A DNA stretch of 47,427 nucleotides from Rhizorhabdus sp. (GTDB lineage Bacteria; Pseudomonadota; Alphaproteobacteria; Sphingomonadales; Sphingomonadaceae). The DNA lies in assembly GCF_018006725.1 (NCBI RefSeq), contig NZ_JAGMXV010000011.1:1-47427 (forward strand). The letters are read 5' to 3'. A program made the translations under genes and the position numbers. The notes beneath the pieces are model-generated. The model had not been told where the DNA came from, made no database searches, and saw only the letters and a program-made list of their open reading frames with translations. Position 1 is the stretch's first letter; the number at the start of each line of letters is the position of its first letter. This document shows, in pieces, positions 1 through 47,427 of the stretch.

Positions 1-117
1 GGCACGGGCTGGGCCCGCGGCTTCGGCTTTGTCGGCCTGATCCTGGCGGCGGTGAACATTTTCGGCGGGTTCCTGGTGACCAGCCGGATGCTCGCCATGT
101 ACTCGAAGAAGAAGTGA
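1..117 (+). CDS. NAD(P) transhydrogenase, alpha subunit part 2 (3' end only)
   Basis: This is the last 38 codons of a gene that enters from the left edge. The peptide is one hydrophobic helix (about residues 7-20) followed by INIFGGFLVTSRMLAMY and a KKK tail. That is the characteristic C-terminus of the membrane part of the proton-translocating transhydrogenase alpha chain, a separate subunit in alphaproteobacteria. The enzyme couples proton entry across the inner membrane to NADP+ reduction by NADH. The next ORF starts 10 nt downstream and begins as PntB, which matches the usual subunit order. Only the tail is visible, so the assignment rests on this signature and on the neighbour. Confidence 0.75.
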   Translation, partial: GTGWARGFGFVGLILAAVNIFGGFLVTSRMLAMYSKKK

Positions 118-127
118 GCGCACCGAC

Positions 128-865
128 ATGAACGCCAATCTGGTCGCGCTGCTCTATCTCGTCTCGGGTGTCCTGTTCATCCTGGCGCTGCGCGGGCTCT
201 CCAGCCCGGTCACGTCCCGCCAGGGCAATATTTTCGGCATGGTCGGCATGACCATCGCCATTCTAACGACGCTCGGCTCCTCCCCGCCGGCCGGCCCGGG
301 CGGCTGGGCGCTGGTGCTCGGCGGCCTCGCGCTCGGCGGCGGCGCCGGCGCGGTCATCGCTCGCAAGATCGCGATGACGCAGCAGGATATCCGCGAACTG
401 CGCACGCAGATCGATACGCGAGGCGGCCTCGCCCAGATCGAACAGTGGAACCAGAACGTCTATGGTCTGCAGGCGCCGGGGCCCGAGCAGTTCGCGACGA
501 ACTCGGTGCGGCTCGTGGCGATGACTCAGCCGCAGGGCCAGCCGGCGCTGCAGCTCGATCCGCAGATCGTCGCTAGCCGTGGCGCGGTCGACAAGGTCAG
601 CTTCGACAAGATCGAGGACGCGGGCGGCACCACGACGCCGTCGCGGGCCACGCCGATTCCTGCCCCTGCTCCGGCCGTCGAACAGCCGCGCCTGCGGTCG
701 GCCAACTTTGTCCAGGCCAAGGCTCCCGCGCTCGCCGAACAGGCGCCGTCGCCGGTACATGAAGTAGCGCTGCGCAAGGTCGGCAAGCCCGTAAGCCTCG
801 GGGACGATTTCCTCGACGGGCTGAGCGACGACCGGTCCGCGCGCAGCCGCAAAGGCAAGCAATGA
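128..865 (+). CDS. Chimeric ORF: PntB N-terminus fused in frame to FtsL C-terminus
   Basis: The 245-aa ORF is two unrelated proteins joined in frame. Residues 1-84 read as the start of transhydrogenase beta subunit PntB: three membrane helices near 4-21, 36-50 and 60-78, LRGLSSP, GNIFGMVGMTIA, and VIARKIAMT. PntB normally runs to about 460 aa, with an NADP-binding domain that is missing here. From about residue 85 the sequence becomes a periplasmic coiled coil with the alphaproteobacterial FtsL pattern TRGGLAQIEQWN, then LQAPGPEQF, and a long Ala/Pro-rich tail. It overlaps ftsI by 4 nt (ATGA), exactly where ftsL belongs. The native FtsL membrane anchor and the upstream mraZ and rsmH are missing. 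PntB is expected to start outside the membrane, so three helices would leave the FtsL part in the cytoplasm. Either a deletion/fusion or an assembly join near position 380 would explain this. Confidence 0.72.
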   Translation: MNANLVALLYLVSGVLFILALRGLSSPVTSRQGNIFGMVGMTIAILTTLGSSPPAGPGGWALVLGGLALGGGAGAVIARKIAMTQQDIRELRTQIDTRGGLAQIEQWNQNVYGLQAPGPEQFATNSVRLVAMTQPQGQPALQLDPQIVASRGAVDKVSFDKIEDAGGTTTPSRATPIPAPAPAVEQPRLRSANFVQAKAPALAEQAPSPVHEVALRKVGKPVSLGDDFLDGLSDDRSARSRKGKQ

Positions 866-2601
866 ACGCGCCTGCGGTCGGGCTAAACCCGCCGCGCGAC
901 CGCGCCCTCGTCAAGACCGACCAGACGGTCCAGACCGCCCATGAGCGCCTGATGGTGCTGATGATGCTGTTCGGCCTGCTGATCGGCATCATCGCGCTGC
1001 GCCTGCTCTACCTCGCCATATTCGACGGCCCCGATCGGTCGGCAGTCGCTGCCACGAGCGGCCGGCGCGGCGAGATTCTCGACCGCAATGGCAAAGTCCT
1101 TGCCTCGACGATCCGCGGGGTCAGCCTCGCCATTCGCCCGCCGCTGGTGATCGGCGACAAGGCCCGTCTCGCGACCGAACTGGCTCGTCTATTCCCGAGC
1201 CGCACGGCCGACTATTATCTGCGCATCCTCAGCGGACGGCGCAAATTCGTCTATCTGGAGCGGGGCGCAACGCCTGCCATGATCCGCGCGGTGCGACTGC
1301 TGGGCGAGCCGGGCATCGAGGAAGTACCCGAACCGAAGCGCTTCTATCCGCAAGGCACGATGGCCGCGCAGGTCATCGGCTATATGGACATCGGCGGCGT
1401 GCCGGTGAGTGGCATGGAAACCTTCCTCGACAAGCGGCTGACCAGCCCGGGCGCGAGCAACCAACCGGTCGAACTGTCGATCGACAGCCGCGTGCAGGCC
1501 GCCCTCGAAAGCGCCATCCGCAAGCAGGCCGAAAAGCATTTCGCGGTCGGCGGCGCCGGCATCGTGCTCGACGTGCACACCGGCGAGGTCATCGCCATGG
1601 CCTCCTTGCCGGTGTTCAACCCGAACGCCCCCGGCCTCGTCCCCGTGGGCACCGATCCCCTGCGCCCCGATGCGCGCTACAACCGTGCGATCAGCTCGGT
1701 CTACGAGCTCGGATCGACCTTCAAGGTGCTGACGATGGCCAACGCCATCGAGAACGGCGTGATTACCGATTTCGGCCGCCGCTATGACGCGACCGCTCCG
1801 CTCAAGGTCGGCGGCTTCACGATCCGCGACGACCATCCGCAGAAGCGCTGGATGTCGGTCCCCGATATCCTGATCCACTCGTCGAACATCGGCACCGCCC
1901 GCATCGCCGAAGAACTGGGCCCTGAGCGCACCCAGGCCTTCTTCCGCAAGCTCGGCTTCGACCGCGCCGCCGACCTGGAGCTCGGTGCCCGCGGCAAGCC
2001 GCTCTGGCCTGGCTACTGGGCGCGGACGACCGTCATGACGGTCGCCTATGGCCATGGCATCGCCGTCAGCCAGCTACACCTCGCCAATGCCTATGCAGCG
2101 ATGGTCAACGGCGGAATCATGCGCCCCGCAACGCTGCTGAAGCTCGCGCCCGGCCAGGCGCCCAGGGGCCAGCGCGTGATCTCCGAGGAAACCAGCCGCC
2201 GCGTTCGCCAGCTGATGCGTCTGGTCGTCAAGGAAGGCACCGGACGCGGTGCCGACATCCCCGGCCTGCGGGTCGGCGGCAAGACCGGTACCGCCGAAAA
2301 GAATCTCAATGGACGCTATATCCACAACAGCCTCGTCACGACCTTTGCCACGGCCTTCCCGATGGACGCGCCGCGCTATGTCGTGATCGTGACGATGGAC
2401 GAGCCGCAGGGCATTCCCGAGACCTATGGCTTTCGTAGCGCGGCCTGGACCGCTCTGCCCGCAGCCAAGAATGTCATCGCCAGAATCGGTCCGCTACTCG
2501 GAGTCATTCCCGACCCGAGCAAGGACATCGACGTCTCCGACCTGATGCCGTTCGTCTACAAACCCGAGAAGGAGGATGCGGGCGTCCATGCGATTGACTG
2601 A
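862..2601 (+). CDS. ftsI: Peptidoglycan D,D-transpeptidase FtsI (PBP3)
   Basis: Septal class B penicillin-binding protein that cross-links new peptidoglycan with the glycosyltransferase FtsW. The protein has 579 aa, the usual size. A single membrane anchor lies near residues 30-52, followed by the PBP dimerisation domain and a C-terminal transpeptidase domain. The three catalytic motifs are all visible: S285-T-F-K288 (nucleophile Ser285), S340-S-N342 and K474-T-G476. The ATG overlaps the stop of the preceding FtsL-like ORF by 4 nt, so the two are translationally coupled. Its end overlaps the start region of murE. The gene looks complete and unremarkable, which places the abnormal junction upstream of it. 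Confidence 0.96.
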   Translation: MNAPAVGLNPPRDRALVKTDQTVQTAHERLMVLMMLFGLLIGIIALRLLYLAIFDGPDRSAVAATSGRRGEILDRNGKVLASTIRGVSLAIRPPLVIGDKARLATELARLFPSRTADYYLRILSGRRKFVYLERGATPAMIRAVRLLGEPGIEEVPEPKRFYPQGTMAAQVIGYMDIGGVPVSGMETFLDKRLTSPGASNQPVELSIDSRVQAALESAIRKQAEKHFAVGGAGIVLDVHTGEVIAMASLPVFNPNAPGLVPVGTDPLRPDARYNRAISSVYELGSTFKVLTMANAIENGVITDFGRRYDATAPLKVGGFTIRDDHPQKRWMSVPDILIHSSNIGTARIAEELGPERTQAFFRKLGFDRAADLELGARGKPLWPGYWARTTVMTVAYGHGIAVSQLHLANAYAAMVNGGIMRPATLLKLAPGQAPRGQRVISEETSRRVRQLMRLVVKEGTGRGADIPGLRVGGKTGTAEKNLNGRYIHNSLVTTFATAFPMDAPRYVVIVTMDEPQGIPETYGFRSAAWTALPAAKNVIARIGPLLGVIPDPSKDIDVSDLMPFVYKPEKEDAGVHAID

Positions 2602-4006
2602 CCTGATCCCCGACGCCGCGAGCGACGACCGCATCACCGGCTTTGCGATCGACCATCGCAAGGTCGCGCCCGGCACCATATTCGGTGCCTTTCGCGGAAG
2701 CCGCTTCAACGGCGAGGATTATGTCGCGCAGGCGGTACAAGCCGGCGCGATCGCCATCATCTCAGCCCCCGGCGTCACGGTCGAGGGTGCTGCGCATATC
2801 GTCGACCAGGAACCCCGGCGGCTGTTCGCCCGGCTGGCGGCGCGCTTCTTCGCGCCCTTTCCCGATACCACTGTCGCCGTCACCGGAACGAACGGCAAGA
2901 CGTCCACGGTCGAACTCACCCGCCAGCTGTGGCGGATGGCCGGCTTCCACGCCGCCTCGATCGGCACGCTGGGCGTCACAACGGCGGATGACCAGGTCTC
3001 GACCGGGCTCACCACGCCGGATATCGTCACCTTCCTCTCCAACATGGCCGGCCTCCGCAAGGAGGGCGTCACCCATGCCGCCTTCGAGGCCTCGAGCCAC
3101 GGCCTGTCGCAGTACCGCACCGAGGGGCTGCCGGTCCGAGCGGTCGCCTTCACCAATCTGAGCCGCGACCATCTCGACTATCATGGTACGATGGAGGCCT
3201 ATTTCTCGGCCAAGCTGCGCCTGTTCGACGAGGTCGTCGATGCGGACGGCGCGGCGGTGATCTGGGCCGACGATGCCTATTCGGCCGGGGTGATCGACGC
3301 CGTGAAGGCGCGTGGCATCCGCGCGATCACGGTCGGCGGAAGCGGCGATACGATCCGCCTGCTAGACCGCGTGCCGACCGCGCTCGGCCAGACTCTGAAA
3401 CTCGAGATCGACGGCAAGGGCCGCGAAGTAAAGCTACCATTGATCGGCGCCTATCAGGCGGCCAATGCGCTCGTGGCCGCCGGACTGGTGATCGCCACCG
3501 GCGGCGATGTCGACCGGACGCTCGCCGACCTGCAGCGCGTCGCTCCGGTGCGCGGCCGCCTCGAGCGGGCGGCACTGTCGAAGAGCGGTGCGCCGATCTA
3601 TGTCGACTATGCGCACACGCCGGACGGCCTCGAAGCCGCCATTGCGGCGCTTCGTCCGCACACGGCGGGTCGCCTGATCACCGTCTTCGGCGCCGGCGGC
3701 GACCGCGACACCGGCAAGCGCCCGCTGATGGGCGAGGTTGCGATGCGGCTCTCCGACATCGCCATCGTCACCGACGACAATCCCCGCTCCGAAGACCCCG
3801 CCGCGATCCGCCGCGACGTGATGGCGGGCGCCCCCGGCGCGATCGAGATCGGCGGGCGGCGTGAAGCCATTGCCGAGGCCATCGCCCGCACCGAGGCCGG
3901 CGACATCGTTCTGATCGCGGGCAAGGGTCATGAGCAGGGCCAGATCGTCGGCGACCGTGTCCTGCCCTTCGACGATGTCAGCGTCGCCCGGGAATGCGCG
4001 GCCTGA
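2588..4006 (+). CDS. murE: UDP-MurNAc-L-Ala-D-Glu:meso-diaminopimelate ligase MurE
   Basis: Adds the third stem-peptide residue to UDP-MurNAc-dipeptide using ATP, in the cytoplasm. The P-loop TGTNGKTST is at residues 99-107. The DNPR motif at 397-400, which selects meso-diaminopimelate rather than lysine, is present. Length is 472 aa from this start. The in-frame ATG at 2576 directly abuts an AAGGAGG sequence (2569-2575), leaving no spacer; the ATG at 2588 lies 12 nt beyond it and gives the usual N-terminus (MRLTDLI), so I prefer 2588. The start lies inside ftsI, and the stop overlaps the likely murF start by 1 nt. Confidence 0.95.
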   Translation: MRLTDLIPDAASDDRITGFAIDHRKVAPGTIFGAFRGSRFNGEDYVAQAVQAGAIAIISAPGVTVEGAAHIVDQEPRRLFARLAARFFAPFPDTTVAVTGTNGKTSTVELTRQLWRMAGFHAASIGTLGVTTADDQVSTGLTTPDIVTFLSNMAGLRKEGVTHAAFEASSHGLSQYRTEGLPVRAVAFTNLSRDHLDYHGTMEAYFSAKLRLFDEVVDADGAAVIWADDAYSAGVIDAVKARGIRAITVGGSGDTIRLLDRVPTALGQTLKLEIDGKGREVKLPLIGAYQAANALVAAGLVIATGGDVDRTLADLQRVAPVRGRLERAALSKSGAPIYVDYAHTPDGLEAAIAALRPHTAGRLITVFGAGGDRDTGKRPLMGEVAMRLSDIAIVTDDNPRSEDPAAIRRDVMAGAPGAIEIGGRREAIAEAIARTEAGDIVLIAGKGHEQGQIVGDRVLPFDDVSVARECAA

Positions 4007-5418
4007 TGAGCGCGTCTTCCTCCCCGCTCTGGACAGCCTTTGACATCGCCGCTGCGGTCGATGGCGAGGTGCACGGCGACTTCCAGGCGTCCGGCGTCGC
4101 CTTCGACTCGCGGGAGATCGGCCCGGGCGACCTGTTCATCGCGATGAAGGGCGAGACGACCGACGGCCATGCCTTCCTCGACAAGGCTTTTGCCGCCGGG
4201 GCGTCGGGCGCGATCGTGTCCGATGCCTGCGCGGGCCCACATGTCCGCGTCAGCGACACGATGCCGGCGCTGGAAGCGCTGGGCGTCGCATCGCGCGCGC
4301 GCATGGCCGGCAAGGTCATCGGCGTCACGGGTTCCGTGGGCAAGACCGGCACCAAGGAGGCACTGTTCGCCTGCCTGGATCGCGCCTTGCGTGGCCGGGT
4401 CCATCGTTCGGTCAAGAGCTACAACAACCATACCGGGGTGCCGCTGAGCCTCGCCCGCATGCCCGCCGACACCGCCATCGGTGTGTTCGAGATGGGCATG
4501 AACCATGCCGGCGAATTGGCCCATCTGACCCGTCTCGTCCGGCCGCATGTCGCAATTGTCACCGCCATCGCGCCCGCGCATAGCGCCTTTTTCGCCAGCG
4601 AAGCCGATATTGCCGAAGCCAAGGGCGAAATTTTCCAGGGACTCGAACCGGGCGGCACCGCCATCCTGCCCTATGACAGCCCGCATCGCGATCGGCTACG
4701 GGCGGCGGCCGACGCCCATGCAGGCCGCATCCTGACCTTCGGCCACAGCCGCGAGGCCGACGTCCGCGTGCAGGACGTCGTCCCTCTCGACAACGGCACG
4801 CTGGTCTCGCTGATCCTGCCCGACGCCGAACTGACCTTCACGATCGCCCCGCCCGGCACCCACTGGGTGTCCAACGCCATGGCGGTGATGGCCGCCGTGT
4901 GGGCCGTGGGCGGCGACCTGGCGGCAGCTGGCCTCGCCTTTGCCGACATGGAGGGTCTTCCCGGACGCGGTCAGCGTAGCACCGTCGCGATCGGCAACGG
5001 CACCGCGCTGGTGATCGACGAGAGCTACAACGCCAATCCCGGATCGATGGCCGCGACCATCGGCATGCTCGGCCAGCAGGCGGCCGAGCGCCGCGTCGTC
5101 GTGCTCGGCGACATGCGCGAACTCGGGGCCGGATCGCCCGATTATCATGCCGCGCTGGCAGGACCGCTGCAGGCCGCCGGCGTAGGCTTCGCGCTGCTCG
5201 TCGGACAGGAGATGACGGCGCTCGCAAACGCCCTTGAGGGGCGGATCGATTTCGCGCATGTGCCCGACGCCCGCGCGGCGCTCGATTCGATCGGGAGCCG
5301 GCTTGCGCCGGGCGACGCCATATTGATCAAGGGATCGAACGCGATCGGCCTTTCGCGCCTCGTCGAGCATCTGCGCTCGGGGGCGTTGGCCGGCGAAAGG
5401 ACGCCATGCTCTACCTGA
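4006..5418 (+). CDS. murF: UDP-MurNAc-tripeptide:D-Ala-D-Ala ligase MurF
   Basis: Completes the UDP-MurNAc-pentapeptide by adding D-Ala-D-Ala made by Ddl. It is a Mur ligase with P-loop [13 protein letters not shown] at about residues 106-118 and the family segment [11 protein letters not shown] in the C-terminal half. Length is 470 aa from this start. An in-frame ATG at 3994 would add four residues (MRGL). I prefer 4006 because it forms a TGATG overlap with the murE stop and gives a typical N-terminus. The end overlaps mraY by 13 nt. Confidence 0.94.
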
Positions 5419-6476
5419 TTGCCGAACAACTCGGGTTTCCGGGCGTCCTGAACCTCATCCGGTACATCACCTTCCGGGCGGGGGCGGCCGCGCTGACCGC
5501 GCTGTTAATCGGCCTCATCATCGGCCCTCGATTCATCGGCTGGCTGCGCGTCCGCCAGGGCAAGGGTCAGCCGATCCGCGCCGATGGCCCGCAGACGCAC
5601 CTTGCCAAGGTCGGCACGCCAACGATGGGCGGGCTGATGATCCTGATCGCTGTCACCTTGTCGCTGCTGCTGTGGATGGACCTCAACAACCGCTATGTCT
5701 GGGCCTGCATCGGCGTGACCCTCGGCTTCGGCCTGATCGGGTTCATGGACGATTATGACAAGGTCAAAAAGCGCAGCACCGCGGGCATTTCGGGCAAATC
5801 GCGCCTCCTCGCCGAGTTCGTGATCGCCGGCCTCGCCAGCTGGCTGATCGTGTCGGGTAACGGCACCGAACTATATGTGCCCTTCTACAATGGCCCGGTG
5901 ATAGACCTCGGCCCCTTCTACATCCTGTTCGCCGCCTTCGTAATCGTCTCCTTCGGCAATGCGGTCAACCTGACCGACGGGCTCGACGGGCTGGCGATCA
6001 TGCCGGTGGTCATCGCCAGCCTCGCCTTCTTCGTCATCGCCTATCTGGTCGGCAATGCGAAATTCGCCCATTATCTGGGTATTCCGCACGTGCTGGGCGC
6101 GGGTGATCTCACGATCCTGACCGCAGCGATCATCGGCGGCGGGCTCGCCTTCCTTTGGTTCAACGCACCTCCGGCCGCCGTCTTCATGGGCGACACCGGC
6201 AGCCTGGCCCTCGGCGGCGCGCTGGGCGTGATCTCGGTCGTCACCCATCATGAAATCGTGCTGGCGATCGTCGGCGGCCTGTTCGTCATGGAAACCGTGT
6301 CGGTGGTGCTGCAGGTCTTCTTCTACAAGCGCACCGGCCGCCGGATCTTCCGCATGGCGCCGATCCATCATCATTTCGAACAGCTCGGCTGGAGCGAACC
6401 GACGGTGGTGATCCGCTTCTGGATCATCTCCTTCGTCCTCGCTCTCGCCGGCCTCGCCACGCTGAAGCTGCGGTGA
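5406..6476 (+). CDS. mraY: Phospho-MurNAc-pentapeptide transferase MraY
   Basis: Integral membrane enzyme that moves phospho-MurNAc-pentapeptide onto undecaprenyl phosphate, forming lipid I. The 356-aa length and about ten hydrophobic helices fit the family. Diagnostic motifs are the substrate loop around [14 protein letters not shown] with the active-site Asp pair, [23 protein letters not shown], and the HHHFE motif near the C-terminus. It lies between murF (13-nt overlap) and murD (GTGA overlap) in the standard dcw order. Confidence 0.96.
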
Positions 6477-7753
6477 TCAAGAGCCCCGCCTTCGCCGGAA
6501 AACGCTACGCGGTGCTCGGCCTCGCCCGGTCGGGACTCGCCGCGGTCGAGGCTCTGCTTGCCTCGGGCGCGCTGGTCACCGCCTGGGACGGCAAGGACGA
6601 GGCGCGGGCCAAGGTCACAGGCGAGGTCACGTTCGCCGACCCGGTCGAGATCGACCTGACCGGCTATGCCGGCGTCGTCGTTTCGCCCGGCGTGCCGCTC
6701 AACAAGCATCCGATCGCCAGCCATGCCGCCCGCTTCGGCGTGCCCGTGATGAGCGATATAGAGCTGTTCGCCCAGGCCCGCCCGTCGTTGCCGCCGCACA
6801 AGGTGGTCGGCATTACTGGCACCAACGGCAAGTCGACCACCACCGCGCTGATCACGCACATCGTCGAGACGGCGGGCGTCCCGACGCTGATGGGCGGCAA
6901 TATCGGCCTGCCAATCCTCGGCCGCGACCCGCTGCCGGCGGGCGGCGTCTATGTGCTCGAACTGTCGAGCTACCAGATCGACATCACCCGGAGCCTCGAC
7001 TGCGACGTCGCGGTGCTGACCAACATCACGCCCGACCATCTCGACCGCTATGACGGCTTCGCCGGCTATGCGGCCTCCAAGGAACGGCTGTTCACCATGC
7101 AGTCGCCAGACCGCACGGCTATCATCGCGGTCGAGGATGCACCCAGCGCCGCCATCGCGTCGCGCCGTCCGGGCGTCCTCGCGGTCCGCTCCACAGAGGT
7201 GAGCAACCAGCAGGCCTGGCCCGCGCTGCAGGGACCGCACAACGCCCAGAACGCCGTCATCGCCATTGCCGCCTGCCGGGCGCTCGGCATCGCCGAGGAT
7301 GCCATCCAGCGCGGCCTCGCCAGCTATCCCGGCCTGCCCCACCGCATGCAACGCGTGGCGGAGAAGGCCGGCGTGCTGTTCGTAAACGACAGCAAGGCGA
7401 CCAACGCGACTGCAACTGCACCCGCGCTCGGCGCCTATCCGAAGATTCACTGGATCCTCGGCGGCCTGCCCAAGACCGACGATCTCGACGATTGCGCCCC
7501 CTATTTCGACCATGTCGTGGCCGCCTATACGATCGGCCAGGCCGGCCCGATGTTCGCCCGCATCCTGCGCGAGGTCGGCAAGCCGGTGACCGAAAGCGAG
7601 ACGCTGGAGCGCGCCGTGGCGGATGCCGCAGCGGCAGCTGGTCCGGGCGAGGTGGTGATGCTGTCGCCGGCCTGCGCCTCGTTCGATCAGTTCAGCGATT
7701 ATGAGGCGCGCGGGGACGCTTTCCGTCGCGCGGTGGAGGGGCTTTCGCTATGA
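6473..7753 (+). CDS. murD: UDP-MurNAc-L-alanine:D-glutamate ligase MurD
   Basis: Cytoplasmic ligase adding D-Glu as the second stem-peptide residue. It has 426 aa. An N-terminal Rossmann-like UDP-binding segment ([11 protein letters not shown]) is followed by the ATP P-loop [11 protein letters not shown] at residues 113-123. The C-terminal domain carries [11 protein letters not shown], typical of MurD. Translation starts at a GTG that overlaps the mraY stop (GTGA), and the gene ends in an ATGA overlap with ftsW. Both overlaps favour coupled translation. Confidence 0.95.
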
Positions 7754-8967
7754 ACGTCGCAGTGTCCTTCGACTCCTCCGCCACTCCTGCGCAGCTTCCC
7801 ATTCGCCGATCGCGTTTCGGCCGGGGCAAGCGCACGCCCGTCGCGCGCTGGTTCTGGGAAATCGATCGCGTCCTCCTGCTGCTCGTCACGATCCTGATCG
7901 GCGTCGGCCTGATCGCGGTCGCCGCTGCCTCGCCCGCCGCCGGCGTGCGCTATTCGGGTAACGGCGTCACCGTCGCCTCGCGCTATTATTTCTGGATGCA
8001 GTTGGCCTGGACCATGATGGCCGTACCCGTGATGCTCGTCGTGTCCGCCCTGCCGCAGAAGGCGGCCCGGCGCATGGCGCTGATGATGGGCCTCTTCTTT
8101 CTGCTATGCCTCGCGCTGGTCCCGGTGATCGGCAGCAGCGCGAACGGCGCCACCCGCTGGATCGCGATCGGCCCAGCCAAGTTCCAGCCGTCCGAATTCC
8201 TCAAGCCGATGTTCGCGGTCGGCATGGCCTGGCTGCTGTCGCTGCGCGCGCGCAATCCAGAGTTGCCCTTCGCGTTGATCTCGGTCGTGCCTATGGGCCT
8301 GATCGCCGTGCTGCTGATGAAACAGCCCGATTTCGGCCAGACGGTGATCTTCGGGGCGGTATGGATGGTGCTGCTGATCGTCGGCGGCGCCTCGATCCGC
8401 CTGATTGGCTCGTTGATCGGCGCCGGCATGGGTGCGGTCGTCACCGCCTATTTCTTCTATTCGGTCGCGACAGAGCGCATCAACAAGTTCCTGTTCAAGC
8501 AGGGCGATACCTATCAGGTCGACCGCGCCCATGCGACGCTGACCAATGGCGGCCTGCTCGGCACCGGCCCGGGGGCCGGCACGCAAAAGTTCACCCTGCC
8601 CGAACCCCACACCGACTATATCTTCTCCGTGATCGGTGAAGAGTTCGGGCTGATCGCCTGTATCGCCATCGCCTGCCTCTATTTTGCGATCGTCGCGCGC
8701 GTCTGCCTGCGCCTGATGCGCGAGGATGACGATTTCCTCCTGCTGGCCTCGGCGGGCCTCGTCGCGCAGTTCGGTTTCCAGGCGCTGATCAACATGCTGG
8801 TCAATGTCGGCCTCGCCCCGTCCAAGGGCATGACCCTGCCCTTCATCAGCTATGGCGGCTCGTCGATGATCGCGCTGTCGATCGGCTTCGGCCTGCTGCT
8901 CGCCTTCACCCGCGAAAATCCGCACCTGAAGGAAGCGACCTACACGGTGCGGTGGACCGGGCGATGA
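7750..8967 (+). CDS. ftsW: Septal peptidoglycan glycosyltransferase FtsW
   Basis: SEDS-family integral membrane glycosyltransferase that polymerises lipid II at the division site together with FtsI. It has 405 aa, a cytoplasmic basic N-terminus of about 35 residues, and about ten membrane helices. SEDS signatures include GAxRWIxIGPxxxQPSE (here GATRWIAIGPAKFQPSE) and the late segment LPFISYGGSS. It starts in an ATGA overlap with murD and ends in an ATGA overlap with murG. Confidence 0.94.
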   Translation: MNVAVSFDSSATPAQLPIRRSRFGRGKRTPVARWFWEIDRVLLLLVTILIGVGLIAVAAASPAAGVRYSGNGVTVASRYYFWMQLAWTMMAVPVMLVVSALPQKAARRMALMMGLFFLLCLALVPVIGSSANGATRWIAIGPAKFQPSEFLKPMFAVGMAWLLSLRARNPELPFALISVVPMGLIAVLLMKQPDFGQTVIFGAVWMVLLIVGGASIRLIGSLIGAGMGAVVTAYFFYSVATERINKFLFKQGDTYQVDRAHATLTNGGLLGTGPGAGTQKFTLPEPHTDYIFSVIGEEFGLIACIAIACLYFAIVARVCLRLMREDDDFLLLASAGLVAQFGFQALINMLVNVGLAPSKGMTLPFISYGGSSMIALSIGFGLLLAFTRENPHLKEATYTVRWTGR

Positions 8968-10124
8968 GGGTGACTCGCCACTTCGTCCTCGCGGCCGGCG
9001 GCACCGGCGGCCATATGGTCCCGGCGCATGCGCTGGCCGCCGAACTGATGCGCCGCGGCCATCGCGTCGCCCTCGTGACCGACGAGCGCGGTGCACGGAT
9101 TCCCGGCCTCTTCGACGGTGTCCAGACGCACGTCATTCCCGCCGGACGTCTGGGCGGCGGGCTGCGCGCCATGATCAAGGCGGTGCGCGACATTCGCGCC
9201 GGCACCGCGATGGCGGGTCAGCTCTACGAGACCTTCGCGCCGTCGGCGGTGATCGGCTTCGGCGGCTATCCGGCCCTGCCGGCCTTGCTCGCTGCGTTCA
9301 AGCGGCGGATCCCGACGGTGATCCACGAGCAAAATGCCGTGCTCGGCCGGGTCAACCGCTTCGTCGCCGGGAAGGTCGATGCGATCGCGACCGCCTATCC
9401 CGATGTCGAACGGCTGAAGCCACGCTATGACGAGAAGACCGTTCTCGTCGGCAATCCGGTGCGCGACAATGTGCGGGAAATCCGGGAGCAGCTCTTCCCC
9501 GAACTGGGCCCCGACAGCATCTTCCGCCTGCTCGTGACGGGTGGAAGCCAGGGCGCCTCGATCCTGTCGGACGTCGTGCCCGACGGGCTCGCGCTGCTCC
9601 CGCAAGGGTTCCGCCGTCGCCTCCAAGTGACGCAGCAATGCCGACCCGAGGATATCGAATCGGTCCGCAGCAAATATAAGGTGCTCGGCATCCCCGCCGA
9701 TCTTGCCACCTACTTCACCGACCTTCCCGAACGGCTCGGCTGGGCACATCTCGTCATCGCCCGCGCCGGTGCGTCGACCATCGCCGACATCAGTGTCGCC
9801 GGACGTCCCGCCATCCTGATCCCGCTGCCTTCGGCCGCCGACGACCACCAGACCGCCAATGCGCGCGAACTGGCGCAGGTCGGTGGCGCGCGCGCGATCC
9901 GCCAGTCGAACTTCACACCGCAGGAACTGGCGAAGCAGATGCAGAAGCTGGCGCTCGATCCCCAGGCGCTGATCAATGCCGCGCGCCGTGCGCATGGCGT
10001 CGGCCGTCCCAACGCGGCCGAGGATCTGGCCGATCTCGTCGAACGCATCGGCCCTGAGCCGATCGTCGATCCCATCCCCGTGGAAAAACTGGAACTCCGT
10101 CCCTTGAAAGGCGCATTTGCATGA
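8964..10124 (+). CDS. murG: UDP-GlcNAc:lipid I N-acetylglucosamine transferase MurG
   Basis: Peripheral inner-membrane glycosyltransferase converting lipid I to lipid II. It has 386 aa. The N-terminal glycine-rich loop AGGTGGH is at residues 11-17, and the C-terminal domain holds VTGGSQGA and the UDP-GlcNAc-binding [10 protein letters not shown] segment. An in-frame GTG at 8952 would add four residues. The ATG at 8964 makes an ATGA overlap with ftsW and places the first strand directly before the GGTGGH loop, so it is preferred. It ends in an ATGA overlap with murC. Confidence 0.95.
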
Positions 10125-11542
10125 AGGGTGTCGCAACCGACATCGGCACCATCCATTTCATCGGCATCGGCGGCATCGGCATGTCCGGTATCGCCGAGGT
10201 GATGCACAATCTCGGCTATAAGGTGCAGGGCTCGGACGTCTCCGAAAGCTATGTCGTCGAGGGGCTGCGCAAACGCGGTATCGCCGTGATGATCGGCCAC
10301 AAGGCCGAAAATCTGGGCGACGCCGCCGTGGTCGTCACCTCGACCGCGATCAAGCGCGGCAATCCCGAGGTCGAACTGGCGCTGGAGAAGCGCATTCCCG
10401 TGGTCCGCCGCGCCGAAATGCTCGCCGAACTGATGCGGCTGAAGTCGACCGTGGCGATCGCCGGCACCCATGGCAAGACCACCACCACCTCGATGGTCGC
10501 AGCACTGCTCGACGCCGGCGGGGTCGACCCGACCGTGATCAACGGCGGCATCATCAACAGCTATGGCTCCAACGCCCGCCTCGGCGCCTCCGACTGGATG
10601 GTCGTCGAAGCCGACGAGAGCGACGGCAGCTTCCTGCGCCTCGACGGCACCATCGCGGTGGTGACCAACATCGATCCCGAGCATCTCGACCATTATGGCT
10701 CGTTCGACAAGGTGAAGGACTGCTTCGTCGAGTTCGTCGAGAACGTCCCCTTCTATGGCGCGGCGCTCCTGTGCATCGACCATCCCGAGGTACAGGCGAT
10801 CATCCCGCGCGTCCGCGACCGCAAGGTCGTGACCTATGGCTTTTCGGCGCAGGCCGACGTGCGCGGCGACGATGTCACGCCCATCCCCGGCGGCAACCGC
10901 TTCGACGTCGTCGTCCGCAACCGCGACGGCGACACCCGCCGGATCGAAGGCGTGACCCTGCCCATGCCCGGCCGGCACAATGTCCAGAACGCACTCGCCG
11001 CGATCGGCGTCGCGCTGGAGATGAACATCCCCGACGATGTCATCGCCAATGGCTTCGCCAAGTTCGGCGGCGTCAAGCGGCGCTTCACCAAGGTCGGCGA
11101 GGTGCCGGTGGGCGATGGCGTCGCGACGATCATCGACGATTATGGCCATCACCCGGTCGAGATCCGCGCGGTGCTCGCTGCCGCGCGTGAAGGCGCCCGG
11201 TCGCGCGTGATCGCCGTCGTCCAGCCGCACCGCTTCACCCGTCTGCGCGACCTGATGGTCGAGTTCCAGACCGCGTTCAACGATGCCGATACCGTCTATG
11301 TCGCGCCGGTCTATCCGGCCGGCGAGGCCCCGATCGAGGGCGTCGATGCCGATGCACTGGTGTCCGGGCTGAAGCAGCGCGGGCATCGCTCGGCACAGAC
11401 GGTGGCCGGACCGGAGGCGCTGGCCAAGGTGCTGGCTGCGACGATCGGAGCGGACGACATGGTGATCTGCCTGGGCGCAGGTGATATCACCAAATGGGCG
11501 GCGGGGCTTTCGGAGGCGATTGCCAGGGAGAAGGCAGCATGA
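10121..11542 (+). CDS. murC: UDP-N-acetylmuramate:L-alanine ligase MurC
   Basis: First Mur ligase of the pathway; it adds L-Ala to UDP-MurNAc. It has 473 aa. The N-terminal dinucleotide-like loop [13 protein letters not shown] and the P-loop GTHGKTTTT (residues 115-123, Lys119) are diagnostic. The central segment [10 protein letters not shown] is the conserved MurC C-terminal-domain entry. The start overlaps murG (ATGA). The stop overlaps a 66-codon small ORF (ATGA) rather than murB directly. Confidence 0.96.
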
Positions 11543-11739
11543 CCGATTTCTTCGGGCCTTGGAAAATGATCCAGGATCAGACGCTGCACATGCAGAAGAC
11601 AGCCGTCGATGCGGCGTTCAAGGCGATGGGCAGCGGCGAGCATTTCGACAACGCAGCCAAGGCGGCCAAGGAACTGGCCGACATGCAGGTCCAGGCGTGG
11701 GAGCGCTGGATGGCGATGTGGGGCGTGGACAAGACGTGA
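11539..11739 (+). CDS. Small uncharacterised protein between murC and murB
   Basis: This is a 66-aa ORF that I do not recognise. It starts in an ATGA overlap with murC and ends in a GTGA overlap with murB, so it sits in the coupled chain of the cluster and is probably translated. A GGGAG sequence lies about 7 nt before its ATG. The protein has no signal peptide or membrane helix. It looks like two amphipathic helices rich in Ala, Lys, Gln and Met, with Trp residues at both ends (FFGPWK near the start, WERWMAMWG at the end). The aromatic ending recalls phasin-like helical proteins, but that is only a resemblance. A role linked to MurC/MurB is inferred from position alone. Confidence 0.72.
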
Positions 11740-12656
11740 CCGATGGAGCGGTAGCCAGCGCTGCGTCCTCGTCCCTGCCGCCGGTGCGCGGCAGGCTGAC
11801 GGCTGGCGCGCCGCTGGCGCCGTTCCTGTGGTTCAAGAGTGGCGGGGCGGCCGAATGGCTGTTCGAGCCGGCCGATGTCGACGATCTCGTCGCGTTCCTC
11901 GGCGCGCTCGATCCCGCCATGCCGGTCATGGGGCTGGGACTCGGATCCAACATGATCGTCCGCGACGGCGGGGTTCCGGGCGTCGTCGTGCGCCTGGGCA
12001 AGCCCTTCGCCAAGGTGGAACGGCTCGATGGCGAAACCCTCCGCTGCGGCGGTGGGGCGAGCGGCATCCTCGTCTCCTCGGCAGCGCGCGACGCCGGGAT
12101 CGCCGGCGTGGAGTTCCTGCGTTCGATCCCCGGCACGGTCGGCGGCTTCGTCCGCATGAATGGCGGCGCCTATGGACGCGAGGTGAAGGACATTCTGGTC
12201 GAGGCCGATGTCGTCCTGCGCTCGGGCGAGCGGCGAACGCTGGCCCTCGCCAATCTCGGCTACACTTACCGCCACAGCGAGCTGCCAGACGGCGCCATCG
12301 TCGTCAGCGCGACCTTCCGGGGTGAGCCGGGCGAACCGGCCGCGATCCAGGCCGAAATGGACCGCATCGCCTCCGAGCGCGAAGCGAGCCAGCCGCTGCG
12401 CAGCCGCACCGGCGGCTCGACCTTCAAGAACCCGGTCGGGCACAAGGCCTGGCAACTGATCGACGAGGCCGGCTGCCGCGGCCTGCGGCGCGGCGACGCG
12501 CAGGTCAGCGAGAAGCACTGCAATTTTCTGCTCAACCTCGGCGAGGCCAGTTCGGCCGACATCGAGGCGCTGGGCGAAGAGGTAAGGACCAAGGTGAAGG
12601 CGACGACGGGCGTGACCCTCGAATGGGAAATCCAGCGCGTGGGGGTGGCTGAATGA
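11736..12656 (+). CDS. murB: UDP-N-acetylenolpyruvoylglucosamine reductase MurB
   Basis: FAD-dependent reductase producing UDP-MurNAc from the enolpyruvyl intermediate. It has 306 aa from a GTG that overlaps the preceding small ORF (GTGA). FAD-binding motifs GLGSNMIVRDGG and SIPGTVGGFVRMNGGAYG are visible. The catalytic-region segment SRTGGSTFKNP and the ending SEKHCNFLLN are typical of the short MurB type. The reading frame is open well upstream, but that extension only runs across murC and the small ORF. It is followed by a repeat-filled gap rather than directly by ddl. Confidence 0.95.
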   Translation: MTDGAVASAASSSLPPVRGRLTAGAPLAPFLWFKSGGAAEWLFEPADVDDLVAFLGALDPAMPVMGLGLGSNMIVRDGGVPGVVVRLGKPFAKVERLDGETLRCGGGASGILVSSAARDAGIAGVEFLRSIPGTVGGFVRMNGGAYGREVKDILVEADVVLRSGERRTLALANLGYTYRHSELPDGAIVVSATFRGEPGEPAAIQAEMDRIASEREASQPLRSRTGGSTFKNPVGHKAWQLIDEAGCRGLRRGDAQVSEKHCNFLLNLGEASSADIEALGEEVRTKVKATTGVTLEWEIQRVGVAE

Positions 12657-12687
12657 TGGCCACCAGCGGCAACGACCTCCGCGCCCA

Positions 12688-12735
12688 CCCCTCCACCACG
12701 CTGCGCGTGGTCCCCCTCCCCGTTCCGGGGAGGAA
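12688..12735 (+). repeat. Palindromic GC-rich repeat, copy A
   Basis: First of three copies of a ~48-bp element. It has a CCACCACGCTGCGCGTGGT half and a CCCTCCCCGTTCCGGGGAGG half, each able to fold on itself. It resembles the short REP-like elements scattered through sphingomonad genomes. It is in direct orientation to copy C and inverted to copy B. Confidence 0.8.
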
Positions 12736-12797
12736 CTGTATGACGTGGGGCTCGCATCTCCTTGCGCTGCTCAGCAGCAGCAACTCGGCCAACACGT

Positions 12798-12845
12798 TCC
12801 TCCCCTGCAAGGGGAGGGGGACCAGCCGCAGGCTGGTGGAGGGGC
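12798..12845 (-). repeat. Palindromic GC-rich repeat, copy B (inverted)
   Basis: Inverted copy of the same element. Its two stems are CCTCCCC/GGGGAGG around TGCAA and ACCAGCC/GGCTGGT. With copies A and C it could form long alternative hairpins in the murB-ddl mRNA. Confidence 0.8.
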
Positions 12846-12885
12846 ACCGCGCCAGCGGCGAAACCCTTTCCGCCCGCACCGCCCT

Positions 12886-12933
12886 CCCCTCCACCACGCT
12901 GCGCGCGGTCCCCCTCCCCGCTCCATGGAGAAA
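12886..12933 (+). repeat. Palindromic GC-rich repeat, copy C (eroded end)
   Basis: Direct copy of A with about five differences. Its last stem is broken: CCGGGGAGG has become CCATGGAGA. The eroded end supplies the GGAG that serves as ribosome-binding site for ddl, 9 nt before the GTG at 12940. Confidence 0.75.
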
Positions 12934-12939
12934 TTTTCT

Positions 12940-13896
12940 GTGACGCACGCACCGCTCCACATCGCCGTGCTGATGGGCGGCTGGTCGGCCGAGCGCGAGG
13001 TATCGCTGACCTCGGGCAACGGTGTCGCCGACGCGCTCGAAAATCTCGGCCATAAGGTGACGCGGATCGACATGGACCGCGATGTCGCCGCGCGGCTGGC
13101 GGCGGCGAAGCCCGATGTCGTGTTCAACGCGCTGCATGGCACGCCGGGCGAAGACGGCACGATCCAGGGCCTGATGGACCTGATGGGGCTGACCTATACC
13201 CATTCGGGTCTGACCACCTCAGTGATCGCGATCGACAAGGAACTGACCAAGCAGCAGCTTGTCCCCGCCGGCATCCGCATGCCCGAGGGTCGCATCATCG
13301 AAAGCGCGAGCCTGTATGAGAGCGATCCCCTGCCGCGGCCCTATGTTCTCAAGCCGGTCAATGAAGGCTCTTCGGTCGGCGTCGCCATCGTAAAAGAGGG
13401 TGACAATCACGGCTCGCCGATTCATCGTGACGCCCATGGTCCCTGGCAAAGCTTCAAGACGTTGCTCGCGGAGCCCTTCATCCGGGGGCGCGAATTGACC
13501 GTGGCAGTGCTCGGCGACCGCGCGCTGTGCGTCACCGAGTTGGTCCCGACCAGCGGCTTTTACGACTATGAGGCCAAATATACCGATGGCCTGACGACCC
13601 ATGTCTGCCCGGCGAAGATCCCGCAGGACATCGCGGACGAATGCATGCGCATGGCGCTCGACGCGCATCGCGTGCTCGGATGCCGGGGCACCTCGCGCTC
13701 CGACTTCCGCTGGGACGACGAGCAGGGCATCGAGGGCCTCTATCTGCTCGAGGTCAACACCCAGCCGGGCATGACGCCGCTCAGCCTGGTACCCGAACAG
13801 GCGAAGCAGACCGGCATGACCTATGCCGATCTCGTCCAGGCGATCGTCGACGAGGCGCTGGCCGACAGCAAAGCCAAGGAAGGACCCCAGGGATGA
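12940..13896 (+). CDS. ddl: D-alanine:D-alanine ligase Ddl
   Basis: ATP-grasp enzyme making the D-Ala-D-Ala dipeptide used by MurF. It has 318 aa from the GTG at 12940. Visible motifs are VLMGGWSAEREVSL at the start, HGTPGEDGTIQG, EGSSVGV in the ATP-binding region, and EVNTQPGMTPLSL at the metal/substrate site. An in-frame ATG at 12925 lies within repeat copy C without a ribosome-binding site. The GTG has GGAG 9 nt upstream and overlaps the preceding TGA, so I prefer it. The gene ends in an ATGA overlap with ftsQ. Confidence 0.94.
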   Translation: MTHAPLHIAVLMGGWSAEREVSLTSGNGVADALENLGHKVTRIDMDRDVAARLAAAKPDVVFNALHGTPGEDGTIQGLMDLMGLTYTHSGLTTSVIAIDKELTKQQLVPAGIRMPEGRIIESASLYESDPLPRPYVLKPVNEGSSVGVAIVKEGDNHGSPIHRDAHGPWQSFKTLLAEPFIRGRELTVAVLGDRALCVTELVPTSGFYDYEAKYTDGLTTHVCPAKIPQDIADECMRMALDAHRVLGCRGTSRSDFRWDDEQGIEGLYLLEVNTQPGMTPLSLVPEQAKQTGMTYADLVQAIVDEALADSKAKEGPQG

Positions 13897-14807
13897 AGGC
13901 CGCCCGCGCGCGTTCCGCAGACCGTCGACCGCGCACCAGCGCGCCGGCCCGTCGTGCGCCCGCGCGCCGCACGGCTTCGACGCTGGACAAGGCGGTCGAC
14001 CAGCTTCCGATCTCGCGCGATGCGCTCCGCAAGACAGGCAACTGGGCGCTCGGCATCGCCGTCACCGGCGGGATTGTCGCCGGGCTGATCGCCATGGGCC
14101 TGCCCCAGATGATCGGCCTGATGATCGCCGACGGCATCGGCAGTGCAGGCTTCAAGGTCCGTAATGTCGAGATATTGAATCGCCGCCAGGTCGACAGCGC
14201 CGTCGTTTATGACATCGCCATGCGGCAGCAGGCCCGGCCGATGCCACTGGTCGATCTTGACGGCACCCGTGCCGAACTGATGAAGCTCGGCTGGATTTCC
14301 GACGCGCGCGTCTCGCGGCGTCTGCCCGACACGCTGGTCGTCGACATCGTCGAGCGGGTACCGACCGCGATCTGGCAATATCAGCATCGGCTGGCGCTGA
14401 TCGACAAGGATGGGGTGGTGATCGGCCCGGTCGACGACCGCGCCATGCCCGATCTGCCCGTCGTCGTCGGTCCCGGCGCGAACCGCCGCGCCAGCGAACT
14501 CGCGATGCTGATGGCGAATGCCCCCTCGCTCAAGCCTCTGGTCACGGCGGCCAGCTGGCAGAGCGACCGGCGCTGGGACATCATCTTTCAGTCGGGCGAG
14601 AAGCTGCTGCTGCCCGAAGGCGATGCGGAAGCGGCCAAAGCGCTGGTGTTCTTCGCACAGGAAGACCGCCGCGCCGGCCTGCTCGGCAAGGGCCTGGTCT
14701 CGATCGACATGCGCGATCCCACGAGAATGGTCGCGCGCGTGTCGCGAGAGCCTGGCAGCCGCATCGAACCGCCGACGGCACAGCTCAGCCCGAAGTCGAC
14801 GACATGA
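13893..14807 (+). CDS. ftsQ: Cell division protein FtsQ
   Basis: Bitopic divisome protein that links FtsL/FtsB and FtsI/FtsW to the early ring. It has 304 aa. A cytoplasmic Arg/Ala-rich stretch of about 45 residues is followed by one membrane helix near 50-72, then a POTRA domain (FKVRNVEILNRRQV onward), and the FtsQ beta domain with ALIDKDGVVIG. The open frame extends well upstream inside ddl, but the ATG at 13893 gives an ATGA overlap with ddl and a normal N-terminus. Confidence 0.93.
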   Translation: MKAARARSADRRPRTSAPARRAPARRTASTLDKAVDQLPISRDALRKTGNWALGIAVTGGIVAGLIAMGLPQMIGLMIADGIGSAGFKVRNVEILNRRQVDSAVVYDIAMRQQARPMPLVDLDGTRAELMKLGWISDARVSRRLPDTLVVDIVERVPTAIWQYQHRLALIDKDGVVIGPVDDRAMPDLPVVVGPGANRRASELAMLMANAPSLKPLVTAASWQSDRRWDIIFQSGEKLLLPEGDAEAAKALVFFAQEDRRAGLLGKGLVSIDMRDPTRMVARVSREPGSRIEPPTAQLSPKSTT

Positions 14808-14843
14808 GGGCTGGCAATGGCAATTTGGGGAAAGGGAGCAGCG

Positions 14844-16103
14844 ATGGCGCAGCCGCGCAATGAAGGTCTGATCACGGCGATCGACATCGGTTCGTCGAAG
14901 GTCTCCGCCCTGATCGCGCGCCCCAACGAGGCCGGCGAACTCGAGGTTCTGGGCAGCGGCCAGCGCGAGAGCCGGGGCGTGCGCCGCGGCTATATCGCCG
15001 ACATGGAGGCGACCGAGTCCGCCATTCGCGAGGCAGTCGAGCAGGCTGAGACGATCGCGCGCACCAATATCGATCATGTCTGGGTCAGCTTTTCCGCCGG
15101 CGGCCTCGTCAGCGACGTAGCGCAGGTCGAGGTCGATCTGGGCGGTGTCCAGATCGAGCAGCCCGATATCGACGAGTTGCTCCGTCAAGGCCGGCAGTCG
15201 CTCAATCCCCAAGGCCGCATGGTCCTCCATGCGCAGCCGACGCTCTACACCCTCGACGGTCTCAACGGGGTGAAGAACCCGCTCGGCCTCCACGCCGACA
15301 AGCTGGGGGTCGAAATCCATGTCATCGCCGCCGAGCCCTCCCCGGTGCGCAATCTCGCTCTGTGCGTCCGCTCGGCGCATCTCGGAGTGAAGTCCATCGT
15401 TGCCTCTCCGATCGCGACCGGCGCCTCCTGCCTGTCCGACGAGGACCGCGAAATGGGTATCGCGCTGGTCGAGATGGGAGCCGGCGTCACCAACGTTTCG
15501 CTGTTTGCCGGCGGCCTGCTGGTGGGCCTGACCTCGCTGCCGATGGGCTGCGCCGACATCACCGACGACATTGCCTCGGCCTTCAACATCCGCCGCGCGC
15601 AGGCCGAACGGCTGAAGTGCGTGCATGGCTCGGCGCAGAACAGTCCGCGCGACAATCATGAGATGCTCGAAATCGGCTCGCCCGAAGAAGCCGCCGACGG
15701 CATCGACCCGCCACGCATCAGCCGCGCCCAGCTGATCCAGGTCATCCGCCTGCGCCTCGACCACTGGATGGACGCCGTCGCCAAGGCTCTGTCGGATCTC
15801 GGCTATGTCGGCCCGGTCGGCCGACAGGTCGTCCTGACGGGTGGCGGCGCGGAGCTTCGCGGCATTGCCGACTATGCGCAGGGCGTGCTGGGACGCAGCG
15901 TCCGGATCGGTCGGCCTCGCATCCTGTCGGGCCTCCCTGACGCGCATAGCGGCCCGGCCTTCGCTACGCTGGTCGGCCTTGCCCAGGTCGCGGCCGAAAA
16001 TCCGGCCGAGCTTCGTCCCTTCGTGGCCGAACAGACCGTCCACCGGCCGCAGCCTATGGGTCTCGTCGGCAAGCTGATGGCGGCGATCAAGAGCGGTTAT
16101 TGA
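14844..16103 (+). CDS. ftsA: Cell division protein FtsA
   Basis: Actin-like ATPase that tethers FtsZ to the membrane. It has 419 aa from this start. The phosphate-1 loop AIDIGSSKVSAL, the SHS2/1C region starting near VLGSGQRESRGVRRGYI, and the adenosine motif VLTGGGAELRGI are clear. The C-terminus ends in a short amphipathic stretch (LVGKLMAAIKSGY) expected to be the membrane-targeting helix. An in-frame ATG at 14817 would add nine residues. The ATG at 14844 has AAAGGGAG about 7 nt upstream and is favoured. The gene follows ftsQ after a short gap and is separated from ftsZ by 139 nt. Confidence 0.94.
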   Translation: MAQPRNEGLITAIDIGSSKVSALIARPNEAGELEVLGSGQRESRGVRRGYIADMEATESAIREAVEQAETIARTNIDHVWVSFSAGGLVSDVAQVEVDLGGVQIEQPDIDELLRQGRQSLNPQGRMVLHAQPTLYTLDGLNGVKNPLGLHADKLGVEIHVIAAEPSPVRNLALCVRSAHLGVKSIVASPIATGASCLSDEDREMGIALVEMGAGVTNVSLFAGGLLVGLTSLPMGCADITDDIASAFNIRRAQAERLKCVHGSAQNSPRDNHEMLEIGSPEEAADGIDPPRISRAQLIQVIRLRLDHWMDAVAKALSDLGYVGPVGRQVVLTGGGAELRGIADYAQGVLGRSVRIGRPRILSGLPDAHSGPAFATLVGLAQVAAENPAELRPFVAEQTVHRPQPMGLVGKLMAAIKSGY

Positions 16104-16242
16104 GACGGGGTACCGCCGCCACGGCTCGGTTAACCCCGAAAATTGTGGATAGGACAACTTTTCGCGTGATTCGACGAATCGCGTCTGGCAAGATTCGGCC
16201 CATCCGGTGCTTCGGCGGGCAGGGCCGCAAGGGAGATTATCT
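16104..16242 (+). promoter_or_regulatory. ftsA-ftsZ intergenic region with three GANTC sites
   Basis: The 139-nt gap has three GANTC (CcrM methylation) sites within 29 bp: GATTC 16168-16172, GAATC 16176-16180 and GATTC 16192-16196. A TTAA (16130-16133) followed by AATT about 7 nt later resembles a poor CtrA half-site pair. The ftsZ ribosome-binding site AAGGGAGA lies just before 16243. In Caulobacter, ftsZ transcription responds to GANTC methylation and CtrA. The same control here is inferred from site density only. Confidence 0.55.
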
Positions 16243-17718
16243 ATGACGATCGAGTTCATGCGTCCGCAGGTCGACGAGTTGAAACCCCGCATCAGCGTCA
16301 TCGGGGTCGGCGGCGCGGGCGGGAACGCGGTCGCGAACATGATCCAGGCCGACGTCCAGGGCGTCGACTTCATCGTCACGAACACCGACGCGCAGGCCCT
16401 CAACGCATCCCCTGCCGAGCGTCGCATCCAGCTCGGTCTCAAGATCACGCAGGGACTCGGTGCCGGAAGTCGTCCCGAAATCGGACGGGCGGCCGCCGAA
16501 GAGACGCTCGATCAGGTCGAGAAAGCCCTCGAAGGCTCGCACATGTGCTTCATCGCCGCCGGCATGGGCGGCGGCACCGGAACCGGTGCGGCACCCGTGA
16601 TCGCGAAGGCGGCGCGGGACCGCGGAATCCTGACCGTCGGCGTCGTCACCAAGCCGTTCAGCTTCGAAGGCAATCGTCGCATGCGCTCGGCCGAGGCCGG
16701 CATCGAGGAACTGCAGAAGCATGTCGACACGCTGATCGTTATCCCGAACCAGAATCTGTTTCTGATCGCCAACCCGAACACGACCTTCAAGGAAGCGTTC
16801 CAGATGGCCGATCAGGTGCTGCAACAGGGCGTTCGCGGCATCACCGACCTCATGGTCATGCCGGGCCTCATCAACCTCGACTTCGCCGACGTTCGCTCGG
16901 TTATGAGCGAGATGGGCAAGGCGATGATGGGCACCGGCGAAGCAACCGGCGACAACCGTGCGATCGAGGCGGCGGAGAAGGCGATCGCCAATCCGCTGCT
17001 CGACGGCGTGAGCCTGAACGGCGCCAAGGGCGTGATCGTGTCGATCACCGGCGGCGACGACATGCGCCTGCTCGAAGTCGACGAGGCCGCGAACCACATC
17101 CGCCAGCTGGTCGACCAGGACGCGAACATCATCTGGGGTTCGGCCTTCAACAACGAACTCGAGGGCCGCATTCGCGTATCGGTCGTCGCGACCGGCATCG
17201 AGGTCGACGCCGCGACGATGCCCGAACCGTCGAAGAGCTTCAGCTTCCCGCCACGCACTCCGGCGCGCGAAGAGAAGTCGGTCGTCGTGCCGCAGGCCGC
17301 CGCCCCGGCTCCGGCTCCCGTCGCCGCAGCTCCCGAACCGGCTTCGGCCGCCACGCCGGCCCCGCAGTTCGAGGCTGCTCCGCGCGTCGCCGCGCCGACT
17401 CCTGCCGAAGAGAAACTCGTTCTCGAAGCCCCCGAAGGCCCGGCGGAGACGCTCGAGCTGACCAGCCTCTTCAACGACGAATTGCTGCTCCAGCCCGAAG
17501 CCACCGTCCCCGCACCCGCGCCCGAAGCGCGTCAGGAGGACGCCGGGACCCGCTGGACTGCCGAACCCGAGCCTGCACGCCGCCCATCTTCGACGGGTGC
17601 AACCCTGTTCGAGCGGATGTCGAACATCGCCCGCGGCGCTGCCAAGGCACAGGTCGATGCGGACGAGCCCGGCAACGGTGCGGTTCCGCGCTTCCTGAAC
17701 CGCCAGAGCAACCAGTAA
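16243..17718 (+). CDS. ftsZ: Cell division protein FtsZ
   Basis: Tubulin-like GTPase forming the cytokinetic ring. It has 491 aa. GTP-binding VGGAGGNAV is near the N-terminus, the tubulin signature GGGTGTG is at 109-115, and the synergy loop NLDFAD is at 211-216 (N211, D213, D216). The globular core ends near residue 320. A Pro/Ala/Glu-rich linker of about 150 residues follows, longer than in E. coli as is usual in alphaproteobacteria, then the C-terminal peptide [11 protein letters not shown] that binds FtsA. The ATG at 16243 is preceded by AAGGGAGA; an upstream in-frame start at 16207 has no such site. Confidence 0.97.
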
Positions 17719-17728
17719 GCAATTGATC

Positions 17729-17771
17729 GGACGGGTGTTCGTGGCCGACCGCCGCGAACGCCGCCCGGTCC
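17729..17771 (+). terminator. Imperfect stem-loop after ftsZ
   Basis: Eleven nt after the ftsZ stop, GGACGGGTGTTCG (17729-17741) can pair imperfectly with CGAACGCCGCCCGGTCC (17755-17771). There is no T-run, so it is at best a weak terminator or an mRNA 3' structure closing the dcw transcript. Confidence 0.3.
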
Positions 17772-17834
17772 GGCGACAATGGCTGGAATCGACTTGCGGT
17801 CCGCCGCATTGCTGTGGTTAAGCATGGCGGCATC

Positions 17835-19271
17835 ATGAAGAAGATATATCATCTCTTGGGCAGCTGGTCGCTGCTGGCGGCCGTCACTGCAGCCGTGCCG
17901 CTTTCGGCGCAGTCGCTTGACGATACGTCCGAGGAAGCAGTCATCACCGACCCCGTCGCCAGCGCGCGCGATGCGATGGCCCGGGGTGACCCCGCCGAGG
18001 CGCTGGCCCGCTACCTGCGCGTTCTGGCCCGCGACCCCGGTGATCTCGAAGCGCTGACCGGAGCGGGCACCGCCGCGCTCGCCGTGGGCGACGCCGATGC
18101 CGCGATCAACTTCTTCGTACGGGCCGAGAAAATCTCACCGCGTGACGGCCGGGTCAAAGCCGGTCTCGGCTCCGCGCTGATTCAGAAGGAGCAGCCGCGC
18201 GCGGCGCTTCGCCTGTTCGACAGCGCGATAGACCTGGGTATTCCGCAGGTCGACGTCGCGCTCGACCGCGGCCTCGCTTATGATCTGCGCGGCGACAACC
18301 GCAAGGCGCAGGCCGATTATGCGCTGGTCATGCGGACCAAACAGGATCCCGAGGCGATCCGGCGGCTCGCCCTGTCGATGGCGATGAGCGGCGACAAAAC
18401 CAACGCACTGACCATCCTCGACCCGTTGCTGCGCAAGAAGGACATCGCTGCCTGGCGCGCGCGAGCCTTCGTGCTGGCGATGACCGGCGATACCGTGGGC
18501 GCCGAAGCGGCGGCGAATGCGGTGCTGCCGCGCTTCCAGGCCGATGCGCTCAAGCCCTTCCTCGCCCGTCTTGCATCGCTCAAGCCGGCCGAAAAGGCCG
18601 CCGCCGTGCATTTCGGCCATTTCCCCGAAGATAAGGTGCCGATGCAACTTGCCGAGGCCCGGCCCGCTCCGTCCTCGAAACCCGCGCCATCCTCGAAGGA
18701 AATTCCGGCGCCTCAGCCGGCGACATCGTCGAGCGCGAGTGCCACGCCGGCGCAGCGTCCGCAATTCGACCGCAGTGGCCGGCTCGTAAGCCGTCCCGAC
18801 AGCAGTCAGCGCACGACCACCACGGCCAGCGCGCCCGAAGCGACGGTCGGCTTGTCTGCAACCGAAGAGGCCGAACAGAAGGTCGCCGATCAGCGCAGTC
18901 TTGCGCAGGACCGCCGCGCCGCTCAGAAACGCGCCGCCGCCGAGAAGGCCGAGGCCGAGAAGAAGGCCAAGGCGCGCGAGGAAGCCAAGGCGAAAAAGTC
19001 GAATCCGGAACGCTATTGGGTCCAGATCGCCAGCGGGGCCTATAAGCCCGACCTGGACAAGGAATGGGACAAGCAGAAGAAGGCGCATGCCAAGCTTCTG
19101 TCGGGCCGCTCGCCGTGGACCACGCCCTATAAGGCGACCAATCGCCTGCTGATCGGTCCATTCGCCACTAAGGGCGCCGCCCAGGATTATGTGAACGAGG
19201 CGCGCGCCGCAGGCCTGAGCTGCTTCCCCGTGACGACCTCCGCCGGGCAGAAGGTCGAACGGATCGACTGA
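17835..19271 (+). CDS. Secreted TPR and SPOR domain protein
   Basis: A 478-aa protein with an N-terminal signal peptide (MKKIYHLLG, hydrophobic core, cleavage near LSAQS). Residues from about 35 to 250 form helix pairs of the TPR type. A low-complexity Ser/Pro/Ala region and a charged Lys/Ala/Glu helix (about 350-395) follow. A C-terminal SPOR domain begins at RYWVQIASGAY. SPOR domains bind glycan strands stripped of stem peptides at the septum. Placement directly after ftsZ supports an envelope or division role, but the exact function is unknown. The frame is open from 17814; the ATG at 17835 gives the signal peptide start. Confidence 0.85.
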   Translation: MKKIYHLLGSWSLLAAVTAAVPLSAQSLDDTSEEAVITDPVASARDAMARGDPAEALARYLRVLARDPGDLEALTGAGTAALAVGDADAAINFFVRAEKISPRDGRVKAGLGSALIQKEQPRAALRLFDSAIDLGIPQVDVALDRGLAYDLRGDNRKAQADYALVMRTKQDPEAIRRLALSMAMSGDKTNALTILDPLLRKKDIAAWRARAFVLAMTGDTVGAEAAANAVLPRFQADALKPFLARLASLKPAEKAAAVHFGHFPEDKVPMQLAEARPAPSSKPAPSSKEIPAPQPATSSSASATPAQRPQFDRSGRLVSRPDSSQRTTTTASAPEATVGLSATEEAEQKVADQRSLAQDRRAAQKRAAAEKAEAEKKAKAREEAKAKKSNPERYWVQIASGAYKPDLDKEWDKQKKAHAKLLSGRSPWTTPYKATNRLLIGPFATKGAAQDYVNEARAAGLSCFPVTTSAGQKVERID

Positions 19272-19332
19272 TCCCGTCCCACCCTCGTGCAATGCCCGTG
19301 TCATAAAAGGGTAACGGCAAGGCCGCATTAGC

Positions 19333-19350
19333 GACTCCAACATCGGAGTC
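19333..19350 (+). promoter_or_regulatory. Hairpin covering the ribosome-binding site of the next ORF, with two GANTC sites
   Basis: GACTCC (19333-19338) and GGAGTC (19345-19350) form a 6-bp stem with a 6-nt loop. The GGAG is the likely ribosome-binding site of the ATG at 19354, so the stem would hide it. Both arms also contain a GANTC site (GACTC and GAGTC). Confidence 0.45.
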
Positions 19351-19353
19351 GTC

Positions 19354-19596
19354 ATGTTGCTGCGTTCTTTCGTCCTGCTGCCCCTGTTGCTCGCTGCCGC
19401 CCCTGCCCTGGCGGTGACGACGCCCGTTGATCCGACCGCGCGGCCGCAGGCGGCAGCCGCCGAGCGGCTTTATCCCGAGGTGGAGATCGAGGGCGAAGGC
19501 TGGCGCGGCCTGCTGCCCATCATGCTGATGAACGCCGATCTTTCCAGCCGCCCGCAGTCGGCAGAGACTGTTACGCCCGGCGACAGCGCGCGTTGA
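19354..19596 (+). CDS. Small secreted protein of unknown function
   Basis: An 80-aa ORF with a clear signal peptide: [20 protein letters not shown] with cleavage expected after ALA (residue 20). The mature part, about 60 residues, is Pro/Ala-rich then acidic ([13 protein letters not shown]) and contains no Cys. I do not recognise a family. It has a GGAG site 5 nt before the ATG, partly in a hairpin. It lies alone between the SPOR protein and dgt, in the same direction. The signal peptide and ribosome-binding site support a real gene. Confidence 0.68.
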
Positions 19597-19660
19597 ACTA
19601 AGCTCCCCGGCGCGCAGTCGGGAGTCGACTTGCCCGATCCGCTCGGCCATCAGGGCGCTG

Positions 19661-20824
19661 ATGCCTGATCTTGCCCCTTATGCTTCCGACCCGACCCGCA
19701 GCCGGGGCCGTTTCCATCGCCATGGCGACGGCGAGACGCGCGGACCACGCGACCCGTTTCAGCGCGACCGCGACCGGATCATCCATTCGATCAGCTTCCG
19801 CCGGCTGCGCCACAAGACGCAGGTGTTCGTGGCACCCGATGGCGACCATTTTCGCGTCCGCCTGACCCACAGCCTGGAGGTCGCGCAGATCGGGCGCACC
19901 ATCGCCCGCGCGCTCGGTCTGAACGAAGATCTGACCGAGGCGCTGTGCCTGGGCCATGATATCGGCCACCCACCCTTCGGCCATGCCGGTGAGGATGCGC
20001 TGAAGGCCGCGATGGCCGATGTCGGCGGGTTCGATCACAATGCGCATACGTTGCGGATCTTCACCCGGCTCGACTCGCCCTATCCCATGCATGAGGGACT
20101 GAACCTCAGCTGGGAGACGCTCGAAGGCCTCGCCAAGCATAACGGCCCGGTGCGTCGGCGGACCTGGGCTATGGCCGAGGTGGACGATCAGTGGCCGCTG
20201 GACCTCGACAGCTGGGCCGGGCCAGAGGCCCAGGTCGCCGCGCTGGCCGACGACATCGCCTATGACAATCACGACATCGACGATGGCGTCCGCGCTGGCC
20301 TGCTGACGCTCGATCAGGTTCTCGAAGACCCGCTGGTCCGCAGCAGTTGGGACCGGGTTCGCCGGCGTTATCCCGACGTGGCCGAAGCCCGTCTGCTGGG
20401 CGAACTGGTGCGCGAGCAGATCGGCTGCATGGTCAATGACCTGCTGGCAGAAAGCCGGCGTCGGCTGGAGGAGGAGGCGCCCCGCTCGGTCGAGGACGTC
20501 CGCGCTGCCGGGCGGCCGCTGATCGGTTTCTCCGACGAGATGGCTGCACGGGAAAAGGGGCTTACCCGCTTCATGTACGCCAATCTCTACCACCACCCGC
20601 AACAGCTGGAGATCGCGGCGCGCATGGCGGAGGTCGTATCGGGTCTGGCCGATGCCTATCGCCGCGACCCGGCGCTGCTTCCCGACAACTGGCTCGCCAC
20701 GCTGCCCGAAAGCGAACCGGCCCGAACGCGCCATATCGGAGATTTCATTGCCGGCATGACCGACCGCTATGCTCTGACGCGCTATGCCGAGCATGTCGGT
20801 CCAGTCTCGCTCGAGGGCTTCTGA
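19661..20824 (+). CDS. dgt: Deoxyguanosinetriphosphate triphosphohydrolase-like protein
   Basis: HD-domain enzyme that hydrolyses dNTPs to deoxynucleoside and triphosphate. It has 387 aa. Metal ligands are visible: RLTHS, H99-D100 in [10 protein letters not shown], and the distal Asp in [13 protein letters not shown]. It belongs to the Dgt-like type common in alphaproteobacteria, where the gene usually precedes argS. Here an M28 peptidase gene is inserted between them, with its ATG overlapping the dgt stop (TGATG). Confidence 0.92.
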
Positions 20825-22659
20825 TGGCACGGGCGGTCGCGCTGCTTATCGCCCTCGCAGGCGCTCTGCTCTGGGCGATTCTCGCAATCGTTCCGCCTGC
20901 CGCACGAGGCTTGGACGCACCGGCGACCGCCTTTTCTTCTGCACGGGCCATGCGCGACGTCTCGGTGATCGGCCGGGTACCGCATCCGACGGGATCGGCG
21001 GAAAATGAACGTGTCTCCGCCTATCTGCTGCTGCGCATGCACGCCATGGGGGCCGCCGTCGAGGTCCAGCAGATGCCTTTGGGCGCAGCCTCGCTCCGTC
21101 GGCTGGGCAAGTGGAGCGGGCGCACCGAACGGGGCGTGATCGCGCGCAACCTGATCGGCGTCTTTCCGGGACGCGACCGCAGCCTGCCGCCGCTGCTGCT
21201 GATGGCGCATCACGACAGCGTGTGGGGCTCGCCCGGCGCCGCCGATGACGCGATGGGCGTGGCCGCTGCCCTCGAAGTCGCGCGCGCCATCGGCGAGCGT
21301 GGACCGCCCGAGCGTGACCTGTTGCTGCTCTTCACCGATGGCGAGGAACTAGGGCTCGATGGCGCCGAATATTTCTTCGCCCGTCACCCGCTCGCGCGCG
21401 GCATCGGCGCCATCATCAACATGGAAGCGCGCGGCGCCGGCGGCCGAGCCAACATGTTCGAAACCGGCCCGGGCAATGGCGCCATGATGCGCCTCTATGC
21501 CGAGCATGTGCGTCGCCCGGCGACCAATTCGCTGTCGGTACTCGTCTATAACAATATGCCCAATTACACCGATTATACGGTGGCCAAGCGCCGGGGGATT
21601 CCGGGCTACAACATCGCCGTGCTCGACCGGGGCTCGGCCTATCACTCGCCGTCCGCCTTACCCGAGGTGGTCGACCCCGCCTCGCTGCAGGACATGGGGG
21701 CGCAGGCCCTGGCGCTCTCGTCGGCGCTGCTTTACGCCCCTGACCTGCCCGCGCGCACCGACGATGCGAGTTTCTCCGACCTCATGGGTCGCGCGACGAT
21801 CGTCTATCCGGCCGCTGGCGGCTGGCTGATCCTGCTCGGCGCAGCGCTGCTGATCGGCTTTGCGCTGTCGCGCGAGAGGCCCCGCCGCACCGCGATCGGA
21901 CGCGGGGTGCTGATCACCCTCGCCATCCTGCTCCACGCTGCCCTGCTGCTGCTGGCGTTCAACGCGCTGTCCGGCAGTGGCGGCGCCAATTATTACGACC
22001 GCCTCGCAGCCTTGCCGCGCCTCGAAGCGATGGCGGCAGCGACGCTGGCGGCGCTGCTCTGCCTGCTCCCGGCGATCCGCCGAACCGACCCGCATCCCCT
22101 GGCGCTGGGACCGGGCATGGTCCTGATGTGGGCCGGACTGCTGACCGGAGGGCCGATTGCGATCGTCCCGGTCGCGCTGCTCGCCATGGCATCGGCCTGG
22201 TTCCTGCCCTCGGATCGCACCGCGCAGGCAGAGGGCGCGATCCTTCTCCTGCTGCTGGCCGGCATCCTAGTTCAGGCGACGCTGCCCACTGCGGCCCCGC
22301 TGCTCCATTGGCCGCTGCTTCTGGCCGCCATGGCCATGGCCGCCCGTGCATGGCTGGGCGAGCGCGCGGCGCTTCCGGCGATGGCGCTGTGCGCGGCGAT
22401 CGCGGTGGGACATCTGCTCGCGCAGGCGCATTTCCTGTTCCTCGGCATAGGCGCCGAACTGTCCGTCGTGCTGGTCGCCCCGCTGTTCGCGGCGCTGCCG
22501 TTGCTGCTCACGCTGTGGCCCGCCAAAGCAACGCGGCTGGGCGCAGCTTTGCTGCTCGGCGTGGCGCTCATGATCGCCCTCTGGGTGCGCTTCGATCCGG
22601 TTGCCCCAACGATCCCGACCTACAGCCTTGCCGAGGGAGGCAAGAAAACTAGGGACTGA
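20824..22659 (+). CDS. M28-family metallopeptidase with C-terminal membrane domain
   Basis: A 611-aa protein. An N-terminal membrane or signal helix (residues 3-26) precedes an M28 aminopeptidase domain to about 300. Zinc ligands are seen in MAHHDSV, GAADDAMG, the general-base pair in DGEELGLDG, the Glu in NMEARG, and the late His in AYHSPSA. The remaining ~300 residues are eight or so hydrophobic helices. The layout recalls Fxna/ERMP1-like M28 proteins, with the active site probably in the periplasm. The substrate is not evident. It is translationally coupled to dgt by a TGATG overlap. Confidence 0.87.
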   Translation: MARAVALLIALAGALLWAILAIVPPAARGLDAPATAFSSARAMRDVSVIGRVPHPTGSAENERVSAYLLLRMHAMGAAVEVQQMPLGAASLRRLGKWSGRTERGVIARNLIGVFPGRDRSLPPLLLMAHHDSVWGSPGAADDAMGVAAALEVARAIGERGPPERDLLLLFTDGEELGLDGAEYFFARHPLARGIGAIINMEARGAGGRANMFETGPGNGAMMRLYAEHVRRPATNSLSVLVYNNMPNYTDYTVAKRRGIPGYNIAVLDRGSAYHSPSALPEVVDPASLQDMGAQALALSSALLYAPDLPARTDDASFSDLMGRATIVYPAAGGWLILLGAALLIGFALSRERPRRTAIGRGVLITLAILLHAALLLLAFNALSGSGGANYYDRLAALPRLEAMAAATLAALLCLLPAIRRTDPHPLALGPGMVLMWAGLLTGGPIAIVPVALLAMASAWFLPSDRTAQAEGAILLLLLAGILVQATLPTAAPLLHWPLLLAAMAMAARAWLGERAALPAMALCAAIAVGHLLAQAHFLFLGIGAELSVVLVAPLFAALPLLLTLWPAKATRLGAALLLGVALMIALWVRFDPVAPTIPTYSLAEGGKKTRD

Positions 22660-22710
22660 CCTTTGAGCGACGATCCGCTAAGGCGACGCTCCACCTTATC
22701 GCCAGCGGAA

Positions 22711-24447
22711 ATGAAATTGACCACGCTCTACGCCAGCTTTGCCGACCGGATCGGCGCCATTCTCGACGACCTCCAGGCTTCCGGCGACCTGCCGGCCGGT
22801 CTCGATCGACGGAATGTCACGGTCGAGCCGCCGCGCGACCCCAGCCATGGCGATCTCGCGACCAATGCCGCGATGGTGCTGGCCAAGCCCGCCGGCAAGA
22901 ACCCCCGCGCGCTGGCCGAATTGATCGTGCCGCGCCTCGCCGCGCTGCCGGAGATCGCAAGCGCCGAGGTGGCCGGGCCGGGCTTCATCAATGTCCGCCT
23001 GACCGACGCCCGGCTGCGCGAGGAGCTCGCCGACATCCTTGCGCTGGGCGGCGATTACGGGCGCTCGACCCTCGGCAAGGGCAAGCGCGTCAACGTCGAA
23101 TATGTCTCGGCCAATCCGACCGGTCCCATGCACATGGGGCATTGCCGAGGTGCGGTCGTCGGCGATGCGCTCGCCGCGCTGCTGGAATTCGCAGGGCACG
23201 ACGTCGTCCGCGAATATTATGTCAACGACGCGGGTGCGCAGGTGCAGACGCTCGCCCGCTCGGCGCACCTGCGCTACCGCGAGGCGCTGGGCGAGAGTGT
23301 CGAGATTCCCGAGGGCTTCTATCCGGGCGACTATCTGGTCCCGATCGGCCAGACACTCGCTGCCGAGTTCGGCGACCGTTATGTCGGCAAGCCCGAGAGC
23401 GAATGGCTCGACCTGTTCCGGGAAAAGACCGTCGCGGCGATGATGGACATGATCCGAGACGACCTCGCTCTGCTCGGCATCAAGCATGACGTGTTCGCGT
23501 CCGAAGCCGCCGTGCAGAAGGCCGGCAAGGTCGACGCGGCACTCGACCGGCTGCGCGCCGAGGGGCTGGTCTATGAAGGCACGCTCGAACCGCCCAAGGG
23601 CGAGCTTCCCGACGACTGGGAACCGACCGAGATGACGCTGTTCAAGGCGACCGCCTTCGGCGACGACAGCGACCGGCCGGTGCGCAAGTCCGATGGCGGC
23701 CTGACCTATTTCGGCACCGACCTCGCCTATCATGCGCAGAAGGCGGAGGACGCCGACGTCCTGATCGACATCTGGGGCGCCGACCATGCCGGCACGGTCA
23801 AGCGGATCAAGGCGGCGGTGCAGGCACTGACCGGCGGCAAGACGGCGTTCGACGTCAAGCTGGTCCAGATGGTCCGGCTGCTGCGCGGCGGCGAACCGGT
23901 GAAGATGTCGAAGCGCTCGGGCAGCTTCGTGACGCTGGCCGACGTCGTCCGCGAAGTCGGCAAGGACGTTGTCCGCTTCACCATGCTGACGCGCAAGGCC
24001 GACGCCCAGATGGACTTCGACTTCGCCAAGGTGGTCGAGGCGTCGAAGGACAACCCCGTCTTCTACGTCCAATATGCCCATGCGCGCGGGCGCTCGCTGC
24101 ACCGGCGCGCGGCCGAGGCGGGGATCGACCTGACGCCGGCAGCCGATCTCGGCCTGCTCGACGCCGAAGAACTCGCGCTGGTGAAGCTGGCCGCGCAATT
24201 CCCGCGGATCGTCGAGAGCGCGGCACAGGCGCATGAGCCGCATCGCATCGCCTTTTACCTCTATGATCTGGCGGCGATGTTCCACGCACTGTGGAACCGG
24301 GGCAATGACGACCCGGCCCGTCGCTTCCTGCTCACCGACAGGCCCGAAATCACCCGGGCCCGGCTGGCGCTGAGCGATGCGATCGGGCAGATTATCCGCA
24401 ACGGCCTCGCCGTCATGGGCGTCTCGGCCGCCGAGGAGATGCAGTAG
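22711..24447 (+). CDS. argS: Arginyl-tRNA synthetase
   Basis: Class I synthetase charging tRNA-Arg. It has 578 aa from the ATG at 22711. The HIGH motif appears as HMGH in [11 protein letters not shown], and the KMSKS loop as KMSKR in [10 protein letters not shown]. The C-terminal DALR anticodon-binding domain follows. An upstream TTG at 22663 keeps the frame open and would add 16 residues; the ATG is preferred because the family usually starts shortly before this helix and it has AGCGGA upstream. It is followed immediately (TAGATG) by the SPOR gene. Confidence 0.95.
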
Positions 24448-25251
24448 ATGGCGGATTATTCGCGCGACAGGCTCGGTCCTCAGGACGAGGACCGCCTGCC
24501 GTGGCTCGAGCCGGTCGAGGAAGAATATGACGAACCGGCGGGTCTCACGACGCCGAAGCTGATCATCTGGCTGGTCGCGGCGCTGGCCGTTGCCGGCCTC
24601 GTCGTCGGCGGCTTCTTCTGGCTGCGCCAGCGCGACGCATCGACGGCGGGCGACGGCTCGCTGATCCAGGCGCCCGACAGCTATTATAAGGAGCGCCCGG
24701 GCAATGAGAGCGCGCCCGATGATGGCGACGAGATCGTCTACAGCGCCAGCAAAGGCAATGAGGTCGAGAGCGTGATCGACATCAGCGGCGCCGCCGAGAC
24801 GCCGGTCAATGTCGACCGGCCGCAGCCGGCTCCGGCCGTGCCGACAATGGCCACTCCCGCGCCCGCCCCTGCGCCGAAGGTTGCTGCGCCCGCACCAAAG
24901 CCTGCCGCTCCTGCCCCGCGCGCTGCAGCGAGCGTCGACGAGGCGGTCGTGAAGCAAGCCGCCAAGCCGGTCGCCAAGCCCAAGCCTGCCCCCGTCGCCA
25001 CCCCGACACCGTCCGAGCCGGCCAACGGGTCAACGGTCCAGCTCGGCGCCTTCTCGAGCCAGGCCAAAGCCAATGCCGCATGGAAGACGCTGTCGGGCCG
25101 CTTCTCCTTCCTCTCCGGGCTGACCCAGTCGGTTGTCCCGGTCCAGTCGGGCGACAAGACGCTCTATCGCCTGCGCGCGAGCGGCGGCAACGGCGCCGAC
25201 ATCTGCAAGCGCCTGAAGGTCGCCGGCGAGAGTTGCTCGATCATTGGATGA
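24448..25251 (+). CDS. SPOR domain protein (argS-nagZ type)
   Basis: A 267-aa bitopic protein. An acidic cytoplasmic segment (1-36) leads to one membrane helix (about 38-60). A long Ala/Pro-rich periplasmic linker follows, then a C-terminal SPOR domain starting at GSTVQLGAFSS. SPOR domains target denuded glycan at division sites. The location between argS and nagZ is the standard one for this alphaproteobacterial protein. The ATG directly follows the argS stop. Confidence 0.88.
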   Translation: MADYSRDRLGPQDEDRLPWLEPVEEEYDEPAGLTTPKLIIWLVAALAVAGLVVGGFFWLRQRDASTAGDGSLIQAPDSYYKERPGNESAPDDGDEIVYSASKGNEVESVIDISGAAETPVNVDRPQPAPAVPTMATPAPAPAPKVAAPAPKPAAPAPRAAASVDEAVVKQAAKPVAKPKPAPVATPTPSEPANGSTVQLGAFSSQAKANAAWKTLSGRFSFLSGLTQSVVPVQSGDKTLYRLRASGGNGADICKRLKVAGESCSIIG

Positions 25252-25314
25252 GGTTATGCGCTGGCGGATCGCCCTCGCGCTCCGCCGGACGACCTTTCGA
25301 CGAATGGACTGACG

Positions 25315-26340
25315 ATGGCGATGACGCCCCTGTTTCTCGGCCTGGCCGGCACCACCCTCAGCGATGCCGAGCGCGGCTTTTTCCGCGACCTCGACCCGGC
25401 CGGCTTCATCCTGTTCAAGCGCAATGTCGAAGATCCGGAGAAGCTTCGCGCGCTGACGGACTCGCTTCGCGGCCTGTCTGGTCGCGACGATCTGCCGATC
25501 CTGATCGACCAGGAGGGCGGCCGCGTCGCGCGGATGCAACCGCCACACTGGCCCGCCTTTCCGAAAGCCGAACTGTTCGACCGGCTTTACGACATCGCGC
25601 CGATGACGGCGATCGAGGCGGCGCGTCACAATGCCCAGGCCATTGCGGCGATGCTGCGTCAGGTCGGAATCAACGTCGACTGCCTGCCGCTGCTCGATGT
25701 CCGCCAGCCGGGCGCACATGACATCATTGGCGACCGTGCGCTGGGGGCCGAGCCGCTTCGCGTGGCTGCGATGGGCCGCGCGGTGATCGAGGGCCTGCGC
25801 GCCGGCGGCGCGGTCGGCGTGGTCAAGCATGTTCCCGGACATGGCCGCGCGATGGCCGACAGCCATGTCGAACTGCCGGTGGTCGACGCCGATGCCGAGG
25901 CGCTGGAGACCGACCTCGCCCCCTTCATCAAGCTGGCCGACGCGCCGATGGCGATGACCGCCCATGTCGTCTACCCGGCCTGGGACAGCGAGCATTGCGC
26001 CAGCCTGTCGCCCACCATCATCGCCGACGTCATTCGCGGCCGTATCGGCTTCGACGGCCTGCTGATGTCCGACGATCTGGGCATGCACGCGCTGACCGGC
26101 GATTTCGGCAGCCGCGCCGCTGCGGTGCTGGCAGCGGGATGCGACATCGCGCTCCACTGTTCGGGCGACATGGCGGAGATGGAGGCGATCGCCAAGGCGG
26201 TCGGCCCGATCGGGGTTGCGGCACAAGGCCGACTGGCCCGGGCCATGGCGACGATCCAGGACAGCACCAGCGTTGCCGGCGTGGGCGTGGAGGAACTGAT
26301 CGCCAAGCGCGATGCCCTGATGGCCGTTTTACCGGCCTGA
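25315..26340 (+). CDS. nagZ: Beta-N-acetylhexosaminidase NagZ
   Basis: Glycoside hydrolase family 3 enzyme that removes GlcNAc from anhydro-muropeptides during peptidoglycan recycling in the cytoplasm. It has 341 aa. Visible motifs are LIDQEGGRVARM near residues 62-73, KHVPGHG at 171-177 (substrate-binding Lys-His), and the catalytic Asp in LLMSDDLGMHAL. There is no signal peptide, which fits a cytoplasmic role. It follows the SPOR gene and precedes scpA, both spaced by about 60 nt. Confidence 0.93.
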   Translation: MAMTPLFLGLAGTTLSDAERGFFRDLDPAGFILFKRNVEDPEKLRALTDSLRGLSGRDDLPILIDQEGGRVARMQPPHWPAFPKAELFDRLYDIAPMTAIEAARHNAQAIAAMLRQVGINVDCLPLLDVRQPGAHDIIGDRALGAEPLRVAAMGRAVIEGLRAGGAVGVVKHVPGHGRAMADSHVELPVVDADAEALETDLAPFIKLADAPMAMTAHVVYPAWDSEHCASLSPTIIADVIRGRIGFDGLLMSDDLGMHALTGDFGSRAAAVLAAGCDIALHCSGDMAEMEAIAKAVGPIGVAAQGRLARAMATIQDSTSVAGVGVEELIAKRDALMAVLPA

Positions 26341-26402
26341 TCCGCTCAGCCGGCACGGCTCGGCTGTTCCCTTGGCGAGCGAATCCTGATTAACTCCCCG
26401 CG

Positions 26403-27170
26403 ATGGGGGACGACGACGACACTCTGGATCTGCCGCTGGCGGACGAGCGCTCCGACGAGGTTCTGACGCTCGATCTCGACGGATGGGAAGGACCGCTCGA
26501 TCTGCTGCTCAGCCTTGCCCGCGCTCAGAAGGTCGATCTCGCGAAAATCTCGATCCTCGCGCTGACCGAGCAATATCTGTCCTTCATCGACAATGCGAAG
26601 GCGCTGAAGCTGGAAATCGCGGCCGACTATCTCGTGATGGCGGCGTGGCTCGCCTATCTCAAATCCTGCCTGCTGCTGCCCAAGGACCCAGAGGTCGAAC
26701 CCAGCCCTGAAGAGATGGCCCTGCGGCTCCAGCTGCGGCTGCAGCGACTGCAGGCGATGCGCGAGGCCGGCGCACGGCTGATGGCGCGCGATCGGCTGGG
26801 CCGGGACGTGTTCGGCCGGGGAGCGCCAGAAGGACTGAAAGTCGTCCGCAAGGCCGCCTGGGATGCCAGCATCTACGACCTGATCTCGGCCTATGGCGCC
26901 GTCCGTGCCCGCGCCGAACCGCCGGTCCATATCGTCCAGCGCCGACCGGTGATGACGCTTGAACAGGCGATCGAGCGGGTGTCGCGGATGATCGGCGCGC
27001 TGATCGACTGGACCAGTCTGGAGGCTTTCATCCCCGTCGAGGCGCAGGGGGATTATCGCCGTTCGGCGCTCGCCTCCAGCTTCCTCGCCGCGCTCGAACT
27101 CGCCAAGCAGGGGCGGCTGTCGCTGGCGCAGGAGACGCCCTTCGCACCGCTGCTCGTGCGGAGCGCGTAA
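26403..27170 (+). CDS. scpA: Segregation and condensation protein A
   Basis: Kleisin subunit of the SMC-ScpAB chromosome condensation complex. It has 255 aa. The N-terminal SMC-neck-binding region with [19 protein letters not shown] is diagnostic, followed by a long helix (about 95-125). A winged-helix C-terminus (about 215-250) binds the SMC head. The ATG is in frame with an acidic leader of about 25 residues. The gene is coupled to scpB by a TAATG overlap. Confidence 0.93.
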
Positions 27171-27769
27171 TGATCGAGGAACCCGACGATCTGCTCCGCG
27201 CGCTCGAGGCAGCCCTCTTCGCGGCAGAAGCACCGATGACCCCGGCCGAGTTGGTGGCGGTGATCGGCGTGGAGGCGCTGGGCGACGCCCTCCCCCGCCT
27301 CGCGCGTCTCTATGCCGGTCGCGGCATCGAGCTGGTCGAGCGCGGCGGGCGCTGGCATTTCCAGACGGCGGCCGATCTCGCCCACATATTGCGCCGGACC
27401 CGCGAGGAGCCGCGCAAGCTGAGCCGTGCGGGTATCGAGACGCTGGCGATCATCGCCTATCACGAACCGGTCAGCCGCGCAGAGATCGAGGCGATCCGGG
27501 GCGTCCAGATATCGAAGGGCACGATAGACGTGCTGCTCGAAGCAGGTTGGATCCGCCCGGCCGGACGGCGCGAGACGCCGGGCCGCCCGCTGCTCTACGC
27601 CACCACCCCCGCCTTCCTCACCCATTTCGGGCTGCAGAGCCGCCGCGATCTGCCCGGCATCGCCGACCTCAGGGCCGCCGGCCTGCTCGATCCGGTCGAT
27701 CTGGCCTTCGAACAGCTGCAGATGGAGACAGGCGGACCCGACAGACCGGACGACGGCGACGCCGACTAG
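27170..27769 (+). CDS. scpB: Segregation and condensation protein B
   Basis: Dimeric winged-helix partner of ScpA in the SMC condensin. It has 199 aa. Family segments include [13 protein letters not shown] near the start, [24 protein letters not shown] in the second winged helix (shown by its first part [18 protein letters not shown]) and [13 protein letters not shown]. It starts in a TAATG overlap with scpA. A 152-nt gap with no clear gene separates it from tatA; the stretch probably holds the tat promoter, but I cannot place it firmly. Confidence 0.92.
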
Positions 27770-27921
27770 CGGTCAGCGCCGCGGCCGCTGTCACCGCCCT
27801 GTCGCAAATCTGTACCAAGGGGACCTCCTCCGCCGGCCCGCCCGCCACGCCAATACGCAGCCTGCGCCATTGCGATTGGCAGGGGCAGGGCTTAAATGGA
27901 GGCTATTCTAGGAGATTTTCC

Positions 27922-28179
27922 ATGGGCGGTTTCGGCATTTGGCATTGGCTCGTCGTCGGTATTGTTGTGCTCCTGCTGTTCGGCAAGGGTCGCTTCTCCG
28001 ACATGATGGGTGACGTCGCCAAGGGCATCAAGAGCTTCAAGAAGGGCATGTCGGAGGAAGACGACGCCACGTCTTCTGCGCCGCACCAGCCCGCCCCCCG
28101 CCTGCAGCAGCAACCGCCGCTGGAGCCCAGCGCCGAGCAGCGACTCCAGCCGATGCAGGACGACAGGCCCAAAAACTGA
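27922..28179 (+). CDS. tatA: Twin-arginine translocase subunit TatA
   Basis: Pore-forming subunit of the Sec-independent export system for folded proteins. It has 85 aa. A short N-terminal membrane helix (about residues 5-20) leads to the hinge FGKGRF. The amphipathic helix with [10 protein letters not shown] follows, then a Gln/Pro-rich tail. The start is set by GGAG about 7 nt before the ATG and by the family N-terminus (MGGFGIWHW); the frame is open far upstream but that part overlaps scpB. It is first in tatABC. Confidence 0.94.
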
Positions 28180-28209
28180 TCGCGACCCGAACCCTTACGG
28201 TCGCGCTCC

Positions 28210-28620
28210 ATGCTGGACATCGCCCCTACAGAACTGCTGCTCGTCGCGGTCGTCGCATTGGTGGTCATAGGTCCCAAGGACCTGCCCAAGGCGATGCGCG
28301 TCGTCGGCCAATGGATCGCGCGCGCGCGGGGCGTGGCCCGGCATTTCCGCTCGGGCATCGACGAGATGATCCGCCAGTCCGAACTGGAGGAGATGGAGAA
28401 GAAATGGGCGGCCGAGAATGCGCGTATCATGCGCGAGCATCCGCCCCAGCCTGCTGCCGAGTCGGACCCGCAGCATAGCGACATGATCGCGATCGGGTCG
28501 CAGCCGGGCCAGGTCGATGCGACTGAGCACCCCACGACAGAGACGGTCGCCGGCGATTCGGCGCCTGACGCCATTGCCGCCACCGACACTCAGATGCAGA
28601 AGCCGCACCCGCAGACATGA
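28210..28620 (+). CDS. tatB: Twin-arginine translocase subunit TatB
   Basis: Works with TatC as the receptor for twin-arginine signal peptides. It has 136 aa. The membrane helix at the N-terminus (LDIAPTELLLVAVVALVVIG) is followed by the conserved GPKDLPKAMR hinge and a long amphipathic helix. A charged helix (about 45-75) and a low-complexity acidic tail complete it. It begins 30 nt after tatA and ends in an ATGA overlap with tatC. Confidence 0.93.
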   Translation: MLDIAPTELLLVAVVALVVIGPKDLPKAMRVVGQWIARARGVARHFRSGIDEMIRQSELEEMEKKWAAENARIMREHPPQPAAESDPQHSDMIAIGSQPGQVDATEHPTTETVAGDSAPDAIAATDTQMQKPHPQT

Positions 28621-29378
28621 CCGATCTGGACGAAACACGCGCGCCGCTTCTCGATCATCTGCTCGAACTGCGGCGACGGCTGCTGATGTCTCTGGCGGCA
28701 CTGGGCATATGCTTCGGCATCTGCCTCTATTTCGCGCGGCCGATCTTTGCCTTTCTGGTCCAGCCGCTGCTGCGCGCCGGCCAGGGCAAGCTGATCTACA
28801 CGCAGATCTTCGAGGCCTTCTTCGTCGAGATCAAGGTCGCCTTCTTCGCAGCGATGATGCTCGCCTTTCCGATCGTCGCCAACCAGGTCTGGCAGTTCGT
28901 CGCACCCGGCCTCTACCGCAACGAGAAGCGGGCGCTCCTGCCCTTCATCTTCGCGACCCCGGTTCTTTTCACGACCGGGGCGGCGCTCGCCTATTATGTC
29001 GCCATACCGGTAGCCCTGCACTTCCTGCTCGGTTTCCAGGGCAATCTGGGCGGCGTCCAGCAGGAGGCACTGCCCGGCGTCGGCAATTATCTCTCCTTCG
29101 TGATGCAGTTCCTGTTCGGCTTCGGCATATCCTTCCTGCTGCCGGTGCTGATCATGCTGCTGGAGCGGGCGGGCGTCGTGACGCGCAAGCAGCTCGTGAG
29201 CGCGCGCCGCTATGCCATCGTCGGCGCCTTCGCCGTCGCTGCGGTTCTCACCCCGCCCGATGTCGGATCGCAGCTCCTGCTCGCGATCCCGCTGGTCTTT
29301 CTTTACGAACTCGGCCTGATCGGCATCTGGCTCACCGAACGCAGTCGCGCCAAACAGAAAGAGCCCGAGACGGCCTGA
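28617..29378 (+). CDS. tatC: Twin-arginine translocase subunit TatC
   Basis: Core membrane subunit of the Tat translocase that binds signal peptides. It has 253 aa and six membrane helices. The N-terminal HLLELRRRLL motif (here DHLLELRRRLL) and the conserved FxxE loop (IFEAFFVEIKVAFFAA) are seen, as is LFGFGISFLLPV. It starts in an ATGA overlap with tatB. Its last codons lie in the arm of a strong hairpin. It closes the dgt-to-tatC gene block. Confidence 0.95.
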   Translation: MTDLDETRAPLLDHLLELRRRLLMSLAALGICFGICLYFARPIFAFLVQPLLRAGQGKLIYTQIFEAFFVEIKVAFFAAMMLAFPIVANQVWQFVAPGLYRNEKRALLPFIFATPVLFTTGAALAYYVAIPVALHFLLGFQGNLGGVQQEALPGVGNYLSFVMQFLFGFGISFLLPVLIMLLERAGVVTRKQLVSARRYAIVGAFAVAAVLTPPDVGSQLLLAIPLVFLYELGLIGIWLTERSRAKQKEPETA

Positions 29379-29391
29379 CCGTCCCGGGCTC
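29361..29391 (+). terminator. Hairpin at tatC end
   Basis: GAGCCCGAGACGG (29361-29373) pairs with CCGTCCCGGGCTC (29379-29391), with one mismatch and a 5-nt loop that contains most of the tatC stop region. It lacks a long T-run. A second hairpin follows immediately. Confidence 0.6.
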
Positions 29392-29397
29392 TGCCGT

Positions 29398-29415
29398 TTC
29401 GGCCTTTCGGCCGAA
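29398..29415. terminator. Second hairpin between convergent tatC and entericidin
   Basis: TTCGGCC (29398-29404) and GGCCGAA (29409-29415) form a 7-bp stem with a 4-nt loop. The site lies between the converging tatC and entericidin genes and could act on both strands. Confidence 0.55.
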
Positions 29416-29419
29416 CGCT

Positions 29420-29560
29420 TTACTTGACGTCGTTGGCAGCGTCCGAAACCGCGCGACCAGCCGACGACACGTCCTTCCCGGCGCCTTCCACCGTATTGCA
29501 GGCGGTGACCGAGAACAGCGACAGACCGGCGAAGGCGAGGACGATAGTGCGCTTCAACAT
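29420..29560 (-). CDS. Entericidin A/B family lipoprotein
   Basis: A 46-aa lipoprotein precursor. Start MLKRTIVLAFAGLS leads to a lipobox ending in VTAC, so Cys 20 should be lipidated. The mature part NTVEGAGKDVSSAG and a repeated Ala/Asp helix match the entericidin family (small envelope antidote/toxin-like lipoproteins, stress-induced in E. coli). AGAGGG lies about 6 nt before the ATG. The frame remains open upstream but without a signal-like start. A candidate EcfG-type promoter lies upstream, so control by the general stress response is likely. Confidence 0.88.
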   Translation of the reverse strand: MLKRTIVLAFAGLSLFSVTACNTVEGAGKDVSSAGRAVSDAANDVK

Positions 29561-29615
29561 GGCAACCCTCTTTCGAAAGAACTTGGGCCTCCCGATCCGG
29601 GAAGCTCGGTGAACA

Positions 29616-29640
29616 AATGCACAAAGATCGGATTGGTTCC
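29616..29640 (-). promoter_or_regulatory. Candidate EcfG promoter for the entericidin gene
   Basis: On the minus strand GGAAC (29640-29636), a 16-nt spacer and CATT (29619-29616) match the EcfG consensus GGAAC-N16-CGTT except for one -10 base. The implied leader is about 50 nt. Confidence 0.42.
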
Positions 29641-29693
29641 GCTCATGAAACAGAGCGGCCAATCCAAATGATTGAGATTTATAGAAAAAATGG

Positions 29694-29731
29694 GGGCCCG
29701 GTCACACACGGGGGGATAGGTGACCGGGCCC
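29694..29731 (-). terminator. Strong terminator downstream of phyP
   Basis: GGGCCCGGTCAC (29694-29705) and GTGACCGGGCCC (29720-29731) are perfect 12-bp inverted arms. On the minus strand the stem is followed by ATTTTTTCTAT, so it fits an intrinsic terminator for the nepR-phyP transcript. The 105 nt between it and the phyP stop hold a further inverted repeat (GGATAGCG 29743-29750 / CGCTATCC 29771-29778) and no gene. Confidence 0.82.
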
Positions 29732-29836
29732 TTTGTTGGTTTGGATAGCGGGAGCGGGGGGGCAAAGCATCGCTATCCGAAAATAAGAACGTATCATCGT
29801 TTCCCGGGTTCCCGGCGATGACAGGATTTTTTCGAG

Positions 29837-31381
29837 TCAGCGATACGCGGCGATTTCGATCTCAAACCGGCCGGCATCGCGATCCTCGACCAGCGGCGCG
29901 CGGAACTGGCGGGCGATGCCGGTGACGACCCGCTCGAATCTGACGATGGCCGGGTAGCTGGCGATCGCGCCCGGCTCCATGCCGAAGGTCTCGATCTTGA
30001 GCATGGCGCGATAGGCTGCTTCGGTCGGCTCGAGCGATATCAGGATCGAACCATGCGGATTGCAATGCATCATCAGTTCGACGACTTCGGTGATGAGGAA
30101 GGCGGCCGGTACGGCAACGTCCTGAGTGACGTAGAGATCGGCCATGTTCAGCGCTATCGGCATGCCGGCTGCCGCCGCAGGGGCGGAACCGCGCAATGAC
30201 GCCGCCAGTTCGCCGGCCAGTGCCCGCATCGCAAGGCCGCGATTCTCTTCGAGCTCCGCATAATGGTTGCGGTGGACCACCGCCAACGCATCGACGCGCC
30301 GCTGGATCGCACCATAGGCCGCCGCGACATCCCCCTCGGCGCCTCGCGCATGGAGGTTGATCAGACTGGAAACGACCTGGAGATTGTTCTTCACGCGATG
30401 ATGCACTTCGCGGGTCAGGCGCGTCTGGCGGGCAAGCCCCTCCTCCAGTTCGGCCTCATGCTTCTGGATGCGCGCGGTGACCGAGGCGAAACTCTCTGCA
30501 AGGTCGCGAATCTCGTGGCTGGGCGTGGTGATGCGCGGGAGCGGAAAGGCACCCCGCGATCCTTCCCATGTCTCGATCGAGCGCTTGATCTGGGCCAGGG
30601 GCGACAGCAGCAGCCGATTGATGATGTACCACCCCGCAAAGGCGGCTGCGGCCCACATCAACAGCGGAAGCAGAACGAGCAGCAGGGTCCGCGCGCCAGT
30701 CGAGGCCGGAGCGAATTCGGCGACGAGTGCCAGACGGCCGTCGCTGACGGGCAGTGAGATGATCAGCGGCGCGCTATCCACCATGTGAGAGGCACCACCG
30801 AACATTTCGACCTCGGCATCGCCCTGGCGCAGCGTAACGCTCGTCGGACGAATGCCGACATCGCCCGCGACGTCTCGCCGGACGTCTTCGATCGGGACAT
30901 CGGCCTCCGCCAGCAAGGTGCCATCGTCGCGCGCGGCCGTCAGGCGAAAAGTCTTGCGCTGCGCGTCGAGCCACACATGGTCGACCATGGGATGGCTGGC
31001 AGCGACCTGCTGGATCGGGGTACCGTGCGACTGACAAATCTTGCGCCCCGCCTCGTCGAACAGCGCGATCGGGGGGCGTGACGGTGTCGCCAGCGCCTGA
31101 CGCGCGAGCACGGCACAGAGGAAAGACGCATCCTGCGCGCTGGCGGCCGGCATGCGCACCGCGTCCAGCCCGCGATTGATCCGCGCCTCGATCTGGGAAA
31201 CATAGAGCGCGGCGGCCGTCTGCGCTGCTGCCCGACGCTCGGCAGAGGCCGATCGGGCCATGTCCAGCGATGTGAGCAGGGCGATCAGGCCCAGCGGCAA
31301 CATCGCCGCCGACATGATGATGAGCATCTTCGTGCCGCTGGGCAGCCGCGCGAAGGAAAATCTGTCTGGAAATCCGCGCAT
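29837..31381 (-). CDS. phyP: PhyP-type sensor histidine kinase-like protein of the general stress response
   Basis: A 514-aa membrane protein. A helix near 17-40 and another near 232-256 flank a periplasmic sensor domain of about 190 residues. A HAMP-like segment and a HisKA_2-type dimerisation helix with EVHHRVKNNLQVVSSL (around 326-341) follow. The ATP-binding domain is degenerate: the N-box position reads EVVELMMHCNPHG without the Asn, and no D-x-G-x-G box is seen. In Sphingomonas, PhyP is such a protein and acts mainly as a phosphatase of PhyR. The ATG at 31381 has GGAGGGG about 7 nt upstream; an adjacent TTG would add one residue. It is probably co-transcribed with nepR, 61 nt upstream. 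Confidence 0.85.
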   Translation of the reverse strand: MRGFPDRFSFARLPSGTKMLIIMSAAMLPLGLIALLTSLDMARSASAERRAAAQTAAALYVSQIEARINRGLDAVRMPAASAQDASFLCAVLARQALATPSRPPIALFDEAGRKICQSHGTPIQQVAASHPMVDHVWLDAQRKTFRLTAARDDGTLLAEADVPIEDVRRDVAGDVGIRPTSVTLRQGDAEVEMFGGASHMVDSAPLIISLPVSDGRLALVAEFAPASTGARTLLLVLLPLLMWAAAAFAGWYIINRLLLSPLAQIKRSIETWEGSRGAFPLPRITTPSHEIRDLAESFASVTARIQKHEAELEEGLARQTRLTREVHHRVKNNLQVVSSLINLHARGAEGDVAAAYGAIQRRVDALAVVHRNHYAELEENRGLAMRALAGELAASLRGSAPAAAAGMPIALNMADLYVTQDVAVPAAFLITEVVELMMHCNPHGSILISLEPTEAAYRAMLKIETFGMEPGAIASYPAIVRFERVVTGIARQFRAPLVEDRDAGRFEIEIAAYR

Positions 31382-31442
31382 CAAAAGCCCCTCCGGCCCC
31401 TGACGCGGATCCGCAGGGGAACGGAAGGTTCTGCGGACATGG

Positions 31443-31649
31443 TCAATTCAACTTGTTCAACAGATCCAGGAACTCGTTGGGAATCGGCTCGTCCACGGCC
31501 TGCGAATAGACCGAACGCAAGGCATCGCCCACGTTCGCGTCGCGGGGAGTTTCCTCCCGCTGCCGCTGCGTGGACCTTTTGCCACTCTTGTCGCCCTCGG
31601 GCGTCCCTGAACTTTCCTTTGCCAACCGGCTTTGGCCCCTGACCTGCAT
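31443..31649 (-). CDS. nepR: Anti-sigma factor NepR
   Basis: Small anti-sigma factor that holds EcfG until phosphorylated PhyR removes it. The C-terminal half carries the family motif VGDALRSVYSQAVDEPIP followed by NEFLDLLNKLN, the two helices that bind both sigma factor and PhyR. The N-terminal half is hydrophilic and disordered, as usual. The start is uncertain: the ATG at 31649 gives 68 aa, while a TTG (31661) or GTG (31718) would give longer versions in the same frame. It is divergent from phyR and sits ahead of phyP. A candidate EcfG promoter lies upstream. Confidence 0.85.
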   Translation of the reverse strand: MQVRGQSRLAKESSGTPEGDKSGKRSTQRQREETPRDANVGDALRSVYSQAVDEPIPNEFLDLLNKLN

Positions 31650-31762
31650 GTGGTTGTCCAATGTTCTCCCACGCAACGGTGCCGATGGACTCCGCCCCGC
31701 CTGGATCGATCCGGACACGTATCATTTTCCCCGTGCTGGTAAAATGTGCGTGTCGGCGATGA

Positions 31763-31787
31763 AACAAAAAACTCTGACGATTGTTCC
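31763..31787 (-). promoter_or_regulatory. Candidate EcfG promoter for nepR-phyP
   Basis: On the minus strand GGAAC (31787-31783), 16 nt, then TGTT (31766-31763); equivalently GGAAC-N17-GTTT. It matches the general stress response consensus closely and would give feedback synthesis of NepR. No equally good match is visible on the plus strand before phyR in the 276-nt gap. Confidence 0.62.
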
Positions 31788-31925
31788 CATCCCCGAGCGC
31801 CTCTTTTTTAATAGGTTCGAATTTGAGGCGGCGGACGACTTCCGCGTTACCTGTGGGGCTGCTACCTTCCCCATCGGTACGAAGGCGGTCTCCCGCATTC
31901 ATATCTTCAGGGAGTGTTGATACAC

Positions 31926-32726
31926 ATGTCGCTCGGTCAGAAAATCGCCCCGCACCTGCCGTTCCTCCGTCGCTATGCCCGCGCGCTGACCGGCAGCCAG
32001 CAGCACGGCGATACCTATGTCCGCGCTACGCTGGAGGCGATCGTCGCCGCTCCGGAGGATTTCCCCAAGGATGTCGACGTCCGCGTCGGCCTGTACCGCA
32101 CTTTCCAGGCTATCTGGAATTCCGCGCATTATGACGAGTTCGCAGAATCCGCAGTCGACACCGATGTCGAGCGCGAAGCGATCGCCAATGCCCGGCTGAG
32201 CCGCATCACCCCGCTGTCGCGTCAGGCACTGCTGCTGACCGCGATGGAAGGATTCACCGTCCAGGATGCAGCCTATCTCATCGAGACCACTCCGGACGAA
32301 GTCGACGCGCTGGTCGCCGAAGCCATTGCCGAGATCGACCGCCAGACCCAGACCGACGTGCTCATCATCGAGGACGAGCCTATCATCGCGATGGATCTCG
32401 AGACGATCGTTCGCGACCTGGGCCACAATGTGAGCGGCGTCGCCGTCACCCGCGACGAGGCAGTGGCACAGGCCCATGCCCAGCGCCCCGGCCTCGTCCT
32501 GGCCGACATCCAGCTGGCCGACGACAGCTCGGGTATCGATGCGGTGAAGGACATTCTGGCCGAGTTCAGCGTGCCGGTCATTTTCATCACGGCCTTCCCC
32601 GAGCGCCTGTTGACCGGCGAGCGTCCGGAACCGACCTTCCTGATCACCAAGCCGTTCCAGCGGTCGACCGTGAAGGCCGCCATCAGCCAGGCCCTGTTCT
32701 TCAACGCCGCAACGATCGAGGCCTGA
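31926..32726 (+). CDS. phyR: General stress response regulator PhyR
   Basis: Anti-anti-sigma response regulator. It has 266 aa. Residues 1-130 are an EcfG-like sigma mimic (regions 2 and 4) that binds NepR. From about 140 a receiver domain follows: acidic pocket IIEDEP, phospho-acceptor Asp194 in LADIQLADD, and the conserved Lys in ITKPF. A GTG at 31914 would add four residues; the ATG at 31926 has GGGAG about 10 nt upstream and is preferred. It is divergent from nepR and co-oriented with ecfG. Confidence 0.94.
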   Translation: MSLGQKIAPHLPFLRRYARALTGSQQHGDTYVRATLEAIVAAPEDFPKDVDVRVGLYRTFQAIWNSAHYDEFAESAVDTDVEREAIANARLSRITPLSRQALLLTAMEGFTVQDAAYLIETTPDEVDALVAEAIAEIDRQTQTDVLIIEDEPIIAMDLETIVRDLGHNVSGVAVTRDEAVAQAHAQRPGLVLADIQLADDSSGIDAVKDILAEFSVPVIFITAFPERLLTGERPEPTFLITKPFQRSTVKAAISQALFFNAATIEA

Positions 32727-32754
32727 AGATATCTGTTTCGCCTCCGTTTCGGTG

Positions 32755-32779
32755 GGAACCCAGCCTCCCCTTCGTCGTT
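32755..32779 (+). promoter_or_regulatory. EcfG promoter upstream of ecfG
   Basis: GGAAC (32755-32759), exactly 16 nt, then CGTT (32776-32779): a full match to the EcfG consensus. It lies about 50 nt before the ecfG ATG and predicts positive autoregulation, separate from any read-through from phyR. Confidence 0.75.
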
Positions 32780-32830
32780 GTTGCGGCGTGGTGTGGACGG
32801 TGAGGTCCCCGCCAAACCGATGGGGAGCCG

Positions 32831-33517
32831 ATGGCTGTATTGGCGAAAGTAGCGGCTGGTTCGAAGCCGAACGGGGTGCCTGACCACATGGACGACGAAG
32901 ACGATCTTGTCGAAACCAGCGAGGCGGTGCCCCATGCGGCGCTTTCCGATGACGAGTTCAAGGCCGAACTGGCTCGGGTGATTCCGCATTTGCGCGCCTT
33001 TGGCCGTTCGCTGTCGGGCAACCGCGATCTGGCGGACGATCTGGTGCAGGAAACGCTGATGAAGGCGTGGGCCGCACGGGCACGTTTCCAGGCGGGCACC
33101 AACATGCGCGCCTGGACCTTCATCATCCTGCGAAATCTGTTCCTGTCGCAGATGCGGCGCGCCCGTTTCCGCGGCGAGTGGGACGAGAATGCGGCTGCCA
33201 AGCTGCTTTCCGCGCCTGCCGCGCAGGATCGCCACATCGAACTGGCGGATATGCAGCGCGCTCTGCTGCATCTGCCCCAGCCGCAGCGCGAGGCCCTGAT
33301 CCTCGTCGGAGCCGGCGGGTTTTCCTATGAAGAAGCGGCGGATATCTGCGGCTGTGCGGTCGGTACGATCAAAAGCCGCGTTGCCCGTGGACGCACCGCG
33401 CTCGAACAACTGCTCGATCAGGGACAGCTGCCGTCGCGCCGCGAGCACCACACCGATCCGTCGACCTCGACCCTCGAACAGATCATGGCCGATGTGGATC
33501 AGTTGAGCAGGGACTGA
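32831..33517 (+). CDS. ecfG: General stress response sigma factor EcfG
   Basis: ECF-type sigma factor. It has 228 aa. After a nonconserved leader of about 40 residues, region 2 runs from VIPHLRAFGRSLSG through DLVQETLMKAW to MRAWTFIILRN. Region 4 holds LPQPQREALILVGAGGFSYEE and GTIKSRVARGR. A C-terminal tail of about 30 residues follows region 4. The ATG at 32831 is preceded by GGGAGCC; an internal ATG at 32888 is an alternative. It lies downstream of phyR rather than after nepR, and has its own EcfG promoter. A strong bidirectional terminator follows. Confidence 0.93.
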   Translation: MAVLAKVAAGSKPNGVPDHMDDEDDLVETSEAVPHAALSDDEFKAELARVIPHLRAFGRSLSGNRDLADDLVQETLMKAWAARARFQAGTNMRAWTFIILRNLFLSQMRRARFRGEWDENAAAKLLSAPAAQDRHIELADMQRALLHLPQPQREALILVGAGGFSYEEAADICGCAVGTIKSRVARGRTALEQLLDQGQLPSRREHHTDPSTSTLEQIMADVDQLSRD

Positions 33518-33560
33518 AACGTCCCTCCCGCTGTTCGGCGGACATTTTCAGAGGAATCAG

Positions 33561-33594
33561 AAAGGGCCCCTCCGATCGCCGGAGGGGCCCTTTT
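33561..33594. terminator. Bidirectional terminator between ecfG and second nepR
   Basis: AAAGGGCCCCTCCG (33561-33574) and CGGAGGGGCCCTTT (33580-33593) form a perfect 14-bp stem with a 5-nt loop. T-rich sequence follows on both strands, so it can end both converging genes. Confidence 0.9.
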
Positions 33595-33596
33595 CT

Positions 33597-33776
33597 TCAT
33601 TGACCGTCTAGCTTGCCGAGAAGGCGCCGCATGTCTTCCGGTATCCCGTAGCTCGCCGGGTCGAAAGCGGAGCGCAGAGCATTGCCCAAGCCCTCGTGCC
33701 GCTGGGGCGGCTGCACGATTCGACCGCGGCTGAACCGGGCCATCGTGGCTGGATCGGAGGAGGGACGCTTTTCCAT
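33597..33776 (-). CDS. Second NepR-like anti-sigma factor
   Basis: A 59-aa protein with a basic, disordered N-terminus. Its C-terminal half LGNALRSAFDPASYGIP then EDMRRLLGKLD follows the NepR pattern (LR-aromatic, Pro, LL-KL) but differs from the nepR at 31443. It converges on ecfG across a shared terminator. The frame opens at a GTG (33821), but a candidate EcfG promoter ends at 33786, so the ATG at 33776 is the most likely start and would sit very close to the 5' end of the mRNA. It probably binds EcfG or PhyR; which one is inference. Confidence 0.7.
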   Translation of the reverse strand: MEKRPSSDPATMARFSRGRIVQPPQRHEGLGNALRSAFDPASYGIPEDMRRLLGKLDGQ

Positions 33777-33785
33777 GATGTTGAT

Positions 33786-33810
33786 AACGCTCTGAACCGC
33801 GCAAGTTTCC
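33786..33810 (-). promoter_or_regulatory. Candidate EcfG promoter for the second nepR-like gene
   Basis: On the minus strand GGAAA (33810-33806), 16 nt, then CGTT (33789-33786): one mismatch to the EcfG consensus. The ATG lies only 9 nt beyond the -10 element, which suggests a leaderless or nearly leaderless mRNA. Confidence 0.48.
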
Positions 33811-33849
33811 GGATGTTGCACTACCGTTCAAATACCCTATCGGTCAGCT

Positions 33850-36543
33850 ATGGACGCAAGATCCCGGCATGACCGACTGGCCGACGCACTTCGCAGGATA
33901 GCGGACGGCTCACCCTTCCTGCACAGCCTGGTGCAGCGGCACCCTGCCACTGTTCGCGCAATCGAAGAAACGGGCCTCGCGGGCGCGATCGCCGCCGGTC
34001 TGGCCGCAGCGGAGGACGAGGATATCGGCCGCATGTTGCGGGTTCAGCGGCAGCTGGTTTCGCTCGCCACCGGTCTCGCAGATCTCGCGGGCCTCGCTTC
34101 GTTCGAGGAGGTGGTAGCCCAGCTGTCCTCCTTTGCGGACCATGCGCTCGACTGCGCGATCAAAGCAGCGATCCGCGAACGCGCGCCGGGCGAAGAGCCT
34201 CGTGGCATGGCGGCCCTGGCCTTGGGCAAACATGGCAGCCGCGAACTCAACTACTCCTCCGACATCGATCCGATTCTGATCTTCGACCCTGCGACACTGC
34301 CGCACCGGGCGCGCGAGGAACCGGTCGAAGCGGCCGTCCGGATCACGCGCCGGGTGCTCGAACTGCTGCAGACCCGCGACGCCAACGGCTATGTGTTCCG
34401 CGTCGACCTGCGCCTGCGCCCCTCCCCCGAAGCCTCTCCGCTCGCGCTGCCGATCGACGCCGCCCTCAGCTATTATGAGTCGGCCGCTCTTCCCTGGGAG
34501 CGCGCCGCCTTCATTCGCGCCCGCGCTGCTGCCGGCGATGTCGCACTGGGTACCGAATTTCTCGAGGCGATCCGTCCCTTCGTCTGGCGCCGGTCACTCG
34601 ATTTCGGTGCCGTGCAGGAAATCCGCCAGATATCGCGCCGGATCAGAGACCATTTCGCGCAAAGCCAGTTGCTCGGTCCCGGTTACGACCTCAAGCGCGG
34701 CCGGGGCGGCATTCGGGAAATCGAGTTCTTCGCGCAGATCCACCAGCTGATCCACGGCGGGCGGGAGCCTGGGCTGCGGGCGCCGGCAACGCTCGATGCT
34801 CTTTCCGCACTGGGCGAGGCAGGCCGGATCGACGCCGAGGTGGCGAGCGACATGGCCGTCGCCTACCGGCTGTACCGCACGATCGAGCATCGCCTGCAGA
34901 TGGTCGACGATATGCAGACCCACCGCCTGCCCAAGGATCCGGCGGCGCTCGACAATGTCGCGCGGCTGCACGGCCTGAGAGACGGCGCGGCGCTGACCGA
35001 GCTGTTGCGACCCCATGTCGAGCGGGTCGGAGCGGCCTATGACGGTCTCGACGGCGACGCTGAGGAACGGCTGCCGATGGAAGCGGAGAAGCTGGAGGCG
35101 GAGCTTTCCGCCGCCGGCTTCGCCGATCCCGGAGCGGCGCGACTGCGGATCGAGACGATGCGCGAGGGCAAGAGCCGGTCGCTGCGCACCTCGGTTGCCC
35201 AGCAGGCACTGGAGGCGATGCTGCCGACGCTGGTCCGCGCTCTGGGCAAGGCACCTGCCCCGCAGGACGCCCTCAGCCGCTTCGAGGATCTCGTTGCCGG
35301 CTTACCCAGCGCCATCAACCTGTTCCGGCTCCTCCAGGCACGGCCTGCCTTGGCCCGCGCGCTGATCGACGTGCTCAGCCATGCGCCGACCCTTTCACAG
35401 GCATTGGGGCGCCGCCCGGCGCTGCTCGACGGGCTGATCGACGCCACCGCATTGGAACCGCCGCCCTCAGTCGAGGTGCTGACTGAAGAGTTTGCCCATG
35501 GCGAGCGGTCCGAAAATTACGAACTGCTGCTCGACCGCGTCCGCCAGCTCGTCGGCGAGCGCCGCTTCGCGCTCGGCGTACAACTGATCGAAGCGGCGTC
35601 CGATCCCATCGAGGTCGGCCATGGCTATGCCCGCGTCGCCGAGGCGGCGCTCGATGTTCTCGCCCGCGCTACCATTGCCGAGTTCGAGGCGGCGCATGGC
35701 AAGGTCGCAGGCGGCGAACTCGTCATCGTGGCGCTCGGCCGCCTCGGCGGCGGGGCACTGACCCATGCCTCCGACCTCGACATCGTCTATCTCTTCAGCG
35801 GCGATATGATGGCCGAGTCCGACGGCGCCCGGCCGCTGGGCGCGACCACCTATTTCAATCGCCTCGCCCAGCGCGTTTCGGCGGCGCTGTCGGTCTCCAC
35901 CGCCGCCGGGCCGCTCTACGAGGTCGACACGCGACTTCGGCCCTCGGGCACGCAGGGGCCGCTGGCAGTCTCGATCGAGAGCTTCGAACGCTACCAGCGC
36001 GAGAGCGCCTGGACCTGGGAGCATATGGCGCTGACCCGCGCCCGTCCGATCTTCGGCTCCACAGAGGCGCGCGCCCAGGTTCAGCACATCATCGACGAGA
36101 CGCTGCGACAGGAGCGCGCCGACGAGAGCCTCACCGCCGATGTCGTAAAGATGCGTGGCGACATCGCCCGACATAAGCCGCCGTCGAGCCCTTTCGACGT
36201 CAAGCTGGTCGACGGCGGCCTGGTCGATTGCGAGTTCACCGTCCATCTGCTGCAGTTGCGCCACCGCTGCGCCTTCAGCCCGCGTCTGCGGGTCGCGATG
36301 CGCGCGCTGGCCGAAGAGGGGCTGATCGATCCCGCGCTGATCCCGGCGCACGAACTTCTGACCCGGTTGCTCGTGACCCAGCGCCTGGTATCGCCGGCGT
36401 CGGCCGAACCACCGGCCGCCTCGCGCGACCTCGTCGCGCGCAGCTGCGGAGAGCCCGACTGGGCATCCTTGGTTAAAAGCTACGAAAGCGCGAGGGCGCT
36501 GGTGCGCGGCGAATGGGAAAGAGCGGCGCGCCTCACGAAATAG
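33850..36543 (+). CDS. glnE: Bifunctional glutamine synthetase adenylyltransferase/deadenylase GlnE
   Basis: Controls glutamine synthetase by adding and removing AMP in response to PII status. It has 897 aa, close to the usual 900-950. Two nucleotidyltransferase domains are seen. The first (deadenylase half) has LGKHGSRELNYSSDID near 125-139; the second (adenylylase half) has LGRLGGGALTHASDLD near 630-645. Both carry the D-x-D metal pair. Linker and helical domains lie between. It starts 74 nt from the divergent NepR-like ORF, and no partner gene for nitrogen control is adjacent. Confidence 0.95.
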   Translation: MDARSRHDRLADALRRIADGSPFLHSLVQRHPATVRAIEETGLAGAIAAGLAAAEDEDIGRMLRVQRQLVSLATGLADLAGLASFEEVVAQLSSFADHALDCAIKAAIRERAPGEEPRGMAALALGKHGSRELNYSSDIDPILIFDPATLPHRAREEPVEAAVRITRRVLELLQTRDANGYVFRVDLRLRPSPEASPLALPIDAALSYYESAALPWERAAFIRARAAAGDVALGTEFLEAIRPFVWRRSLDFGAVQEIRQISRRIRDHFAQSQLLGPGYDLKRGRGGIREIEFFAQIHQLIHGGREPGLRAPATLDALSALGEAGRIDAEVASDMAVAYRLYRTIEHRLQMVDDMQTHRLPKDPAALDNVARLHGLRDGAALTELLRPHVERVGAAYDGLDGDAEERLPMEAEKLEAELSAAGFADPGAARLRIETMREGKSRSLRTSVAQQALEAMLPTLVRALGKAPAPQDALSRFEDLVAGLPSAINLFRLLQARPALARALIDVLSHAPTLSQALGRRPALLDGLIDATALEPPPSVEVLTEEFAHGERSENYELLLDRVRQLVGERRFALGVQLIEAASDPIEVGHGYARVAEAALDVLARATIAEFEAAHGKVAGGELVIVALGRLGGGALTHASDLDIVYLFSGDMMAESDGARPLGATTYFNRLAQRVSAALSVSTAAGPLYEVDTRLRPSGTQGPLAVSIESFERYQRESAWTWEHMALTRARPIFGSTEARAQVQHIIDETLRQERADESLTADVVKMRGDIARHKPPSSPFDVKLVDGGLVDCEFTVHLLQLRHRCAFSPRLRVAMRALAEEGLIDPALIPAHELLTRLLVTQRLVSPASAEPPAASRDLVARSCGEPDWASLVKSYESARALVRGEWERAARLTK

Positions 36544-36846
36544 CGGAAATCCGGGCTTCGCTGTCTTTGGGCTAAGCCTAAAGAATAATCAGGGTTTCCG
36601 GACGTTAACCAGTCTGATCGACGCTCGCTTAAAGACTGGCTGCTATTCCAGACAGCATCGAGAGTGTGTTGCGTAAGCGTAAGTGGACCGGTGGTCGTAT
36701 TCACCGAAGGGCGCCCCAGCGTAACGGGGCGCCCCCAGTCCCCCGCCTCTCCGCATGACTCTCGCACACTGCCGCGCTTCCCGCTGGGGAAGGTTGAAAG
36801 GCGCCTGCCCGCCGTCCTAAGGACGAGACAGCAAGGGAGACAGGCG
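36544..36846. other. Intergenic region between glnE and bcp
   Basis: These 303 nt hold no convincing gene. Visible structure: a near-palindrome CTTTGGGCTAAGCCTAAAG (36565-36583); an inverted repeat CCAGTCT (36609-36615) / AGACTGG (36633-36639); a GCGTAAGCGTAAG direct repeat near 36671; and a 9-bp hairpin at 36709-36734. The bcp frame stays open back to 36664, but that part lacks a ribosome-binding site and a family-like N-terminus. Confidence 0.5.
36709..36734. terminator. GC-rich hairpin upstream of bcp
   Basis: GGGCGCCCC (36709-36717) and GGGGCGCCC (36726-36734) form a perfect 9-bp stem with an 8-nt loop. No T-run follows. It may end glnE transcription or form a structure in the bcp leader. 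Confidence 0.45.
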
Positions 36847-37308
36847 ATGCTCAAGGAAGGCGACAAGGCACCCGACGTGAAGCTCGATCTGCCGGGTGGC
36901 AGCAGCACGAGCGTTTCGGGCGAGACGGGCAAGACCCTGATCCTCTATTTCTACCCCAAGGACGATACGCCGGGCTGTACGACCGAGGCGCAGGCCTTCT
37001 CCGCACTTGCCGACGATTTCGCCGCGGCCGGCGCAACCGTGATCGGCGTGTCGAAGGACAGTGCGGCGCGCCACGTCAAGTTCATCGGCAAGCATGGCCT
37101 CAAGCTACGGCTGGCATCGGACAATGACGGCAGCATCTGCGAAGCCTATGGCACCTGGATCGAGAAGACCCTCTATGGCCGCGCCTATATGGGCATCGAC
37201 CGGGCGACCTTCCTGATCGACAAGGACGGGCAGATTGCCCGCATCTGGCGCAAGGTGAAGGTCAAGGGCCACGCCGAAGAGGTGTTGGCCGCCGCGCAGG
37301 CGCTCTGA
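36847..37308 (+). CDS. bcp: Bcp/PrxQ-type thiol peroxidase
   Basis: Peroxiredoxin reducing peroxides with thioredoxin-type donors. It has 153 aa. The peroxidatic Cys44 lies in YPKDDTPGCTTEA. The second Cys five residues later, typical of E. coli Bcp, is Gln here (CTTEAQAF). Cys98 in SICEAYG is the only other visible candidate for resolution. The ATG at 36847 is preceded by AAGGGAGACAGGCG. The gene converges on the PepSY gene with only 5 nt between their stops. Confidence 0.92.
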   Translation: MLKEGDKAPDVKLDLPGGSSTSVSGETGKTLILYFYPKDDTPGCTTEAQAFSALADDFAAAGATVIGVSKDSAARHVKFIGKHGLKLRLASDNDGSICEAYGTWIEKTLYGRAYMGIDRATFLIDKDGQIARIWRKVKVKGHAEEVLAAAQAL

Positions 37309-37313
37309 CGCGA

Positions 37314-38339
37314 TCAGGCCCGGCGTATCTGCGTCCTGCGCCGGGCGAACCAGAAGCTCCAGCAGGTAAAGCCGCCGAGCAGCGCGAGCGCGAGCCCGGA
37401 GATCGTCATCACCAGCCGCCAGGCCAAGCCGCCGACTTTGGCGGCATGGAGCGGGTAGAAGAGGTTGAAGGCCCGGGCCTGCCATCCAAGATCGCGTGCA
37501 TCGCGCGCGGCAACCAGCCGCCCGCTGTCTGCCGCGAACCACAACGTGGTTCGACCATTGGGCAGCCACTCTTCCGGCTGCCGCATCCGCACGCTGATCA
37601 GACCGCTATCCTTGCGCGGCAGCGAGACGAGGCGAAGCTCTGCCTCGGGGAAGCGCTTGTGCGCAGTGGCGACAATCGCGCGCCAGTCGATCGCGTCGGA
37701 TAGCCTGGCGCCGCTGGCGCGAGGCGGCTTCAACGCCGCCTCGATCGCGGCCGGCGCGCCCGGCCCCAGGGTCAGCGCGGCGAAGGGGCGAAAAACCAGC
37801 GCTGTCCCGGTGTAGAAGGACAGCAGCAAAAGCGGGGCAACCAGCACGCCGAGGTCGCGATGATGACGCAGGATCGCCGGCCGGGTAATCCGCGCCGGCC
37901 ACAGCCGAAAGGCGAAGCTCTTGCGCGTCCGCCACCACAGAGTGACGCCCGAGATCACGAAGAACAGGCCGACCGCTCCAGCCACGCCGATGATCGCCTC
38001 GCCGACGTCCCCCGCCAGAAGATGGTGGTGCAGGTCGAACAGCCAGAGTTCGGGCCGTTCCCACTGGCTCGACCAGCGGGCGACGATCGCCCCGCTCTGG
38101 TCGGCATAGGCGCCTGCTCCACCCTTGCCCGATAGCCGCACCAGCCCCAGCGTGTCGCTGGCGAAGATGATGCTTTGCGGCCGGGTGGCGGGATCAGCCA
38201 TAAGCCGCGTCGTCAGGTCGCCGAGGGCGGCAGGATCTACCAAGCGTTGATCGCTCACATGCGGCAGGCCGATCCAGGCATCGCGATGGACCAGGGCCGC
38301 CCCCGACAGGCCGAGGACGAGCAGCAGGATGCCAAGCAC
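37314..38339 (-). CDS. PepSY-associated membrane protein
   Basis: Integral membrane protein of the PepSY_TM family, often found with TonB-dependent siderophore receptors and proposed to help in periplasmic ferric-siderophore reduction. It has 341 aa from the GTG at 38339, with about four membrane helices, histidines in LFDLHHHLLAG, HHRDLGV and YPLHAAK, and an Arg-rich C-terminus. The same frame upstream of the GTG encodes LLDQLHRWAGG, the usual N-terminal helix of the family. No ATG, GTG or TTG precedes it in that stretch; a CTG at 38378 overlaps the TonB receptor stop. The true start is therefore probably upstream and unusual. It follows the receptor in the same operon. Confidence 0.83.
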   Translation of the reverse strand: MLGILLLVLGLSGAALVHRDAWIGLPHVSDQRLVDPAALGDLTTRLMADPATRPQSIIFASDTLGLVRLSGKGGAGAYADQSGAIVARWSSQWERPELWLFDLHHHLLAGDVGEAIIGVAGAVGLFFVISGVTLWWRTRKSFAFRLWPARITRPAILRHHRDLGVLVAPLLLLSFYTGTALVFRPFAALTLGPGAPAAIEAALKPPRASGARLSDAIDWRAIVATAHKRFPEAELRLVSLPRKDSGLISVRMRQPEEWLPNGRTTLWFAADSGRLVAARDARDLGWQARAFNLFYPLHAAKVGGLAWRLVMTISGLALALLGGFTCWSFWFARRRTQIRRA

Positions 38340-38374
38340 CCCGCCGGCCCAACGATGGAGCTGATCGAGCAGTC

Positions 38375-40534
38375 TCAGAACCGGTAGTCCCAGGTCAGAG
38401 TGAAATTGCGCCCGCGACCGGCGAAGTAGAAGAAATTGTCGGTCGCGCGCTGGGTGTCGCTCGCATAGTCGATATATTGCTTGTCGAGCAGGTTCTGGAC
38501 CGAAAAGGTAAAGCCGCCGATACCGGTCTGATAGCGGATGCTCGCGTCGGTGAGGTTGTAGCCGCCGAAATTGTTGCGCTGGTCGAGCGCGATCTCGCTG
38601 CTTTTGAACGTCCGGCTCAAATAGAAATTGCTCTGGACCCGCGCGGAGACGGCGCCGCGCTGGTAGACCGCCGCGAGGTTCACACGATCCGGCGAGATGT
38701 TCGCACCGTCGAGATCGGTCCCGACCTTGCCGTCGGCAACCGGGCTGGCGTCATAACGGCCCTTGAGCTGTGCATAGCCGACCGACAGCTTCAGGCCCTT
38801 GATCGGCATCTGCACGCCGGCATTGATCTCCAGCCCTTCGATCTCGACGCGCTGGCGCAGCACGTTGAAGATACCGTCGGCATTGGCCACGAGGATCTGG
38901 CCCTGCTTGCTGCTCGACCAGAAATAGGTGACGCTCGCTTCGAGCGGCCCCCGCTTCACCTCGAAGCCGACCTCGCGGTTGTTCGAGATGACCGGACTGA
39001 TGTCGAGATAATTATCGAGGTCGATGCCAGGCTTCCCAATTGCACGCGTAATGCGGCCGATGTCCGCGACAGTGAACCCCTCGGCATAGCTTGCATAAGC
39101 GCGAATGCCCTGCCACGGCTCGACGACGACGCCGCCATTGAGCAGGACATCGTCGAAGCTCGGCGTGCCGCCCGCCACCGCCACGCCACCGGGTGGCGTC
39201 GTTGTGGAAGCAAGCGTGACATAATCGTCGATCTTGATCCGGACATTTTCCCAGCGCGCGCCGGCCGCGAGCCGGACCTTCTTGTCGAACAGTGCGAGAT
39301 TGGCCTGGGCGAAGGGCGCGAGACTGCGGAAGTCGGTCGGCGGGACCCATACGCGGTCGGTGGCGATCAGGCGCTGTTCGGTCTTGTCGACGAGCGCATC
39401 GAAGCCGACCGTGGCGGTCAGCGCCTCGAAGCCCGGCATGGCTCGCTCATAACTGATCTTCCCGCCCAGCTTGCGCGACCGGTTCTGCGACTGGTCGAGC
39501 AGCGTGCCAAACGGTGCAATGCGGACGTCCTGGAAGGTGCCAATCGGGAGAGGCTCGCCGCCGAAAGTGTCGCGGGTGCGGTTGAAGAATATCTGGCTGA
39601 TGAAATTGCCGCCCTGCAGGTCGGTATCGGTAACGGACAGCGCCAGGCTCTCGGTGCGGCTCTGCGCCGGATCGAGCGGTGGCGTGCCACGTCGGGCGCT
39701 CGTCGGCAGGCCGGTGTTCCGGTTGCCGGCCACGGCAATATAATCCCCGTCGACCTTGAGCTCGTAGCGGCTGGCGATCAGGTCGATGCGGCCGGTGTCT
39801 CCCAGTTGATAGCCAAAGCGGCCGAACAGCGAGACGCTATCCGAATCCTGCGTCTCGCCCTGGGTCAGGTTGATGCCGACGCGGCGGCCCTTGCCGTCGT
39901 AGAAGACGCCACGCTTTTCATAGGCCGCGCCGACCGAAGCGTCGAAGCGATCCTGCTTATATTGGATCAACCCGGCAGCCTTTCCGCCGATCCCATCCTT
40001 GGTGAAGCTGTCATCGGCGTTGCCCTGCAACAGGACGCGGCCGCTGATCCCCTCCCGGTCCGGCGCGCCGACCGTTACCTGGTTGACGATGCCACCGGTG
40101 CCGCCAATGCCCTGGAGCGCGTTCGAGCCGTAGATGAGCTCGACGCGATCGACGAAGAAGCCGTCGATGGTGAAGCCGTCGCGGCTGCCGTCGCGCAACG
40201 GGGTCGTCTGCGGAATGCCGTTGATGGCGTAGAGCGGGCTGCGCCCCCGCAGCGTCTCACCCGCCCCCGACAGCTTCTGCCGCGTCGGAGAAAAGGACGG
40301 CGTGAGCGTCGCGATCGCATCGGTGACCGAACCGGAGATCGCGATCTGCTGGTCGAGATCGGCCTTGCCGACGACATCGACGGTGAGCGGAAGCGCGTTG
40401 GCCGGCAGGATGCTGCGCGCCGCCGTCACGACAATGTCGCGACCGCTGTCATCGAGATCGGCAGCCCCCTCGGCAAAGGCCGGTGCAGCAAGCACGAACG
40501 TGGCCGAAGTCAGAAGGCGGGACAGGTGACGCAT
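38375..40534 (-). CDS. TonB-dependent siderophore receptor
   Basis: Outer-membrane beta-barrel receptor, 719 aa. The signal peptide is 1-21 (cleavage after AFA). A TonB box DIVVTAAR is at 33-40. The plug domain includes LRGRSPLYAINGIP and VELIYGSNALQG. The rest is a barrel ending in the aromatic TLTWDYRF typical of outer-membrane proteins. The substrate is probably a ferric siderophore, inferred from a Fur-like box upstream and the PepSY gene downstream; the exact ligand cannot be read from sequence. Confidence 0.92.
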   Translation of the reverse strand: MRHLSRLLTSATFVLAAPAFAEGAADLDDSGRDIVVTAARSILPANALPLTVDVVGKADLDQQIAISGSVTDAIATLTPSFSPTRQKLSGAGETLRGRSPLYAINGIPQTTPLRDGSRDGFTIDGFFVDRVELIYGSNALQGIGGTGGIVNQVTVGAPDREGISGRVLLQGNADDSFTKDGIGGKAAGLIQYKQDRFDASVGAAYEKRGVFYDGKGRRVGINLTQGETQDSDSVSLFGRFGYQLGDTGRIDLIASRYELKVDGDYIAVAGNRNTGLPTSARRGTPPLDPAQSRTESLALSVTDTDLQGGNFISQIFFNRTRDTFGGEPLPIGTFQDVRIAPFGTLLDQSQNRSRKLGGKISYERAMPGFEALTATVGFDALVDKTEQRLIATDRVWVPPTDFRSLAPFAQANLALFDKKVRLAAGARWENVRIKIDDYVTLASTTTPPGGVAVAGGTPSFDDVLLNGGVVVEPWQGIRAYASYAEGFTVADIGRITRAIGKPGIDLDNYLDISPVISNNREVGFEVKRGPLEASVTYFWSSSKQGQILVANADGIFNVLRQRVEIEGLEINAGVQMPIKGLKLSVGYAQLKGRYDASPVADGKVGTDLDGANISPDRVNLAAVYQRGAVSARVQSNFYLSRTFKSSEIALDQRNNFGGYNLTDASIRYQTGIGGFTFSVQNLLDKQYIDYASDTQRATDNFFYFAGRGRNFTLTWDYRF

Positions 40535-40583
40535 GACATTCCCCTTTGTTTCGGGGAGCGGCTACTGCGCCAGCCTTACTAAT

Positions 40584-40602
40584 GCAAGTGATTATCAATA
40601 GT
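40584..40602 (-). promoter_or_regulatory. Fur-like operator before the TonB receptor
   Basis: The minus strand has the core TGATAATCA centred at 40593, matching about 13 of 19 positions of the Fur consensus. It lies about 55 nt before the receptor ATG and just beyond the end of the co-oriented rppH gene. Iron repression of the receptor-PepSY unit is the likely consequence. Confidence 0.55.
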
Positions 40603-40615
40603 GATCAGATGAGAT

Positions 40616-41089
40616 TCAGATGAGGTAAGGCCGGAATAATTCGACGACGCGGGCATAGAGATCGCGCTTGAACGGCACGATCAGGTCGACCAGGCTGTCC
40701 GCATCCGCCCATTTCCAGGCGCGGAATTCCGGCTCGGCGGTTTCCAGATTGACGTCCTCGTCCCGACCCAGGAAGCGAGCCACGAACCAATGCTGCGCCT
40801 GCCCGCGATATTTGCCGCCCCAGATCTTTCCCATCAGTTCGGGCGGCAGATCGTAGAGCAGCTCCTCCGGCGCCTTGCCGAGGATCTCGACGAGGTGCGG
40901 CGGGATGCCGGTCTCCTCTTCCAGTTCGCGCAGCGCACCCGCCTGCGGATCCTCGCCCTTGTCGAGACCGCCCTGCGGCATCTGCCAGGCTTCGGCGAGA
41001 TTATCGATACGCTGGGCGACGAAGACCTTGTTCTCCGCATTGAGCAGCATGATTGCGGCAGCGGGGCGATAGGGGAGCGTCGGCTTCAC
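40616..41089 (-). CDS. rppH: RNA pyrophosphohydrolase RppH (Nudix)
   Basis: Removes pyrophosphate from 5'-triphosphate RNA and so starts mRNA decay; in this family it also hydrolyses dinucleoside polyphosphates. It has 157 aa. The Nudix box GX5EX7REUXEEXGU is complete at residues 40-62. The N-terminus PYRPAAAIMLLN and the segment FVAQRID..AWQMPQGG are typical of RppH. The GTG at 41089 overlaps the stop of the upstream hydrolase (GTGA) and gives the family N-terminus; the longer open frame is not used. Confidence 0.93.
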   Translation of the reverse strand: MKPTLPYRPAAAIMLLNAENKVFVAQRIDNLAEAWQMPQGGLDKGEDPQAGALRELEEETGIPPHLVEILGKAPEELLYDLPPELMGKIWGGKYRGQAQHWFVARFLGRDEDVNLETAEPEFRAWKWADADSLVDLIVPFKRDLYARVVELFRPYLI

Positions 41090-42036
41090 GGGCGATATTC
41101 CTCGATGAGGTTGCGAAACGCCGCGAGCGAGCTTTGCAGGTCCTGCTCGGACGAGGGGATGCCCCGCCGCAAGGTTAGCCAGCCGTGGATATTGCCCCTG
41201 GCCTCGCGATAGGTGACCGGCACACCGGCTTCGACGCAGGCCATCGCATAGGCGCGCGCCTGATCGAGCAGCGGATCGAGCGTCGCCCCGCCCACCAGCG
41301 CGGGCGGCATACCACGGAGGTCCCCCCGGCCCGGCGACGCGCGCCAATGATTGAAGTCGGGCGCATAATGTTCGTTGAACCAGCGCAGCGTATCGAGCGT
41401 CAGCATATAGCCGTTACCCAGGCGCTCGGTCGACGGGAAGCGCTTGCGCAGATCGACCGCCGGATAGAGCGGCCACAGCGCGATCACCGGGAGCGCGGCG
41501 GGCTCGTTCCGCAGCGCCATCGCGGTGACGATGGCAAGCGTCCCGCCGCCGCTGTCGCCGCACAGCGCGAGCGAATCGAAGCGGCGACCGAACAGAACCG
41601 CCTGCGATGCCACCCAGCGCGTCGCGATCTCGCAATCGTCGGGCCCGGCCGGCCAGGGATGTTCGGGGGCCAGCCGATAGTCGACCGACAGCACGGGCAG
41701 GTCGAGTCCGATCGCGATGTCGGTCACAGCCGCATCGTACAGATCGAGATCGCCGAGCACGAAGCCGCCGCCATGGTAGAAAATGACCAGCGGCCCATCC
41801 TCACGGTCGCCGCGCGAATCGTAAAAGCGCGCAGCGATGGTGCGGCCGTCATGAGTCGGGATCAGCAGATCTTCGCGCGTAGCGATCGGCGCGCTGTCGA
41901 CATCGGCCAGATCGCGCAGGCGCGCCGACATGACGCGCGCCGTGGGGGGGGCGACTTCATAGGTCTTGGGCCCCGGCCTGGAATTGATGTCGTCGAGAAA
42001 GGCGCGGACGTCGGGACGGATGAATTGTTCGTTCAT
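41086..42036 (-). CDS. Alpha/beta hydrolase, hormone-sensitive lipase family
   Basis: Esterase-type protein, 316 aa, without a signal peptide. The oxyanion motif HGGG (in FYHGGGFVLGD), nucleophile elbow GDSGG, acidic residue in GGATLDPLLD and His in RGNIHGW form a complete catalytic set. Family members hydrolyse short-chain acyl esters; the natural substrate is unknown. It is coupled to rppH (GTGA overlap) and its start is only 35 nt from the divergent amidohydrolase gene. Confidence 0.9.
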   Translation of the reverse strand: MNEQFIRPDVRAFLDDINSRPGPKTYEVAPPTARVMSARLRDLADVDSAPIATREDLLIPTHDGRTIAARFYDSRGDREDGPLVIFYHGGGFVLGDLDLYDAAVTDIAIGLDLPVLSVDYRLAPEHPWPAGPDDCEIATRWVASQAVLFGRRFDSLALCGDSGGGTLAIVTAMALRNEPAALPVIALWPLYPAVDLRKRFPSTERLGNGYMLTLDTLRWFNEHYAPDFNHWRASPGRGDLRGMPPALVGGATLDPLLDQARAYAMACVEAGVPVTYREARGNIHGWLTLRRGIPSSEQDLQSSLAAFRNLIEEYRP

Positions 42037-42071
42037 GGCTTTCCATCGGCAAAAGGCGCTAGCGTCGCAGG

Positions 42072-42986
42072 ATGCTTCGCGTCGTCCATCATCCTGATTA
42101 TGTCTCTCCGCCGGCTGCGGGAAGCCGTTTCAGCTTCGATAAATATCAGCTCGTCATGACAGCCCTCGAACAGAGCGGCATCGCCATGGAGATTCGTGAG
42201 CCCGAGCCCATGCCGACGAAATGGATCGAGGCGCTGCACGACCCCACCTATGTCGAGCAGGTCCGCAACTGCCGGGTCCCGACGGCAATCGAGCGGCGCA
42301 TCGGCTTCCCGGTCACCGCACATGTCGCGCGCCGCGCGGTCCTCGCGCCCGGCGGGACCTGGCTCGCCGCGATGCTCGCGCTGCGCCACGGCTTCGCGGC
42401 TAATGCGGCGGGCGGCAGTCATCATGCGCAGGCGGCGCATGGCGCGGGCTATTGCGTGTTCAACGACCTGGCGATCACGGCGAACAGGCTGATTGCCGAA
42501 GGTCGGGTCGCACGCGTCATGATCGTCGATCTCGACGTCCATCAGGGCGATGGCACCGCCGCACTGCTGCATGACCGGCCCGATATCTTCACCTTCTCGA
42601 TCCATTCAGAGAGCAATTTTCCGGCGCGCAAGGCGCGGTCGGATTTCGACCTGGGGCTTCCCGACGGCACGGACGATGCAGACTATATGGCGGCACTCGC
42701 CGAACATCTGTTGCCGGCGCTTGATGCGCATATCCCCGACATCATTCTCTACCAGGCAGGGGTGGACCCGCATCACGACGACCGGCTCGGGCGGCTGGCC
42801 CTGACCGACCGGGGATTGGAACTGCGCGACCGTTTCGTCATGCAGGCCGCGACGGAGCGCGGCATCCCTCTCGCCAGCGCCTTGGGCGGCGGCTATGGCG
42901 ACGACCGCAGCGCGGTGGCAGGGCGACATGCCCGGTCTATCCTCGCACTCTACAGACAGTTTCATGAGGGACCGACGGCGGCGTGA
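42072..42986 (+). CDS. Histone deacetylase family amidohydrolase
   Basis: Zinc amidohydrolase of the arginase-like HDAC fold, 304 aa. The active-site segment GGSHHAQ, the zinc ligands in VDLDVHQGDGTA and GVDPHHDDRLG, and the glycine-rich GGGYGDD loop are present. Bacterial members act on acetylated small molecules or proteins; the substrate is unknown. The start shares a 35-nt gap with the divergent hydrolase. The stop overlaps the DUF455 gene (GTGA), so the pair is probably one transcript. Confidence 0.9.
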   Translation: MLRVVHHPDYVSPPAAGSRFSFDKYQLVMTALEQSGIAMEIREPEPMPTKWIEALHDPTYVEQVRNCRVPTAIERRIGFPVTAHVARRAVLAPGGTWLAAMLALRHGFAANAAGGSHHAQAAHGAGYCVFNDLAITANRLIAEGRVARVMIVDLDVHQGDGTAALLHDRPDIFTFSIHSESNFPARKARSDFDLGLPDGTDDADYMAALAEHLLPALDAHIPDIILYQAGVDPHHDDRLGRLALTDRGLELRDRFVMQAATERGIPLASALGGGYGDDRSAVAGRHARSILALYRQFHEGPTAA

Positions 42987-43813
42987 GCGGCAGCGACATT
43001 TCCGAGGCCTGCCGGTCGGTGCTCGACCAGCCATCGCCTCTCGGCAAGGTGAAGGCCGCCCGCAAGGCGGCCCGCGACTGGCGATGCGGACGTCTGGCCT
43101 GGGCCTTCTCTATGCCCATGCCCGACCAGCCCGCCAGGACCGGGCGGCCGCCGCTCCTTCCGCCCTCGCGCATGCCCAAGCGCGGCCGCGCCGGATCGCC
43201 CCGCGCGCGCATCGCGATGCTCCACGCCCTGGCCCATATCGAATATGTCGCGATCGATCTCGCCTTCGATCTGGTCGGTCGCTTCGGCGCGCTTTTCCCG
43301 CCGGCCTTCGTCGATGAATGGATGGCCGTCGGAGCGGAGGAAGCGATGCACTTCGCCCTGATCGAGCGGCGCCTGCAAAGCTACGGGGCTTCCTATGGCG
43401 ACCTCCCGGCACATGACGGGCTGTGGGAGGCTGCGGCAGCCACCGCACACGATCCGCTGGCGAGACTGGCCGTCGTACCGATGGTGCTCGAGGCCCGGGG
43501 CCTGGACGTAACCCCTTCTCTGATAAGCCGTTTCGAGGCGGCGGGTGACCTCTGGTCGACGCGCGTCATGTGCCGCATTGCGGAGGATGAAGTCGGCCAT
43601 GTGGCGGCTGGCGTACGTTGGTTCCGGCATCTGTGCGACCAGCAGCGATTCGATTGCACGGAGCAGTGGACGATGCTGGTCGGCCGCCATTTCCGAGGAA
43701 TGGTTAAGCCTCCATTCAACGATTCGGCGCGCGAGCGAGCCGGTTTAACGAAAGCGATGATGGCCGGGGTTGCCGCTCTCTGTGATCTCCAACACAAGAG
43801 CGGCGTCGCGTGA
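42983..43813 (+). CDS. DUF455 ferritin-like protein
   Basis: A 276-aa protein of the DUF455 family (MiaE-related ferritin-like fold). The metal-ligand pattern of a four-helix bundle is visible: HIEYVAIDL, GAEEAMHF, LEARGLDVTP and AEDEVGHVAAG, giving Glu and ExxH-type ligands for a possible di-iron site. It starts at a GTG overlapping the amidohydrolase stop. The function is unknown; an oxidative reaction on a nucleotide or RNA would be consistent with MiaE relatives but is not shown. Confidence 0.85.
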   Translation: MSGSDISEACRSVLDQPSPLGKVKAARKAARDWRCGRLAWAFSMPMPDQPARTGRPPLLPPSRMPKRGRAGSPRARIAMLHALAHIEYVAIDLAFDLVGRFGALFPPAFVDEWMAVGAEEAMHFALIERRLQSYGASYGDLPAHDGLWEAAAATAHDPLARLAVVPMVLEARGLDVTPSLISRFEAAGDLWSTRVMCRIAEDEVGHVAAGVRWFRHLCDQQRFDCTEQWTMLVGRHFRGMVKPPFNDSARERAGLTKAMMAGVAALCDLQHKSGVA

Positions 43814-43889
43814 GGGGGGGCAATTCCTGACAGCGGCGAAACAGGGTCGACCGGCTTCCCGGTTCGAGTCATCCGGTCGCGGGGGAATT

Positions 43890-44576
43890 ATGCACCTAGT
43901 TGACACTGCCGTTCGTTTCGCACGCCGACTTGCTCGCTCCATCTCTCAGGTACAGATCAAGATTATCGCCGCCACATTGATCGTTACGGCGTCGGCACAT
44001 CCTGCTCTTGCGCAGGAGGATATGTCGGATAACGCCCGGGCGGCGGCTCAGTTCCAGGCGATCTTCCAATCGTGGAAGAAGCTGGATGCGGTGAACGTCG
44101 GCGGTGCAGCCGGCGCGATCTCCATTCCGTCGATCCAGCCGATCGCCAACTTCACCTTCACCAGCGCCTTCGGCGTCCGGTCGGATCCGTTCCGGGGCGC
44201 CGCCGCCATGCATGCGGGCATCGACCTCGCTTCGCCCTCCGGCACGCCGATCTACGCGACCGCCGACGGCGTCGTCGATCGCGCCGAATGGTTCGGCGGC
44301 TATGGCAACATGGTCGAAATCGATCATGGCAAAGGTGTCGCCACCCGCTATGGTCATATGTCGCGCATTGCCGCGCGGGACGGCCAGCGCGTGAAGCGCG
44401 GCGACCTGATCGGCTATGTCGGTTCGACCGGCCGCTCCACCGGCAACCATCTTCATTATGAAGTCCGCATCGACGGCCGCGCCGTCAATCCGCTGCCCTT
44501 CCTGCAGTCGGCCAACTATCTGATGGCAGCGCGCGAAGAGAGCCAGGCGATCGCCCTCGGCGGCCCTGAAGAATAA
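43890..44576 (+). CDS. M23 family (LytM-type) peptidoglycan peptidase
   Basis: A 228-aa exported protein. A basic N-terminus with a hydrophobic core (about 24-40) and cleavage after ALA makes a signal peptide. The LytM domain has the zinc ligands His and Asp in HAGIDLASP and His in HLHYEV, plus the conserved GHMS, so it should be catalytically active on peptide cross-bridges. The ATG at 43890 has GGGGGAA upstream; the frame extends back to 43770 only by overlap with the DUF455 gene. It is followed by a terminator. Confidence 0.9.
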   Translation: MHLVDTAVRFARRLARSISQVQIKIIAATLIVTASAHPALAQEDMSDNARAAAQFQAIFQSWKKLDAVNVGGAAGAISIPSIQPIANFTFTSAFGVRSDPFRGAAAMHAGIDLASPSGTPIYATADGVVDRAEWFGGYGNMVEIDHGKGVATRYGHMSRIAARDGQRVKRGDLIGYVGSTGRSTGNHLHYEVRIDGRAVNPLPFLQSANYLMAAREESQAIALGGPEE

Positions 44577-44603
44577 GACATACGGAATATCAGGGGGGAG
44601 AAG

Positions 44604-44632
44604 GGCCGCCGGCGATTGTCGACGGCCTTTTT
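44604..44632 (+). terminator. Terminator after the M23 peptidase gene
   Basis: GGCCG (44604-44608) and CGGCC (44623-44627) enclose a further partial pairing and are followed by TTTTT (44628-44632), 28 nt after the stop codon. Confidence 0.65.
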
Positions 44633-44650
44633 CATGCCTATCTTAGACCC

Positions 44651-44986
44651 ATGGAAGCAACGACAGACATCGACCTCACCCCGTCCGCCGCAGCGCGGGT
44701 GGCGATGATCGCCACCAAGACCGGCAAGCCACCGATCCTGCGTCTCGCGATCGACGGCGGCGGCTGCGCCGGCTTCCAGTATAAATTCGAGCTCGCCGAT
44801 GCGCCGGCCGAGGACGACATCGTCACGGTGCGCGATGGCGTCTCGCTCGTCGTCGATCCGATGAGTCTCGATCTCGTCCGCGGCGGGGCGGTCGATTATG
44901 TCGAATCGCTCGGTGGCGCGGCTTTCCGGGTGACCAACCCCAACGCCGCCTCGGGCTGCGGCTGCGGTTCGAGCTTCTCGATCTGA
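44651..44986 (+). CDS. erpA: A-type iron-sulfur cluster insertion protein (ErpA/IscA)
   Basis: Carrier of Fe-S clusters to apoproteins. It has 111 aa. The three conserved Cys are present: C39 in GGGCAGF and C103/C105 in SGCGCG. The central segment LVVDPMSLDLVRGG matches the family. The gene stands between the M23 terminator and xth. In many alphaproteobacteria an erpA-like gene lies near dgt or xth; here it is only near xth. Confidence 0.92.
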   Translation: MEATTDIDLTPSAAARVAMIATKTGKPPILRLAIDGGGCAGFQYKFELADAPAEDDIVTVRDGVSLVVDPMSLDLVRGGAVDYVESLGGAAFRVTNPNAASGCGCGSSFSI

Positions 44987-45045
44987 TCGACTGATCGCGC
45001 TTCTGCATGGGTGACGCCGGCACTGCGGCGCGCTATCCCCCTGCC

Positions 45046-45822
45046 ATGAAGATTGCAACGTTCAACATCAACGGGATCAAGGCCCGTCTCCCCCGGCTGA
45101 TCGAATGGCTCGAACAGAAGGCCCCCGATGTCGCCTGCCTGCAGGAGATCAAGACCTCCGACGAGACCTTCCCGATCGCCGATATAGAGGCGGCGGGCTA
45201 TGGCGCGATCTGGCATGGACAGAAGGGCTTCAACGGCGTCGCCATCCTCGCCCGTGGCGCGCAGCCGGTCGAACGGCGCAAGGGCCTGCCCGACGATCCC
45301 GATCCCAGCCACAGCCGCTATATCGAGGCAGAGGTGAACGGCGCCATCGTCGCTTCGATCTACCTGCCTAACGGCAATCCGGTTCCGGGGCCGAAGTTCG
45401 ACTATAAGCTCGCCTGGTTCGACCGGCTGATCGATCATGCCGGCTCGCTCTGGGAAACCGAAAAACCGGTGGTGCTGGCTGGCGACTATAACGTCATTCC
45501 GACGCCTTCGGCCGACGACGTCTTTTCGGAACGGGCGATGGCGAGCGACGCGCTCACCCAACCCGAAAGCCGCGCCGCCTTCCGGCGCCTCTGCGCCGCC
45601 GGCTGGACCGACGCGCTCCGCACCGTGCATCCACATGGACCGGCCTACACCTTCTGGGATTATCAGGCGGGCGCCTGGCAGCGCGATGCGGGTTTCCGCA
45701 TCGATCATCTGATGCTGAGCCCGGCGGCAGCGGACCGGCTGATCGACGCCGGCGTCGACAAGGATACGCGCGGCCTCGAGAAGGCGAGCGACCACGCCCC
45801 GGCCTGGCTCAAACTGCGGTAG
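45046..45822 (+). CDS. xth: Exodeoxyribonuclease III (AP endonuclease)
   Basis: Endonuclease/exonuclease/phosphatase family enzyme for abasic-site repair. It has 258 aa. Motifs are FNINGIKARL at the start, LQEIKTSDETFP (metal-binding Glu), GDYNVIPTP and the ending RIDHLMLS with SDHAPAWL (catalytic Asp-His). An in-frame ATG at 45007 would add 13 residues; the ATG at 45046 gives the family start (MKIATFNING). Confidence 0.94.
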   Translation: MKIATFNINGIKARLPRLIEWLEQKAPDVACLQEIKTSDETFPIADIEAAGYGAIWHGQKGFNGVAILARGAQPVERRKGLPDDPDPSHSRYIEAEVNGAIVASIYLPNGNPVPGPKFDYKLAWFDRLIDHAGSLWETEKPVVLAGDYNVIPTPSADDVFSERAMASDALTQPESRAAFRRLCAAGWTDALRTVHPHGPAYTFWDYQAGAWQRDAGFRIDHLMLSPAAADRLIDAGVDKDTRGLEKASDHAPAWLKLR

Positions 45823-45907
45823 GGGAACAGCGCGCCAAGGTAATGGCGCAACCATAACGTCTTTCCTCCGGTACATCGGCACAAAGGTGCAACGAGGGGG
45901 ACGGGTT

Positions 45908-46645
45908 ATGGCGAGCAGGGCAAGTGCCGCGCGGGCGATGAGCGCCGAACGGTGGTTCTTCGGTGGGACGGCGATCGCGATGGCGGCGTCGATCGTGATC
46001 GGCTTCCTGCCCTCCTATTATCTGCGCGGCGTCGTCGCCGCCGGGCATCCGATCCCCTCACTCACGCCGCTCGTCCATCTCCACGGGCTGATCTTCACCG
46101 CATGGATGCTGCTCTATGTAACGCAAGTCCTGCTCGTGTCATCCGATCGCCGTGATCTGCATCGCAAGCTCGGCATGGCGGCTGTCGGGCTTCTGCCGGC
46201 GATGATCGCGATCGCTCTCGTTTCGGCCCTCTATCAGGTCGGCCGCGCTTCGGGGCCACCGATCGTCTCGCCGCTGAGTTGGCTTGCGATTCCGCTGATC
46301 AGCGTTCCCGTCTTCTCAGGATTGATCGGCGCGGGGCTTGCCAAGCGATGGGACGCCGCCAGCCACAAGCGCTACATGTTCCTCGCCATGATCGAGATGA
46401 CCAGCCCCGGCTTCGGCCGCTGGCCTTGGCCGCCCTCGGTTCCGGGTCCGATGGTGATCTTCGGATTCAGCGACCTGTTTCTGCTCGCGCTGATCGCCTG
46501 GGATCTGAAGCAGCGCGGCAGAGTTCACCGCGCCACCCTGATCGGAGGCGGGATCATGGTCGCTTCGCAGATCCTGCGCTTTGCCGTGTGGCAGACCGAG
46601 CCATGGCTCGCGTTCGCGCGCTGGACGGCGGGCCTGGTGGCCTGA
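45908..46645 (+). CDS. Multi-pass membrane protein of unknown function
   Basis: A 245-aa protein with about seven hydrophobic helices and short loops. Histidines occur at helix ends (LVHLHGLIFTAW, DLHRKLG, SHKRYMFLA), a pattern seen in small cytochrome-like membrane proteins, but no firm family is recognised. The ATG at 45908 has GAGGGGGA upstream. The gene converges on the DUF1244 gene with 3 nt between the stops. Confidence 0.8.
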   Translation: MASRASAARAMSAERWFFGGTAIAMAASIVIGFLPSYYLRGVVAAGHPIPSLTPLVHLHGLIFTAWMLLYVTQVLLVSSDRRDLHRKLGMAAVGLLPAMIAIALVSALYQVGRASGPPIVSPLSWLAIPLISVPVFSGLIGAGLAKRWDAASHKRYMFLAMIEMTSPGFGRWPWPPSVPGPMVIFGFSDLFLLALIAWDLKQRGRVHRATLIGGGIMVASQILRFAVWQTEPWLAFARWTAGLVA

Positions 46646-46648
46646 ACC

Positions 46649-46945
46649 TCAGGACGCGCGATTGCGCGCGACGCTCGCTTCCATGCGGGCGAGTTGCTCG
46701 GGGGTAGCCGCCGGCTGGCGTGCCTTCCACTCGGCATAGGGCATGCCGTAGACCGCCTCGCGCACCTGCTCCTTGCCGATCTCGCCGCCAGTCGCCTCGG
46801 CGAGCCAGTCCGACAGGCAGTTGCGGCAGAATCCGGCCAGACCCATCAGGTCGATGTTCTGCGCATCCTCGCGATGCTGCAGATGCCGGATCAGCCGGCG
46901 AAAGGCGGCAGCTGCGTGGCGGTCGTCGATATCGTCGATGGTCAT
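46649..46945 (-). CDS. DUF1244 family protein
   Basis: A 98-aa cytoplasmic protein. The segment HLQHREDAQNIDLM then GLAGFCRNCLSDWL, with a C-x-x-C pair, and the later EAVYGMPYAEWK match the DUF1244 family, whose function is unknown. GGGAGAGACG lies before the ATG. It follows the LysE-family gene by 25 nt in the same direction and may share its transcript. Confidence 0.88.
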   Translation of the reverse strand: MTIDDIDDRHAAAAFRRLIRHLQHREDAQNIDLMGLAGFCRNCLSDWLAEATGGEIGKEQVREAVYGMPYAEWKARQPAATPEQLARMEASVARNRAS

Positions 46946-46970
46946 CTCGTCTCTCCCGATCAGGTCGATG

Positions 46971-47427
46971 TCAGCGCTGCCGCCAGGCGAGCAGCGATAG
47001 GCCGAAGGCGATGAACAGCGCTCCGCTCACGCGGTTGACGAGCCTCTGCCATTCCGGCCGTTTCAAATAGCGCGCCATCGTGCGTCCGCCCGTCGCATAG
47101 GTCATGTACCAGGCGGTCTCGATGACGACGAAGGTCGCGACGAGGATCGCGAATTGCGGGGCCTTGGGCAATGCCGGACTGACGAACTGCGGAAAGAAGG
47201 CCGCTGCGAAAATCAGCGCCTTGGGGTTGCTGATGCTGATCAGGAAACCCGAGCGGAACAGGTCGGCCGGACGCAGTACCGGCCCGGCCGCCCCCTCCCC
47301 CGCAAGCTCGACCGGTACGCTGTCGTCGCGCCAGCTCTTGATGCCGATCCAGATCAGATAGGCCGCGCCCGCGACCTTTATGGCCGTCAGCATCTCGGGA
47401 AGCGCCGACAGCAGCGCGCTCATGCCC
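46971..47427 (-). CDS. LysE/RhtB-family amino-acid exporter (5' end missing)
   Basis: Membrane exporter of the LysE superfamily. The visible 152 codons hold about four helices, with AAYLIWIGIKSW, the central motif FLISISNPKALIFAAAFFPQF and a C-terminus ending in helices plus LAWRQR. Complete members have about 205 aa, so roughly 55 N-terminal residues, including the first membrane helix, lie beyond the right edge. The internal ATG at 47423 is therefore not the start. Confidence 0.88.
   Translation of the reverse strand, partial: GMSALLSALPEMLTAIKVAGAAYLIWIGIKSWRDDSVPVELAGEGAAGPVLRPADLFRSGFLISISNPKALIFAAAFFPQFVSPALPKAPQFAILVATFVVIETAWYMTYATGGRTMARYLKRPEWQRLVNRVSGALFIAFGLSLLAWRQR

Follow-up and report, generated by a model that had tools for sequence, protein, structure and literature searches.

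The in-frame PntB-FtsL open reading frame at the start of this DNA is, with a probability of roughly 0.96, an assembly or library chimera, in which the DNA of two organisms appears, from sequence comparison, to have been falsely joined. Almost certainly, no organism carries this chimeric frame as a gene. The window analyzed here, 47,427 bases long, is the whole of contig C420, one of 462 contigs in an assembly rated as 100% complete and 7.12% contaminated. Because the chimera begins at base 1 of C420, it occupies the extreme contig end, a location expected of an assembly or library chimera.

The open reading frame (128..865, + strand, 245 aa) runs without a stop codon from a PntB part into an FtsL part, as the first-pass annotation had described, and the switch that it placed near 380 is found at 362-382. 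Upstream, bases 1..117 (+) hold the final portion of pntA2, which encodes the small membrane part of the transhydrogenase alpha subunit; the alpha subunit end was also recognized in that annotation and is borne out here by identity to Ancylobacter. This gene end is foreign to the genome and is collinear with an Ancylobacter aquaticus contig (L038) from position 1520 on. The head of a foreign pntB follows at 128..361 (+, 78 codons), and the 21-base junction, CGCAAGATCGCGATGACGCAG, which encodes RKIAMTQ and fits pntB as well as ftsL, spans 362..382 (+). The remainder of native ftsL, the N-terminal part of which lies on contig C190, extends over 383..865 (+). Its normal next gene, a native ftsI with Transpeptidase and PBP_dimer domains, is located at 862..2601 (+). 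Both are collinear with the nearest relative, G012, a congeneric genome assembled as a single contig, 60 kb of which were used for comparison.

The two parts of the frame were identified by different means. The Pfam PNTB domain was matched at residues 8-85 (E 2.9e-16), and the Pfam search returned no match beyond the PntB part. Residues 75-245 share 81% amino acid identity with the G012 gene between rsmH and ftsI (L009, 1393..2019 or from 1357), for which the Pfam search likewise gave no match. Because Pfam matches neither gene, the FtsL name relies on where the gene lies, on its size, and on a single hydrophobic stretch judged by eye. The G012 FtsL differs from the chimera in having its own N-terminus and hydrophobic stretch, the equivalents of which in this genome are on C190. 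In the chimera, the single N-terminal membrane helix typical of FtsL is absent as judged by eye, the stretch being replaced by PntB.

The first 361 bases point to a foreign source. A pattern scan with the PntB head over 84,980 species genomes yielded at least 595 stretches, and the best 80 of 428 related ones were considered. Among these best 80, A. aquaticus ranked first with 94% amino acid identity over residues 1-85; the other 79 were 55-85% identical, many being titled Xanthobacteraceae, Microvirga, or other Hyphomicrobiales. The A. aquaticus PntB, a protein of 467 aa, differs from the chimera past this point: it continues with MPQLVAAFHSLVG, the window with QDIRELR. At the nucleotide level, 377 bases of window 1-379 could be aligned with the A. 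aquaticus contig, 346 of them identical (about 92%), and this alignment spans pntA2, the intergenic gap, and pntB.

The genome's own PntB, encoded on contig C333, is only 58% identical to the PntB part at the protein level. A PF02233 search of the assembly gave just two PNTB matches (3 of 3 candidates scored): the C333 gene, which is full (profile positions 2-455) and free of stops, and the chimera fragment, which covers positions 3-79. Given these two matches and the low identity of the C333 copy, the possibility that another native pntB copy supplied the head was rejected. A real fusion would be expected to draw both parts from one genome; here, the head resembles Ancylobacter rather than the native protein. 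The C333 operon is intact in the order pntA1-pntA2-pntB, which speaks against the earlier suggestion that PntB had been inactivated. When the assembly was searched with the 3164-base Ancylobacter contig, five matches emerged (40 of 348 first-look candidates scored). One covers C420 1-382 (91% identity), two lie on the native contig C333 (72-73%), and the other two are 45-50 bases long; thus, within the candidates scored, no further donor operon was found.

Two other potential signs of foreign DNA were considered and set aside. GC content is 0.689 in bases 1-360 vs 0.666 in 361-2598, and third-position GC is 0.904 vs 0.832-0.843, differences too weak to serve as proof of foreignness. Copies of rpoB were considered as a sign of contamination, and a PF00562 search showed no second rpoB; a single gene is divided, as ftsL is, between two contig ends, C178 (L132) and C192 (L131), with profile positions 2-220 and 221-373, respectively. 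Because rpoB is one gene on two contigs, this test indicates no second organism.

Comparison in 20-base blocks places the passage from one source to the other at 362-382. The twelve 20-base blocks from 125 to 364 each match Ancylobacter pntB at 16-20 of 20 positions, and the thirteen blocks from 365 to 624 match G012 ftsL at 13-19 of 20. Agreement with Ancylobacter drops from 17/20 (365-384) to 3/20 (385-404), and agreement with G012 ftsL climbs from 10/20 (345-364) to 19/20 (365-384). When either C or G was allowed at one position, the junction 21-mer was present in 6 of 392 genomes (0 for the reversed-pattern control): this genome, G012 (ftsL, C variant), and four members of a single different genus in the family (pntB, G variant). 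In those four (L133-L136), the exact junction 21-mer sits in pntB in the same frame. Therefore, both genes naturally carry this sequence, bar one base, which provides the short shared stretch expected at the switch of an assembly or library chimera (exact in four pntB genes and one base off in G012 ftsL). Because A. aquaticus pntB differs from the 21-mer at 3 of 21 bases and G012 ftsL at 1 of 21, its exact form is presumed for the true donor and for the true native ftsL. Since pntB and ftsL use one and the same reading frame over the shared codons, the fusion stays in frame.

The missing start of ftsL was located on C190. This contig carries mraZ (Pfam MraZ, E 2.1e-12), the only rsmH of the assembly as found by a PF01795 search (E 2.9e-95), and then the start of ftsL, before it stops at base 5193. 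The first 29 residues of G012 FtsL correspond to C190 5105-5191 with 29 of 29 identical, and the hydrophobic stretch of native FtsL was found there by eye. Earlier, mraZ, rsmH, and the rest of pntB had been reported as missing; mraZ and rsmH are present on C190, so that their loss can be dismissed, and the native pntB is whole on C333. C190 15-5193 aligned to G012 1792159-1797325, and C420, from base 362 to its last base, aligned to G012 1797357-1844476. Within the 60 kb of G012 compared, neither C420 1-361 nor C333 had a counterpart. Identity to G012 is alike on both sides (1264/1441 at the C190 end and 1712/2001 over C420 362-2362). From these alignments and their similar identity, C190 and C420 are most likely neighbors in one chromosome.

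The alignment of C420 to G012 consists of two main blocks of 12,309 and 34,925 columns, and a small repeat is located near 12.7 kb. At window 12673-12940, short-repeat copies lie between genes that we take, from the usual cluster order, to be murB-like and ddl-like. The repeat CCCCTCCACCACGCTGCG occurs at 12688 and 12886 (+), 198 bases apart, and a related copy is found at 12827-12844 (-). At the same place in G012 (L126, 18816-18900 and 19014-19098), there is a related repeat whose copies are likewise 198 bases apart. Allowing up to 3 mismatches, CCCCTCCACCACGCTGCG has 5 matches in the window vs 0.24 expected, two of which lie elsewhere in the window; a degenerate form has 8 matches in the assembly and none in the control.

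In G012 coordinates, a gap of 31 bases, contained in neither contig, separates C190 from C420 base 362. The first-pass annotation had named native loci elsewhere with overlapping ends as the mark of an artefact; an intact pntB and an mraZ-rsmH-ftsL start were found, but the contig ends are separated by this gap rather than overlapping. The shortfall counts against the false-join explanation, as simply splitting the assembly graph at the 21-mer would not, on its own, lead one to expect it. The same gap could be read as the site of a true insertion, with foreign DNA placed after the last base of C190 and ahead of C420 base 362, disrupting ftsL, given that the contigs do not overlap and that the 31 G012 bases are in neither. 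However, C190 bears no foreign bases at its end, its match to G012 extending to the last base, 5193, and the switch falls exactly where the 21-mer compatible with both pntB and ftsL begins, as a false join predicts. An insertion would also destroy ftsL, a gene that is usually essential. We regard such an insertion as highly improbable.

A real recombination event in the strain is just as hard to credit. Under this scenario, the head of a horizontally acquired Ancylobacter-like pntB would have joined ftsL at the shared 21 bases to give a true fusion, for which the open, in-register frame is the supporting feature. Yet the start of ftsL still stands behind rsmH on C190 in the order seen in G012, no other part of the foreign pnt operon turned up in the assembly among the candidates scored (40 of the 348 from the first look), and the fusion lies at the extreme end of a contig. 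Such a fusion would, moreover, strip FtsL of its membrane helix. Genuine fusion would further lead one to expect either loss of the native genes or full second copies of them, and the assembly holds instead an intact pntB on C333 and a complementary ftsL start on C190.

The distribution of the fusion among relatives also argues against recombination. The chimeric protein was searched in 60 genomes, including its own, and 58 had a match; no PntB-FtsL fusion was seen among the 59 other genomes. Matches extending well past junction residues 79-85 were those in G005 and G018 (both 7-130), G032 (36-140), and G023 (55-204). The G005 and G018 matches are full-length PntB proteins (467 and 465 aligned columns), and those in G023 and G032 are FtsL-like genes followed by ftsI. 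Further PntB matches stop at residues 91-103 and belong to listed open frames of at least 472 aa. Two short matches on contigs C410 and C100 were set aside, their open reading frames bearing no likeness to PntB or FtsL by eye. In the same genus (14 genomes), the PntB part and the FtsL part were matched separately in 13 of the 13 others, which rules out a fusion conserved in the genus. A real fusion might be expected in relatives, where none was seen, although a young one could lack such presence. No paper treating FtsL, PntB, and fusion together was found among the open-licence papers searched. There is very little chance that a real strain or subpopulation carries an FtsL in which the initial helices of PntB, acquired horizontally, have taken the place of the membrane anchor; if it did, the FtsL anchor would seem to be exchangeable for an unrelated multi-helix anchor.

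If the join is false, the true chromosomal order is most likely mraZ-rsmH-ftsL-ftsI, with C190 followed, after some 31 bases, by C420 from base 362 on. At the 5' end of C420, a pntA2-pntB piece of about 361 bases, derived from a bacterium akin to Ancylobacter, would then have been attached in place of the 31 bases and C190. The switch may have occurred over the shared 21-base stretch, either through a short-word assembly graph or through a chimeric library fragment, so that the error would have arisen in assembly or in library making. At about 360 bases, the foreign piece could, as a guess, correspond to a single sequenced fragment. The assembly itself probably derives from a mixed sample. Of the two origins put forward in the first-pass annotation, misassembly over a brief stretch common to both loci is strongly supported by the contig-end location, the foreign head, and the native pieces elsewhere. 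A deletion or inversion that joined two loci into a novel divisome protein finds no support, the native ftsL start being on C190 and the head being Ancylobacter-like. Because the chimera is taken as an artefact, the topology of the fusion and the loss of PntB are no longer at issue.

The case is of value only as a caution: DNA wrongly joined over 21 shared coding bases can give rise, at the end of a contig, to a fusion protein that is clean, in frame, and biologically tempting, and databases may come to include such products. Chimeric contigs produced by misassembly are described as a relatively rare error in metagenome assemblies in the GUNC paper (PMC8201837). C420 resembles the chimeric contigs described there in uniting fragments from two sources in one contig. 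It differs from them in that the foreign part comprises only the first 361 of 47,427 bases, fewer than two genes. Because the foreign part is so short, screens that rely on gene counts would hardly detect a contig of this kind.
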